Below are positions 1-64,000 of a stretch of DNA of 64,000 nt, piece after piece. Source of the stretch: Erythrobasidium yunnanense. Its lineage: Eukaryota; Basidiomycota; Cystobasidiomycetes; Erythrobasidiales; Erythrobasidiaceae. Made by a program: the position numbers and the translations under genes. The notes under the pieces were generated by a model. The model made no database searches and was not told where the DNA came from. It saw only the letters and a program-made list of their open reading frames with translations. The stretch spans positions 1,860,001 to 1,924,000 of the forward strand of contig BCJC01000004.1 in the NCBI GenBank assembly GCA_001600175.1, given 5' to 3'. Position 1 is the stretch's first letter, and every line of letters begins with the position of its first letter.

Positions 1-341
1 TATCTTGACTCCAATGCACGTCAACAACTGCTACTTGCGAACGTGGCCCGCCTACAAGCATGTACCGCTTCTGAACCCTGAACCGTCCTTATCTGCTAGA
101 TCAACGTGTTCCATGGTATAGACCAAGCTTCCGCGAAGATGCGAACACGCTTGAGAGACGTCCTCACTGATTCTGCCGTCATCTCTACCGTCCCGGCTCC
201 CTTTCAGAAGCTAACCTCGCCGGCCAAGCTGAACTGCAGCTACCTCCCTTTTACACCTCCCACTCACTGTTCAGTCGAAGCTTTAACCAGTACACAGCAT
301 ACAACACCACACCCTACGCTCCCGTATGCCTAGGCCCTGCG
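1..341. other. Upstream/5' leader region
   Basis: No supported gene. The stretch is pyrimidine-rich just before the ATG at 342 and probably holds the promoter and leader of the BTB gene. The window begins inside it, so a neighbour's end may be cut off. Confidence 0.5.
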
Positions 342-3300
342 ATGGGCCGCCGCGACCGTTCATACGACTATGATTCCTCATCTTCAGGCTCAGAGAGCGA
401 TGATAGGCGATCGTACAAGAGTAAGAGCAGTAGTCGACGCAAAGGCGGCAGCAGCAGTAAAGGCCGCTCATCAAGACGGAGGGACAAGAGCAGAGATAGA
501 GCGAGGACGCCTGAACCTCCTCCAAGGATCCCGGAACCTGCAAAAGCGAAACCACCCAAGATTGCAATGATCTTGCTGCTTGGCGAGGATGAAGTCGAGT
601 TCAAGCTCACAGAAGCGCATCTGCTATTCGACAGCCCAAATGATCTGAGTACGTATCGCTCTCATGCTTCGAAAGTTACTGTAAGACGCTGACGTCTGCC
701 GCACAGCGTCGACATACTACGCGGACAACTCTGGTGAAGTGCGAACGTACCGCATGCCGGACAGAGACGCTGCAATCTTCCAAATCATCTTTCGATACAT
801 GAACCGCGAGATTGTACTTCCACTACGCAAAGCAAGCATTCCAAAATACCTTTCATACGAACAGACGGAGGCAAAACTGGCTGAAGAAGCCAAGTTTTAT
901 AGATTGACGAGGTTGATGAGGATGCTGCCGCCTCCGCCTTCTGCTGGTTCTGCTGCTCCTGTGAAAGGTGCAGCAGGAGGAGGAGGTGCTCCAGCTGGTT
1001 CTGGAGCATCGTCAGCATCGTATGCATCCTCTATAGCGGATTCGGATCGATCAAGGACTCTAAGCGATATACATCCTGCACCTATGCCTCAATCTGCAGG
1101 CCCGATGGGTCAAGCGATGAATATGCCACAGACGCTCACGCCATACCACGCAAACATACCTCTACCTCCACAGATGCAGGGCATGCCTCCTCAACAAGCT
1201 TCCGTGCAGACTCTTGTGCCTCCTGCAACTGCTATGCCTCAGTACCAGCAGCCTATGCAGCAACAGCCTATGCAGCCATACCCGCAGCAGCAGTATGCAC
1301 AACCAGGCTCCCAAATGCCTATACCGATGCCAACTCCAAGTCAGGGTATCCCAGCGATGACGCCATACACAGCAAGTCAGACTTCCCTTCCGCCTACAGC
1401 TATTCCTACCTCCCATGCGCCTTCTCCAATGCATTTACAGCCTCCACCTCGAGGCTCTCGTCCTCCGCGCACTGCACGCTCCGAGACTTCCTACTCTGAC
1501 AGACTACGCGCCCGCTCCGGCACGCGTTCTCGGCGGGACTCTTTGAGCAGCCACAGTATGATCGAAAGCACCTCTTCTCCGGGATCAAGACGGCAGTCCA
1601 TCTCATCAATAGCAGCGAAACTGCCTTCAAATGCACTGATACGGCCGCCAGCTACTGTCTCCGCGTACTTGTTCAAGAGTGGAGGTCATTCTATAACGAA
1701 GAACGAACCGCCTTTCCCGATCATTGGCTTTCCGGACCATGAACCGTTACCGCACCTGTTCGTGAAAGCTACGGCGGCTGAGATTAAGTAGGTATACTTA
1801 ACCGTGCGTGAGATAGCCTCACTGACGGTCAACATTCACAGATTCTCTGCTTTTCGGAATGCAGAAGATAACGAATTATTCGAAATGCGCTACTCGATAC
1901 GGATACTGGACGAGCCTGCAACACGTGTGTCGAAGGCACGTCATCTGTCGACAAGCTAAATGCTAACGAGCCAAATACGATTACAGGTCCACTGGCTTAC
2001 AGAGTGAAAGACTCGACCATAAGATCGGTAGATTCGCATCTTCGTCTGAACGGCGTCATTACAGATATAGAATGTCGAGACATCCCCATACGGATCAAGC
2101 ATTCAGTACCCGCCGGGACTTCTTCTGGACAAGCTGAACAACGTGTAAAAGGTGCTCTGAGCGCGGCCGGCAACATCATTGCGGACGATGATGGATCGTT
2201 TACGAGTGGATTTGACGAGCTTCTCGACTTAATGACTACAAAAGGTGAACTACTCTAATGTATATGATGCTGTCGCTAATGCATTTATAAGGCTACGTAA
2301 AATGGCCACGGATCTGGCAAGACACCTTCACGAACATCACAGCGGTCGAGTCTCTACATCAACGCGTATGCTTGACCTCCTGCGAAGTCATACTAGATAT
2401 AGAATTTCCCGAAGAAGCCGCTGCTATCTCAGAGGCAGTCGGTGGGCGAGGCTTTACCTTGAACGAAGAAGATCAAGATGATCTGCTTGTAAGGAATTAC
2501 AGGGTCACATTGCATGGAATCAGAGTGGAGACTAGGAAGATGAGGAGACTGAGGGAGCTGGAGGAACTTGATCCGGAAGCTACGCCCAGACCTCCAGAAT
2601 TACAGGATGCGAAGGCTCTGGAAACTCCAAAACCGCCGACTTCGACAAGTAGAAGCGGCGTACCTCCTTACTCCGCAAATGCAAGAGCGAACTTAATTCC
2701 TTCCAATGCCTCGGTGTCTGCTTCTACGATGTTAGACCGGGCACGCGTTAGTCGAGATATCATCAACTATCCTGAAACACCCCTTCCGACGAGCGGCAGT
2801 AGTCGAGCAAGATCAGCAAGACCTCCGGAAACACCTGTCAGCGAAGGTTTACTCACACCTCGGCCTCCACATCGTTCTGCATCAGGGTCAAGGGGTCCTC
2901 CTCAGTCTGCCAGACCGCCTCAAACACCTTCGTCTTATGCTTCTTCAGCCGGCTCCTACAATGACGGAGAGGAAGGTTACGATGATGACGACGATGGACA
3001 GTCACTAGCGCCATCTTCGATGCCGCCTACCCCGAAAGCTAGTCGTGGGCGGCCTCCTCCCGCTGCTGCTGCTCCCTCTAAGGTTAGGCGAGCAGCCGGT
3101 CATTTAGCCCCGCCTGAACAGCTGAGAACAGGTCGAGGAGGTGCTTCTAGCTCAAGAGGACGAGGTGGATACGCTCCATCTACCTATACTACTGACAGCC
3201 GAGCAAGCGGGATGAGTGGAGCCAGCGGCACTGAGTATTCAGCGTCTATAGCACCTTCAGGCTACTCGGAAGGATCACATCGATCAGAATGGTCAGATGC

Positions 3301-3475
3301 CTACTCTGAATCTGGTCAATCGGACATGTCTCGAGACAGCCGCGCTCAATCCAGGTATAGTCGATCTTCCGCTCCAAGTCTGAAGGTGCCGCCATCAGAA
3401 TACTCAGTAGATAGACCGCGCTCGACAGCGAGTGAGGACATCAAGCGACGAGCTATGGCGCGGTGGAAGCAATGA
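342..3475 (+). CDS. BTB/POZ (T1, KCTD-like) domain protein with long disordered tail
   Basis: Five exons (342-648, 707-about 1785, about 1842-1931, 1988-2244, 2292-3475) join in frame to a protein of roughly 970 residues. An Arg/Ser-rich head of about 75 residues precedes a T1-type BTB fold: KIAMILLLGEDEVEFKLTEA, then STYYADNSGEVRTYRMPDRD and the IFQIIFRYMNREIVLP helix, the pattern of potassium-channel tetramerisation domains. A Pro/Gln-rich linker follows, then a folded middle region of about 200 residues that I do not recognise, then a Ser/Pro/Arg-rich tail. Such domains usually oligomerise and often serve as cullin-3 adaptors; that role here is inference. The second-exon frame and the last-exon frame differ, but the short introns reconcile them. 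Exon limits near 1785-1842 are the least certain. Confidence 0.8.
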
Positions 3476-3645
3476 TCCCAGAGACATCCAATGTTCGCTG
3501 ACTTCAAGAGACATTCCGTAGCCACTGCACGTGTAGATACCTCACGTTTAGTGCCGAATACAAGCATTCCAGTAGCATTTCGACTTCCCCTATATGTCTA
3601 TCTCGCGTGTGTCCCGTGTTTATTGACTTTTTGCCAACATCAACG

Positions 3646-5323
3646 ATGGAGATGCAGGATCATTCACAACAAGGCTACGGCCATGCGATGAGCAGGAACG
3701 ACTACCAGCAGAATCAGCAGCATCGGCTACCGCCAGGAGCATCCGAATTAGGGCAAAGTACGAATACGATGGCGCGCAGCAGCGTCGAGGATCAGCAAGC
3801 TGGACGGTGGAGTACGAGCACAGGCTACCCACGATCAGACGCAAGTCCAGGAGCAGGGCCAACAAGCGAAACAGCCCATTCAAGCTACGGTCTTATTCAA
3901 GGTTTCGGCGACAGAGCTTACAACGATGAGCGAGAATACAATAAGAATGCAGAAGAACCGCATCGTGAAGCAGCGCCCATGCATCTGCTACATCCTCAGC
4001 AGCAGCGAGACACGACAACGCGCGTGGGCCGTGCGCCAAACATCGAAAAAGATTTCAACGATGGCGCAGCAGCATATGGCGCTGGCGATGTTGATAATAA
4101 GATTGTACATCACACCACACTCCATCCGAGCAGCTCGGAGAAGCCCAACACGACGACTATCTCGTCCATCTTGAAAGGCTACGCGACGAGACACCAGCTG
4201 GCGTATCTGATCGTAGTCCTCGTACAGACAATCGCGACATCTGTACTCATCGCTATAATATGGGCGAAGTATCGGAAAGGATCACCGAACGAAGGAACGG
4301 ACAGGAATGAGGATTTGAGGAGGAGAAGCATCACGGTCTACCTGGCAATCTTTCTCTTCGGCTCTGCATTTGAGATCATCACTACTCTGGATGCGCTGCG
4401 CCTCAACAACACGATCCAATTGATTGGAGTGTGCCTGTTCACCTTCTCAATGATGGTCAGTCGCAATTGCTGCTGCATGTTGCACATTGATTGAAACGTT
4501 TCTTTGCCATTAGATCTATGCCGCGCTGTTGGACGGCCAGGTTCAGAACGCAACAGACCCGCAGAATGGCTTCTCGCCCGATGTCTATACGTCGCTCCGA
4601 GGCTTGATCTGGGCCATGCCAATTATCAACGGGCTGGCCGCGTTGGTCCTCGCCTACCTCACTTGGTCGCTTTTCAAGGATTTCGGCTGGGAGATCTTAC
4701 ATCTTATCGGAGCCAACCGCCAGCTCAAAAAGATGTACACGAGATATCAGATCTTTGTGTGTCTTCTGAAGTTCGATGTGGGTATCTCCGCCCTTTTTCG
4801 ACACTCTTTGGCTCTGACAGTGTAGTTCCTGCAGTTCTTCTTCTTCGTCGGATTCTCGCTACAATACATGATCTTAGTATTGTCAGTACAAGAAGCCGAG
4901 TTCGCAATCACTATAGCGGCCTTTCCCTTAACGGTCATCTTCCTCCTCTTGGCCGCCTACGCCATTCGTCGCGAGATTCGCTGGGTGACATATATAATCT
5001 TCTTCGTCGAGATTCTTGGATTAGCCTATTTCATATTCAAGTTCTTTAGGCTCTTCCAAACTAGTCAGAGCTGGCGCTATGCCGTCTCCCGAAGGACTCT
5101 GGCCGTCTTCTCCGCCCTGGCGATATTTATGTTGCTGTTGACCTTCGTATACACGGCGATCTGCTTTACGAACTTTGGCTATGGCTTGCGAGACAATATC
5201 CCAAGCTATTGGCAGGAACACAAAGGCAATCAGAGGAAGAAACAGCAAATCCTGGCGAGGAAAAACAGCGGTAACGCGAATGGCATGCTGGACAACAGAC
5301 AAAGTAGGATGAGCATCGACTAA
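3646..5323 (+). CDS. UPF0658-type Golgi membrane protein
   Basis: Three exons (3646-4455, 4514-4777, 4826-5323) give a 523-residue protein. A hydrophilic N-terminal region of about 180 residues is followed by about seven membrane segments, starting near LAYLIVVLVQTIATSVLIAI and ending near FSALAIFMLLLTFVYTAICF. The motifs FFFFVGFSLQYMILVLS and the near-terminal CFTNFGYGLRDNI match my memory of the fungal UPF0658 family (S. pombe SPAC1952.10c), located in the Golgi with unknown activity. The start was set at the ATG at 3646; a later in-frame ATG at 3685 is possible. It lies 170 bp behind the BTB gene on the same strand and converges with the next gene. Confidence 0.8.
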
Positions 5324-5656
5324 GAGCGGCGCCTCTACATGGACATCACAACCTGTATAAAACAACTTGATCTACTTCGCCTATTCTCACTTTCGTTCCC
5401 TCGGCTCGCTTTCGTCTAGTCGGTCAATCCCATTCAGTATCACCATTCGTTTCAAGCTGCTCTCCTCTACTTAGAAGTCGTTCAGTAATCTATGTTGTGT
5501 GTCAGATCAGCCCTCCCGCCTCACAGCAGATGCGAGCTTGCTTGTAACATAGCCGTGGTACTTCATCGATCGTTTCGTACAGAATTACAGACATAACAAC
5601 AAAGCGCCTTACAGCGAAGGTCTGTTCTCGTTGGCATCGCAAGTCATCGTACTGTC
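5324..5656. other. Convergent intergenic region
   Basis: About 330 bp between the 3' ends of two converging genes. No ORF or repeat is supported; it should hold both polyadenylation regions. Confidence 0.6.
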
Positions 5657-7015
5657 TCACGACGGCCGTCCTTCCTTACTACTGGCCTTACGCGAGCGAA
5701 AATATTCGCCCAAGGATCTATGCTTGTGCTTGGCTTGAGATGCTCCCGTCACTTGTTGAGCAGTGTTCTCCCTGCTCAGCTCTCCCCGAGTGACAAGCGG
5801 GCCCTTCTTGCCAATGGACAGAATAGAGCTTCTCCTTCGCTCTCCTTGACTCTGCTGGCTCGCTGTAGGCAATGTTCTGGCTGGCGCATTTGTCGGAGGT
5901 GTCGATCGAGGCAGATTGCGAGGGTCTCCCACATAGACCAGCTTGTAATTGAGAAGGTGCTTCGCCAGGTTGAACGTTATATTCTGCACTCTCCAATCCC
6001 GATAGACTCCAAAATCATCAGCCGACATTTTTTGCCCCAGGTAGGCCAGTATGTTGGGGCGATTGTCCAAGCCCATGGGAACATCCTGCAAATCTGACGT
6101 CTGCGCCAAATCGTTCCAGCTGACATATTGGTTGAAGGGAGATCCGTCCCGATGCGAAGCTCTCAACAATGCTTTGTAGCCGATATCTCCAAATTGCTTG
6201 CCGTGAATAGTGTTTACGTGTAAATCTGCGAGATATCCCTCCCTGATCGTTGCTTGAGGATCCGCCCAACTCCAGTTAAAGTTGAACTTGGCATGTACAG
6301 CATGCTCTTTGCCCAATCCGAACGGAAACTCAATGTAGAGCAGATATACCCCTGGCAGAGGAAGAGAGGTCTGCGAATCGTCTAAGGCAGACATATTCCT
6401 ACTCAAATAGGAGATGAGACGTTTGGCATCTTTCCGGTCGATATTGTGGGTAGAGCCGCACTCGGAGAGTCTGATAGACCATGCCAGTAAGCCTGCTTCG
6501 GTCTGGATAAAGAAGTCCACCATGAAGTTTGAAGGGACGCCGGAAAGCCCTTGCGCGGTCGCAAGATAGTCTGGCTTGTACCCAAAGGTGCGCATCCCGG
6601 TAGTAAATCCAGCATAATGTTTTGCCTCTTTGCGTGTGATGTTGCGCAGCCTGACAGCTGATGTCGTATCGGCATCCAGCGTGATAGACGATGTATCGAA
6701 TCGCGGGGCTACAGCTGAAGTTGATGAGGCCTGACGCGGTCCCAAAGACTGGCGGCGATCTGCCAGGCCCGGCGAAGGGTTATATCTAAAGTGTACGGAT
6801 GCAGCGACAGAATGTCGGCTCGAGTTACTGAAGCTACCTCGACTTTGGATACTGGGTGAACTTCCAGTCCGCGTACTTGAGAATGCAGGTCGGATGGGAA
6901 AGCTCGGCCGGACTTCCATGCCAGATTGACTACTATGAATGGAGTTCCCACTGCCAGAGTGAGATAGCTGACGACTTGCACGTCGTCCATTGTTCGATGC
7001 AGTGATGGTGGCCAT
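5657..7015 (-). CDS. Conserved-looking protein of unknown function (452 aa)
   Basis: A single uninterrupted 452-codon frame with an ATG at 7015. The first 110 residues are Ser/Arg-rich and look disordered, as does the C-terminal 80. Between them lies a dense globular region of roughly 260 residues without membrane segments or signal peptide (for example YAGFTTGMRTFGYKPDYLAT and GVYLLYIEFPFGLGKEHAVH, plus Trp/Asn-rich stretches). I do not recognise the fold and assign no function. The length, the absence of introns and the clear globular core argue for a real gene. It ends 333 bp from the convergent UPF0658 gene and starts 365 bp from the CLP1 stop. Confidence 0.7.
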   Translation of the reverse strand: MATITASNNGRRASRQLSHSGSGNSIHSSQSGMEVRPSFPIRPAFSSTRTGSSPSIQSRGSFSNSSRHSVAASVHFRYNPSPGLADRRQSLGPRQASSTSAVAPRFDTSSITLDADTTSAVRLRNITRKEAKHYAGFTTGMRTFGYKPDYLATAQGLSGVPSNFMVDFFIQTEAGLLAWSIRLSECGSTHNIDRKDAKRLISYLSRNMSALDDSQTSLPLPGVYLLYIEFPFGLGKEHAVHAKFNFNWSWADPQATIREGYLADLHVNTIHGKQFGDIGYKALLRASHRDGSPFNQYVSWNDLAQTSDLQDVPMGLDNRPNILAYLGQKMSADDFGVYRDWRVQNITFNLAKHLLNYKLVYVGDPRNLPRSTPPTNAPARTLPTASQQSQGERRRSSILSIGKKGPLVTRGELSRENTAQQVTGASQAKHKHRSLGEYFRSRKASSKEGRPS

Positions 7016-7380
7016 TCTTTACTGGATGGTCGGTGGATGCGATGAGGAGAGGATCTTGTCGTACCAGCGACTGGAAGCGTGTGTGAGTGAGAGCGAGACG
7101 CTTGGGTAATGCCTTCAGCTTGAACTCATGGCTGTCGAATGGTGGATTACCGGCACCCTTTGAGGGTTGGCTGACTTCCAGGACTTCCAATGTACGTGCC
7201 TTGAAAGGACAGAATCCCGCCAACGGATTCCTGCAGTACGAAGAACCTTGACCTACAGGTAAAGAGTCACACCTATTACAAGTTCGGACGTAAGCGTAAA
7301 TGCAGGATGTCAGCATACCACCATGGACTAGCCTGGCATACCCCTCCATTTGCTCGATCCGATGTTACAACACCCTGCTT
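7016..7380. other. Intergenic region
   Basis: Between the 3' end of CLP1 and the start of the 452-aa gene, both minus strand. It should hold the CLP1 terminator and the promoter of the downstream gene. No gene or repeat seen. Confidence 0.5.
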
Positions 7381-9501
7381 CTACGTATCTTGCCATTCCA
7401 CAGATCCCAACAACAGTTTGGTCCGCGGTAAGCGACCAGGTAGTGGCACCAAAACAGTGTACTTCTTCCTCTCCGTATCAACACCAGTTCTACACAAGCA
7501 AGCGTCAGTGACACGCATAAGCAAGAGAAACAGCCACTCACATGTGCACAAAGCCTAAGACCGGACTTGAGGCAATGACCGAGTCTTCAGCATCGTTCCC
7601 GTCTCCCACATCTGCCTCTTGTTCATCTTCCTGATCTTGATCGACTTGAGGCTCGTCGACTTCCTCCTTCTTGACGGGGTCGTTCTCCTCCGCTTTCACT
7701 TCCGGTTCTTCCTTCTTTTCCACTTTCCGCCGACTGCCTTCAATCTGCGGTAGTGCGCATAGCTTGCTCAATAGCTCTCCCGTGCTCTCATTGGGGTCAA
7801 CTTCGACCAGCTGCGTGTCCTGTATGGACCTCGTATGACCGATAGGCAGGGCAGATAGCGGAACGAGCGATTCATCTCCCACTCGATTCGTGGAAAGAAC
7901 ATCGAAGCGGATCGACATGCTATGCGGTGCTAGAGAACCCATAGACACGCTCGGTCCACCGTAAAAGTATGAGCGGATCTGTGCAGCTTGCAGTCGGCGT
8001 CTATATGCGGTATCGATCGGTGTGGCCTACCAAAACATGAAGATTAGCAGACCTCCAAAACTCGAGGCTTGCTACTCACACCACCGTTCTTCGGCACTCG
8101 CACGACCTGGACGGTCTTGTTGGTGCTCATGAGCTTGGACATTTCGACATGCAATCGCTCATTCCCGACGACCAGAACAACATTGACTGGTGGACAGCAA
8201 TTAAGCCCTAGAGCTGCTCGGCCAGGCTGAAATGCTCACCTTCGAATTCGCGCACACACCGCGTAATCATGTTGTACTTGTCCTTCTTTGCAAAGTCTGC
8301 TGGCGTATCGATGATCATTCCTCCTCTCCAGATACCTTCTTCTCCACTTTCTTCGATCCTCCGCTTAGCGCAATCGCCTAGTCTCGTAAGAAGTATGTCC
8401 GTCAAGCCTTCGTTTTTGCCCCATTCAGTGTGCCCATAGAAGAAGGAAAGGCCGGAGAACATTGGTGTGAGCGTGCTGAGACTTGGTGAAGGTGTCCATG
8501 TCGCTGCAGAAGCGCTTTGCTGTGCGAGAGGAGGGAGGGAGGTAGAATGCGTAGATCCGAAGGGGTGGACAGGCGTAGTCGTGGGGAGAGTAGCATCGAT
8601 AGGAACAGCAGAGAAGGTGCCAGGAACGGTAATCGCGCCCTGCCCATAATATCAGTCCAGTCTAGGCTGTTCATCATCCGGACTGAGCACTTACATCCGC
8701 CGGATCGAGATTGACGAACAAGACCTTCCTGCCTGATGCATAGTCTACCCAATCGCCATCTCGTCTAGCTTTTCCAGCTCGTATCGCCCAATTTATCAGA
8801 GATTTGCATAATGTCGATTTGCCAGCTCCAGCTTCACCTACGACTAGAACTCTCGGCCCTATCGTTTCATCTTCTTGCATATGTGCAGGTCTTTGGCGTA
8901 TAGGATCGTCTTCAGGCAGGAAAGCAGGCGGCGGTCGACACGAAACGCGAAGCTGTTCCAAAGCGAGATGGACGTTATAGTGGGATGGATAGGGTGTCTC
9001 TTCTGCTGTGTAAGCTGCGGAACAACTGCCTAGGATGTATATACGTAGGAAAGGTCAGCTTCATGGTCCGCGAAAAGGTTGTGGTCCTGCTGGTCCCGTT
9101 TCGTCCTGGCTTGCTCAGTCTGGAAAGCTTGCTAATCACTACATCCGATACACATCTTTGATGGTATTTCTCATGCTGGGAAAGCGTCAGTCAGATAGCA
9201 GCCGGCTTCATGGTTCCTTCTTTCGCTCTCGAAAAGCAGGCCAGGACGCTTTCTTCTAGACGAACAGGACCAGCGCGGTAGAAGCCAGACTCATCTCAAT
9301 TTCGCATCCTGTCCACGTAAAGACAGCCGCTCTGACTTCATCAGTGAAGGGATAGTCGATGCCAGGTGCGAGTTCGTAGCCAAAGATTTCGGCGGCCCCG
9401 TTGAGCAGCCTGATGGCGACGCCTTCGCCTTTCTCGAGCTCGATACGATACTCTGTCAATGGCTGAATCACCACCCGCTGCGATTCTGGAGGCTGCGCCA
9501 T
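7381..9501 (-). CDS. CLP1: CLP1, polynucleotide kinase-fold subunit of mRNA cleavage/polyadenylation factor
   Basis: Six exons on the minus strand give about 550 residues. Exon 1 (9501-9291) carries the N-terminal beta domain (GYELAPGIDYPFTDEVRAAV); exon 2 (9029-8695) has AAYTAEETPYPSHYNVHLAL and the Walker A loop VLVVGEAGAGKSTLC; exon 3 (8639-8240) has the TVPGT segment and IIDTPADF. The last exon ends with the family's C-terminal signature (GVDTERKKYTVLVPLPGRLP, then LLLGSVEW). CLP1 acts in the nucleus in cleavage factor IA, bridging Pcf11 and the rest of the 3'-end machinery. Unusual is an acidic Glu/Lys/Asp stretch of about 50 residues just before the C-terminal domain (about 7570-7720), which explains much of the extra length over yeast CLP1 (about 445). 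The first intron starts with the weak donor GTCTGG, so its limits are tentative. Confidence 0.92.
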
Positions 9502-9633
9502 GGCTTCGTTGGGAGAAGAACCGAAAGATGCGTGTTTTGCTAGCGATGTTACAACAACCGAAAGTGATGTTACGCTATGGGAGGATGAGTTTATATGTAC
9601 GGTCAAGACTATGATACGGATTTCAAAGGCTTC

Positions 9634-11655
9634 TCAAGAGGCTGCGCTCGAGCCGGAAGCTCGTTTATCGACCTGCTCCCACCACTCATGGCTACTCTGT
9701 CTTCTTCGCGCAGCTGCAGCCTTCAGGACAGCTTCGTCTTTGCCAAGCGGGGACGTCCGTATTGCTTGCTTAGACCTCCATTCTTTGGCCTGCTGCTGAG
9801 CATCTGATACCCTCTTGATGGCATTGAGCAATGAGGGAGTCGCTTGTAGTGCGATCTGCTCGAATGGATTCTCCTCTACTTTCGGAATGACCGGAGACGA
9901 AAAAGCGCTATGAAGAGAGGTTGGACTCGGTATCCTCTTTGCGGGAATCCGCAAGGGTTTGGCTACCGCTGTCGTCTTGTTCTCCTGCACCTGTTGAACG
10001 GTGGCAACGCCGAAGACGGTCTGAAGGACACCCTCATCGACTGATGCTTCCGTTGATACGATTTCTGCCTTTTTGCGATGTGTCCGACTGTCCCTCGCTG
10101 AGTCTCCCTCAATCGAAGAGTTGCCTATCACAGTCGAGCCAGATAAGGATGGTGTCCGAAGTCCGATGGAAGGCGTGTGGTTCGCCGGCGAGTATTCAGG
10201 AACGGATCTAAACGACGGCTCAGAGGCGTTTCTTGTCAGATAGTATTGCGGAAGATAGCTGTTGCTACGCTGCATGTCCTCGCGCGGATCATCATAGAGG
10301 CCCAAGCCTGCATAAGACTGATCGTATCGAGCAGGTCCGCCTTCATAGCTTTCGCCAATCTTGTGAGGAAATTGCGGCATAGGTATTCTCGCTAGTGGCC
10401 GTTTCTCAAGCTCGTCGTCTATCTCCCCTGCACCTTCAGCCAGGCCTGGCATTCCAACGCTACTGTAAGTAGCCGGCTGGCTCCGCTTTGCAGCTGAAGA
10501 TGCAAAAAGACGCTTTAAGACCGGCTGTTGAGCACTAAAAATCCCAGTTCTGTTGTTATCAACTAGTGGAGTACGGCCAGTGTACGTCTTCTCGTCATCC
10601 AGCATTGTACCGAGGTACGAGTTCCATTCCTACCAGACTGTCAGCTTACCTCCTCTTAGCAAGAAAGATAGCATTAGCTCACTTCATCTGGATCATCGCC
10701 TGTGATTTGATATCGCCAGCATTGGAAAGCAGTACCGACCAATGGCCTGTTAGATTGCGATCAGCAGTGGCTACATGCCGCATCTGGGGTCCCACATACA
10801 GTAGCCAAGCTCCAGCTACAAGGCCTTTGTACGCTGCTTCATCCCACTGTAGTACCGTTGAGATTGTAAGATTCGCATCGCGGCTTGTGGCCACGCCTGT
10901 ATCGCTGACGAAGAGTCCTAAAGCGTCTACCATTCCGACATGCGTGAAAATGTCGATCGCGGTAACGAAAAGAACTGTTCCAGTGACAGATGCGAAGAAC
11001 AGACTGCATCGTGCGGCGATCCGGCGGCACTGTAGTCGCGGGATAGTCAAAACCGAGCAGAGGACCAAGGATATAGATAGCATGACGACGAGGAGGATCA
11101 AGCGTGCCGTACGAGCTTTGATGTGGGCAGATAGAGCGACCAAGGTTGTCAGAGATAGACTGTTCGCAGATGGTCAGCCCGCACCTGCAACAGACATAAC
11201 GTTGGCGCTTACCCTCCTACTATGCCTAAAGACAGTCTAGAGAGCCAGCGCCATCGAGCAAGCAGAGGTCCAAGGATGATAGATGCAACGAAAGGAATGA
11301 CCACCAACGGCCAGGCGCCGAGCGATGGATCAGACGAGCGTGACAGTCCAGCCAGAATAGCTAGCAAGACAGCATAGGCTACCAGTATGGCGCCAGTGAC
11401 GATTCCCGTCAATCCTCCTTCAAATTTGAACCATCTCGAGCTTTGGTTCTCGCTGTCCTCGCGTTTCCGCCTGCCAGCGAGAGAAAGCCAGCGCTGCCCG
11501 TAGATTGCGAAGAAGCAGAGGAAGAGGCCAGCAACGACGCCGATGAAGCAGAGTATTGCTCGAGCGGCCACTGGCAGCTGCGCAAGCCGCGACGTCAAGA
11601 AACCATGACCAGATATTGACGAGTCCGAAACATCAGAGGGTGTTGCCTCAGCCAT
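9634..11655 (-). CDS. Multi-pass membrane protein, DUF4203/TM7S3-TM198-like
   Basis: Four exons: 11655-about 11216, a second from about 11154, a short exon reading PLVGTAFQCWRYQITGDDPD, and a long last exon to 9634. The first half has about seven hydrophobic helices (RAILCFIGVVAGLFLCFFAI near residue 30, then others up to AWLLPLVGTAFQ). The second half, over 300 residues, is a Ser/Pro-rich cytosolic-type tail. The layout and the WRYQITGDDPDEEW junction fit fungal proteins annotated with the TM7S3/TM198-like (DUF4203) domain; this is a family resemblance from memory, not a search. The stop lies 133 bp upstream of the CLP1 ATG, so the CLP1 promoter must be very short or overlap this 3' end. Confidence 0.7.
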
Positions 11656-12154
11656 GATGCCAACCGCAATGCAATGTGACGAGCAAGCAGCTGACAGAAT
11701 GCAAGAACGTCAACAACAAACAAGCAATCTACACGTCCCGCTAGACCGTTGAAAACCGGTCCAGGGGTCCGATCGCAGGCATCATGCAGACACAGAGGCT
11801 GCTGCCATCTCTTGCTGACACTGACCACTGACGCTCTACCTCTACCTCTGCTTCTACCGCTTGCTCTCGCTCTACTCTCCCTTCACTTCTCACCCTTTAT
11901 GGCAGCTCCCCCGCCTCACTAAGGACTGAGCCCTTGCTCTGATGTTAATATGAGACTGCCCTTCACGGCACGAAAGGCTGCCGCTTACTGGGAGTGAATT
12001 TTACGCTTTAGCCCTTGATCAGTTCGACCACAAAAGATGGCTGCAGCCTATAAAACGTAGGCCTTCAGCTGCTCCTGGCTTAGACCCAGCAAGAAACATC
12101 ACTAAGAAAGCAATCAGAACACGCCATCAACAGAGAGATATCATACATCGTACA
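11656..12154. other. Divergent promoter region
   Basis: About 500 bp between divergently transcribed genes. It contains a long C/T-rich tract (about 11830-11900) on the plus strand and the TATA box of the hydrophobic-protein gene. No ORF is supported. Confidence 0.6.
12049..12055 (+). promoter_or_regulatory. TATA box
   Basis: TATAAAA lies 106 bp before the ATG at 12155. An equivalent TATAAAG sits 99 bp before the paralogous ATG at 13651, so the element has survived in both duplicates. Confidence 0.6.
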
Positions 12155-12883
12155 ATGGCCACTGTACAACAGCAACAACAGGCCAGATCAAGTGGCAGGC
12201 CTGACCTAATCTCCGACTTCGCAAATCCACCTCTACTGACCAAGCGACGGGCCAGTCAGAGACAAGGGTCTATGTCATCCAATCTTGCGAACAACACACC
12301 GCAAACGGTAGCAGCGGCCTTGACTGGCAGGCGCACTCTATCATCGGGATCTACAGGGCTTCTAACTACAGCTGCAAATCTGCACAGGTGTGGCTCATCT
12401 GGATCTATAGCTTCAGCTAGGACAAGTTCCACAGCTGGCGGATATGGTCGATCCATGTCTGTCTCGGCAATACCAGATATATCTTCAAACACACTACCCA
12501 ACGGCGGAATGGACTTGAAAGCCGAAAAGCGCGCCGGACGTCAAGCTCGTAAAGAAAAGTTCGCTACTGGGGTTCTGGCCTATTCGGGCAAAGCTGGTGC
12601 AGCCTCTCTTGGTGCTGGCGCAGCTGTGGGTCTCGCAGGGCTCTGTGTGCCGTTTGCTGGGCTTGTAGTAGGGCCAGTAGCTGGAATCGCTACAGGGGCC
12701 GTGTGTACATGCCTATCTGGCGCCCCTGTCGGCATTCCTGCATATTACTACCTCAAGAAGCATGGCAAGGGCGACCAGGCTCTAGACGACGTACACCAGC
12801 AATACAGCGATAGCTGGAAGAAGTGGAAGGGACGGGGCAAGAAAGCAGGTCACTGCGTGACCTGTGGCATGTTCAAGTCCTGA
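12155..12883 (+). CDS. Small glycine-rich hydrophobic protein, copy 1 (intact)
   Basis: An intronless 242-residue protein. The first 130 residues are Ser/Arg/Gln-rich and disordered. A Gly/Ala-rich hydrophobic region follows at about residues 145-195 (SLGAGAAVGLAGLCVPFAGL, then VVGPVAGIATGAV), able to form two tightly packed helices with GxxxG spacing. The end is basic and conserved (SWKKWKGRGKK, then HCVTCGMFKS). No signal peptide. I do not recognise the family; the second copy at 13651 conserves the promoter, hydrophobic core and C-terminus, which shows that the frame is real. Membrane association is inference from the hydrophobic core. Confidence 0.75.
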   Translation: MATVQQQQQARSSGRPDLISDFANPPLLTKRRASQRQGSMSSNLANNTPQTVAAALTGRRTLSSGSTGLLTTAANLHRCGSSGSIASARTSSTAGGYGRSMSVSAIPDISSNTLPNGGMDLKAEKRAGRQARKEKFATGVLAYSGKAGAASLGAGAAVGLAGLCVPFAGLVVGPVAGIATGAVCTCLSGAPVGIPAYYYLKKHGKGDQALDDVHQQYSDSWKKWKGRGKKAGHCVTCGMFKS

Positions 12884-13176
12884 GGCTTTAGGTCTGGGAT
12901 CATGTCATGATAGAGACAGATTCTTTAGACCGATGACATATACAGATCATGCTATACATTCTTCTCTGATCTACTTACCACTTGATTTGCTACCGCTTTT
13001 ATTCTTTCGTGAGCTCCTTCCCCTTGCCGCGATGCTTTCACCTCTTACACCTTACAAACAACTGGAGAACGCGACTCTTACGATGTATACTGAGCTACAG
13101 AGCGTATAACAAGCTGTACGCTACTCTCCAGCGGCAAGACTCGCTCACTTCGGGGAATCGTCTCGCGTTGGTCACC

Positions 13177-13425
13177 ATGCCCTTTTGGCTTCTCGTGGTC
13201 TACAGAAGTCCCAGATACAATCTGGCAAACGCACTTTGCAAGCTGAACAGGGTGGAGAGACCGCCCGCTGCAGCGCGAGTCGCGCAGAATTCAATAACGT
13301 GAAGTACCTCTCCAAGCTCGACTGGCTAGCTACGCAGGACACTTCGATAGCTGGGGCTCTCAGGGCAGGAGTTCTACGCCTTCAACAAGCGGCCATCGAC
13401 CTGCCTGCCTACAAACCAGCTCCGT
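13177..13425 (+). pseudogene. Decayed 5' fragment of MDM34
   Basis: Sequence starting at the ATG at 13177 lines up with the first roughly 250 bp of the intact MDM34 gene at 14995. Shared landmarks are CTTTTGGCTTCTCGTGGTCT against CTTTGGTTTCTCCTGGCCT, AAACGCACTTTGCAAGC against AAACGCGCCTTGTCACAAGC, and AGCTCGACTGGCTAGC against AGCTCGACTTGCTGGC. The reading frame is lost by small length changes and nothing follows it that resembles the rest of MDM34. It is best explained as the truncated end of duplication unit 1. Confidence 0.75.
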
Positions 13426-13551
13426 CAAGTGTCCGGTAACCTATGTCAACCATACCTTTCTTCCCGTTGAGCCCTTGAGCTCAGGTATGAAGGCATACAT
13501 CCGCTCATGCCAAACCCCTATCACACGCGGTCTACATGGCTCCAGGCTGCC

Positions 13552-13558
13552 TATAAAG
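13552..13558 (+). promoter_or_regulatory. TATA box of duplicate copy
   Basis: TATAAAG, 99 bp before the ATG at 13651, at the position equivalent to the TATA box of copy 1. Confidence 0.5.
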
Positions 13559-13650
13559 CCTGGCTCAAACTGGCTCTCTTGCTTCTGGTTCACGCATAAC
13601 AAGACTAGCTTAAACTCAAACAAGATCAAGAATTCTCCATACATCCCACA

Positions 13651-14682
13651 ATGTCATCAATACAGCATCCACAAGCCAGATCAAGCGGCAGGGCCGATCT
13701 GTTCTCTGATTTCGCGGATCCACCTCTCACCACGCGACGACAGCTGCCACGATCTTCCTCTTGGAAGCGTACGGGCGACACAAGCGCAGTCATAGCACCA
13801 GACACAACTGGCAGACGCACTTCTTCTTCGGGTGCTTCTGCAGCGGGATCTACCCACAGGCGTAGCTTATCTGGATCTGTCGCACCAGTCAGAGCAAGAG
13901 AAAGTACACCAGGAGGCGCACATGGCAGGTCCATGTCTGTCTCAGCCGTTCCGGAAACACCTACAAACGTGTCATCTAACGGCGTACTGGACGTGAAAGC
14001 CGACAAGCACGCGAGGCGCCAGCTCCGCAGAGAAGACCTAGCTACCAGAGTGGATGACTACCCTTGAGAATTGCGCAGATTCGCAGACGCGAAGCCAAAG
14101 TGCGGAGGTAAAGTCTATGGAAAGTCTCTTCCTGCCGTGTTCAAGCTTGCTGAATCTGTGTCTTACGGAACGTCGCCCCGGCTCGTCTCCGACCCAGCAG
14201 AATTTGATCTGTGAAGGCCTCCGCAGTCTATCGGAGCCTCCCAAGCCCTCGATAGATTCACAGTTCTGTGTAGCGCGAACGCGAACCAAAACGTGGGGTG
14301 TCCCGCAGCCAAAGCACGTCTACGCAGCTAAAACTCGCACAGATCGTCCAGAGGTAGTCATCCAGTTGTGGCATACTCAGGCAAAGTTGGTGCAGCCTCA
14401 CTTGGTCTTGGTGTTGGCGCGGGTTTCGCAGGAGCCTGCGTGCCGTTCGCCGGATTTGTAGTGGGGCCAGTACTTGGCGCGACAGTAGGGACGTTTTGCA
14501 CGTGCATGTCAGGCGCGCCCGCCGGCATACCTGCCTACTTCTATCTGAGCAAGCATGGGAAAGGCAAAGAGGCTCGGCACGAGGTTGGCGAGCAATACAA
14601 GGCTAGTTGGAAGAAGTGGAAGGGACGAGGGAAGAAGGGCTTCCATTGCGTGACTTGTGGATTGCTGAAATCAGAAACTTGA
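13651..14682 (+). pseudogene. Small glycine-rich hydrophobic protein, copy 2, split by an insertion
   Basis: The paralogue of the 12155 gene. The first part (13651-14051) parallels copy 1: QARSSGRADLFSDFADPPL, then GRSMSVSAVP. The second part (14365-14682) holds the hydrophobic core and the conserved end (SWKKWKGRGKK, HCVTCGLLKS). A 315-bp insertion (element plus target duplication) separates the halves exactly where copy 1 reads TGVLAYSGK, and brings an in-frame stop within a few codons. No GT-AG pair that I could find removes it in frame, so the locus probably yields only the N-terminal part. The 3' half still reads cleanly, so the insertion may be young. Confidence 0.75.
14052..14363. mobile_element. 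MITE-like element with 11-bp TIRs, 3-bp target duplication (AGT)
   Basis: A 312-bp non-coding segment begins GGATGACTACC and ends with its exact reverse complement GGTAGTCATCC; beyond 11 bp the inverted repeat is imperfect. It is flanked by AGT on both sides (14049-14051 and 14364-14366), and removing it with one AGT restores the reading frame seen in the paralogue. A hairpin lies near its middle (CTGTGAA and CTATCG at 14209-14233 pairing with CGATAG and TTCACAG at 14250-14263). It has no transposase, so it is best called a MITE-like non-autonomous DNA element; the superfamily is unassigned. I saw no second copy in the window. Confidence 0.75.
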
Positions 14683-14994
14683 GGCCTGGAGCCATGTCAC
14701 AAATTGCAGGTAGAGACAGAGTTTCTCTATCCACGACGCGTACAACTCGTCCTTACGCATTCTTATTACATCTAACCATTGTTGACTCGAGTCTTAGTGT
14801 ATGCTCAACAAGTCGCCTTGGCCTCGTTAGCATTACAGTATCTCGATGCTTTCGCCTCTCATGTACCTTCAGACAGAGCATCGTCATTCGCCATGATGTG
14901 TCCTCAGCTACAAGGCGTATAACAAGCTATACGCTCCTGTTCAATCGCAAGACTCGCTTGCTTGGCCAGGCAGACTCGTCTCGCAGGCTTCAGG

Positions 14995-16483
14995 ATGTCC
15001 TTTGGTTTCTCCTGGCCTACAGAGTTTCCTGATGCGTTCTACGAACATGCGAAACGCGCCTTGTCACAAGCCTTGAATAGCGGCAAGAGACCATCCCTGG
15101 TTGCAGATCAGATTGTCGTGCAAGATCTGAACCTTGGGAGCATCCCTCCTGAGCTCGACTTGCTGGCCATAGAAGAGCTATCAGTAGATGGAACGTTCAA
15201 AGCAAGATTCATGCTGTCGTACAACGGAGATGCCTACATTTCGCTGGCGACCCATGTCCAGGTGATTCCGGCTATCAGCTTACATCGCACTTTCATGCTG
15301 ATAACGGAGTGTGCAGGTCAATCCTTTGACCCAATACAAGCATGCGCTCGAGTTCCTATCTACTCCCTCCGCCCTGCTGCAGACGGCGCAGATGTTTGTC
15401 GAGCTCAAGCTGTCTCAGCTGAGATTGCGCTGCGTGATCAGTGTAGCATTCTCAAAGAAAGCGGGTCTTACTCTGGCCTTCAAAGACGATCCCCTCGAAA
15501 GCCTGAATGTCTCTTCCTCTTTCGACTCTATCAGCGTCATTCACTCTATTGTGCAGACGGTACGTTCAGCCGATGCATGTCGCAACTTGCGCTGAATGCC
15601 ATTACAGGAAATCGAACACCAGTTACGCGAGCGCTTTCGGCGGGATCTGCCAGGCCTGATTCACCGACTGAGCCAAAAGTGGTTGGCAGATATGGGTCAG
15701 CAACCCGCCGATCCGGCTTCGATAGTTGTCGAAAGAGAACCGGATGACTCTTTCCATGACGAGATTATATCGTCCAGCGACCTCGACGGAGTGGAATCGT
15801 CAGATGAGGCGTCCTCACCTTCGCCAAATATCTCCTCCAGTGAAGAGTCAGGCTCCGAAGACGAGTCAACATCTCAGGCCAGGCCTAGCTCTTTCAAGTC
15901 TGAAAGCTCATTCAAGCGGCCTCCATCTCCTGCTGCGATCATATCTCGCTCGCCTCCCAAGCGCTCCAGCATTCGACGTCCTTCGGGTATCTTACGAGAG
16001 AACGAATCGTCTATCATTCGCTCGCTACAGCGGAAGAACTCCACTTTCGCTACTACATTCAGCAAACCTTTGGAAGAGCATCTCAGTGATCTGCCGGATT
16101 CTCTCGCAAATCAGCTCCTGGTAGGCAATGAGGCAAGAAAGGCTACCCGTACACGTCTACATCGTTTGGAAAGTCCAAGTCCGCAGACATCGCCGCAGAA
16201 GCCTAAGTACAGCAAGCAAACTCGGGAAGAGAAGGAAAGGCAGAGAATGCGTTTACGTGAAAGCGAGATGGACGAGTACTTTCCTATTCAAACTTCGAAT
16301 GTCTCGCGCACGGCGATCCCTTCGCGGAACGAGTTTGACCAATCGCAAGCGCAATGGCAACGCCAGAGGGAGCTGGCGAATACCCGCTCGCATACCTCGA
16401 ACAAGCCTTCTTTGCGTAGAAATATGCTTAGTAGCAGATTAAGGGATACCGACTTCTTCGATCCAAATTACCCGCTTCGTTAG
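14995..16483 (+). CDS. MDM34: Mdm34, ERMES complex subunit
   Basis: Three exons (14995-15261, 15317-15559, 15608-16483) join in frame to 461 residues. The N-terminal SMP lipid-binding domain is clear: MSFGFSWPTEFPDAFYEHAK, then LNLGSIPPELDLLAIEELS, MLSYNGDAYISLATHVQVNP, then KAGLTLAFKDDPLESLNVSS and SFDSISVI, and the helical LRERFRRDLPGLIHRLSQKW. The C-terminal half is Ser-rich and charged, as usual. Mdm34 sits at ER-mitochondria contacts with Mmm1, Mdm10 and Mdm12 and helps lipid transfer. The ATG at 14995 matches the family's MSF start. The gene lies just inside the second duplication unit, and its 5' end was copied into unit 1. Confidence 0.95.
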
Positions 16484-16594
16484 CGAAAGTGAACATGGTG
16501 CAGTGGAATAAGCGTGAGAGCGTTGAGACATGGATACATTGGCTATCAAGATTACGATTGTCTCTATGCTACAAGTATAGACAATTGAATAGGC

Positions 16595-18662
16595 CTAAAT
16601 CCATCCGTTTTTATCGAGAACCGGCACTTTCGGGATATCTCCTTCAGACTGGAATTGGCGACGCCCAGTAAGAGCTGGCCGCTGTCTTTCTCCGACGACG
16701 CCGATACGCCTCCTCAAGGGCGACTGTCTACCATCTCTAGCCCTCTGCGAATTCAACGATTCGACTGCTGACGATGATATCGCACTCTCGATCATCTTCA
16801 ACTCCTTCTGGCAGCGGGCCTGCAGGTCGAGCATGCCAAGGAATGCTGCTTCGCTGGCTATATCTTGTAGTTGCGAGATTGTGTCGTGCAGAGCTAAGGA
16901 GAGCAATGCTGGACGGCTGGCCAGCGGTACACTTTGGAGCAGACTCTTAAGGCTAGACTCAGCATCATCTCCACCAGTCTTTCCGTAGCAGACGGCCAAT
17001 GAAGTGGTATAGCAGAGTTTCCGTGGAAGTACGCCTTCTCGGAGATAGTATAGGATAGCTTGATAAGAGGCTGGATCCCTGTCGAGGTGAATCTCAAGTG
17101 GAGTGACGTCCCCTTGACCGGCGATCCGATCAAAAGGCCTTGCAGCAGACAGCTGAGTAGCGAAGAATAACGGCGAATCCCTTCCGCCAAAGGCTGAGGA
17201 GTCGGGCGAAGAAGATAGAGAGGGAGGCTGAGAAGGTGTATTCACGTTTCGTCGCGCGAAGTGGAAGGGATCGTTGACCTCCTCATCGGGCGTAGTGTCG
17301 ATGAAGTTGAGGCTTGTATTGATAGAAGAGGAGCTGCATGATCTAGTCAATCTGTAGACCGCTGGGACACGCAAACCGGATGCATGCTTCTCCCATTCTT
17401 CACGATCTTCGCCTTCGTCAGAAGGAACACCGTCGAATATCGAAGCTCTCGATGATCGGAGCGCGGAGATGGGAGAGGAAGGTAGATGAAGCAAGACTTG
17501 AGCTGGCTCTTGTTTAGAGGAGAGCTGCGGCTCGTGTATCGATGCTTGGGAGTATGCCGATTTGATAGATGTATTGGAAGGCGAGGGGCCTTTCAGAGTA
17601 GCAGAGCCTTCCGCGACAGCTTGTTCGACAAAGTCTCTCAAATGAGAAGGCTTTCTTGAGATAGTAGCTAGCGTAGTAAAGAATGTCTGACTGCCCACCC
17701 TGAGCGAGATAAGCTTGCTGTCATCGTCTGCTTCGGTAGACCAGGATGTAGAGCGAGTCAGGACGGCTTTGAAGGGCGGGACGGGCTTCGCAGCGACAGC
17801 AGGAGTGATTGCTATTTTCTGCTGCTTCATTTGGCTGACGCTTGATGCAGACGATGCGATCTCCGGATTTGCAGTCTTGGGCGAGTGCGGAGAGGAAGGG
17901 TGCGCTAGATGTTCGACTGAGTCACCAAACGCTTCTCTAGCCCGCTGTAGCGAGTCTATCCGTAAAGGAAGCTGAAGCAGAGCCCGCTCTCGCACATCGT
18001 TGCCAAACGAGGAGGTGGAGGAAGCAAGACTGATTTCGCTGCGCATGCTGTCTTCGCTTCGCCGCACAACAGTAGGGCTTGTCGGACCGCGGTAGACGTG
18101 CGACTCCCTGCATCAGGACAATTCAGCGAAATCCTTCTTTGCTAGATGAGATTGAGACTCACGAAAACGCGTCCGTCGCAGTCGCAATACGCTTAGCTCC
18201 CATACCCAGTGCAGTATTGTATATTGTAGCACCTTGATAGACTACCTCGGGGTTAGAAATGTTTAATGGCTTCTGATGAGGGGCAGTCTTGCTGGACGAT
18301 GTACGAGAGCTACCGCTGGTCGACAGCGCAGTACTTGCAGCAGCAATGTTCTGCAACCAAGCTCTGCAGGTAGACGGCCTGTCAGCCGACAGATCTTGGC
18401 TATGATTGAAAGGATCTGGCGGGTAAGGAACGTACTTTGTGTTTATCCTTTTAGACGTGAGATTGTCGGAAGAGAATTTGGATGCAAGGACAGGGCGAAC
18501 ACAGTCGCTCGAAGCAGCTCGCTGAGGTACGCCATTATCGCGAACGAAAGGAGACGGGCGTTGCGAGTCTGAGCAGCTCGCCCGGCCTTGCGGGCACACC
18601 ACAGTCGGCGATGAGTGTGTTGCGACCACATTTGGCCTGAATCGCTGTTTGTAATTTTCCAT
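16595..18662 (-). CDS. BTB/POZ (T1-type) domain protein
   Basis: Two clear exons: about 18662-18166 and about 18110-16595. A third intron (about 18363-18434, GTACGT donor, length a multiple of three) is possible, because both spliced and unspliced readings stay open. The N-terminal 190 residues are disordered. A BTB-like segment follows: KLISLRVGSQTFFTTLATIS, RKPSHLRDFV, a Ser-rich insert, then PLEIHLDRDPASYQAILYYL and REGVLP, the strand-helix pattern of T1/KCTD domains. The following helices (LHDTISQLQDIASEAAFLGM) fit a BTB tail. It converges with MDM34, whose stop is about 110 bp away. The function is unknown; a cullin adaptor role is inference from the domain. Confidence 0.75.
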
Positions 18663-19416
18663 TGTTCTTGCTATGAAGGGGAAGCGTATAGAGCGGTCGA
18701 GACGTGACCAAATCAGAGGGTTCTCGTCGATGCAGGCGGACGACGAGGATGGTGAGAGTAGAGATGTAAAGCAGAGAAGGGCAGGTCAGGTAGCGCGAGA
18801 ACGTCGGGCTGCTCGCTGTCAGCTATTTTAGCACAAAAGCCTGAAAAGCTGCATGTTTGGTCGAAGACACGACAAAAGCCAGACAGGCAGCAGCTAGAGC
18901 CTGCATAGGAGGACAACGGCCATGGTGCATGGACAGGCGTTTGTTGTGCGTAGGCGTCGTGTGCAAAGCGCTTTGCGGTCATCGAGGCGGCCTGGCGTTT
19001 GCGAGCTTTTGTGCTCGAACAGGAGGTCAGAAGGTCGAGGCAGCGCAAGGGAGCCCATAGAGCTGTCAACAAGGCCTGAACAGTCGAAGCTTGAGTCTCT
19101 TTTTCCATCTCATTGCATCTTGCTGAGTCGTCCAGGGTCAAGGCGTCATTGGCAGGCTCGCAGCTCAAGTGCGCTGAAGATTGCATCTTTGCAGCTTCTA
19201 CGGCTGTCTGCGCATCTCAGATGCTCTAATATACATTCATTGATCCGAATTTACTTGTTGCGCTTCTTAGGGTTGCTACAAAGATGCATTGAGGTCGCTA
19301 AAACGCTACATGATGTGTATATTGATGACCTTGCAATGTATGGAGTCTGTCACTGCGTTGTCTGTGTCGAGCAATACAGATGCGCAGCCGAGACAGACGA
19401 TATAGGCAGCAGCATC
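18663..19416. other. Intergenic region (about 750 bp)
   Basis: Open frames on both strands overlap here, but none shows a recognisable domain, signal peptide or consistent splice pattern. I treat it as the promoter of the BTB gene plus the 3' end of the secreted-protein gene. Confidence 0.5.
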
Positions 19417-20144
19417 TCAGAAGTCTGTATACAGGGTTAGCCCACACTGCGTCTCAGAGATACTGGCAACTCACCACAGAAGTTTGCAGAAATTCCATCA
19501 GTGAATCCACGAATCGCAGCATAGCCGCCGTTGATGTAGTTGCCGATGACTGATTGCGTTTTGTCAGATGAAGCGATGGCAACGATGCGACGGGCCACTC
19601 GCCAGGTACTTTCTCTCCTACGTCTACCAGAGGCTTGAAGGCGTCTTCTACTGCCGTAGCAAACTCTCCGACTGTTTAACGAGGAACAGCTCAGCAAGGT
19701 CCCTTCGTCGAAAGATGCAAGTTTCACCCACAGATGTCCTTAATATCGCGGCCTGGAGTACACTCTCCTCCATTATAGTTCTGGAAGATAGAGTCTGCCT
19801 GTTGCTGGTAGCCAGAGAGACGTGAAGCCAACAGGCTAGCAGGTTTAAGAAGACCAGATTCGATCAAGCCACCGTAAGCAAGGCCAGCAAGACCTTTTTC
19901 GCTTTGTGCAATGAGCCCTCCCAAAGTCTTTGACTCTGCTGTGCCTTTCTTCATGAGCGAGGCAATCTCGCTATATAGGTCCCGCTTTTCCAGCTGGTTG
20001 TCGGCTAGTCTGACTGGCGCAGCGACTGAAAGACATGCTGGAAGTTCAACAATCAGATGTGAAGTCCTGCCCAACAAGCTCAGAGCGAAAAATCGGCTTA
20101 CCGAACATGACCACTGCGAATGTGGCGAGAAATTGGAAACGCAT
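19417..20144 (-). CDS. Small secreted protein of unknown function
   Basis: Exon 1 (20144-about 20103) encodes a classic signal peptide (MRFQFLATFAVVMF continuing into ACLSVAAPV). Exon 2 continues to about 19740 with a Lys-Arg site (LEKRDLYSEI), which fits Kex2-type processing, then an Ala/Gly/Leu-rich body and GGECTPGRDI. After an intron, two protein-like frames overlap (VGEFATAVEDAFKPLVDVGE and VIGNYINGGYAAIRGFTDGI), and I could not find a GT-AG intron that joins them cleanly. A last intron may add a two-codon exon ending at 19417. Few cysteines. I do not recognise the family. The secretory start is solid; the exon structure between 19560 and 19680 is not. Confidence 0.6.
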
Positions 20145-20558
20145 TTTGTACGTTTTTTGAACGTGTCGATGTGGAGTGGAATTTAAGAGAAGTAATGTAT
20201 AGGAGGGAAGAGAAGATGTTGTGGATGGAGGAGGAAAATTGTACTGAAATGGTCCTGATGACGATCCCCCCTGCTTAGTGCCCTGTAGCCGATCGCCTCT
20301 GTACCTGATTGATTGGCGCGTTCTTATATGAGTATGAGCCGGTCACACCATGGTTGTGAGGAGATGTCTGCGGGTTTATATGTTGAGTAGCATGTGTTGC
20401 ATGAAGCTGCACACAGTGTATGGTAGAAAGGGAGGATTCGCTGTGAGTCTTGCGCTTGACCGATTTTTCAGCGTACAACAACGAGCGGTACTTCCTCCCT
20501 ACGCGATAATGCTACATTAGAGTTTCGGTTCGATTGTCCTTGCGAGTACTGCGATTTT
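20145..20558. other. Intergenic region
   Basis: About 410 bp, holding the promoter of the secreted-protein gene and the 3' flank of the LCCL gene. No supported gene. Confidence 0.5.
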
Positions 20559-22936
20559 CTATGAGGGTCCCGCTGCTGGCGGTATGAAGGTCCCGTTTGA
20601 CAGCCAAGCAGTGGCAGCTTTGGTGAAGTCACCACTACTTCCGCTATTCGTATATGCCAGCCTCAGGTAGTAGGGTATATCCGTCTGCAGGCCAGCCATT
20701 GAGAAATTGGAGCTTTGGCCAGAGTACCGTAAGACATCGTTAATAATGAGCGCGAAGCCGTCCCATGATGAAGACAGGGCTTCTGGTATAGGTGTCCAAG
20801 TGATCGTTTGCGTGACGGTGTCGATGCTCGTCAGATTGAATGAGGGGAGATCGCTGCCTAGAGCTGCATCCCGACGGAGTTCGGCGGGCGTCTGAAGGAT
20901 GGAGTCGAAGCCCCATCGAGCTGCGCCATTCATGAAGAGGCCAAGCAGTATTCCTTGGTAGATCAGACTTGGTCGCGTAGGAAAAGCCGTGAGAGGTATA
21001 AGCACCAAAGCAGCGATGTACTGGAGCAGAGGCGTCAGTACTGTACTTGGCTTGACACAGAAGACCAGCTTACGTGATGGCTGGATGCAAAAGTTACTAG
21101 TCAGTACAGGTCTGGAATGTAAATCGCTGAACTTACATTCTCAACGAAAGGCCCGGTAGCTGACTCAGTATGAGTATGATGAGTCCTCCTAATGCATACC
21201 AACCAAGATAATAAGGTAGCCAGCCAGTTGTACGAATGACTCTGAACTGGTTGATAGCCTTGACATTGCAACGCATCAGCCTCCCACCCTTTATTCCAAG
21301 ATGCAGCCTTACTCACAATGACCAAGATGAGAAGACCAAGCACGACGACTGCTGCTATTCCACCTCTTTGCTGATTGATATCGCTCGCGGTCAATCTATC
21401 AATCGGGATCTTGTCGAGCGTATAATTGCTAAGCAGAAACACCCAATAAGGACCGTAGAAGAGGAAAGTTCGTTGGATGATCTTGTTGCTGAAGGCAGGA
21501 AGGACCCAGCGGAACGCGAAGCGGTAGAAGGCGTAGCATATGAATAGGCAGGGTAGGAAAGTCCCGAATGCACCGGCTAGATCTGGTGGGAAGGAACGAG
21601 GGTCGGAAGCTAGTGAGATATGCCAGTAGCCAAAGCAGACGCTAGACAGTAATAGCTGTGTTAGCTTGCATGCATTGTGCCTTTGTACATCTTCTGAGCC
21701 TACCTAACCCAGTAGAAGACACCAGCTGTCGTTCGCAGAAGCAGGCCGAAGGCAGCGCTCATGACAGCGTCGAACGCCAGCATGTCATCTCTGAGATCCC
21801 TACAGTCCTTCTGCGATGTCGTGTTGAAACGATATGCAAAAGGAAACTCCGAAGGGAAAGAAACGCTGGTGAAGCCGTTCGCTGTGCTACCAACGAAGTT
21901 TGTATAGTTGCCAACTGCAGTGAGGGTGAGACATCCTCCGTTGTTGTTCTATTGAGATTGAGAAAGCAGCGTTCAACAAGGCGTGCTCGATATGCAAAGA
22001 GAGCGAGACTTACGGAGAACAAGCCATGGTGCACAGCAGCCGCACAGATGAAGCTATCGGCTCTGTAGGTGCCAAGTTCATCGCCTCCTCCGACTATCAG
22101 AGGTTCGTTGATGACCTCCAGCGGTCCTATCCTGTAGTTGGGAAGGAAGCTATTCAGCATACATCGCAACGCTTTGAGCGAAATAGAGACCTACGCTCTG
22201 TAGTTCAACAGTTTGGTATTTGCTACTTTATTCGGACACCTGTAGCTGGCTGTGAATCCTTCGAATGGCCCGCAACTTGCTCCGTCTACGAAATGTATGT
22301 CTTAGCTAGACGCTGGCCAGCCTCACGTATGAACTGCCCACCCAGTCCACAAGCATCGTTCCTCTGCCAATAGGTACTAGTCCCACTCAACCACGAATCG
22401 TCTGATCCTCCATTTGGCGAGTTATACCAAGCAGCTCTCGTCAAGAACGTCAATCCCAGAAACCACGCTAACAGGAACACCCATAGGACGATAGGCGACC
22501 TCGTCCATCTGTACGATGTATATCTAATGAAGTGTTTCTCTGTTCGTTCGAGAAAGGGTATGGTCCAAAGCCTTGGCGGACGGCAATTTTGAAGAGGTGG
22601 ACCCTTGATATAGTTCGCGATGGGACGGACGATAGGTAGTTGTAGGAAGGATAAGAGAGGGCGAGAGAGGAAGGAAGGCATAGATTGATGGTTCGTATGG
22701 TCGTCAGCTGGATCAGCCGGGAAAGGCGGTGTGCTGTATGGCCTGTTTGCAGCTTCTTCTTGATGATAATACTGCGATGATTGCTGTTGAGGTATTGCTA
22801 CGCCATTCGCTGAAGCCGCGCTTTCGCTGTCTTTGCTGCTTCCATTTATGCCCAGCTCGATGTCGTCGCTGTTCTTCGCCGCGTCTCCAACGTCGTCGCT
22901 CGATGTATGCTTCAATACTGTTATCGGTTCTGCCAT
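20559..22936 (-). CDS. LCCL-domain multi-pass membrane protein
   Basis: At least six exons on the minus strand from the ATG at 22936. A Ser/Gln-rich N-terminal tail of about 85 residues precedes a membrane helix (SPIVLWVFLLAWFLGLTFLT). A lumenal LCCL domain follows: WQRNDACGLGG, a Phe-rich middle with RCP, then GDELGTYRADSFICAAAVHH and GLF, the conserved Cys/His signature. Later exons hold several further membrane helices and a C-terminal extracellular-type region rich in Asn-x-Ser/Thr sites. Fungal LCCL proteins are uncharacterised; the domain is thought to bind lipid or carbohydrate, which is inference here. Upstream in-frame sequence lacks an ATG, so 22936 is the best start. Internal exon limits are approximate. 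Confidence 0.75.
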
Positions 22937-23253
22937 CGTAAGGCTTCTTAGCTGTCGAAAGCTATCAAAGCATGACAACAATAGGTCGCGAGGCAGGAAA
23001 GCAAGCTGCGGACGAGTCGCGACACGCAAGGATACATAAGTTTGAAAATACTTTTGCACAGTGACACATCTAGCAAGCTAGCGATAGACAACGGCCAATC
23101 CTAGATCGCATCTATGGAATGCGAACCAACGAGGTCAAGCCTCTTGATGTATCGGACTTCTTACGCTCTCCGAATATTTGTTATGTCCGTTTACCATCTG
23201 CGAAGACAGTCAGTGGGTGCTCGATACGATGCGAATGCGAGACTGTGCTCACC
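22937..23253. other. Intergenic region
   Basis: About 317 bp between the LCCL gene start and the MAS1 stop. Nothing recognisable apart from promoter and 3' end sequence. Confidence 0.5.
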
Positions 23254-24953
23254 TCAGCGACGACATATCCGTGCGGATTCTGCGAGAAGACGGCATGTTA
23301 GTGAGGCTTCAGCGACAATAACGTATGTATGGACCCACCTGCTGTAGTCGAGGAGACCCTCGACACGTCCAACAGCAGCAATAGCGATATCTCTATCCCA
23401 GAGGTATGTTCTAGCGACTCTCTGGATATCCGCTGTGCCAACCGCATCTACAGCCGCCTCGATCTCCTTAGGTGTCAATCTTCTTCCGCTTGTAATAAGC
23501 TGTCTTCCAATATCCTCAGCAACAGCTGTTGTTCCATCCAACCCAAGCAAAAGAGAGGCTTTCAATTGTGCCTTTGCGCGCTCTACTTCAGCTTCCGTAG
23601 GAGCTATGCTCATTCTCTGCCATTCTTTGAGCGTGAAGTGCGCCAAGTCGTCTAGGTTCATGAAGTTTTCAGAAACCATGTAGATGCCCCATAGACCCGT
23701 GTCGGAGTACGAAGTCGAGAAGGACATGAATGAGTTTGCGAGGTTGTTTTGCTGGATTTGATGAGAGAGTCTGGATGATAGGAGAGGGGAAGAGCCAAGC
23801 GATCTATCCCAGTTTCCGAAGACGGACTGCATGACTAGCATGGGGTAGTAGTCTGGTGAATTCCAGCCGACGCCCTCGACGGCAATAGCGATGTTGGCAG
23901 TGTTGGTAGTATCATCACGAACGCGTACGTCGGATCCAACGAAGTCGGTCTTCTTCTCAGTAGAGATGGACAGAGGAGACGTCGAAGAGCCGGAAAGACC
24001 ACCGAAATGCTGCTCGGCGAGCTTGACGAGATCATCGTGCTCGACGCCGCCAGAGCCAACGAGTACCATCCGGTCAGCAGTGTAGTTGTTTTTGATGTAC
24101 TGCTGGAGGTCGTTCTTGCGGATCGAGAGGATGTTGGCGCGGGGTCCGAGGATGGTCTGTCCAAGAGCTTGGGCTGCAATCAACTCAGGAGTCAGTATAC
24201 CTCCCTATGTGTAGATAGTAAGAGGGATGCGCACACTGGAAGGCGACGGCGTGGAGGTGGTCGAATACGACTTCTTCCGTCATTTTGTCAACCTCTTCCT
24301 GCTCTCTCAGAATGACATCTCTCTCCCTCTCGATAGCCGCCTCTTCCAACTTCGAGTTTTGCAATATATCCGAGATGATATCCACTGCCTGGGGCACGTC
24401 CTTCCTGAATGATTTAGCATAGTAGACCGTCTGTTCCCTCGAGGTGTAGGCGTTGAGGTGTGCTCCCAAGTTCTCTACTTCGAGCTCCAAGTCATGTTGC
24501 GAACGCTTGTTGGTACCCTTGAATGCCATATGCTCCAGGAAGTGCGCTGTCCCCTCGGTTGCATCGTTTTTGGAGCCTGCAGCGATGAAGACGCCTACTG
24601 TGGCCGTCTGGGCAAAAGGCTGGGTCTCGGTAGCGACTGCAATCACATTGACGATGTATCAGCACCTTTGAACACTATGACAGCTCTGTTGAGCGCACCC
24701 GTAAAGCCATTGCTGAGGGTTGAAATCTGAGTGGAAGGGGATGATCCAGCAACGGCAGTAGCGTAAGGACGGAGGACCGACGAAGACTGTAGCATGATAT
24801 AACATTGTCAGAATCTGTTGCTCTGAAATCCTGCTTGAATTCCAGCTGGATTTCTGATGGATCCTGGCAGCTCCCTCAGCTCTGCCCACTCACTGGCTTT
24901 GCGAGCTTTGTCCCGAGCTGGCGTCCAGCGTTGACGAGCAGGCGACTGGCCAT
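23254..24953 (-). CDS. MAS1: Mitochondrial processing peptidase, beta subunit
   Basis: Five or six exons from the ATG at 24953. A basic presequence ([20 protein letters not shown]) is split off by the first intron. The peptidase core reads [12 protein letters not shown] joined to VATETQPF, then the inverted zinc-binding HxxEH motif in [20 protein letters not shown]. The downstream glutamate region [20 protein letters not shown] and a complete C-terminal M16 half ([20 protein letters not shown]) follow. The last small exon supplies [10 protein letters not shown], matching the family's end. With alpha-MPP the enzyme removes presequences in the mitochondrial matrix; the intact HxxEH shows that this is the catalytic beta subunit. 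Confidence 0.95.
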
Positions 24954-25326
24954 CGTTGGGGACAGAAGAGAGAGGTATATAGAAGATTCAAAGTTGAAGT
25001 CGACAGAAGCCTGGAATTGCGACCTCTTCAAGTTGGCCCGACACTTTCCGCCCAATCAGGGCTGAAGTTTACGATGGAGCGAAGGAACGACACAGGCAGT
25101 CAGGCTTTACAAGTAACAGGATTGCAGTCAAGATGGATGTGGAAGAGCACTGCTGTGTCAAAGAAGCTCGAATTACCACAATGTATGCGCACAACCTGGG
25201 AAGAACTGAAATGACTGAAGAAGACGAAGGAGAAGAGGGAGCTGGTATGATGGGGTATCTATAGAGAGAGAGAGAATGTACTGTGTATCTAGGCTGGAAG
25301 ACAAGACGAAGGTGAAGAAAGCGAGA
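24954..25326. other. Intergenic region
   Basis: About 370 bp between two minus-strand genes. It contains a short GA microsatellite around 25262-25275. No gene supported. Confidence 0.5.
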
Positions 25327-27267
25327 CTACTTTGGCAGGGCGTCCTTTGTAACAGTCTTGAATCCGAGGACCTTGCATCCTATACCAATAGTCTGTTCGA
25401 TCTGCATCTGGTTCTCCGGCTTCTCATACCATTTCCCACTCTTGTTCAAGTCTCCCATCTTGCACACGCCCGCGTACCCTAGATCTGCACCAGCCATGGC
25501 CTTCTTACCCTTCTTCTCATATTGCCCAGCTGCAGAGGCTGTCTTGTCGGTGAATGTGAATGCATTCTGTAAGAGACTGGAAGATCCTTCGACGAAGAAC
25601 AGACCGGGACCAGCGAGGATCGCTACCCCATCCCGGATATTGATGTCGGCAGCAAGGGGAGTAGAGTCCGAAGTGATCCAGACGTAGACGGGTCCATCGA
25701 CGTGGTCGGGGATGATGCATTGGTGGAGGGGAAGAGTGACGGTCTGGGAAGCTCCGCCGACGAGCATAGCGCAGAAGACGTTGTTCTCGTCTGCGAAAAC
25801 ATCATATCAGAATAGTCAAACAAGTGGTAAGCAATAGTATCGACTCACCAGCCTCGATAACGGAAGTGAATGACAGCTGATCGCCAGGTGCGAACTTTGT
25901 GCTCTTCGTCCATGCATTTCGAACAGACAGCGGGTTACCGGCTGTTGATACCAAACCACATCAGTTCTTCTTCCTACTTCTCCGATAGTGTACAGATGTT
26001 CAGCTTACCAGTAAGACCAAAGTCCTCGGCACTGCATCCAGACAAGAACCCTCCTGCTAGTGCAAGGACGGCAGGAGGTGTGAGTGCCATGTCGAAAGCT
26101 GAGGGAATGACGGATCCTGCATTCAGGATATTGAGCGTCGTCTGATGTCTTGCTTCGATGCTGTGTTACGCATATAGTGGTGAGTATTGGGGTATATGGC
26201 GGTTAGAGGGCAAACTCACGAGTGGATGCCAGTCGCGGCGGTAAGGAGGGAGCGGGACGTAATAAGAGCTGCACCACCTGCGTAGGCGGACACCCCTACA
26301 AGCTCCAAAGCTCGTGCAGTAGCCAGGAAGACTGTTCACCGACGACCTTATATCAGCCAGGCAATTTCGGACTCAAACAGCATCAAAGAAACACTCACCA
26401 GCAGGACTTGAAAGAGCAGCTGAGAAATCGAATGAACAACCATTGAAGGGTGTAGAGCCCAATGCTTTGATAGTAGCTTCGAGTGCGATAGAGTGCTCAT
26501 TCTCGTCGCCTGCAATGACGGACAGCGTCTCTATGATGATCTGAGCTTGCTCGTTCGATAGACCAGTCTTGACCATGTCGCTTTGCGAGAACTTGGCGAG
26601 ACCTTGGATGTAAAATTGGGTTTCGAGTTTCCTGTTGAAGAAGTTTGCAATTGTCAGCAGGGAGGAGAGACACAAGGAGAAATAGAGAATCAACTCACTC
26701 GAGGGTGTTGGCAAAATTCAGAACCAAAAGATCCGTCTCTGCGCTACCCGTCTTGCAGAGATCAGGCGCTTCTTTAGTCTTTGGCGTAGCCACAGGTGCC
26801 GGTCCATCCATTGTCATAGTGATAGTCTGTCCCTGAGAGTTGATAGATGTGACATAGTGTTTGCCAGCTGGCGCTTCAGCAGCCGCAGAAGTGACCAAAT
26901 GAGAAGCCGCGGGTGCAGGTGCATCTGAAGCTGGGTAGGTCATCACTACAGTCTGACCTTTGCTGTTGATGCTGGTGACGACGTTGTGCTGCACAACTGG
27001 TGCGGATGTAGCTGCGGCTGCAGACTCGGAGCTGCCATAGGAAGCGGCGGCTTCACCCCCCGTGGGGGGCTCACTCAGATGATCAGTTCTTCGGCCTAGA
27101 GTGCGACGGCCCATCGCTCGTCTCGCAGGGATAGGCTCCGATCTAGCCAATCGCAAATTTCTATGCTGAGCTGCGACCGAGCCAGAGCCGGATGAGGCAC
27201 CCGCTGAGGAGAGAGTGAGGAAGCTCGCCAGCGAGAGGGAGGCATAGATTGCGGAGGTGGTCTTCAT
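25327..27267 (-). CDS. rds1: Rds1-like ferritin-fold stress protein, secreted
   Basis: About six exons from the ATG at 27267. The start is a signal peptide (MKTTSAIYASLSLASFLTLS, cleaved near SSAGAS), followed by an Arg-rich, Ala-rich linker. In that linker a 14-residue unit occurs twice (VTSINSKGQTVVMT and VTSINSQGQTITMT). The ferritin-like domain begins TDLLVLNFANTLE joined to KLETQFYIQGLAKFSQSDMV, then DENEHSIALEATIKALG, PFNGCSFDF and IEARHQTTLN, matching the fungal Rds1 family, whose S. pombe member is nutrient- and stress-regulated. The C-terminal part (about 150 residues) is beta-rich. Metal binding by the Glu/His set is inference. A perfect C6-GT-G6 inverted repeat lies in the linker coding sequence near 27055-27069. 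Confidence 0.85.
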
Positions 27268-28137
27268 TTTGGGAAATTATGGGAGGAAGGGTAGGTGGAT
27301 CTGGCCGGCAGAAAGAGTGTGATTTGGAAGTAGTGAGAAACGAAGGGAGTGTATCAAGCAGCAGTCAATGCTGTTTGTCGGCCTGTCGAAAGCTGTCAGC
27401 TATCGTCCTTAGCGAGAGATGTACAAACACACCGGCGACGAGGAAGACTTGAAGTAGGATTAGGTGGAGGATGGACTGTAAAGTGCAGAGACAAGAGACA
27501 GCAGATGCATTTCATGCGAAGATAGGGAATAATCCTCGGTAGTCCATCAGAGACCGTTGAGAGGTGACGGTCGTCAGGTCGCAATCAAGGATGGGAGGAC
27601 GACCGTTGGGGTGAGCCAAGACCGTGTAGATATAGAAGAACAGGATAGAACGATGTATGGTCCACTCCGATCCGCGTAGACACTCAGCTTGATACCTAGA
27701 CGAGACGAGCGCGAGGTCGTAGTCGACATCGAGGCAGCAGTAACCATAGATGACGCGCAAAGGATCAGACAGGATAGGTGTGTATTGGAAGCTGTTGCTG
27801 CATTTGCTATCCCGTAGTGTTTTGCTTTATCCCATGATGCGGCGGTTCTACCCTCAGCGCGATTGCCAACTCGACCTCTCGTTCGCGAAGACGTTGTCTG
27901 ATCCCTAAAGACCTAGCTAGCCATCGGACTGAACGTACATCACTCCAGCTGTCATCTTCAGCTGTGGTCAATCTCCTTCTTGCTCGAGCTGCTGGTTCCT
28001 CCAAAAGTCCCAAGCTTGCAGCGAAGATGGGCCAGCTGGAGCTGAATGAGGCTAGCCTATCGTATATGACGCGGCTGAGTCGGCTTTTGGTACTGCCTAC
28101 CGTTCTCCAGTCGACCCAGTTCGAAGAAAGGCGAAGA
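27268..28137. other. Intergenic region upstream of the SET array
   Basis: About 870 bp with no supported gene. Short open frames on both strands have no domain or splice support. It separates the minus-strand run (16.6-27.3 kb) from the plus-strand SET array. Confidence 0.5.
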
Positions 28138-28160
28138 CGTTTGACGCATCATAAGCCCAT
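28138..28160 (+). promoter_or_regulatory. Conserved upstream block of SET paralogue 1
   Basis: CGTTTGACGCATCATAAGCC lies 118 bp before the ATG. Versions of it stand 124 and 114 bp before the other two paralogues, so it is a duplicated promoter or leader segment; any protein binding is unknown. Confidence 0.5.
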
Positions 28161-28255
28161 CACGACCGGCGACGACTAGCAGAATGAGGGCTCAATGTGC
28201 TTTCCCATCCTTCATCCCGCTGCCTGAGTCTTGATTCACCATGTCTAGTGTTCAC

Positions 28256-29626
28256 ATGGCCTCTCCACTTCCAGACGATGTCAAAGAATGCGCTATCGCA
28301 CTGAAAGCAGCACAGCTAGTCAAGGTAAGATAGCCTGACAGAGTGCACCTCTGATATAATGACTGACACCTTGACAGGGTTCTGAAGGTCCGCATGCGCT
28401 CAAAGCCGAACTGCCACGCACGAATATACGGGCTTCAGCTGTGCCTAGTAAATCCGAGGACAGCATGCAGTAGGTCCTACCGCTATTCCGATCTGCAGAG
28501 TCGATACGGCATGCTGATCCAAGCTCACATTGGATAGCCGTAGCGAGCCGGCAGAGACGGTCAAACATGCCTCAAGCCACAATACAGAAAGTACAAAGCC
28601 TGAAGCCTCAGTATGGTAAGCTTGTCCTTCTCTGCAGCGAGCGTTAAGCCTGCCGATCGGTATCCACCACGTCAGGCCTATCGAAATCGTGAACATCCCA
28701 GGAAAAGGCAAAGGCATCATTGCAAGTCGCGATATCAAACCTGGAGAGCTAGTTATCGCCGAGGCGGCTCTCTTGACAGTCGAATGGGTCGCTCCACCTG
28801 CGAGCGTCCTATCGGCAGTGGCAGCCTTGAGTCCAGAAGAGCGGGCAGGGTTTTATGCCTTACATCGCTGCGGGATCCATCCTGGAGGTGTTGAACGAGA
28901 TATTGTCCTTATGAACAACCTGCTGACCGGGGAAAGGCACGGTATCTTCCTGACCACAAGTCGCTTCAACCACTCCTGCCGGCCAAATATGAAAGCAACG
29001 TGGTCTTCAGTACTCAACAAGCAGGTCTTGTACGCTCTCCGACCTATCAAGAAAGGCGAAGATCTGTGCTATTCGTATATCGACCCTCGACAAACACGAC
29101 AACTCAGGCACAAGATGCTCATTGAGCAGTACGGCTTCACTTGTCGATGCGAAGCTTGTGAACTCGAGTCAGCTACTCTGAAAGAAAGCGATGCCCGTCG
29201 AATGCTGCTTTGTTCGATCAACGTATTCCTAGAAACCGGACTTGCAGAACAGCCCCATGCAAAGCTCAATACGGTGCGTGATTATCTTACGTTATATATG
29301 TATGTCCCTGCTCAATACTGACAGTGGTATAGATCGAACGCGCTGTGGCCTTCCTCAGGATGGAAGAGCTCTACGGCCTTGACTTCGATTACTTGGCTCC
29401 GGGGTATCTGATCCATTACTCAGTCCTCAAGAATATGGAGGAAGCGAAGAAATGGGCTGCCTGGACCTACAAGGCTGCTCGGATCGCTAATGGGAAAGGG
29501 AGCCCCAGGGCTGTCTTGTATAAGGGTTTCATGACGAAGCCAGGTGATCCGGGCAACTCGGACGAAGAGAAAGCCGTGACGGAATTTATGCGAAGAATGC
29601 AGCGAATGTCAAAGACAGTGTGCTGA
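28256..29626 (+). CDS. SMYD-like SET-domain protein, paralogue 1
   Basis: Four or five exons. The start at 28256 (MASPLPDDVKECAIALKAAQ) was chosen because both paralogues begin equivalently; an ATG 15 bp upstream is in frame. The SET core reads VNIPGKGKGIIASRDIKPGE, then TTSRFNHSCRPNMKATWSSV (NHSC cofactor motif) and KKGEDLCYSYID, and ends with the post-SET-like cysteines FTCRCEACELES. A last exon adds a helical segment (YLIHYSVLKNMEEAKKWAAW) like the SMYD C-terminal helices. There is no MYND finger. Such fungal proteins may be lysine methyltransferases; the substrate is unknown. The junction between the second and third exons (28450-28530) is unresolved. Confidence 0.75.
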
Positions 29627-29941
29627 TCCGGCGTTCAGCCTGGAATGACGATGACTTCGGTTTGTAACGGACTTCCTCGTCGTCCTGTAGCAAGCTATCA
29701 ATGTAATACAGTATATATTGTAAGTCTGAATTGTGACGGTACATACTCAGTCTTGCTCTCAGCTTGGAGCTTGCCCATAATCCTGTTCGTCAATATCGAT
29801 ACCCGAGAATCGGTAGTACGACGCAGTGGACAAGCGGCCTATTGCGTTCGCTTCGCACACTCGAACCAGCGTAGAAATTCTACTTGCCTGCTCTCTGCGC
29901 GGCCTTTCTGACTCTCTGGCATCTCCGCATGCTTCCAGACA
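29627..29941. other. Intergenic region
   Basis: About 315 bp. It includes the palindrome GTAGAAATTCTAC near 29871-29883; no gene supported. Confidence 0.4.
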
Positions 29942-30645
29942 ATGCTCAGGCTCACAGTCCTAGTCGCGATCACTCTTGCACTACATACAATTACTGCTTC
30001 TGCCAGATGTGCGCTCGTAATCGAAGGAGAGCATAAGGGAATGTACAGAGGAGACGACAAGGTCATCGATGGAACGAGCTACTCTACCTTTTGGGACGAC
30101 GATGATACAAAGTGCGGTACTGTTTGGGACACACAAGAATGGAAGGATCTAAACCAGCTCTCGCTGTCGCTTGGGTTCAATAACGATGGGGACAAGCCAG
30201 ACGAAGGACGTGTCGACGCGGTCGCGGGCACGGTGCAGACATCGTAGCAAAGTAGGCGTAGCTGCTGGTGTATATGATAGCGGTAGACTGATTGTAGATG
30301 GCTTCGTCGTTGTAGGATCAGCTTTCCAGAATTACGCTCCCATCTTGTCTTCACGCGTAGTCGACCTGTTCATCCGGCAACTGCAAGCGCGCCATCTGAG
30401 CATTCTCCATGGATAACGAGAAGACCATCGTCAGCGTTAACCGTGTTCTGATAGAAGACCGCATCGGCAAAATCGTGCGATACCAGCTGCGCGATGGGAT
30501 TGCAGAAGTCAAGGAATATCTGGTCTACAACAAGGATGTCGCTGCTTTCAACAAGTGCTTTTGGGTCTACAACGAAGTTGTCTGCCTCTCTGATATCGCA
30601 GTTGACGAGGGCTGCGGTCCTGCAAATGACAAGACATGCACATGA
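29942..30645 (+). CDS. Small secreted-protein locus, exons unresolved
   Basis: The first frame (29942-30247) begins with a good signal peptide (MLRLTVLVAITLALHTITAS) and an Asp-rich mature part with two cysteines. Two further protein-like frames follow, about 30230-30416 (VGVAAGVYDSGRLIVDGFVV) and about 30412-30645 (IGKIVRYQLRDGIAEVKEYL, with four cysteines near the end: NKCFWV, VVCLSD, EGCGPAND, KTCT). They may be exons of one protein of about 200 residues with six cysteines. A 64-nt intron from a weak GTTCAA donor near 30175 would join the first two; the second junction is unclear. I do not recognise the family. It is transcribed in the same direction as the SET genes that flank it. Confidence 0.45.
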
Positions 30646-30771
30646 ACCTTGGTCTTGCCTGTTTACGACTTCATGACTGCTAGGATTCGGAAGCTATGCT
30701 GGATAGACGAACATCGCTGGTTGACCTGGCATATCGAATGTCTGGAGCGAGAACAACGTGTGATCGGAAAG

Positions 30772-30820
30772 CGTTCGACGCATCACCAGCACATCAAGCC
30801 CTTTCAATGCCAGACAAAGC
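30772..30820 (+). promoter_or_regulatory. Conserved upstream block of SET paralogue 2
   Basis: CGTTCGACGCATCACCAGC with a following CATCAAGCCCTTT and CCAGACAAAGCC, 124 bp before the ATG at 30896. It is nearly the same as the block before paralogue 3. Confidence 0.55.
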
Positions 30821-30895
30821 CAACCCTGTCGAGCATGGCATCTTGACTCCCTCTTTCTGTCCGCGCTTCACTTCTGGGACGACAATATCACGGTC

Positions 30896-31908
30896 ATGGC
30901 CTCGCTCCTCGATCCTGTCGAAGAACGCAGTATCGCCATCAAAGCTGAACAGCCTGATCAGGTCAGAGTAGTTCAAAACATCGTTCTCAGCATCCGTCTG
31001 ATTATGGACTTGCGTCAGGGCTCCAAGAAGATCGCATCTCAGCTCAAAGCTGAGATGCCAAATGCAGCGTTAACAGTCTCAGATGTGCGCAACGACGTTC
31101 TGGAGAATGAAAGGCAAGCTCGACCAGTCCGATAGGGGTTCCATAGACTTACTATCGCTTGTGTTCGCAGTGTTAGCGCGAGCGTCCCATCGGCCGAAGC
31201 ACCACGAGAAGCCTCCAGTCAGACGGAACACTTGCATCAGCCGCTTACTTCCACGTCACTATCGTAAGTATGCGACTTGTCAGGAAGCAGAAGCAGATAT
31301 CGCTAATTCTAGTCTGCAAGCCCTTCGCCATCGTCGAGATACCGGGCAAGGGAAAAGGTGTTATTGCCACACGCGACATCGTTGCTGGGGAACTCCTGTT
31401 GGCAGAAAAGCCTATTCTTTGCATTGGACAGGGTGTTCCGGGTGTCCTCGCCAAAGCGGCTGTCCAGAGACTGTCGTCCGAGAAGCAAGCAGAATTCTAT
31501 GCCCTTCACGCAAGCGGCGCTCGAAACATAAGGCGCGAGCCAGATATCATTTCGACGAACGCGTTCACAATCAACACATTCGGCGATCTTGGCCTGTTTA
31601 CGGTGGCGTCTCGAATCAACCATACCTGCCGCCCTAATATCAATCACTGCTGGGAGGAGGACGACAACGAGCTCCGATTCCACGCACTCGAGGCTATCTC
31701 GAAAGGGGAGGAACTCGGCTTCTCGTACGTGGAGCAGCTTCTTCCTCGCAAGGGCCGTCAAGCCCTCCTCAAGAACATGTTCGGCTTTGACTGTACCTGC
31801 GAAGTATGCAAGCTCGAAGGATCCGCATTGAGCAAGAGTGACCAACGTCGAAGACAGCTGGCAGACATGGAGAAGAGCCTATCCGCAGAGCTGAACACTC
31901 GGCCTTGA
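30896..31908 (+). CDS. SMYD-like SET-domain protein, paralogue 2, C-terminally truncated
   Basis: It begins MASLLDPVEERSIAIKAEQP. The SET core is well kept: VEIPGKGKGVIATRDIVAGE, VASRINHTCRPNINHCWEED, SKGEELGFSYVEQ and FDCTCEVCKLEG. Two things set it apart. One intron at about 31117 appears to use a GC donor (AAAG before GCAAGC), and the acceptor before the SET exon is out of step with its paralogues. A TGA at 31906-31908 also ends the frame before the last intron, so the C-terminal helical segment encoded in the other copies is lost, though its exon remains downstream. The catalytic region could still be made. I read it as a copy beginning to decay. Confidence 0.65.
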
Positions 31909-31993
31909 CACACTACTCAAGGTATGCAGCTGACTGCAGTAACGAGCTTTAGGAGTGTCTTGTCCAGCGTAATGCTAATACAAACTGTGACAG

Positions 31994-32290
31994 ATCGAAA
32001 AGGCTCTAGCCCTTTCTAAGGAGGAGCGACTAGAAAGCCGCATGTTAATATTCGCTACAGCGGCCTATGAAGTGAGCTATTGCGTTCTCAAAGATATGGA
32101 CAGAGCGAAGGCTTGGGCTAGTAAGATATATGCACTCACCCGCAACATCTTCGGAGAGAAGAACAGCGAAACTATCAAGTACAAAAGCTTCATGTCAAAC
32201 CCTGGCACCCCAACCGCTCTTTCGAAGAGGGAAAAGATGCTGGCTCTGCATGAGCTACTATCTACGATGACATCGTTCTCTCTCTCCTGA
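31994..32290 (+). pseudogene. Orphaned last exon of SET paralogue 2
   Basis: After an acceptor at 31991-31993 an open frame runs IEKALALSKEERLESRMLIF then YEVSYCVLKDMDRAKAWASK and KSFMSNPGTP. This is the equivalent of the last exons of paralogues 1 and 3. It is cut off from the SET exon by the TGA at 31906. It stays open over its full length, so the loss is recent or the exon is still used by a transcript form I cannot see. Confidence 0.6.
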
Positions 32291-32705
32291 CATCAAGCTA
32301 TTCGCAATGTGGATCCGTGAGGAGCCCTTTCTAGCTAGACAAAGCTACTGTTACATCCAAAGATGAGGGTTCAGTCAACATAGCTCTCACTCGAATGATT
32401 ATCCTACTTGTTCTCGCTTCCCGCTTAGAAATTGCGGCTTGTCCTCTTGCTTACCCGTACCACGATAGAATCGCTTGAAATGATCAACAACGAATACCGT
32501 ATACGATGCTATATCAGATGTGACACCCCAGAACGCTCGCGTATGCTTCCGCTGGCAAGTCGCGCCCAGCATGGTCCGAAAGGTTGCACAAGCACAAAGG
32601 ACTGGACTCCTACCCCCCTGAGAGGCCAATCTGACAAGCAGCAAGATGCTCTCCGGTGCCCTGACAATGCTCCAGGCTGATCCGCGCAGGCTGCCGATCG
32701 AGAAG
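32291..32705. other. Intergenic region between SET paralogues 2 and 3
   Basis: About 415 bp with no supported gene. Open frames here lack a signal peptide, domain or splice support. Confidence 0.5.
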
Positions 32706-32755
32706 CGTCCAACGCATCAAGAGCGCATCAAGCCCTTGAACATCAGACAAAGCAG
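32706..32755 (+). promoter_or_regulatory. Conserved upstream block of SET paralogue 3
   Basis: CGTCCAACGCATCAAGAGC followed by CATCAAGCCCTT and CAGACAAAGC, 114 bp before the ATG at 32820. It matches the block before paralogue 2 over about 50 bp and that before paralogue 1 over about 25 bp. Confidence 0.55.
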
Positions 32756-32819
32756 CTGCTCTTGGACCCTTCTCTCTCACTGCCTGAGTTCTTTCTTCCT
32801 TGCTAAACGTTCAGTGACC

Positions 32820-34272
32820 ATGGCCTCTCTGCCTGACGATATTAAAAAGCGCGCTATAGCTATCAAGGCGCAGAATCCAGACTATGCAAGGCTACTATCA
32901 GTTAAAGATAGCAGTCATGCTAAAGTCGCTTCTTCCGCGGGGCTTCAAGAAGATTCTGAGCCTGCTCAAAGCTGATATGCCAGGCGTGATCATACCGAGT
33001 TCAGCGGTGCGCAGCTATCTCAGAGACAACGAAGAGTATGTAACTATTTTGTCCTGGACCGCATGCTGTGGCTAATCTGAATTTCTTTGTCAGTCTGGTG
33101 GAAAAAGCAAAGGCTGCCATCACCCTTCCGACTATTACCGTCACTAAGCCTACAACAAGCGTAGCGGTCAATGATCAAGCTAGATTGAACTGGTGAGCAG
33201 CCCAGCAGTACCGGATACAAGGGAGGCTCCACCCTAATCGACAATGTACCCCCTCACAGGCCTGTCTCGGTCGTCGACATCCCGAACAAGGGCAAAGGAA
33301 TAGTCGCGACTCGCGATATCAAGCCTGGCGAACTTGTGTTGGCGGAAGAGCCACTCACGCGACTTCGCAAACGCCTGATGGCTCCTGAACACCTAGCAGA
33401 GCAACTAGCTCCTCTCACGTCGGAGCAGCGAGATGCGTTCTACGACCTTCATCGTAGCGGGGCGCAAACTGAAATACCGGAGCTGGATATCATCTTGACG
33501 AACGGCTTCTCGACCGGCGACGCCGACGATACGGGCATCTTCCTCATCTCAAGCCGCATCAATCATAATTGTTTGCCCAATATCAGCAGTGTGTGGCAGG
33601 AAGATATAGGGAAGCGACTTTTCCACGCTATCAAAGCAATCAAGAAGGGAGAAGAGATCGGCTTTCCATATGTCAATCAGCTTGATATAAGGGACAACCG
33701 TCAAAAACAGCTCAAGGCTCGCTATGGCTTCGAATGCCGCTGTGTGTCCTGCTCCATGGAAGGCGACGCTCTGGCAGCGAGCAACAAGCGAAGAGCTGAG
33801 CTTAATGCAATCGACGCAGAGCTGGACACAGGTCTCACTGTACAGCCTAGAAAGAAACTGCAACTGGTGAACAACCTCTCGCTCGAATTTTTGGCGCGCA
33901 CATTGACATGTATCCATACTCTGACTTCAGATCGAAAAGGCGCTGGTGCTGCTAGATGCCGAAAAGCTCGTCGGGCCAAGATACAACTTTACCTCGCCGG
34001 CCTATCAAATCCATTATTCCGTCTTGAAGGACATGCAACAAGCTAAAATTTGGGCTGCAAGAGCTTATGAAGCCGGTCGCATCTCATTTGGAGAGGGCGA
34101 TGAGAGGGTCGTGAATTACAAGAAGTGGATGGTCAAGCCGGGAGAAATGAAGGTGCAGAGTTCTGATGAGATAGCCTTTGCTATGATGGCTCAGATGAGG
34201 CTACAAGGAGCTAGGAGAGGTGGCAACAGACTGCCTTTTTTCCCACCAGGCTTTCCTTTCAGTCCATTCTAG
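32820..34272 (+). CDS. SMYD-like SET-domain protein, paralogue 3
   Basis: Five exons are likely. It starts MASLPDDIKKRAIAIKAQNP; a 56-nt intron (GTTAAA donor) then leads to KILSLLKADMPGVIIPSSAV. The SET core shows VVDIPNKGKGIVATRDIKPG, ISSRINHNCLPNISSVWQED (the NHSC serine is Asn here), KKGEEIGFPYVNQ and the cysteine cluster FECRCVSCSMEG. The last exon gives the helical tail YQIHYSVLKDMQQAKIWAAR and ends PFFPPGFPFSPF. It is the longest and most complete of the three copies. Changes at the cofactor-side motif and Phe-Pro for Phe-Ser before the conserved Tyr suggest a shifted or weakened activity; that is inference. Confidence 0.75.
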
Positions 34273-34348
34273 CGACATGACTATAGTACGGTACTCTTGT
34301 GAACGTCGTGCTACTTTACGTAATATAAGACGGGGTCGTCGGATCCTG

Positions 34349-35692
34349 CTATGAGTTGATTAGATCGCCAAAGATCCTCCTGCTATGCCTCAAAATTGAG
34401 AAATGATCACAATCTTGCAGCTCTGTAAGGAAGATTCTGCGGTCCAGACCGAGTGCAGTCTTGTCTTGCCTTGCTCTCCTCAGCTGCACAGCAAAAGCTT
34501 GCGCCGTCTTCATCGGTATAACTTCATCTGTGGCCGTATACCACATAAAGATCGGAATATTGCCAGCAGACAGTTTCTCGGGAGGGATGGGCCATGTTGA
34601 CAAGATCCGATAGGCGTCCCATAGCATGCCATCCGCAGTAGGAATGACTTCTTTGCGCACATTCTTGAGGATCGCTTGATTGCTCGCTTTGCCAAAGAAG
34701 GACTGCTTGGCGGCGGATCCACCGGCAGCTACAAGCTTCTCGACGCGATTTGGGCCAGCCGCTTTTTGATGATTGGCTTGAGATACAGCTGCAGCGGCAT
34801 TTGCTGAGAAATCCGTGATGCCATCGTGATGTTCGGCTGTCTTTTGATCTGCCGTGATGAAGTCTATGATGATTTGAGGAAAATTCGTCAATAAGGTAGT
34901 GCCGATTCTTGCAGGTAGCGGCATTGTTGCTTTACTGAGTGCGGTAGGGGGTAAGCCGGCAATCATAGCTAGGCCGGCGAGTCCTCTCGGTGCAAACTTG
35001 TTGCAGGCGAAGTACTGTGCTGCTGCTAGGGCGAAAGCTGCGCCTCCAGAGTATGCAAGGAAGTAGAAAGTATTCCAACGTTCGCTCTCTTCTGGCTGCG
35101 CCATGATGTAGTTGATAAGATATGCGATGTCTGCTGCGAAAGTTGTGAAGGCGCAGCCCGCAGAGTCTTTTGTGGGCGTTGAAAGTGCTACTCCGGGGCG
35201 ATCGATACAGAGCAGACGTATATTCATTTTGCTGGGTACTTGCTTGAAGTAGGCCCCGGCTGCGATCGGGAAATTCAGTCGACACGCCTTCATCTTGTCA
35301 CTAACGAGTCACTGACCGACACGACATTGCCACAACCCATTAAAATAGCAGATCTGACGTGCGTCTGCAGCTCGCGATCCATAGAAGGCATAAGAAAGGC
35401 TGCGACCATCGGGAAGCCGAAGGAGCCTGTCGCGCGGTTCAGGAGCAGTCGAAGATGACGTTGTAGATGCTGATGAGATGCTCCTGGTCCTTGATGCAGC
35501 TGAAGTTGCCGACGAGGCTACAGAAGCCGCGGAAAGAGCGTGCGGAGCTACCGAGGGTCTTTTAGGTGCACCGTATGTAGGAGCTGTCGGAATAGATGAT
35601 GATAGACTAGCTGTAGATGTAGTGCGTTGGGCTGCGAAAGGCCTTCTCTGAGCGGGAGGACAGACAGGCGCAGCTGATTGGCGAGAGAGCAT
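34349..35692 (-). CDS. Alpha/beta-hydrolase fold protein
   Basis: Two exons from the ATG at 35692 (MLSRQSAAPV). A Ser/Ala/Thr-rich head of about 90 residues comes before LPDGRSLSYAFYGS and ICYFNGL. One intron (about 35278-35345) leads into NIRLLCIDRPGVALST, the nucleophile elbow FLAYSGGAAFALAAAQY (Ser in Y-S-G-G), a helical cap of about 150 residues, the acid strand IFMWYTATDEVIPMKTAQAF and the histidine in LQDCDHFSILRHS. Ser, Asp and His are all in place, so a serine hydrolase is likely; the substrate is unknown. The head could be a mitochondrial targeting region or simply disordered. It converges with SET paralogue 3, with 76 bp between stops. Confidence 0.8.
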
Positions 35693-36767
35693 GATTGTGG
35701 CCGGCACAATGAGGTGAAGAGGGGCTTGAGATGTTGCGCTTGGTGGTGACAAGACTGACTGATCTCTACCTGAATTACCTCAGTCCAACTTGTCGTCCAT
35801 TATGAAAGGACTCGATACCTTAGCGAGACGGCCTCTTTCCCGAATGCGTGAGCTGCTACATGTGTCGGTCTGAAGCCACAGAGTCGGTGAGAAGCATCAA
35901 TTGCCTTTGACAGAGGCGGTCGACACCCAACTGCTTGAAAGAGACGTGTCGGCAGGCAGCCAAGAAGTGTTGAAGGGAAGCAGGATTGGCGGCAGCGACC
36001 CAGCGACTTTATGTCAAGCTAAGTAGCAGGGATAAGCTAGTAGCAGAGGTGCGTCTATATAGGCTAGGTGGTCGCTGAATTGTTAGGATCGGAGGTTCAT
36101 GCTGCATCCCAAGCATCCAGCGCGAATATTGTGTTTGAGATCATTCTTTGTATTAGAGGTGCTGTCTTGTTGTAAGCTGTTCGTTCCCTCCGCTACTGAC
36201 GGTCTCTTTCCATACGACCGATACGTCTGCGACTTGTACACGACATGGACTGCGGTGACTGCTTGACGTTGCTGACCTTATTGAAGCTACAGAAGTCAAT
36301 CTTGTTGAAAGAAAGGCTCCCAGCAACCTTTCAAACTCTTCAAGCGGACCTCTCCGAGTCAGACGTTGAGAGAGAAACGTGAGCGCCAGACGATTCAGAC
36401 TGGATGGTAGCGACATCAAAGAGCTGGCATTCTTCATACTGGTGCTGGTACCATCATCTGCTGGATATCAGATTGGTCTCTAGCAAAGCAGCAAGCATTC
36501 GCTTTTTTGCGAGCAGCGCCTTCTTTCGCATACACACCGTCAAGAAGCCGATTAAAGGAGGAGCTGTCAATGTAGACGAAGAAAAGATCTCGACATCTTT
36601 ACACATCAAGATTTGGAGCTCTTCCGGCTGACAGCGCCCCGCTTCGTTTAAAGCTGGCCTGACAGCTCGTCTTGGTTTGACTTCCTATCCTACACTCACA
36701 AAAACAGCAACTGCTCAAGCTCTGCACCCATCTCTTGCCATATTAACCAGCCTAAACACCAAACAGC
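35693..36767. other. Gene-poor region (about 1.1 kb)
   Basis: No supported gene. Open frames are short and have no domain or splice context. It marks the left edge of a stretch (to about 40.2 kb) in which the only convincing genes are three small cysteine-motif paralogues. Confidence 0.5.
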
Positions 36768-37016
36768 ATGTCCGCTGCATCTGCCCCCTGCACTGGCCGA
36801 GACAACCAGGTTCCAGCTGGTCACCACATCCCGCTACTGCACAGAGTCGACCGCGGAGGTGTTCCAACGATGGTCTACAAATGTAGGCTCTATCAGGCCA
36901 TGCATGACCTGAGCTGCGCTTTCCATGGCGCACCACATCGATTTGGAGTGCCCCGCCGAAGAGACAGTCTGGATCCCAAAGAATGCTTGCAGTGCCACGA
37001 GATGATCTACCAGTGA
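36768..37016 (+). CDS. Small CxxC-motif protein, paralogue 1 (82 aa)
   Basis: An intronless 82-residue frame. Key features are APC near the start, AGHHIP, KCRLY then a cysteine after seven residues (LSCAFHG), HRF, PRRRDSLDP and ECLQC. Two other proteins nearby (38183 and 39572) share this order and spacing: C-R-L-[CY]-x7-C, then 22 residues to C-x2-C. Here the second cysteine of the first pair is Tyr. There is no signal peptide or membrane segment; the paired cysteines suggest zinc binding, which is inference. I do not recognise the family. Conservation among three independent frames is the evidence that it is a gene. Confidence 0.65.
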   Translation: MSAASAPCTGRDNQVPAGHHIPLLHRVDRGGVPTMVYKCRLYQAMHDLSCAFHGAPHRFGVPRRRDSLDPKECLQCHEMIYQ

Positions 37017-38182
37017 TTGAGCATGTTAATCAAGAACGAGCGTCCCAGGTGGTCTTCATCTCCATCCACCAAACAAAACATGCGCGTAAAGCTCTAGTCG
37101 AAGTCAGCGTACTACCCTACTATCTTTATTCAGATTCTCATCCTCACTTCGTTACTCCTGCTGCCTGCTCTGCTCTGTCTCGCCTTCTGCAATGAAATAC
37201 GTTTCCTGAAGGATGCGTCGCCGGCTTTAGTCTCTCTATGCACAATCGCTACCTCGGAGACTGATGCTGCTCTCTGTCTAGTGTACTCTACAGCACACTC
37301 CGTCGTTGGCTCTCGTCAAGGCTACTTCTCGCACATCTCTAGACAGCTTAGGCCCGCGTTCTGTAGGCAGTCTACAGTCTACAAGCAACGATGCGAGGAG
37401 TACGACGCAACAACGCATAAGATGAGCCGACAGAAAAGACTCGACGTGGCATCCTGTCTCGCGCCAGGTTGACCAATGCTACAGAATCATCTGAACCTCT
37501 TTTCCTGACTACCCGCAGTCACAGCAGCAAACGCCGACGCATGTCTACTGTCACAATTACTTTCCTCCTCTATTCTAACAGGCCGACCTGTGCATAGCAT
37601 ACATACCCTTCAACGTACTGGTCGACCGACCTGCTCGTGTGCTGGCTCGAGGTGTTGTACGCAGATCACAGGACATCACACTCGCTTGGGCTGGCTCAGG
37701 AATTGTGATGGTCACGGAGCTATAGAAGTGCCGCGGGCAGCTGGATCAAGTCGAGACAAGGTCACGGCACCCCCGAGCGGACCTCTGCCAGCTTGGCCGG
37801 GAGCAGACGAAGTCGACTGTTGACGGCAAGCAGTGCGCTCCTCTGCAATACGCTGATGCCATGACTACAGGCATTGGTGTCCAGTTGATCTCCAGTCAAG
37901 CAACAGAGAACAAAGGGAGCTTTCTTCGGAGCAGAAGCGCTTCTCCTTACAAGGACCTCCGCAGCTCGACTCCGTGACTAAACAGAGAATATATAGGAAC
38001 AGAAGAATGGCAAGCTCCATCCCTAGCTGCCCCTAGATCAGGGAATCCACCTGCAGGCCACCCAGCTGGCTATAAACTGGCACGCGAGCTCCTCCTGCCT
38101 CTTGCTTTCCTGCACTTCAACAATTCGACTACTCGAGCTCTCTGTACAACTCAGTCGCATCAGCTCAGATCGCTCACTCACC
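37017..38182. other. Gene-poor region between paralogues 1 and 2
   Basis: About 1.17 kb without a supported gene. A splice-acceptor-like TCTAACAG at about 37575 precedes an open frame of about 45 codons, but no donor or start could be tied to it. The promoter of paralogue 2, with a TATA box, lies at the right end. Confidence 0.45.
38071..38077 (+). promoter_or_regulatory. TATA box of small CxxC-motif paralogue 2
   Basis: TATAAAC lies 112 bp before the ATG at 38183, the same distance as the TATA boxes of the hydrophobic-protein genes at 12 and 13.5 kb. Confidence 0.45.
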
Positions 38183-38443
38183 ATGCCCTCCCGCTGCAAT
38201 GGAACCGATCCAGATGGTCGAGTACGAGCTGGCACACACATACCGGTTATGCGATCACAAAGGGACAGATCAGGCCGATCGCAACGCATATATTACGAGT
38301 GTCGGCTCTGTCACGCCCAGGGCAACAGCAAGTGCGAGGTCGGACATAACTTCGACAACTCCCCACGTGAGAGAAGAGACGGCGGTCCCGAGCCCCTATT
38401 CTGTTCACGCTGTAACAACTGGATCCCGCCTCACGCACAATGA
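38183..38443 (+). CDS. Small CxxC-motif protein, paralogue 2 (86 aa)
   Basis: An intronless 86-residue protein, the clearest member of the family: SRC near the start, RAGTHIP, YECRLCHAQGNSKCEVGHNF, then RERRDGGPEP and FCSRCNNW. Both C-x2-C pairs are intact, with a further Cys and His between them, so a compact zinc-ribbon-like fold is plausible. It has many basic residues, no signal peptide and no membrane segment. The start at 38183 was chosen because the paralogues begin M-[PS]-S/A at the same distance from the first shared cysteine. It stands alone, with more than 1 kb on each side. Function unknown. Confidence 0.7.
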   Translation: MPSRCNGTDPDGRVRAGTHIPVMRSQRDRSGRSQRIYYECRLCHAQGNSKCEVGHNFDNSPRERRDGGPEPLFCSRCNNWIPPHAQ

Positions 38444-39571
38444 AATGTCTGAAGTATGAAGACTTCGTCCGAGATTCCACTGGATTGTCAATAACGAAGC
38501 AAAGCACGCCCAGAGCCACCAAAACGAACGCGAAGCTACGCGACCAGATGTGTCTGTGTCCGCAATGAGCATGCACTTGTATCTTCTCCTTTCCCTCGAC
38601 TCCTAACAAAAAACACTTGAAGTGCCTTTGTGCTCTCGACCTAATGTTTCTGGAGAGTACGCTTCCTTGGACCTCAATTGGCTAATGCAGAGTACTGACA
38701 GCGAGAAGCAATACGATAAGACGTGAAGTCCGACCGAGGTTGCCGTAGAAGCATATCTCGCGCGAAGCACACCAACTCATCTGCTGGCATTCAGTTGGTC
38801 CTTGTTCCCGTTCTCGTCGATCGACTCCGGTATGTACGGCTTGGCTAGTAGCTGGCATCAGACCTTTCAGCATCCTACCCAGCGATTATATCAGATCAAA
38901 CATGTCAAGGTGGTCTTGAGTGAGAGTGAGCTATTCGGAGGTCTTTCGAAAGCGTTGGTATCGTTAGCGTGGCTGTGTTGTCCTTGTTGAACTTCAGCAT
39001 GGATCACCGAATCGCGATGTCTATAAGGACGCGCTGGTGATGGGGACAGTGTGTGTGCTGGGCTCTTTGCGAATTCCAACCATCAGCAAGTTCGCGAGCC
39101 GAGCACATTCAGCTCATCATTGCTACTGCTCGTCTTTAGACCCTCAGATGTCCAGGGCGGATGCGCTCGACAGCCTGAGAGAAACGAACCGCGCCCTTCT
39201 AGCGGAACCTCTATAGAACTCCCAGCTTGCAAGAGACGAAGACGCCAAAGTAGCAGCTGCTAGACAAGATGCCGTTGATGCTGATTATGATAAGACTGTC
39301 CATCTGCTGCTGTCGAGTTGGTATCTGGCAGAGCAGCGAGGATTCAGGTTTTTTTGGAGCATCGCCTCTTCCCCTTACATGCCGGATCCCTCTTCATTCT
39401 TCGCACAAGGGTGCATAGTCCCAATGTCGGAAGACAGGGGCTTCCAATCCTTTCTGCGAGCCCTGTGTAAAAAGCTGGCGATTTTGCACCTGGCTTGTCT
39501 TCCTGCATTCTACGCAAGCGACAGGCCACTCCACTCTCAACATCACAAACAGCCAGGTCAAGAACGAAACA
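38444..39571. other. Gene-poor region between paralogues 2 and 3
   Basis: About 1.13 kb. It holds a short diverged copy of a condensin exon (38797-38870). It also holds a frame from the ATG at 39148 that reads MSRADALDSLRETNRALLAE, meets a stop, and continues as LARDEDAKVAAARQDAVDAD with HLLLSSWYLAEQRG. This may be a relic of a helical protein, but I cannot identify it. Confidence 0.45.
38797..38870 (-). repeat. Diverged fragment copy of condensin subunit gene
   Basis: About 74 bp matches 40866-40940 in the condensin gene in the same orientation at roughly 80% identity, with a 21-bp perfect core (TCGATCGACTCCGGTATGTAC). The matched gene part encodes the start of an exon (LYIPESIDENR). The copy has no coding context and ends at about the exon's acceptor side. 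A short duplicated gene fragment is the simplest reading. Confidence 0.7.
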
Positions 39572-39820
39572 ATGCCATCCGCCCGAGCCAGTTGCCCTGT
39601 TGCAGCCAATGGTGCCCATCTCGTAGGGCTCACCTTCGACCCGCGCCGCAACCCTGCTACACAGCACATATGCCGGCTCTGTGGTGCACAAAACCAACAC
39701 AGATGCGCGTTCCGTGGACAGGAACATCACCATAATTGGGGTGCTCCAGCTGGCGGTCGAAGGGACAGCAGCGGTCCAGAATTCCATTGCAGCATTTGTC
39801 GGCAAACATCTGATGTGTAA
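39572..39820 (+). CDS. Small CxxC-motif protein, paralogue 3 (82 aa)
   Basis: An intronless 82-residue protein: ASC near the start, HICRLCGAQNQHRCAFRG, a His-rich EHHHNW, GGRRDSSGPE and HCSIC. The C-R-L-C-x7-C and final C-x2-C spacing agrees with paralogues 1 and 2; the linker before the last pair is 27 rather than 22 residues. Shared words with paralogue 1 (CAF, RRDS) and with paralogue 2 (CRLC, GPE) show that all three are related to each other. No signal peptide. Function unknown; metal binding is inference. Confidence 0.65.
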   Translation: MPSARASCPVAANGAHLVGLTFDPRRNPATQHICRLCGAQNQHRCAFRGQEHHHNWGAPAGGRRDSSGPEFHCSICRQTSDV

Positions 39821-40239
39821 CGGTGGCCAGTCAATCCACCTATGCATGCCCCTCTGGTTGACACCTCTCATCAGCACCACAGACAACAGCAATGCGCATC
39901 CTCTGATACTTTGGACACCGAGCACCTAGACCGAATCTTCTTTTGTACTCCCTCAAACAATTGACCCTCCTGAAACACCAAAACTGCCCTCAATGGCTTT
40001 AGCCCTTGCTTGAGCCTTCAGCTTTCACTACTGAGATGTCAGATGGCAGGCGACGTTCCAGATGACCGATTCTTCTGCTTAGTTGCAGATGATATAGTCA
40101 TCAGCGAGTGTTCCACTGACTAGCTACAGACGTGTCGTGTCGAACCTTCTCTATACCGGAAGGGGAAAACAACGAAACAAGGCTAATGTAGAAGGATCGA
40201 ACACGAATTCACAAGCCAGCATATCAAAGCCTAGCGCAA
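39821..40239. other. Intergenic region
   Basis: About 420 bp between small paralogue 3 and the 3' end of the condensin gene, transcribed towards each other. No gene supported. Confidence 0.5.
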
Positions 40240-43200
40240 TCACATCGTATCACCAGAGTCCTCATCAACAGCAGCCAGCGCTGCAGCAACCGAATCATCA
40301 CCGCTGTCATCGCTTTCCTCCTCATCCTCCTCTTCGATGATGGGTTGAGGTTTCCGGACTACAGGTTTCGCCTTGCGTCCTGACCGACGCGAGCCAGTGC
40401 TAGCCATTGAAGTGTCTGCATCCGGCGCTTCCTCAGGCTCGACTGACGACTTGCTTGAGCTCGCAACACTGCTGGCTCGAGCACCACGTCGACCGCTCGC
40501 AGAAGGTGTCTGACTGATAGCTCTCTTCCGAGGCGCAGGCTTCTTCTTCTTTGCTGAAGTCTGTACGAAAGAATCTTCATCGCTGCCGTGCGCATCGTTC
40601 TGCTCTTGGACTTCCTTCAGGAAGCTGGCTGTCGCAGCGTAATGTTCGGCTTCGTATAGCTCCAGCATCTGATCGAACTCCTCTCCGTCAAGTACAGGGA
40701 ACTTCTTCTTCATGAGCTTCTTCAAGCCAGTCTCGAACTTGGTCAAGGCGTTGCGGGTGACCGAATCTTTGATGGGACGGTGCTGCAGACAATGGACGTC
40801 AGATACATAAACATAGGAAGATATGGGAGCATTCACCTGGCTCATTTGGCTAATCAGGAGGAGCAGGTTCTTGAGCCTGTTCTCATCGATCGACTCCGGT
40901 ATGTACAGCTTGCCCAGAAGCTGGCACCAAGTCTTTCGGGCGTCCTCTGCAGCAGAAAGCATCTAATTAGACATGCGTACTAAATCGCCAGATCGCGCTT
41001 ACTCTGCTTTTCCCGATAGATCTCCTTCAAGATGTCCGTTGCCAAGTCTACCTGAACGCATTCATCGACAGCGTTTCCTTCAGTCGCGACAGACTTTTGT
41101 GGGTCTGTCCAGTCGAGAAGCTGATTTAGAAGCTGAGTGGGAGAGACCATGGCAGATGGATCATCCAAATCTTCGTATACGCCAGCGAGAATCGAGAACG
41201 TCGGAATAAAGATCTGCGCATTGCGTCAGCAGCTAACAAGGGTGGTCGGATAATGGAAGCTGCATACCTCTCGCATCTTCTGCATGTTGGCAGACAATGA
41301 ATAGCAGTAAACAGGGAAGAAGTAGCTCAGACATTGTCTAAGTTCGAGATTGTCCAGTGTCTCGGGAGCAAAGTAGACCAAGACGAGTCGCTTGAGCACT
41401 TCGGAATCCGTAATCATGCCTGAAAGCATGAGCTTGGCGATCCCGATAGCTGCTGTCGCTTGGACCTGATGCGGATCTTGGTTGAGAGCATGTAGTATAA
41501 ACTCGATCACGACATCCGCCTGTACAAAGCTGTTCTTAGCCAAACAAGGAAGTGAAGCTAAATGAACTCGATGCTCACGCCATGCCCTTTGCTCTCCAAG
41601 AAACCAAGGCCATAGAGCATGAGTATATCGAAAACGATCTGGAAGATCTTGACCTGAAGCTCGCCTTCCGTTTCTTGTGATTGATGTACGTAAAGTCCGA
41701 AGGCGTCCAGAGCCATCGCCTATGTCGACAGATGAGCTCGATGTATCTTATACCTTTAGTTTATAGATGTATGCTACTCACTTTGTCAAGCAGCGAGCAG
41801 AGTCCCAAGCAGAGCAGACCCTCTTCGCGGATCTCAGGCTCTTTGCTCTTAACGCTTGGAACGATCAATTCGTGGATCATACCGAGCAGGGTAGCGTTCT
41901 CCTGTACGGACTGCATCACCATTCAGCTTTCAATCAGCATGCTAAAGTATGTAACAATGGATTCTGGACTCACGCCTGCAACTCTCTCCAGGAGCGCTCT
42001 AACGATAGCCAAGCATCTGGTGTGATTCTCCTTCCTATCCGGATCCAATTGCTGGTTCTGCACTCTCATAGCAGCTTTCAACTGGCGTTTCCTCTGATCT
42101 TCAGCGATATCTTCCACAGTCGCCGTGTCCAGATCCAGTTCTTCTTCGTCATCGTCTTCCTCGATATGGCCAGGCTGGTTGTTGACGTCTTCTCGAATAT
42201 TCTGTACGATCTCGACGACCACACGCATGAAGTCCTTCTCGTGCGAAGAAAGCTTGAGAAGCACGTCCATGCATCCGGCGATAAGCTCAGAGGGCAGATT
42301 TGGATCAGAAACCATATCGCCTGCGCAAGTTCTATCAGCACCAATTCTTAAGCAGATTCTGTATACTCACGGATCAAGGTAAACATCTTTCTCCGGCCAA
42401 TCTCATCACCATAATCTTCCATCAGAGCGATTTTCAGCAGCTGATCCGTAATGAAGACAGTTTCTTGGAAGTTCTGTCGCAGTTCTGCAGTCTCAGCGTC
42501 TTCTGCCTCGTCTTCATCGAGATCTTCGAGAGGCGGCAGGGCAGCGATCCGAGATACTTGGCCGGAGATGTGTGTGTAGAGATCTTGAATGCGGAAGGCT
42601 AGAGCAGTGATTACTGGGAGACAGGCTTCCAGGCGGAGCTCGTCCTGTCGACAGAATCAGCAAGGCTCAGAGCATTAGTGCGTAAGGACAGCTCACATTG
42701 ACGTCCTTGCAGTATGCAGCATACACTCGAGCAAGCAGAGCTGATTCCGGCGATAGGTCAGTCCAGAAAATGTCTGTTTGCCGCAAAGCAAGTCAGCTTC
42801 TTCGGCTTTCAATAGGCTAAATTCACGTATAAATTACCTGGAAACTCGAGCTGGTTCGCAAGATCCTGTCTGAGCTCGATGACAGTGTTCAACGCGTCCT
42901 CTGCGATCTTGGTCTTGCCCATAGTATCAAATAGCCCAACGAACTATATCCACCACCGCATAAATTAGCCGAACCTCCTTAGCGAGACTTTAGGATACGA
43001 AAGCGCACCTCGACTAGTCCACCTGCATCAGGTAGTTCTCCAGCCCATCTCGCTACAAGCGCTCTGGCAGCTTTCTTGACAGCCTCTTCGCGATCCTTAC
43101 AGCCATGTCGGATAATCAGCTCCCTCTGAGGCAGGCTGAGGACTGCCATGTGTGGTATATCTCGCAAGATGGAGGTGTATAGGAACTTGCGGTTGAGTGG

Positions 43201-44185
43201 ATCGATGTCTCTTGCTCGCGAAAGAATGGATGAGAGCGTAGCGGGATGAAGCGTGATGTGAGCCATGGCTGCTCGGCGTACTTCCCTGTCATATTCAACA
43301 CATCAGCAAATAGCGTGCGTAGAGGGACTTGTGCGACTGACCCGCTGGGATCATACTTCATCTTGTCGACGAGGACTCTGATTGGATTCTCCCCTTCCTC
43401 CTCATCATCGCTCTCATTGCCAGCGTCGAGGTTGATGTGATCAAGGTCATCTGGGTTCTGCAGCTTTGCCAGGGCAACAACAGCCTGTACTCGGACGATA
43501 GCTTCTTTATCGTTGACGCGTTCCAGAAGGGCCGCCTTGAGATTCGAATAGTCGTCGTCACTGTAGTCGATTGTTAGTCCATCTTGTCGCAAGCTTGTGA
43601 CGAGATGCACCCTCACTCTAGCTCTCCAAGTCCGGTGATCATGGTCGCGACAAACTGGGTGCATCTGAATCGCACCGTTTTGTCCTTTGCTTCAAAGCCT
43701 TTGAGGAGATGCTTGAGCATGCTAGACGTAAGTCTCGACGCCGGGCTGCTGCTGCTGTTGGCGCCATCTTCGTTCTCTGCGGCTGTTAGTTCGCGAGCTC
43801 GTCAGCCAGGACAAACGCGATAACCATGATTTGAGGATAGTATACCTCTCTCTACAGTGTATGCTACTAGTCCACTGATGAATTTGACGCATCTGTCTGC
43901 CTGCTGGACGCCCTTTTTGACCGCGACGACCTTGTTTACTGCTCCCTTAAGCGCATCGACAAACGCTTTTTCGCCAGAGAGCTTTGTGCCCTTGCCATTG
44001 GGGAGTTTATCGACGATGTTGGCGCACTGCTGCAGCAGCTTGTGCAAGATTGCAATGTTCTTGCGATGGGTCGCTCCACTCCGCTGCGCCTGGTCGAGCG
44101 ACTGCCCGATGATCTCGGGAACTCTGTCAAGATCCATACTGCCAGCTACGAGAGAACTCGACGTAGAAGATTGAAGCGTAGGCAT
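40240..44185 (-). CDS. YCG1: Condensin complex subunit 3 (CAP-G/Ycg1/Cnd3), HEAT-repeat protein
   Basis: More than ten short exons from the ATG at 44185. The N-terminal HEAT region reads RVPEIIGQSLDQAQRSG, KCVKF-type RCVKFISGLVAYTVERG, then VRFRCTQFVATMITGLGEL, NDKEAIVRVQAVVALAKLQN and a DE-rich loop, and RDIPHMAVLSLPQRELIIRH. The Cnd3 C-terminal domain has KEPEIREEGLLCLGLCSLLD, HQVQATAAIGIAKLMLSGMI and ELRQCLSYFFPVYCYSLSAN. The tail (about 140 residues) is basic, then acidic (EEEDEEESDDSGDD). This is the kleisin-bound G subunit of condensin, needed for mitotic chromosome compaction and DNA anchoring. Internal exon limits were not all fixed. Part of one exon was copied to 38797-38870. Confidence 0.93.
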
Positions 44186-44730
44186 CGCAATGCCCTCAAG
44201 ATCGTTTGAGGAAAAGGTGAAAAGCTGGGAGAACGGGAACGAGCGAGCCCGACCGAAAGAACTCGCGAAAGGGCTTTCCTGTCAGCCTATCATCCTTCCT
44301 ATTCACATCGCATAGCATAGTATCGCAACTACTACATTGGAAAGCCGCGCTCGAAAGACCTCGAAAGTCCTTCTCAGCTTTGGAATTACAGTAATTCACT
44401 TTTCAAACGCGAAGCGCAGGTCGAGGCAGCTAGCACACGAACAGCACAGATAGCAGACTACACCTCTAAGCTGCGTCAGCCGTCAATGGCTTCTGACCTA
44501 TTTCAGGTCGCCGTCCGCTACGTCCGCTGAGACAGCGTGCGGTATCTAGTTGTGCATATGCAGCAAAGCCCTGCTTGACACCTCTTTGACCTCTTACTTT
44601 CACAATAACAATCACCTGTTACTTCCTGCCGCCCATTTCTCACCATTCCCTGTTCATTCAATAGACGAAATATTGTCTATCCCCTGCCACTCGTCTTCGC
44701 CTCTGCAGCCTTCTACCTCCATATAAAGGC
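44186..44730. other. Divergent promoter region
   Basis: About 545 bp between the divergent condensin and FAD monooxygenase genes. No ORF or repeat is supported. Confidence 0.55.
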
Positions 44731-46016
44731 ATGTTCACTCCTCGAATAGTCATACTAGGAGCAGGACCTGGAGGTTTAGCCCTTGCTCGACGTCTTCGTC
44801 TTCAAGGCATCAACGCGAAACTCCTCGAGCTGAGACCGCGTCCTACGCCTGAAGAAGTGCAGCGTCCTTCTGGGATGCTCGACTTACACGAAGGGACAGG
44901 CTTGAAGGTCATTCGTGAATGTAGTCTAGAAGCAGAGTTCAAATCCGCTCTAGGAGACTGCTCAGAAGCCACGCGCGTTCGCAGTCCGTCTGGCAAGCTG
45001 TTATGGTCAGACGAAGGCGAAGGATCAACAAGACCAGAAATACCACGAGCATCCTTGATCCATCTTCTAGTCCGCTCTCTGCCCGACTCGGCGGTCACTT
45101 GGAACACAAAGGTGTCGAGCGTGCGCCTCGATTCCAGACAGAGCAGCACATCAGATCAGACTGCGACTGAAGTCGTTATATCGCATGGCAAGGAGCAGGA
45201 AACAAGGGCAGATCTAGTGATAGGAGCCGATGGCGCATGGTCAAAGACGCGAAAGCTCCTGACTTCTATTACTCCCGTATACACTGGTCTACAGTATATC
45301 ACTGTGACAGCACGCAACATCACGAAGAACTACCCTCATGTCCTCCATACGATTGGCTCCGGCGCTTCATTCGCACTTGGGAATGGTCATGGCATTATGA
45401 CCCATCGTGGGCCTCAGGATTCCATGCGAGTCTATATCGCTATTAGGACGCCTGAAGAGAAGTGGGCTGAAAAAGTCGGCCTCCGTGGGCAATCAGCAAT
45501 CAAGGTAAAGGAGCTAGTTCTGAACGATGAGAAGCTTTTCAAGAATTGGGCACCAGAATTGAAGGAACTCATTGAGATTGCATGTAATGAGGATACAAAG
45601 GATGGCTACAGCGATGCAGTAGATGTCAAGCCTATCTATACTCTGCCTCGAAGCGAGCTCTGGCCCGCCCAGCCTGAAGTGACAATAATTGGCGACGCAG
45701 CACATCTCATGGCGCCCACGGAGAGGGTGTAAACAACTCTATGGCAGACGCACTGGATCTCGCAAATCTTATAGCTAGTATACCACCAGCAAAAGATGCA
45801 GCAGAATGGCAGAAAGCCATGGCGCCCAAGCTGCGCGAATACGAGGAAGTCATGCATCAGCGCGCGACTAAGGCGTACGAGGACACGGACGAGTTAATCG
45901 GCATCATGCATGGAACAGACCAAGGAGGAGAAGCGATGGCAGCCATGTTCAGGAGCTTTATGGGAGGACCAGAGGATGTGCAGGATGTAGTGGAGAAGAC
46001 GAAGCTAGAACAGTAA
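44731..46016 (+). pseudogene. FAD-dependent monooxygenase (TetX/PHBH-like) with a frameshift
   Basis: The first frame (44731-45732) has the FAD dinucleotide motif IVILGAGPGGLALARRLRLQ, the DLVIGADGAWSKTR segment and, near its end, the second FAD motif VTIIGDAAHLMAP, and then stops. A second frame to 46016 continues with the expected partner sequence HGEGVNNSMADALDLANLIA and the C-terminal helices. A single missing base at the CCC around 45716-45719 would explain the break. There are no introns, so splicing does not account for it. Without the second half the FAD/substrate domain is incomplete. It may be a recent pseudogene or a homopolymer sequencing error; both halves are otherwise undamaged. 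The likely role is flavin hydroxylation of an aromatic or polyketide-type substrate. Confidence 0.8.
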
Positions 46017-46282
46017 AGTAGTCAGAGCGCGGAGGTGAAATCTTTGCTCATACTGTTGTAGGACCATAAGATATTCGGTAGGGAAATTGACTGCGCAGTT
46101 GTAGCTACACGTTTTGAGTTTGTAACAAGCTTTCTAGGCTCTTCGATGTATGCTGAGTAGCAAAATCATGCCGCCGCGTGACTTATCAAGACATCCCTCT
46201 CTCGATACATTCTTTGCATCTAGAGGATTCGAAGGCTCTTAGCCTCTGGTCCAACATGTCCGCAGTATCTATACATGTGAGC

Positions 46283-47378
46283 TTACAGATAGATCAGCTC
46301 GCGAGCGCCGCCTTGTGCAGTCCATTCATACAGGAACACCATGCGGAAGTCGCCATTATGACCATCGTTGGAGCATCCCCCCCAATAGCAACCTCCGTAT
46401 TCACCTGTTAGGCGGCGGGTGTAGATACGGGGTTCGCGGTCAGGCCGACTCGTCCAGCAGGTCGTCGCAGGAGGTTTCCAGCTTCTTGACATGCCTGAAC
46501 GCCGCACGAACTTGACTTTTCTGAGTATGCGGGAGCTAGCAAGAGACGTTTAGGCTCGATCTGCTGTTTGCGAGAGTAGACCATTGTCTAGGTTTCCATT
46601 GTCATTCGATGTCGTAGCGTCCAGCTGAAAGGGCCGCGGATCAGCTGCGATGGTCCTTGCTTAGTAGTCTACTTGTCAGCGTGGTGGGGTATATATGAGC
46701 AGCGATGGGTAGTTTGGGGATGTGCAGGATCATAGGACAACGATGGTAAATGAAGCCAAGGATGTCGCAAGTGGAGCCAAGCTGCAGCGAGGGAATAGGT
46801 CGACTTTTTCACATTGAGAGGCTGTGTCTGCTGTCTCTCGCGTCAGACTGACACAACAATACCAAGGAATTTAGTCAGGTGAAGGTGCTCAGGCCGCCAA
46901 ACTCACCTTAGAGTACCAAGCTCGTAAGGAATGCTGAAGAGATAGTTTAGCTTAGCCAGAATTGACGAATGTAAGCAGGTGCAAAAGAGATTGGAAGAGC
47001 ACGATCGTTGTATACGGTGATAGCACAAGGAGAAGAATCACCAGGAAGAGCACATGCTTCTTGCTGCGTTGTCTGCACCTCACGACCTTCAGCCGCGGTT
47101 TGCGACGTTAGTAGCATGAGTTTCGCACCTGAAGATAGGGTTCTCAGCGAGCTGTTCCTGAGGCTTTCTGGAGACATCGCTTACAAATTGACCTTGCCTG
47201 CTTTCCTGGAGCAATAGACATATACTGGAATGCCGCGGGTGATGGAACCACACTCAGCGCAAGCTTCGGTGAGTGTCACCTCGCCGCGGTGCTTGTAGTT
47301 GACGGCGGAAGTATTGGCATACATGCCGACGGTCTGACCTCGCGGCACGTATTTGATGTATTGAGGCGGAGTCGGCAT
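46283..47378 (-). CDS. Doubtful small multi-exon gene
   Basis: From the ATG at 47378 a frame reads MPTPPQYIKYVPRGQTVGMY and TEACAECGSITRGIPVYVYC, then meets a strong donor (GTAAGC). A 56-nt intron would lead to LCETHATN. Further open pieces (ACALPGDSSPCAITVYNDRA near 47030; GEYGGCYWGGCSNDGHNGDF near 46390) look protein-like and rich in Cys/Gly, but I could not link them. No signal peptide or known domain. It could be one gene, two, or decayed sequence; the listed span covers all the pieces. Confidence 0.3.
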
Positions 47379-47988
47379 GTCGAGTGTCTAGCGTACTGTG
47401 GATCGTATTGGTCTGCGCTCTCGGTGTTTGGATGCTTATGAGAGAGGAGGAGAGCACAGAGCTGGGAGCAGCAGATTTTGTTCACCAGCCGACGCGAGCA
47501 GGCTGTGTCCTCCCTTGACGGTTCCTTGTCAAAGGCGGTTGCAGTAAGTCAGTGAAGAAGTAGATGCGTTAGGCAGCTAGTCCATACACCCACCCCATCT
47601 GTTGTTTGCTTAACGTGAGAGCAATCTCCACTGGCCGAGCAGAGAGGCGCTAATCTGATACCGACAAATATGAGATTGTGCTTCAGCTCAGATAGTCGAG
47701 AAGGGACTGAATGTATCAGTAGTATGTATACGTCTCCCTGCTGGCTTGAGGTGAGTGGAATCAGTCTGGTACACCTTGGCTTGCGAGCATCAAGGCGAGT
47801 TAAGAAAGGCTTTCTGAGCATCGTGTAAAGCTACAGCATACTAATCTTCTGTTTCTTGATCAAGACAATGATGCGTTACTGACCTGCTTCACATAAATCA
47901 GCCCAAGTTCTGTATAGCTTTCGAGATTCATCTAAAGTTCATTGACATACTTCGTCGCGGACAGATTTGCATGTACGTTTGATACGCT
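47379..47988. other. Intergenic region
   Basis: About 610 bp. A short open frame is present, but no gene is supported. It lies downstream of the SDR gene's stop. Confidence 0.45.
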
Positions 47989-49304
47989 TCATGCGCCCTG
48001 CTTCCAATCGATCAACGATTCTGGGCCGGCTACTTTCTTGACGACCTCCTGTCCGACCCTCCAGAAATTATCCACCCTCCTCTCTTCATCCGCCTCTTTA
48101 ATTTCTTTTCCTTCCTCTTTCGGGTCCGTGAAGTAGCTTCCATTCCTATAATCCAATGCATTTGGAGCGACGGCTGCCCAGAGAGCACATAAGCTTCCGT
48201 GGTCTGGAGTACGTGCAGTCGCTTTTTGCATAGCGGCGGTCGCTTTTCCGAGGAGGCCATAGCCCGTTTCGGCCATGTCGGCTTGACCGGTAGCGACTGT
48301 GCGAGCTATGTTAGTGGATGTGCAAAGAGAGGAAGGAGAAGAGGACGTACCTGCGCCGGGATGAGTTGCGTACACTCGGATAGAGTCTGAAACGGCATTC
48401 TTGACGAGTCCCTTTCCGAAGAGGATGACAGCAGCTTTCGATCGTGCGTAATTCATCATGGGGCCTGAACAATCTCGTCAGCTTGTCCTTGTCTCACGAG
48501 CAACAAGCGAAGAGATGACCCACCGATAAGCTGCTTGAACTCCTCCTCATTCTCAAACACAGCATCCTGTGCCTTATCTCCTCTATGCAGTTCCGAACTC
48601 TGGCCTACGATACGTACATCTCCAGCTTTTACGCCGTCCATCGTGCTCGTCTTGCGCATCAATGGTAAAAGGCGATTTGCGAGTAGCATGTGTGCGAGGT
48701 TGTTTACTGTAAGATGGGAGTCATAGCCGTCGGGTGTAAGGTTGGTGTCCATCACGCCCAGTCCCGCGTTCTCGATGAGCTGGCATCTTCATTCCGTCAG
48801 CTTATAAGAAGGCACGAAGTACAAAGTACCCACCAGATCCAGCCTATCCAACGACCCTTCCATCTGTTTTGCGAATCTCAAAACATCTTTCAACTCGCTC
48901 TGCTCCACAGCTTCCCACTGGACATTTGCAGCAGCTTTTGCGCCGAGTCCAGTCGTTGTAGAGTTGTTGAATGTAGTTTCTCCGTCGACAGCCATTGCGC
49001 GTTTGCCTTCTTCGATGTCTGTAGGCTTTCCTACTGCAATGACCTTGGCGCTGCAAGGACTGATTAGTCCAAACTTGGGGATTCAAAGGAAGAAGGAGCT
49101 TACTTGTGTCTTGCAAGTTCTCGTGTGATCACGAATCCAATTCCTCCTGAAGCGCCGGTGACCATTGCGACCTGTCAATCAAGTCTTAGCGCGTCATTCG
49201 ACGACTTCTGAAGGAAGTAACTATACCTTTCCGCTCAAATCTGGGATTTCATCATGCGAGTAGCCCCAATCGCCAGCTACTAGTTTCTGGATTGCTCCTG
49301 TCAT
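47989..49304 (-). CDS. Short-chain dehydrogenase/reductase
   Basis: Six or so exons from the ATG at 49304 (MTGAIQKLVAGDWGYSHDEI). The Rossmann motif VAMVTGASGGIGFVITRELA, the loop LIENAGLG, the HLTVNNLAHMLLANRLLPLM helix, the catalytic serine in DVRIVGQSSELHRGD and the YxxxK pair in MMNYARSKAAVILFGKGLVK give a complete SDR. The late DNFWRVGQEVVKKVAG segment resembles fungal retinol-dehydrogenase-like or WW-domain-oxidoreductase-like SDRs. Usual length is 300-340 residues, which fits. NAD(P)H use is certain from the family; the substrate is unknown. Confidence 0.88.
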
Positions 49305-49698
49305 TGTGATTCTTGTTGTCGAGAAGGATCTTGCTGGAACGGTAAGGACACGGCGTGCGAGCAGAGATTTGGGAGCAGAGACAAGGAGCATTCAATGAAT
49401 ATCTCTGTTATTGAATTGCGAGTTGGTGTTAGGTCAGCCCAGAGCCAGGAGAATCATCAGCAGCTTTGGCTTCTGAGAGGTGGTCGATCCGATGGGAGGG
49501 AGGAGCATCGCATGACGCAGTGAAACCAAAAGAGCAGAGCAGAATTAGGTTATCAGATAAGATCAGATGCATACCCTGATTGAGTAGAACGACGATGTAG
49601 CTGCTCTGGGTTGCCAGGAAGTCAAGCTGCAAGCAGGGGAGCCGAGGTTCAGATCTGAACTCTCAGTTCTGTTTCGCTCAAAAGGCCTTGGAATTCCA
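49305..49698. other. Divergent promoter region
   Basis: About 395 bp between the divergent SDR and F-box genes; no other feature seen. Confidence 0.5.
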
Positions 49699-50898
49699 AT
49701 GAGTATTTCCATACAATCGTTACCGCCCGAGATCCTCAATCGTATATTCTACTTCATCGCTGAAGAGGACGATGAGTACTATGGCCGGCCCGAAGTCCAA
49801 GATGTCCTCGAAGTGACGGCGCGCGTGTGCAAGCGCTTCAACGCGGTAGCTACGGGTGTACTCTACGAAGATATTGCTCTCAGAAGCCTTGACTCCCTCA
49901 TCCTCCTGATGGAGACCTTTGTGCATTACAATCCTTCTCGGGCTAAGTTGGTCAAGCGGTTCAGATACTGGAATAGCGACGACAATGAACCCACTCCTCT
50001 CCTCCGCCAACGCTTGTTGAGCTGCGAGTTCCCCGCAATGCAAGTCATGGATCTCGAGCCGGGCTTTACACGCTTCCTAAGCGTACTGCCTGCAATACCA
50101 GCGATGGAAACGTTGAAGAGTCTCAGTATCTCTGGACAGACACTCCCCATGCTCAATGGTATGAGCTTTCCCCACCTGAAGGAACTTTCCTTGCGGGACT
50201 TCTACGAGGCATCCCATACTCATCATCCATCCTTCCCTTCGCTCCGATCTCTGTCGCTAGACAGGGTAGTGGGGAATTCTACAGTCTGCAATTGGCTCAA
50301 GCACGCTGTTCCCGAGATCTATTCGCTTTCGGCACGCTTTAGCGGTCTGCTGCCAGGCAGCAGCGTAATCAGAGAGTGGCCCAAGCTAGTCAGAAGTCTG
50401 CCCGACACTTTAGAAGAGGCAGTCTTCGACATAGGGAACATGCATCCTGAAATCGAGCTCTTCGAGCATTGCTTGAGGCACTTAGAACATCTGCGCAAGC
50501 TCAAAATACATAGCATTAAGAAGAGTCTCGATCTCCTTTATCACCTCCCTCAGAGTATCGAGATAGTCGAATTGGACTTCAAGACAATTTCCGAGGTCGA
50601 TCTGTTCATGTGCTTTCGAGCGCTCCAGGGTGCCAGCCGTCTGCCCGATCTGTTGGCGATACCCAGCTTCTATGTGAGATACATGCAGCCTCGGCCACCC
50701 TCCAATATCAATATGCAGGACGAATGTCGGAAAGCGTATGCCTCACTTGTGCAAAGAGGGCTTCCAGATATATGGTCTACTCATCCATCCTCTCTATGGA
50801 ATCTAGAGTCGCATATCTGGAAAGTACCGCAGGCTGCAGTTGAAGAAGCGCCCGTGGAGTCGGACGTGGAGGACGAACCGCAGCCTGATAGCGATTAA
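49699..50898 (+). CDS. F-box-like protein
   Basis: An intronless 399-residue protein. The N-terminus reads ISIQSLPPEILNRIFYFIAE, then VCKRFNAVATGVLYEDIALR, the Leu-Pro start and later Cys-Lys-Arg-Phe of fungal F-box domains. The remainder alternates short hydrophobic stretches (MSFPHLKELSLRDFYEASHT, FPSLRSLSLDRVV, LEHLRKLKIHSIKKSLDLLY), like degenerate leucine-rich repeats. The C-terminus is acidic. F-box proteins bind Skp1 and pick substrates for SCF ubiquitin ligases; the substrate is unknown. Such genes are often expanded in basidiomycetes. Confidence 0.8.
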   Translation: MSISIQSLPPEILNRIFYFIAEEDDEYYGRPEVQDVLEVTARVCKRFNAVATGVLYEDIALRSLDSLILLMETFVHYNPSRAKLVKRFRYWNSDDNEPTPLLRQRLLSCEFPAMQVMDLEPGFTRFLSVLPAIPAMETLKSLSISGQTLPMLNGMSFPHLKELSLRDFYEASHTHHPSFPSLRSLSLDRVVGNSTVCNWLKHAVPEIYSLSARFSGLLPGSSVIREWPKLVRSLPDTLEEAVFDIGNMHPEIELFEHCLRHLEHLRKLKIHSIKKSLDLLYHLPQSIEIVELDFKTISEVDLFMCFRALQGASRLPDLLAIPSFYVRYMQPRPPSNINMQDECRKAYASLVQRGLPDIWSTHPSSLWNLESHIWKVPQAAVEEAPVESDVEDEPQPDSD

Positions 50899-51117
50899 CA
50901 ATCAGCTATGGCTGCATGGAGAATCGATCTAGTTTAGTGGAAATCCGGATCGCGTTAGCAGCACTATCATAGGATATACAAGAAGGAGAGGGAAAGAAGC
51001 ATGTACAGATCAATAGAATCGCTTGCAATCGGGGTGTCAAGCCCTTGACCTTGATAAGATTGCCTTGTCGTTCTTCGGTTAGCGACCAACATGCATCAAT
51101 AACAATCAGTCCCTTCA

Positions 51118-53894
51118 ATGGTATACCGTCGTAATGATCATAAGAACAGCCTGCTCCATCTCGATGCAATAGCGACATCTTACAGCAGCCATGCACAAGA
51201 GAAAGCCCGCCGAAAGGTCAGGCATCACTCTGGATGGGCATCCAAGTTTGATGTAGTCCAGCAATTATCTGGAGGAGAAGAAGGCTATGGCGATGGTGTC
51301 GGTATCTATGGCCAGTCAGTCGAAATCCATTCTGGATCATGCTTGAGCTGATGACCGTATCGACAGTACCGGATGCATCAATGCTCTGAACTGGTCCAGC
51401 GATGGCACACTACTAGCTTCAGGAAGTGACGACACAAAGTCAGCCTGGCCCTCCTTCACTTCGTGCAGCCGGCTAAGCGTGTCATCATCAGGGTCTGTCT
51501 CTGGAAGCTCGGGCAAGAACCAGATTATATACATCCGCAGAATGAAGACGTCGTCAATCACTATCCCTCACTAGGTCTAGGACTATCAGCCGTGTGCGCC
51601 CAAATCATCATTCCGGCTACTGCTTCCTCAGCTAAGATTGTATACAGGATTCATACGGGCCACCGCGCCAACATCTTCTCCGTCAAGTTCTCTCCTACAC
51701 GAAACAGCCATATCTTCACTGCTGCAGGGGACCACGAAGTGCGAGTCTTCGACCTCTCTACCCAATCCTCAATCTCCAATTCCATCCATTCGCGCGTTTC
51801 TTCTCCTCCACGAGAATGGACTGAATACCCTACTACAAGCGGGGTATGTACGCGCGTCCTGAAATGCCACAGAGGGAGAGTCAAGAGAATAAGCACGGAA
51901 GAAGGATCAGATTCAACCTTCTTGACGTGTTCGGAGGACGGTACTGTGCGACAACATGATCTAAGAGTGGGGCATAAATGCGGGCCACTACAGTGCCCAC
52001 CGCCGTTGTGCAGTTATAGACACCTAGGCTTAGGCCTGTATAGCCTGTCGACGAGTCCGCTCAGGCCGTGAGTCCCTTCTCTTCCACTTTCTCCAATGAA
52101 AGCGGCAGCTGATGTTTCATTTGGCTTTCTAGCGAACTCTTTGTAGTAGCGGGCACATCGCCCTATGCGTACCTACACGATCGGCGGATGATCCCACATA
52201 CGATGCTCGAACAATGGGGAATCCCTCTCCAAGCTGGTCAACTCACACAATGCGTACGCCGCTTCGGGCCTGCTGTACCTCCTCTTGTCCCCGGTCCTCC
52301 TCCTGCGCCTGAAGTTGCTTCTGATTCAGAAGAAGAAGACGAAGAGGATATGGTCGGCCCGCCTCTGCCAGCTGAAGAATTGGAAAGGAGGAGAATACAT
52401 GCTAGACGGAAAGCAGCGCGCCAACGAGCAAGACGCGCACAAGCTCAGACAGCTGCAAGGAATAGCGACAATAATCATGTCACAGCTGCGAAACTGTCGA
52501 CCGTTGATGGGAGAGAGCTGTTATTGACATATTCGGGAGGACCGGTGTGCAGATATGATATCTTCGATACGCCGGAGATGCCTAAGAGAGCGGGAATGGA
52601 GGAGGAGAGGCGGAACAGAGATATGAGATCTGCAGAATCTGCTCACGAGCAGAGCAAGAGAGCATTGGGAGGAGAAGCTGGACCTTCTGTCCCGACACCT
52701 ACAACCGAAGGATACTGGGAAAGACATGCCAAAATGCAGAAAAGGGCAAAGCAGCCATCAGAGCCCGCTGAGGAAGCTCGGAAACCCTCTTCACACTTTC
52801 TGACACACAGTCTCGAAGATGATCCGAGTCTGATCAGGCGCGGGACGAATGCGCAAAATGAGGTAGAGGGTGAGGAGGATGAGGAGGATGAGGGAGTCTA
52901 CGGCCCTGCTCCTCTGTCAGTAGCAGATACAATCGGAGAAGAAGAAACTGCAGAACCTTCTAACGCGCCGCAAGAGCGACGGCAGCGCGCTTTTGAGATT
53001 CGAGTAGGCGAAGATGGAGAGCTAGAGATGGATGTCGAAGAGGCGGAAGAGGAAGGCAGTACTGAAAGCGAAGAGAGTGAAGATACCGAGACTGAAGAGA
53101 TGAACACGCAAGGCTTGCAAGAATTGCTGAGAAACGTAGCGAGCGGCAGTGGGGTAGTCGAAGGCGGAACCTCTTCAGAAGAGGAATACGACGGGCCCGA
53201 ACCACTCCCTGAAGACGAGATGCGTCGCCTCCTCGCTGAAGCTGAAGAGGATGACGAAGATGAAGAAGTTAGTGGCGAGGACATTTCCGACAGCGACTCC
53301 ATTCCATCTCCACCTGATAACGGGTCGACCATCTATTCCGAAGTACCTCTCGTCCGCCCCATTGCAGCTTACACAGGGCATCGAAACGTCGATACTGTCA
53401 AAGACGTAAATTTCGGCGGCGGGGACGATTCTCTGATCATCTCAGGCTCGGACGACGGGAATCTCTTCATCTGGAACAAAGAGTCTAAGAATGAGTTGAT
53501 AGGTATATGGAAGGGAGACGAAAGTGTGGTAAATGTAATGCAGTGGCATCCGTACTTACCTGTCCTAGCGGTGAGCGGGATAGACAATTCAGTGAAGATC
53601 CTGGCGCCTACGCAGGGTGTACAAGGCAGGAGATGGGCATCTAGAATGGATAAGAAGGAAGAGATAGAGAAGAAGAATACCGATCAAACGTGGTCTAGCC
53701 AGGGACTGGGAATCAATCCGAATGTCCTGCTGAGATTGTTGGCGAGAAGGCAGGCTGAAAATGGTGAAGAAGATGAGCAGGAAGAAGGCGAGGGAGGTGC
53801 GAGAAGGCAGACGAGAAGAATTCCGCTCCAGGCGCTCTTACAGCTGGCGCAGGAGGGTGGGGCGGACGAGAGAGGAGATTGCACGATCATGTAG
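51118..53894 (+). CDS. WD40 protein of the DDB1-CUL4-associated factor (DCAF5/6/8) type
   Basis: Four exons: 51118-51316, about 51366-51438, about 51490-52070 and about 52133-53894. The introns join perfectly: CA plus T rebuilds the His of GHTGCINALNWSSDGTLLAS. WD units include GSDDTKVCLWKLGQ, GHRANIFSVKFSPTRNSHIF, GDHEVRVFDLSTQ, KCHRGRVKRISTEEGSDSTF and SEDGTVRQHDLR. The last two blades come after a long Glu/Ser-rich insert of about 330 residues: YTGHRNVDTVKDVNFGGGDD and GSDDGNLFIWNKES. This split propeller is typical of DCAF5/6/8 relatives, which load substrates on CUL4-DDB1. The protein ends CTIM, which fits a CaaX prenylation box; it is unusual for this family. Confidence 0.88.
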
Positions 53895-54625
53895 CATAGT
53901 ATATGTAGAATCTCTTCGCAGTCGTAATACATGTAGTCGCATCTCGTTTCTAGCAGTATCTGCAAAAAAAAAGCAATCTATCTCGACCTCGAGCTCTTTC
54001 TCTTCTGCTCCGATGTTATATCGCAGAACAGTCAACATAACCACGCGCACATGGCACACCTCTCTGATGCTCCGTATATCTGCACAGACTCATCTTCAGC
54101 CCAAACAAAGCGCCCGCTTTGACAGCGCGCAATGACAGGCGCTCAGACTAGCGCAGGGCTCAGGACAGCCGCTAGAAGAGAACATAGACACTTTCCGTAC
54201 AGCAAGACTAGCACATTTCAGTCAATGCAATCAATGAAGCATACTCCATCCGCTGCTAATGGCCCAGCTAAGACTCAGGCTTGTTCGACAACCATGGGAA
54301 AACACAGCGAGCATAGCGAGAAAGGACAGCCAAGAAGCAATCCATCGATGAGGATGGCAGCGCCAGCCTTCCGTACAGCTTCTTCCTTCCTTCCTAACCT
54401 CCCCTTGTCGCGCAAACACACAAACAGACTCTCAAGGTGAACTGAGGTGAAAGGGACCAGCGATGTTTTGCAGTCAATCGTCGCAGCCAGCCAGCAGGGA
54501 GAAGTAGCAAACAGCTATACACAAGAGAATGCTTCTTCTACTCCCAGTCAGCGAAGTCGCCATGCCCAAGTTTACGAGCAAAAGACCACCCCCTCTGCTT
54601 CAGCTTCCTCCATCTCCGCATCCAA
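53895..54625. other. Intergenic region / long leader
   Basis: About 730 bp without a supported gene. A 29-codon upstream frame at 54562 (MPKFTSKRPPPLLQLPPSPH...) overlaps the start of the next gene in another frame and may be a regulatory uORF or part of an alternative first exon. Confidence 0.45.
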
Positions 54626-57316
54626 ATGGCTATAATGAAGAAGAGCCATGACACCGCATCTACTACCATCTCCCGCGACAGGTCGCCGCTTTTTACAGGG
54701 CTTCTTTTGTCTCCCAATACTTTGACGGCTTTTCCTCTTCCTCCAACTTCACGCGACCTCGAGAAGGGCAGCAAGAGAAGCGATAAGGACGCGATGTACC
54801 ATCTACCAGGTGCACTGCAGAGCTTGGAGAGCATAGAATCGTATCAGTATGGCGTAGCGCACGGTACAGGCGAATCAGAGAGCACTGAACGAGAAGGAGG
54901 AGGAGATTTCGTCAACAATGCCAACCAAACAAACCTACCCAAACGCACTTCGACTCGTCAGCCATTCTACAGAACCTCGTCATATGGTACTACTAGCAGG
55001 TCAGGCCTAGAGAGTAGCGACGACGAGGACCTCACTGTGATAAGGCAGAAATCGTCATCGGACAATATCCGAAAAAGGGCTTCGAGCAGGGCAAGCCGTA
55101 TAAGCAGGAAAACGACGAAATCGACGTCTTCAAGACGGTATCCGAGGAGACCTAGCACGACCTCAACGCTTGCATCATCCATATATGAGGATGCCTTGGA
55201 CGTTGCGCATGCATATGCTGCGGATGGAGATGATGAGGCTAGTGATGCTGAAAGTGTCAGGACCGATAAGTGGATTGGCACAAGCAAAGATGCCGTAGAG
55301 CAAGCCGAGCATGATGAGCAGTCGGCGCGCAGCACAAGTCAGTCCAAATCCAGCGTTCATTGTGTTCCAGGCTGATGAGCAATGCCTTCTTCCATCACAG
55401 CGCCCTGCTATAGTCCAGATAGGACAGTTCTCAGTCCGCAGCCCACTCCATCCACCTCACACCAGCAAAGCTCTTCCTCTTCCTCTCCGCTCCCGATAAG
55501 TCGCGCATCAAGTACCGCAAGCAGACGAGGCAGTATCCGCCTCTCCTTCCAGAGGCAGCGGATCCGTTCACCTTCGTTACACTCATCCTCCGGCTCAGGC
55601 AGTATGAGCAGTGCTGCCCGTCTCGATGGCAGTAGTACTCCTACTGGGTATTACGGCATGCATGGAATGGGCATGCCTGGTAGTGTCATAATGGACAGTC
55701 CACCTTCTTCAGAGGAAAGACACACACCTCCCGCTGCTGCGAAGGAAAGAGCATGGTTTCCAAAACCACTCCTTCTGCCCGCAAAAAGCACAGAGAGACT
55801 AGGTAGTAGCTTGCACTCTCGAGGGAACTCCTCGCCTGGCTTTTCACCCATTCGCCGATCTGGCTCTCCGCTCTCAATCCGTGGGTCAGATCATGGCTCC
55901 ATGACATCGACTACTCCCGCCCTAGCAGCTCGAGACTTGTTTCTCAGCCACCACAAGCAAGTCACCTCGCCGATCGACTTACTGAATCAAGAAAATAAGG
56001 TCGCGATGTCTAGCTCATCTCACGAGAAGGCGGACTCGAAACATGATCCTTCAGAGAGTCTGTACGCCGAGCTTTACGAAGAGTCGCTCAAGTCGCCTTC
56101 GGTGCATTCTTTCGATCTCTCAGTCACATCTGGCATGGACGAGGTGTTCCACCCTGCAGCGTCTACTTCGTTCATCGTTGAAAAAGAGGAGGAGGCGGAA
56201 GAGGAGGCTTCTGAGGATGTCACAGCATTGCCTGACCTACCTACACCAGTCAAGACAGAGCATGCACATACAGTCATCAGACATGCCCTCTCCCTAGAAC
56301 CTGTTGCGGAGTGCGATGAAGAACCTACATACTCGTTCATCAAGCTTCAGGAATCGTCAGATGAAGGCGAGGTATCTCAACAGGTGGATGCGGCCCGTCG
56401 TGTCTCGGTCGGGCACCCTGGATCATTCAGGCTGTCTCTGCTGCTCAAGCAGGCGGAGCTGCAGGGCTCTCCTCTGCGCGTGTCGCAGTCGCCCGAAGAT
56501 GTTAAGACTAGGGTTCAATCATCGCAGCCAAAGGTAGCAACAAAGACTGCGCAGAAAGGCAAGCAATCCAAGCATGTCCGCGCGACCTCTCGAGAGAGTA
56601 ACAAGCTAGTCAAGCCGCATCGCGAGTCTCACGCATCCAATACTACTTACTTCACCTCTGCGCAGAGGCAAAGAGCGGAATCTACACCTGCTATCCCATG
56701 CAGGATAGAGTGCACGCCTGTCGTACCCGTTAAGCAGAAGATCAGGACGAGAACGACTTGGATTCCAAAACTCTTATTGGCGCCAAAACCGCGCTTGGCG
56801 AGATCATCTACGCCCGTAAGGTCTGCTTCGACTCCCCCTTCTAATGCTTCGGTGCGGAGTCTCAAGATCTCGGATCCTTACAACGCAAAGCACATCCAGT
56901 GCGGGACTCTGAACCATAGTGTCACTAGAGAATCACCGTTTGGAAGACGGCCTACATCGCCTGTACAAGGCTATATTTCAGTCAATCAGCACTATTCGAA
57001 ACTCTCTCAGGAGTCTCAAGATCTCCCACATTCTTTATCACTTTCGTTACATGCAGAATCCATCACGCCGCCAGGAGTGACTTTCTCACCTTCTTCCGCA
57101 TCTTCGTCATTCTCGCCTGCGCGAAGTATATACGACGAAGAGCCAGGTGTGGGCAAAGCTGTCACTACACCCGACGATGACACAGTGGACCGAAGTCAGT
57201 ATACGTCGGTTGGGGAGACGGTCGCTTCGGAAGGTTTAGGGCAGAACAGACTGGACATACTGGAGAAGCAAGAAGGAATACAAAAGAAACACGTTCATTA
57301 CGGGAAAGCTCGCTGA
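54626..57316 (+). CDS. Large serine-rich, probably disordered protein
   Basis: Two exons, 54626 to about 55336 and about 55380-57316, joined by a 43-nt intron (GTCAGT donor, GATGAG acceptor) that keeps the frame and removes a stop at 55376. About 880 residues, dominated by Ser, Thr, Arg and Pro, with short acidic clusters and basic patches (SSRASRISRKTTKSTSSRRY). Local sequence that may be functional includes TWIPKLLLAPKPRLARSSTP, echoed by AWFPKPLLLPAKSTERLGSS upstream, a possible short repeated motif. No membrane segment or known domain. The start could also be at the ATG at 54635. The function is unknown. Confidence 0.65.
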
Positions 57317-57555
57317 GCGAGGCACGCCTTGAGACATTATTGTTGTCAATCTCTACATTCGTTCTCTATAGATTGTTTGGATATAATGCATATGCAGGAA
57401 TAACAGCCCAGCCTAGCTTGGTATACGGTATATGTAGCATAGTTCCTACAGAGTCGCGCGCGATACACAGCTGGTCTAGACACTCTATTATGCGGGTCTT
57501 GAAACACTAAGTCGATCTTCCTAAGCTTTCTTGCCATCATTTCTTTATGATCAAG

Positions 57556-59136
57556 TCACATTCTTGTGAAGACAGTGTATTCCATGGCTGGGTCTGTGCT
57601 ATGCCCTTTGCTACCGTCTACATTACTTGTAGCTGGCAGATTCTTCCATTCGCGAAGCTCTTGTTCGTAGTACTCAGGTAGTTCTTCTTCATCCTTCTTT
57701 GAGAATGGCGCCGATTCCATATGACCTTGATTGTAAGAAGAAGGGTAGAAAGATGAAGACGGTCCTGCCGTATATTGGTATCCCGGTAGAAGGGCGTGCT
57801 GATTGACATTCCAGCCCTGTGCTGGAGGAAGAGAAGGGCTGGCGACTGTATCTGCCTGAAGATCCAGACTTGAGCTTCTTGAGAGCACCGATGCGAATGT
57901 CAAAGCAGCAGATGGCGGTGTGATCTCCGCTGGAGCGAAGTACTCTGGCTGCATTGGTTGCGCCAGATGCTCGATCAGATATGGATGAGCGGGGTGAATC
58001 GAATGGCCTGTAACGGGCGAGAGGTACTGGGCGCCAGCTGGAGGACTGTCGAAGTAGGTGAATGGCTCATAAAGGATGGGAGGTGCAGAAACGCAGGAAT
58101 GAGGTGTGACTGGTGATGAGAGTCCCATGCGATCGGCTGACAAATATTGATTGAAGCCGTGAGAAGGACCTGGATACGCTGCGATGCCTTCTTCCTCCTG
58201 CATAGTGCCGGCATGCCCATGGTCGCCTTGCAGGAAGCTCCATGCCGAAGTTGGTGCCCGATGTACAGCCTTTGGCGCGACAACTTGTGTATCGATGTGA
58301 AGGCTAGCCCGAATCGGTGGAATGGCAGGGAGCTTCCTATCGATTGGTGCTGCGGGCTCATCCGAATGCTCGCGCTTGATGTGCTTGACCAGAGTCTGCT
58401 TACGAGCGAATGCTCTTGTACTGACATATAAGGATTAGTCATGTTTTGAAAGGATGATAGGTCGGTTTGCTGCTTACCAGCCGTCCTCGGTGCATACGAA
58501 AGGTCGTTCACCCTATTCGCTTGCACATCATTAATATGAATATTCCTGCAAGCATCGTGAAGTATCACTGACAAGATGCATTCGCCTATGCCTTGCCAGC
58601 GAGCTTGAGTCCGAGAATGCCTTGTGACATTCGGTGCATGGATACGGTTTCTCGCCCGTACTAAATGCTGCGATTGGCCAAATTTCCTTCGTACTTGGGG
58701 CAGGTGACATACTGTATTCTCTCATGCACCTTGAGTGCAGACGATTGAATGAAGCCTTTCCCGCAATCGTGGCAAATGAAAGGCCTTTCGAACGAGCAGT
58801 ACCGCGAATTAGCCACTTGCGAGATTGACAGAAAGAGAGTAGGCGAGCTCACCTTTCGCCAGTGTGACTACGAGTATGCCTGACTAGATCGCTATGCCGC
58901 TCGAAAGGGCGCTTGGTTGCGCATTGCTCGTAGGTGCAGTAGTAGGCAGGCTTCGCTCCTAGTTTCCTAGTGTTCTGCTTTGGAGAAATTGGAGAAGGAG
59001 GCAACAGATAAGGTATCGGCCCAAGAGGGTGTTGTTCTGCATCTTCGTCTTCGTCCAGATCGTTATTCGCGGTGTAAGCAGCAGCGCGCTGCATCCCTGC
59101 AATTCGAGATTGTCGTAGTGGTCGAGGTATACTCAT
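57556..59136 (-). CDS. C2H2 zinc-finger transcription factor
   Basis: Five exons or so from the ATG at 59136 ([10 protein letters not shown]). Four fingers lie one after another, with introns inside the linkers: [20 protein letters not shown] (first), [40 protein letters not shown] and a last [20 protein letters not shown] with a His-x4-His pair (HIKREH). TGER/TGEK linkers are rebuilt by splicing at the intron borders. The C-terminal 300 residues are Pro/Ser/Tyr-rich, fitting an activation region. It resembles fungal multi-finger regulators, but I cannot name an orthologue. DNA target unknown. Confidence 0.85.
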
Positions 59137-59339
59137 CTTCAAAAGTCAAGAGGAGATGCAGGAGACCGAGTAAAGCGAAGCAGTGGAGATTGGAAACGTT
59201 TCTAGGCACTCGGACACCTGCCTGTCACTTCCGCTGTATTCCTCGATAAGAAAGCTAATGAAGGGATGTTGAAAGGTTGCCGTGCAATAGCATCAATACC
59301 GAGAGCCTTCCAGCGGCGGGCTGATGTGAGATTTCAGGA

Positions 59340-59528
59340 CTAATCGGATGATGAACGAGGTTTCCCGGTCTTGCCAGCTATAATGGAGCTGCCGTCATAA
59401 GCCACGGCAGCGTAGCGTTTGATCCATGGGAAAGCTTCGATGAGCGATAGGAAGGTCGACAGTCGGTTCAGCTCCGCAGACTTCGACAAGCTTGAGACCA
59501 AAACGTTGCGGAGTGTGTCCATTGGCAA
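59340..59528 (-). CDS. Possible small gene or last exon
   Basis: A frame reading MDTLRNVLVSSLSKSAELNR, LSTFLSLIEAFPWIKRYAAV and ending GKTGKPRSSSD looks protein-like. A second protein-like frame overlaps it upstream (MLANGHTPQRFGLKLVEVCG). The start and upstream exons could not be fixed; a GTAAGC donor-like site lies at about 59541. It is divergent from RIB4. I offer no function. Confidence 0.3.
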   Translation of the reverse strand: MPMDTLRNVLVSSLSKSAELNRLSTFLSLIEAFPWIKRYAAVAYDGSSIIAGKTGKPRSSSD

Positions 59529-59770
59529 GCATGTCGCTTACGAGGAAAGGCACGGTGCGAGGTGTCAGCCATCAGAGTCTGTCAGCTCCAGCCGTCTTGC
59601 AAGAGTCAGTCTCATCTTCTGAGGGTCTGCGAGTTGGTATGGCTCGTGCATCTGCAGCCGGCATAGTCGCATTGGATGTAATTGACTATGGGAGTAGAGG
59701 CGTCGCTAGCCATGAAATAATAGACATCGTTGCGCCCGACTCCGTTCTTGCTCTTTCGCAATCGCACAGA

Positions 59771-60555
<785 letters not shown>

Positions 60556-60756
60556 ATGTAAATCGACTAGCCAAAAGAAAACCTACGATACAAAGACATC
60601 CGAATCAATGCAGGAAGCGCTGGCTTCACGGCGCTGTCTAGTGCAGACGCCACATGATATGCTATGGTTGCTTGCTCACCTCGCTGCGGTTATAGGCTGT
60701 CTCGTTGCTTCTGCCTTCACGTGCAGCTCTTCGTCTCGTCAACTTAATCTTGCTCG

Positions 60757-61555
60757 ATGTCATTATTGCGGCCTTTCCAGGCTACTGATCTTCTCAAATT
60801 CAATGCCATCAATCTGGATGCCTTCACCGAAACCTATACCATCAGCTACTACCTGGGAAATCTGAGCACATGGCCAGATCAGTTCTGCTGCGTTGAGGAT
60901 GTAAACAAGAAACTGATGGGCTACAGTGCGACTGCCTCCATCTGGAAATAATGCTTGCTGATTTGACTGACTTGCTGTCGCCAGTGATGGGCAAGACCGA
61001 AGGCCGGGGTGTCGATTGGCAGTAAGTTGTCCGCCTCTACTTGGAAGAAGGTTCGTAGCTGATGAGGCTCTTTGCAGCGGCCACGTAACAGCTATAACCG
61101 TAGCTCCTTCGTATAGGCGCCTGGGTCTAGCCAAAATGATGATGCAGCTGCTGGAAAAGGTCTCAGACCAAGCCGACTGCTACTTCGTGGATCTTTACGT
61201 TCGCATGTCGAATGAAAGTAGGTCGTAATCCTCTGCTCCTCCTTGCGCTGGCTTTCCAGTACAATTATGTTTGTGCGATCGCTAAACTGACCTCTTTTTC
61301 AGTGGCCGTACAGATGTACGAAGGTATGGGTTATGCGGTTTATCGGAGAGTACGAGAATACTATTCTGGAGGTGTGCAGCCGGCCGAAGATGCCTTCGGT
61401 GAGTGCAAAGAGCTTTGCGGTTATCGAACGGTATCCTGATGCTGATGCTGCGATTCTCAGACATGCGCAAACCGTGTATACGAGACAAAGAGAGGAGCAA
61501 CTATAGGACAAACGGACGGACAATATTCGTAAACCCAGAAGACTGTTTCATGTAG
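60757..61555 (+). CDS. NAA20: NatB N-terminal acetyltransferase catalytic subunit
   Basis: Five exons: 60757-about 60927, then short exons joined by introns with clean GT-AG ends. The N-terminus reads MSLLRPFQATDLLKFNAINL, DAFTETYTISYYLGNLSTWP, DQFCCVEDVNKKLMGYMMGK, then TEGRGVDWHGHVTAITVAPS, YRRLGLAKMMMQLLEKVSDQ (acetyl-CoA binding R-R-x-G-x-A) and CYFVDLYVRMSN. The last parts are AVQMYEGMGYAVYRRVREYY and the last exon's DMRKPC followed by TIFVNPEDCFM. All the Naa20/Nat3 hallmarks are present. NatB acetylates Met-Asp, Met-Glu, Met-Asn and Met-Gln starts in the cytosol. Confidence 0.95.
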
Positions 61556-61749
61556 TAAATCCAGGTTTGGCAGGGCGAGGAGAAAGTGTATCTCTACGAT
61601 TGGCTTAGACGTGCATGAATCGTACGATGTTGCGATTCAGCTTGATACATCTCTGCTTGCATTTCCAACCAGGTCCGGGCCTGTCCAGATTTGTAATTAC
61701 TCGACGCGACTTGGATGCTGTTTCTCTCCTAACGAAATACGATGCAGCA

Positions 61750-64000
61750 ATGAGGCGTTTTCTGGGCGGAAACCTCGCTGGATCTGGTGCACCTACAGCT
61801 AGCAATGGCACTGCGACTTCTGCGAACCAGAACGGCGACAATGCATCGATTTTGACTGGAGAGACGACAGCCGCATCTGCTACAAAACGCGCGTTTCAGC
61901 AATTCGGACAGTCTGCATTCTCTAAATCCATCAATGGAGCAGTCAGAAAAGCCTCTCTGCCCTTCACTTCGCCTTCTGCAACTCCAGAGAGCGAGGTACC
62001 ACCGCCAGTCCAGCAGGGCGGCCTCGTTACAGGCGAATCTGCAGCACCACCTCCTATCGCGAAGAGTCCATACATGCAGAATGGAGGCAATGCGATGAAC
62101 GGATCAGAGGAAGATCTGGATGCTTGGGATGCTATAAAACTGCCTTTCGGGCAAAGTCAAAGCGGCTCGAGCGATACCAATACACTTCGCAATGAAGGAT
62201 TACCGAGCGCGTATGCTGTCAATGCGAGTGGCCTCGTGGACCTCAAGGACGATATGATGATGGAATTGCTATCGAGCGATGCCCTCCTTCACGTGGGCCA
62301 GTTCGAGATACTAGGATTCGACGAGGTGGAGGAGCTGCGCAAGGTACGCTAGCATGTTCCAGAGCGTGTAAACCCAACGCTGAGGCGGAAGGCCTGTCTA
62401 CAGGAACATTCCATTCTCACGACCCGGCTTACGATACTCACCAACAAGCTCGCAGTAGAGACCAAGATACGCGATGCAGCAGTCTCTTTATCCCGTCTAT
62501 ATACCTCAAAGCGTATGTCAAGGCAAGCGGACGACACGCTAGACAACGCGAACCGAAAAGTAGAAGCAGCTGCAAACGAGCTGAACAAGATAGCGAAGCG
62601 CGAAGCAGAAGTCAAGACTCGGATACTGAGACATATGGCTGCCGTTCTGGGCTTGATGCTGCGGAGAATAGAGGGATCAGATCGAAATAGAGCAGGATCG
62701 TCGACTGGCCCGTCACCTCAAGCAACTCCGCTGCCGCCTGGTAGCGATAGGAGTCTCCTATCTCCTAATTCCATCGCCAGTCCCACGTTCAGCAATATCG
62801 GCTCGGCTCTTATCGGTACTTCAGCTATCAAATTTGAAGGAGCACATATGTTTGCCGGAAACCGCGATGCAGTCATGCCAAATCCTCGGTCGCCTTTCAC
62901 TTCGCCATCATTAGGCGCGTCGACCGGTAGCTTCTCGTCTCTGCCGTACGGCCATAGCCTGCATTCACCGGCACTCTCGACCAATACCGCCATGCTGCCT
63001 TATGCTTCGAACGGGCCATCCGAAGCTCAGATGCGCGAATTGACAACCGAGTTGTCGGACTGCAAAGACCGCTTGGAGCGGCAGGCTAGCATTCTGGAAG
63101 ACCTGCGGCAAGAAAAGGCAGAGCTGCAGGAACGGCTGCGATCAGCAGAGAGCGACAATCGTGCTGCACAAGAAAGGAATAGAAGCATCGAGGACAAGCA
63201 GTCTGAGCAGGCGCAGCAGCTGCAGAGCGACCTCGAGAGAGTCCAGCATGAGCTGATGCATACTCGGCGAATGATGGAGGACAATACTGAAGATGCAGAA
63301 GTCTGGGAGAAACAAGTCCAGGATCTTCAGCAGCAGATACAGGAGGAACGTAACTCCAACGCGCGGAGTCTGGAACAAACCTTACAAAGGCATGCCCAAG
63401 CCGACTCGCCCTTTGCAGAGCATATTTCGTCACACCTTCGAGCAGGACCGCCGGACGTCCATAATTTTCTGTCTAAGCAACTTGATACGCTGCTCTCAGA
63501 CACAGGCCGTGCACACATCGAGGCTCTAAAAGATTCGCAAGCGGCACAAAGTCAACTTCGGTCGCTTCAGCAAGCGAGAGATGATCATTCTCGTAGTCGC
63601 GACTCGGAATTAGCTGACCTAGTGCAGCAGATAGAGGGGCTGGAGAAGGAGAAGAGGGATCTTCGGGATAGAGTTACGCAGCTATCGAGAGATAAGGATG
63701 GGCTGAATAGGGCTGTGGAGGAGATGCAGCGAGATGTTGAAGCTCAACGAGACTCTGCAGCTGTCGAGGCCAAAGCAGCTGAGAAGAAAGCGTTACAGCG
63801 CCTGCAAGATGCGGAGCGAGCGCTCTCGCAACTGACTCAGGAAGCTGAGCAGGAGAAACGGTCTTTCCGAGGGAGAATGGATAACCTCCAAAATGAACTG
63901 CAAGAGATCAGGTCGGCAAAACAGGCTATGATCCAGTCTCTGCAGCAAGTTTCGACGTTACTGCCCTCGGATCAGGTCATTCAGCAGAGACTAGCTCTCC
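61750..64000 (+). CDS. Uds1-domain coiled-coil protein (partial, runs off the window)
   Basis: The first exon to 62343 starts MRRFLGGNLAG; an ATG at 61615 is in frame but the residues before 61750 look non-coding. A 58-nt intron leads to EHSILTTRLTILTNKLAVET. The segment MMMELLSSDALLHVGQFEIL, GFDEVEELRK and KIRDAAVSLSRLYTSK matches the fungal 'up-regulated during septation' (Uds1) domain as I recall it. After a Ser/Pro linker, a long coiled coil begins at about 63000 (MRELTTELSDCKDRLERQAS onward) and continues past the end. Such proteins are linked to septation or cell-end sites in fission yeast; the role here is inference. Confidence 0.8.

Follow-up and report, generated by a model that had tools for sequence, protein, structure and literature searches.

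What was duplicated where three small, cysteine-rich open reading frames follow one another on a single strand of the Erythrobasidium yunnanense genome: the frames themselves, or something more? The DNA analysed here (the window) is a stretch of 64 kb, in which an original prediction, made from the letters alone, had placed three intronless genes of 82, 86 and 82 codons, here called A, B and C. All three frames are present where they had been placed, each running from ATG to stop on the forward strand (Table 1), and they are intronless as open frames, which is the kind of evidence on which that description stands. They had been said to lie more than 1 kb apart, and the gaps are indeed 1,166 bp (A-B) and 1,128 bp (B-C). 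"Dispersed", on the other hand, is the wrong word for a trio on one strand with start-to-start distances of 1,415 and 1,389 bp.

Table 1. Positions in the window of the three frames and of the DNA features that precede them
Feature	Position	Strand	Description
ORF A	36768..37016	+	ATG to stop, 82 aa, pI 8.7, 5 Cys; second Cys of C-x2-C replaced by Tyr
ORF B	38183..38443	+	ATG to stop, 86 aa, pI 9.2, 6 Cys
ORF C	39572..39820	+	ATG to stop, 82 aa, pI 9.0, 6 Cys
Upstream element of A	36454..36541	+	about 310-230 bp before ATG
Upstream element of B	37872..37954	+	about 310-230 bp before ATG
Upstream element of C	39301..39384	+	about 270-190 bp before ATG
TATA-like (T/A)AAA..CTGGC motif before A	36649..36658	+	about -119
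Same motif before B	38073..38081	+	about -110; TATAAACTGGC
Same motif before C	39469..39479	+	about -103

Fourteen frames of at least 60 codons overlap 37017-39571; some are A, B and C themselves or their shadows, and others occupy the gaps on either strand. The left neighbour of the trio is an alpha/beta-hydrolase-like frame on the minus strand (34352-35293; Abhydrolase_1, E 2.9e-5, 24.3 bits, just under the cut-off of 25.8) and the right neighbour a condensin-subunit frame, also on the minus strand (40982-41168; Cnd3, E 7.1e-10, exceeding the cut-off), with a frame of no assigned family ahead of it at 40243-40962. A 193-codon frame with a GTG start (39344-39925, minus strand) is antisense to all of ORF C and longer than it. 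Over 34349-35752 (minus strand) the hydrolase-like frame and a 147-codon frame before it share one reading frame with a stop between them, so that, if they belong to one gene, that gene is spliced or broken. Elsewhere in the window, a 568-codon frame (52188-53894, plus strand) has a middle part that is very acidic by eye and one WD40 stretch over the Pfam cut-off, and the best match of an MPP-beta-like frame is 8q1b ("probable mitochondrial-processing peptidase subunit beta"), followed by a Yarrowia chain with a YALI name.

The trio had been called paralogous, and this is borne out both by pairwise scores beyond those of shuffled sequences and by mutual genome-wide matches of A and B. Local BLOSUM62 scores are 78 (A-B), 68 (A-C) and 71 (B-C), against shuffle means of 26.5-28.4; they are reached by 0, 1 and 0 of 20,000 shuffles, respectively, and by 0, 3 and 15 when the cysteines are held in place. 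Scored in global mode, the corresponding counts are 0, 0 and 0, and 0, 2 and 33 of 20,000 with the cysteines held. Nor is any of these pairwise scores attained by the window's other stop-free frames, of which 521 were compared. When the host genome (20.9 Mb in 10 contigs) is searched, query A retrieves B (E 4.4e-4) and query B retrieves A (8.4e-4); ORF C is matched by neither, and as a query it matches itself alone, at E up to 10. A consensus query, which fits A, B and C by construction, finds exactly those three places (E 3.5e-23 to 2.2e-17, the latter for C) and no fourth at E up to 10; the first look yielded these three candidates only, and the counts are lower bounds. In the same genome the sole 5.8S rRNA match returned when 39 of the 876 first-look candidates were scored (G000:C1:4391638-4391762, minus strand) is a partial one (model positions 40-154) and degenerate-looking by eye. 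It lies about 300 bp ahead of what, again by eye, resembles the start of an HSP70 gene; the assembly may lack an intact rDNA array.

Further relatives were sought nearer by and farther afield. An unfiltered protein-profile run over 264 kb around the trio returned A, B, C and one match at 0.017, with nothing else below 1.4. That match (L030; E 0.017 is summed over two pieces, the better one at 0.31) consists of partial matches to a 50-residue frame lying over longer opposite-strand ORFs and is put down to chance. One of 80 pattern stretches (L006, bacterial), whose frame reads CRLCGAQGDHVC, was rejected as a relative: it had been picked by pattern for just that stretch from a very large collection, and its frame is without the distal CxxC and closed by stops and overlies, in a different frame, an actinobacterial ORF of 102 aa. 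A pattern scan of viral contigs with query A1 gave 13 pattern stretches and no relatives. The trio had also been described as a locally expanding family. Local it is, in that all three places found by the consensus query are here; the copies, at only 33-36% identity, are not recent ones.

All three proteins contain the motifs that had been listed: C-R-L-[CY] with another Cys seven residues on, H-[RN]-[FW], RRD and, close to the C-terminal end, C-x2-C. Two copies do have the same spacing from the third Cys to the last pair (22 residues in A and in B, 27 in C). A MAFFT alignment has 14 invariant columns, including Met1, G-x-H, C-R-L, an alanine, the third Cys, a His, the RR pair and the last C-x2-C. 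An N-terminal Cys (residue 8 in A, 5 in B and 8 in C) is common to all three and had been left out of the list. The cysteine layout alone is unremarkable: a loose C..[CY]...C...C..C pattern matches five places in 1,958 six-frame stretches, namely A, B, C and two others. All three chains have a basic pI (8.7-9.2) and contain 5-6 Cys and 4-7 His each. B and C have two CxxC pairs, and A carries C-x2-Y instead of one of them; since two of the three copies keep the Cys, A would be the one that has lost it.

New here, and missed by the original prediction, is the finding that each gene is preceded by a copy of one non-coding element of ~85 bp. The 600 bp before each ATG were compared by local alignment and against 500 shuffles, and the coordinates in Table 1 come from a profile of the three copies. 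The A-C alignment scores 37.5 (null maximum 20.0, 0/500) and the A-B alignment 25.0 (null maximum 21.5, 0/500), extending to -44; the B-C score of 20.0 is attained by one of the 500 shuffles. Identities within the element are 67/86 (A-C), 44/78 (A-B) and 48/79 (B-C). The 500 bp downstream of the frames have no DNA in common, their scores being attained by 46, 438 and 323 of 500 shuffles. Between upstream stretch and gene in the A-C pair, it is the gene that has changed more: against 67/86 in the element stands an identity of 36-49% per codon position in the frames. This contrast of element and ORF is smaller for A-B and B-C. As an explanation of the better-kept A-C stretch, gene conversion is an alternative to constraint.

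How far the element extends beyond the trio was followed over 264 kb (the window and 100 kb on each side, both strands, in 2.2-kb pieces; B's copy falls in A's piece and is not scored apart). Leaving aside the piece that contains it, A's element scores highest in the piece holding C's copy (37.5; next 18.5), and C's element in the one holding the copies of A and B (37.5; next 16.0). A 22-letter core pattern of the element is found without mismatch in the genome only at A and C, and the likeness at six places with 2-3 mismatches is short (best local score 19.0); among loci chosen by this pattern the best nhmmer E is 0.0037, over 30 bases. Genome-wide DNA searches with A's element, C's element and a consensus return one place each and miss known copies at 56-78% identity, so that they cannot show the element to be unique in the genome.

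Closer to the ATG, each gene has the same TATA-like/CTGGC motif (Table 1). This motif, which was drawn after inspection of the three copies, has four occurrences on both strands of the 64 kb, three of them at the trio; a second form has five, again with three at the trio. The proximal promoters of A and B have about -145 to -44 in common (0/1,000 shuffles), and that of C is not significantly like either (scores attained by 104 and 162 of 1,000 shuffles). A bacterial-type promoter/terminator scan was uninformative for a fungus.

Our preferred reading of the locus, to which we give about an even chance (0.5), is that of a tandem-duplicated upstream-plus-gene unit, probably co-regulated, encoding intracellular one-zinc proteins that would bind nucleic acid or a partner. 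An ancestral unit, made up of an upstream regulatory stretch and a small single-exon gene, would have been duplicated twice in tandem on the same strand. That the unit comprised the upstream region as well as the gene follows from the combination of related ORFs with related upstream DNA; the order and age of the duplications are inferred. Since one upstream element is still common to all three genes, they are probably switched on together. Their products would be small, basic and, having no hydrophobic N-terminus, probably intracellular. The C-x2-C and the distal C-x2-C would act as two knuckles around a single zinc ion, with the Cys seven residues on and the conserved His assisting, and the conserved arginines might be presented to nucleic acid or to a partner protein. 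In copy A, Tyr in place of one knuckle Cys would imply either a substitute metal ligand or a changed role. A bolder extension, which we think improbable, has the ~85-bp element commanding three fast-diversifying, signal-less, metal-binding proteins, with the control DNA under more constraint than the proteins. Such a family would be co-regulated and intracellular and would owe its shape to repeated conflict, such as self-recognition or defence against mobile elements.

Are the frames coding at all? They might instead be remnants of a gene unit that was duplicated, or ride in a duplicated non-coding locus, and not, or no longer, be translated. Their codon usage is atypical: measured against 14 long frames of the window, A, B and C rank at the 15th (A), 13th (B) and 5th (C) percentile among 9,142 other stop-free windows of 82 codons, a set with mutual overlaps that may include unrecognised genes; by synonymous choice alone they rank at the 35th, 11th and 5th. 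The high cysteine content could account in part for the overall percentiles, though not for those of synonymous choice. The better-kept upstream element of the A-C pair and the longer frame antisense to C point the same way. Against this, all three frames are open from an aligned Met to the stop, and amino acids have been kept through synonymous change: the codons differ at 14/26, 15/24 and 15/24 same-residue positions in the three pairs. Identities at codon positions 1/2/3 are 45/49/36% (A-C), 49/54/39% (A-B) and 43/53/29% (B-C). Over the aligned blocks the ORF frame is the best of six (BLOSUM sums of 122, 99 and 103, against at most 41, -5 and -2), in a comparison that favours it, the alignment having been optimised in that frame. 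Untranslated frames strike us as an unlikely account. RIP was rejected as the cause of divergence, its indices in 36.2-40.2 kb (0.69/1.33) equalling those of the window (0.71/1.34).

If the frames are translated, as the reading of a duplicated upstream-plus-gene unit has it, the next question is whether their products belong to something already described. The original prediction knew of no such family, and this holds as far as Pfam, NCBIfam and PHROGs are concerned: there is no match over cut-off, NCBIfam giving none at all and PHROGs one, at 0.86. Nor is the family described in the abstract openings that the literature search covered, a scope that does not amount to proof of unpublished status. 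Two sub-threshold Pfam scores of B raise the prospect that the trio has diverged from a zinc domain already known, either the second half of a CHY finger or an RPB9-type zinc ribbon: Zn_ribbon_RPB9 (PF02150) at E 0.0044, with 17.3 bits against a curated cut-off of 25.2, and zf-CHY (PF05495) at E 0.066 over residues 37-79, with 14.1 bits against 31.3. The longer open frame around B gives 0.018 and 0.031 (15.1 bits), respectively, and CHY sequences, like B, have CRxCH ... H ... CxxC. These leads are weak because shuffles of B that preserve Cys and His also match sub-threshold: six of ten match something at E<1, the best at 0.013. A matches DUF6238 alone (0.062) and C nothing; both are absent from the zf-CHY and Rpb9 zinc-ribbon matches at E up to 10, of which HMMER filters drop most above 0.1. 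The N-terminal CxHY motif of zf-CHY is, by eye, missing from A, B and C, and the host genome gave no zf-CHY match (0/1; introns could hide one) in a search that was positive in 2 of 14 control genomes. Descent from either domain seems doubtful. A PDB sequence search with B alone found nothing, and a lactoferrin match (best E 0.0059 with C, 0.15 with the profile) was rejected as a short CRLC...CAF coincidence.

As to the fold, the two CxxC pairs in B and C, with the conserved Cys and His, would suit a small zinc-held structure, and the three proteins would most likely hold zinc through C-x2-C ... C-x2-C. The more specific zinc-ribbon-like fold of the original prediction stays as conditional as it was there, the Pfam scores of B being below cut-off and AlphaFold2 models from three-sequence input not confident (mean pLDDT 48.3 with C first, 51.6 with B first).

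The same cysteines could, in principle, serve a quite different purpose, the trio being disulphide-stabilised proteins exported without a signal peptide, for instance to act on other organisms. The six cysteines of B and C would suit this. So would the A-C pair, whose proteins have diverged strongly next to upstream DNA that is conserved, as has often been described for families of secreted fungal proteins. Yet A has five cysteines, and CxxC pairs together with a conserved His suit metal better than disulphides. In a rough hydropathy scan, moreover, none of the three has a signal-peptide-like hydrophobic N-terminus (best 12-residue mean in the first 41 residues: 0.32 for A, 0.11 for B and 1.10 for C). 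Export is in our judgement improbable.

Least probable of all is that the element was copied without regard to the ORFs, as a mobile sequence or the gene of a small non-coding RNA. No other DNA found in the A-C pair is as well conserved, but the element lies at a similar distance from the ATG at all three genes, its folds are of ordinary stability (6/6 with z between -1.33 and +1.16), the two Rfam matches in 35.7-40.3 kb are far below gathering score, its profile has no further match below E 0.65 in the 264 kb, and its core pattern behaves in the genome as described above. Gaps between the copies are not multiples of three, and this, with the unremarkable RNA folds, fits a DNA control sequence, as the duplicated upstream-plus-gene unit would have it. 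If real and expressed, such a unit would be a compact case in which to ask why upstream DNA can outlast its protein after duplication, and fungal gene catalogues would gain a family that has no curated profile; failing that, the trio is a small gene family of the ordinary sort.

Comparison with known systems places the trio as follows. B resembles zf-CHY, at a sub-threshold level, in its CRLCH-like knuckle, later His and distal CxxC; the trio differs in that B alone matches, below cut-off, in having no CxHY start, and in the wider spacing of its knuckles. The resemblance to Zn_ribbon_RPB9 is a short match near B residues 30-45 that scores below cut-off and, in its best stretch, takes in 15 of the 36 profile positions; A and C are unmatched. 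With the tandem families of small Cys-rich proteins in fungi the trio shares small size, richness in cysteine, tandem arrangement, strong divergence and confinement to one locus, but many described families of that kind carry signal peptides, which the trio apparently does not. Small tandem families are familiar from fungi; the better-kept upstream DNA of A and C is what deserves a second look.
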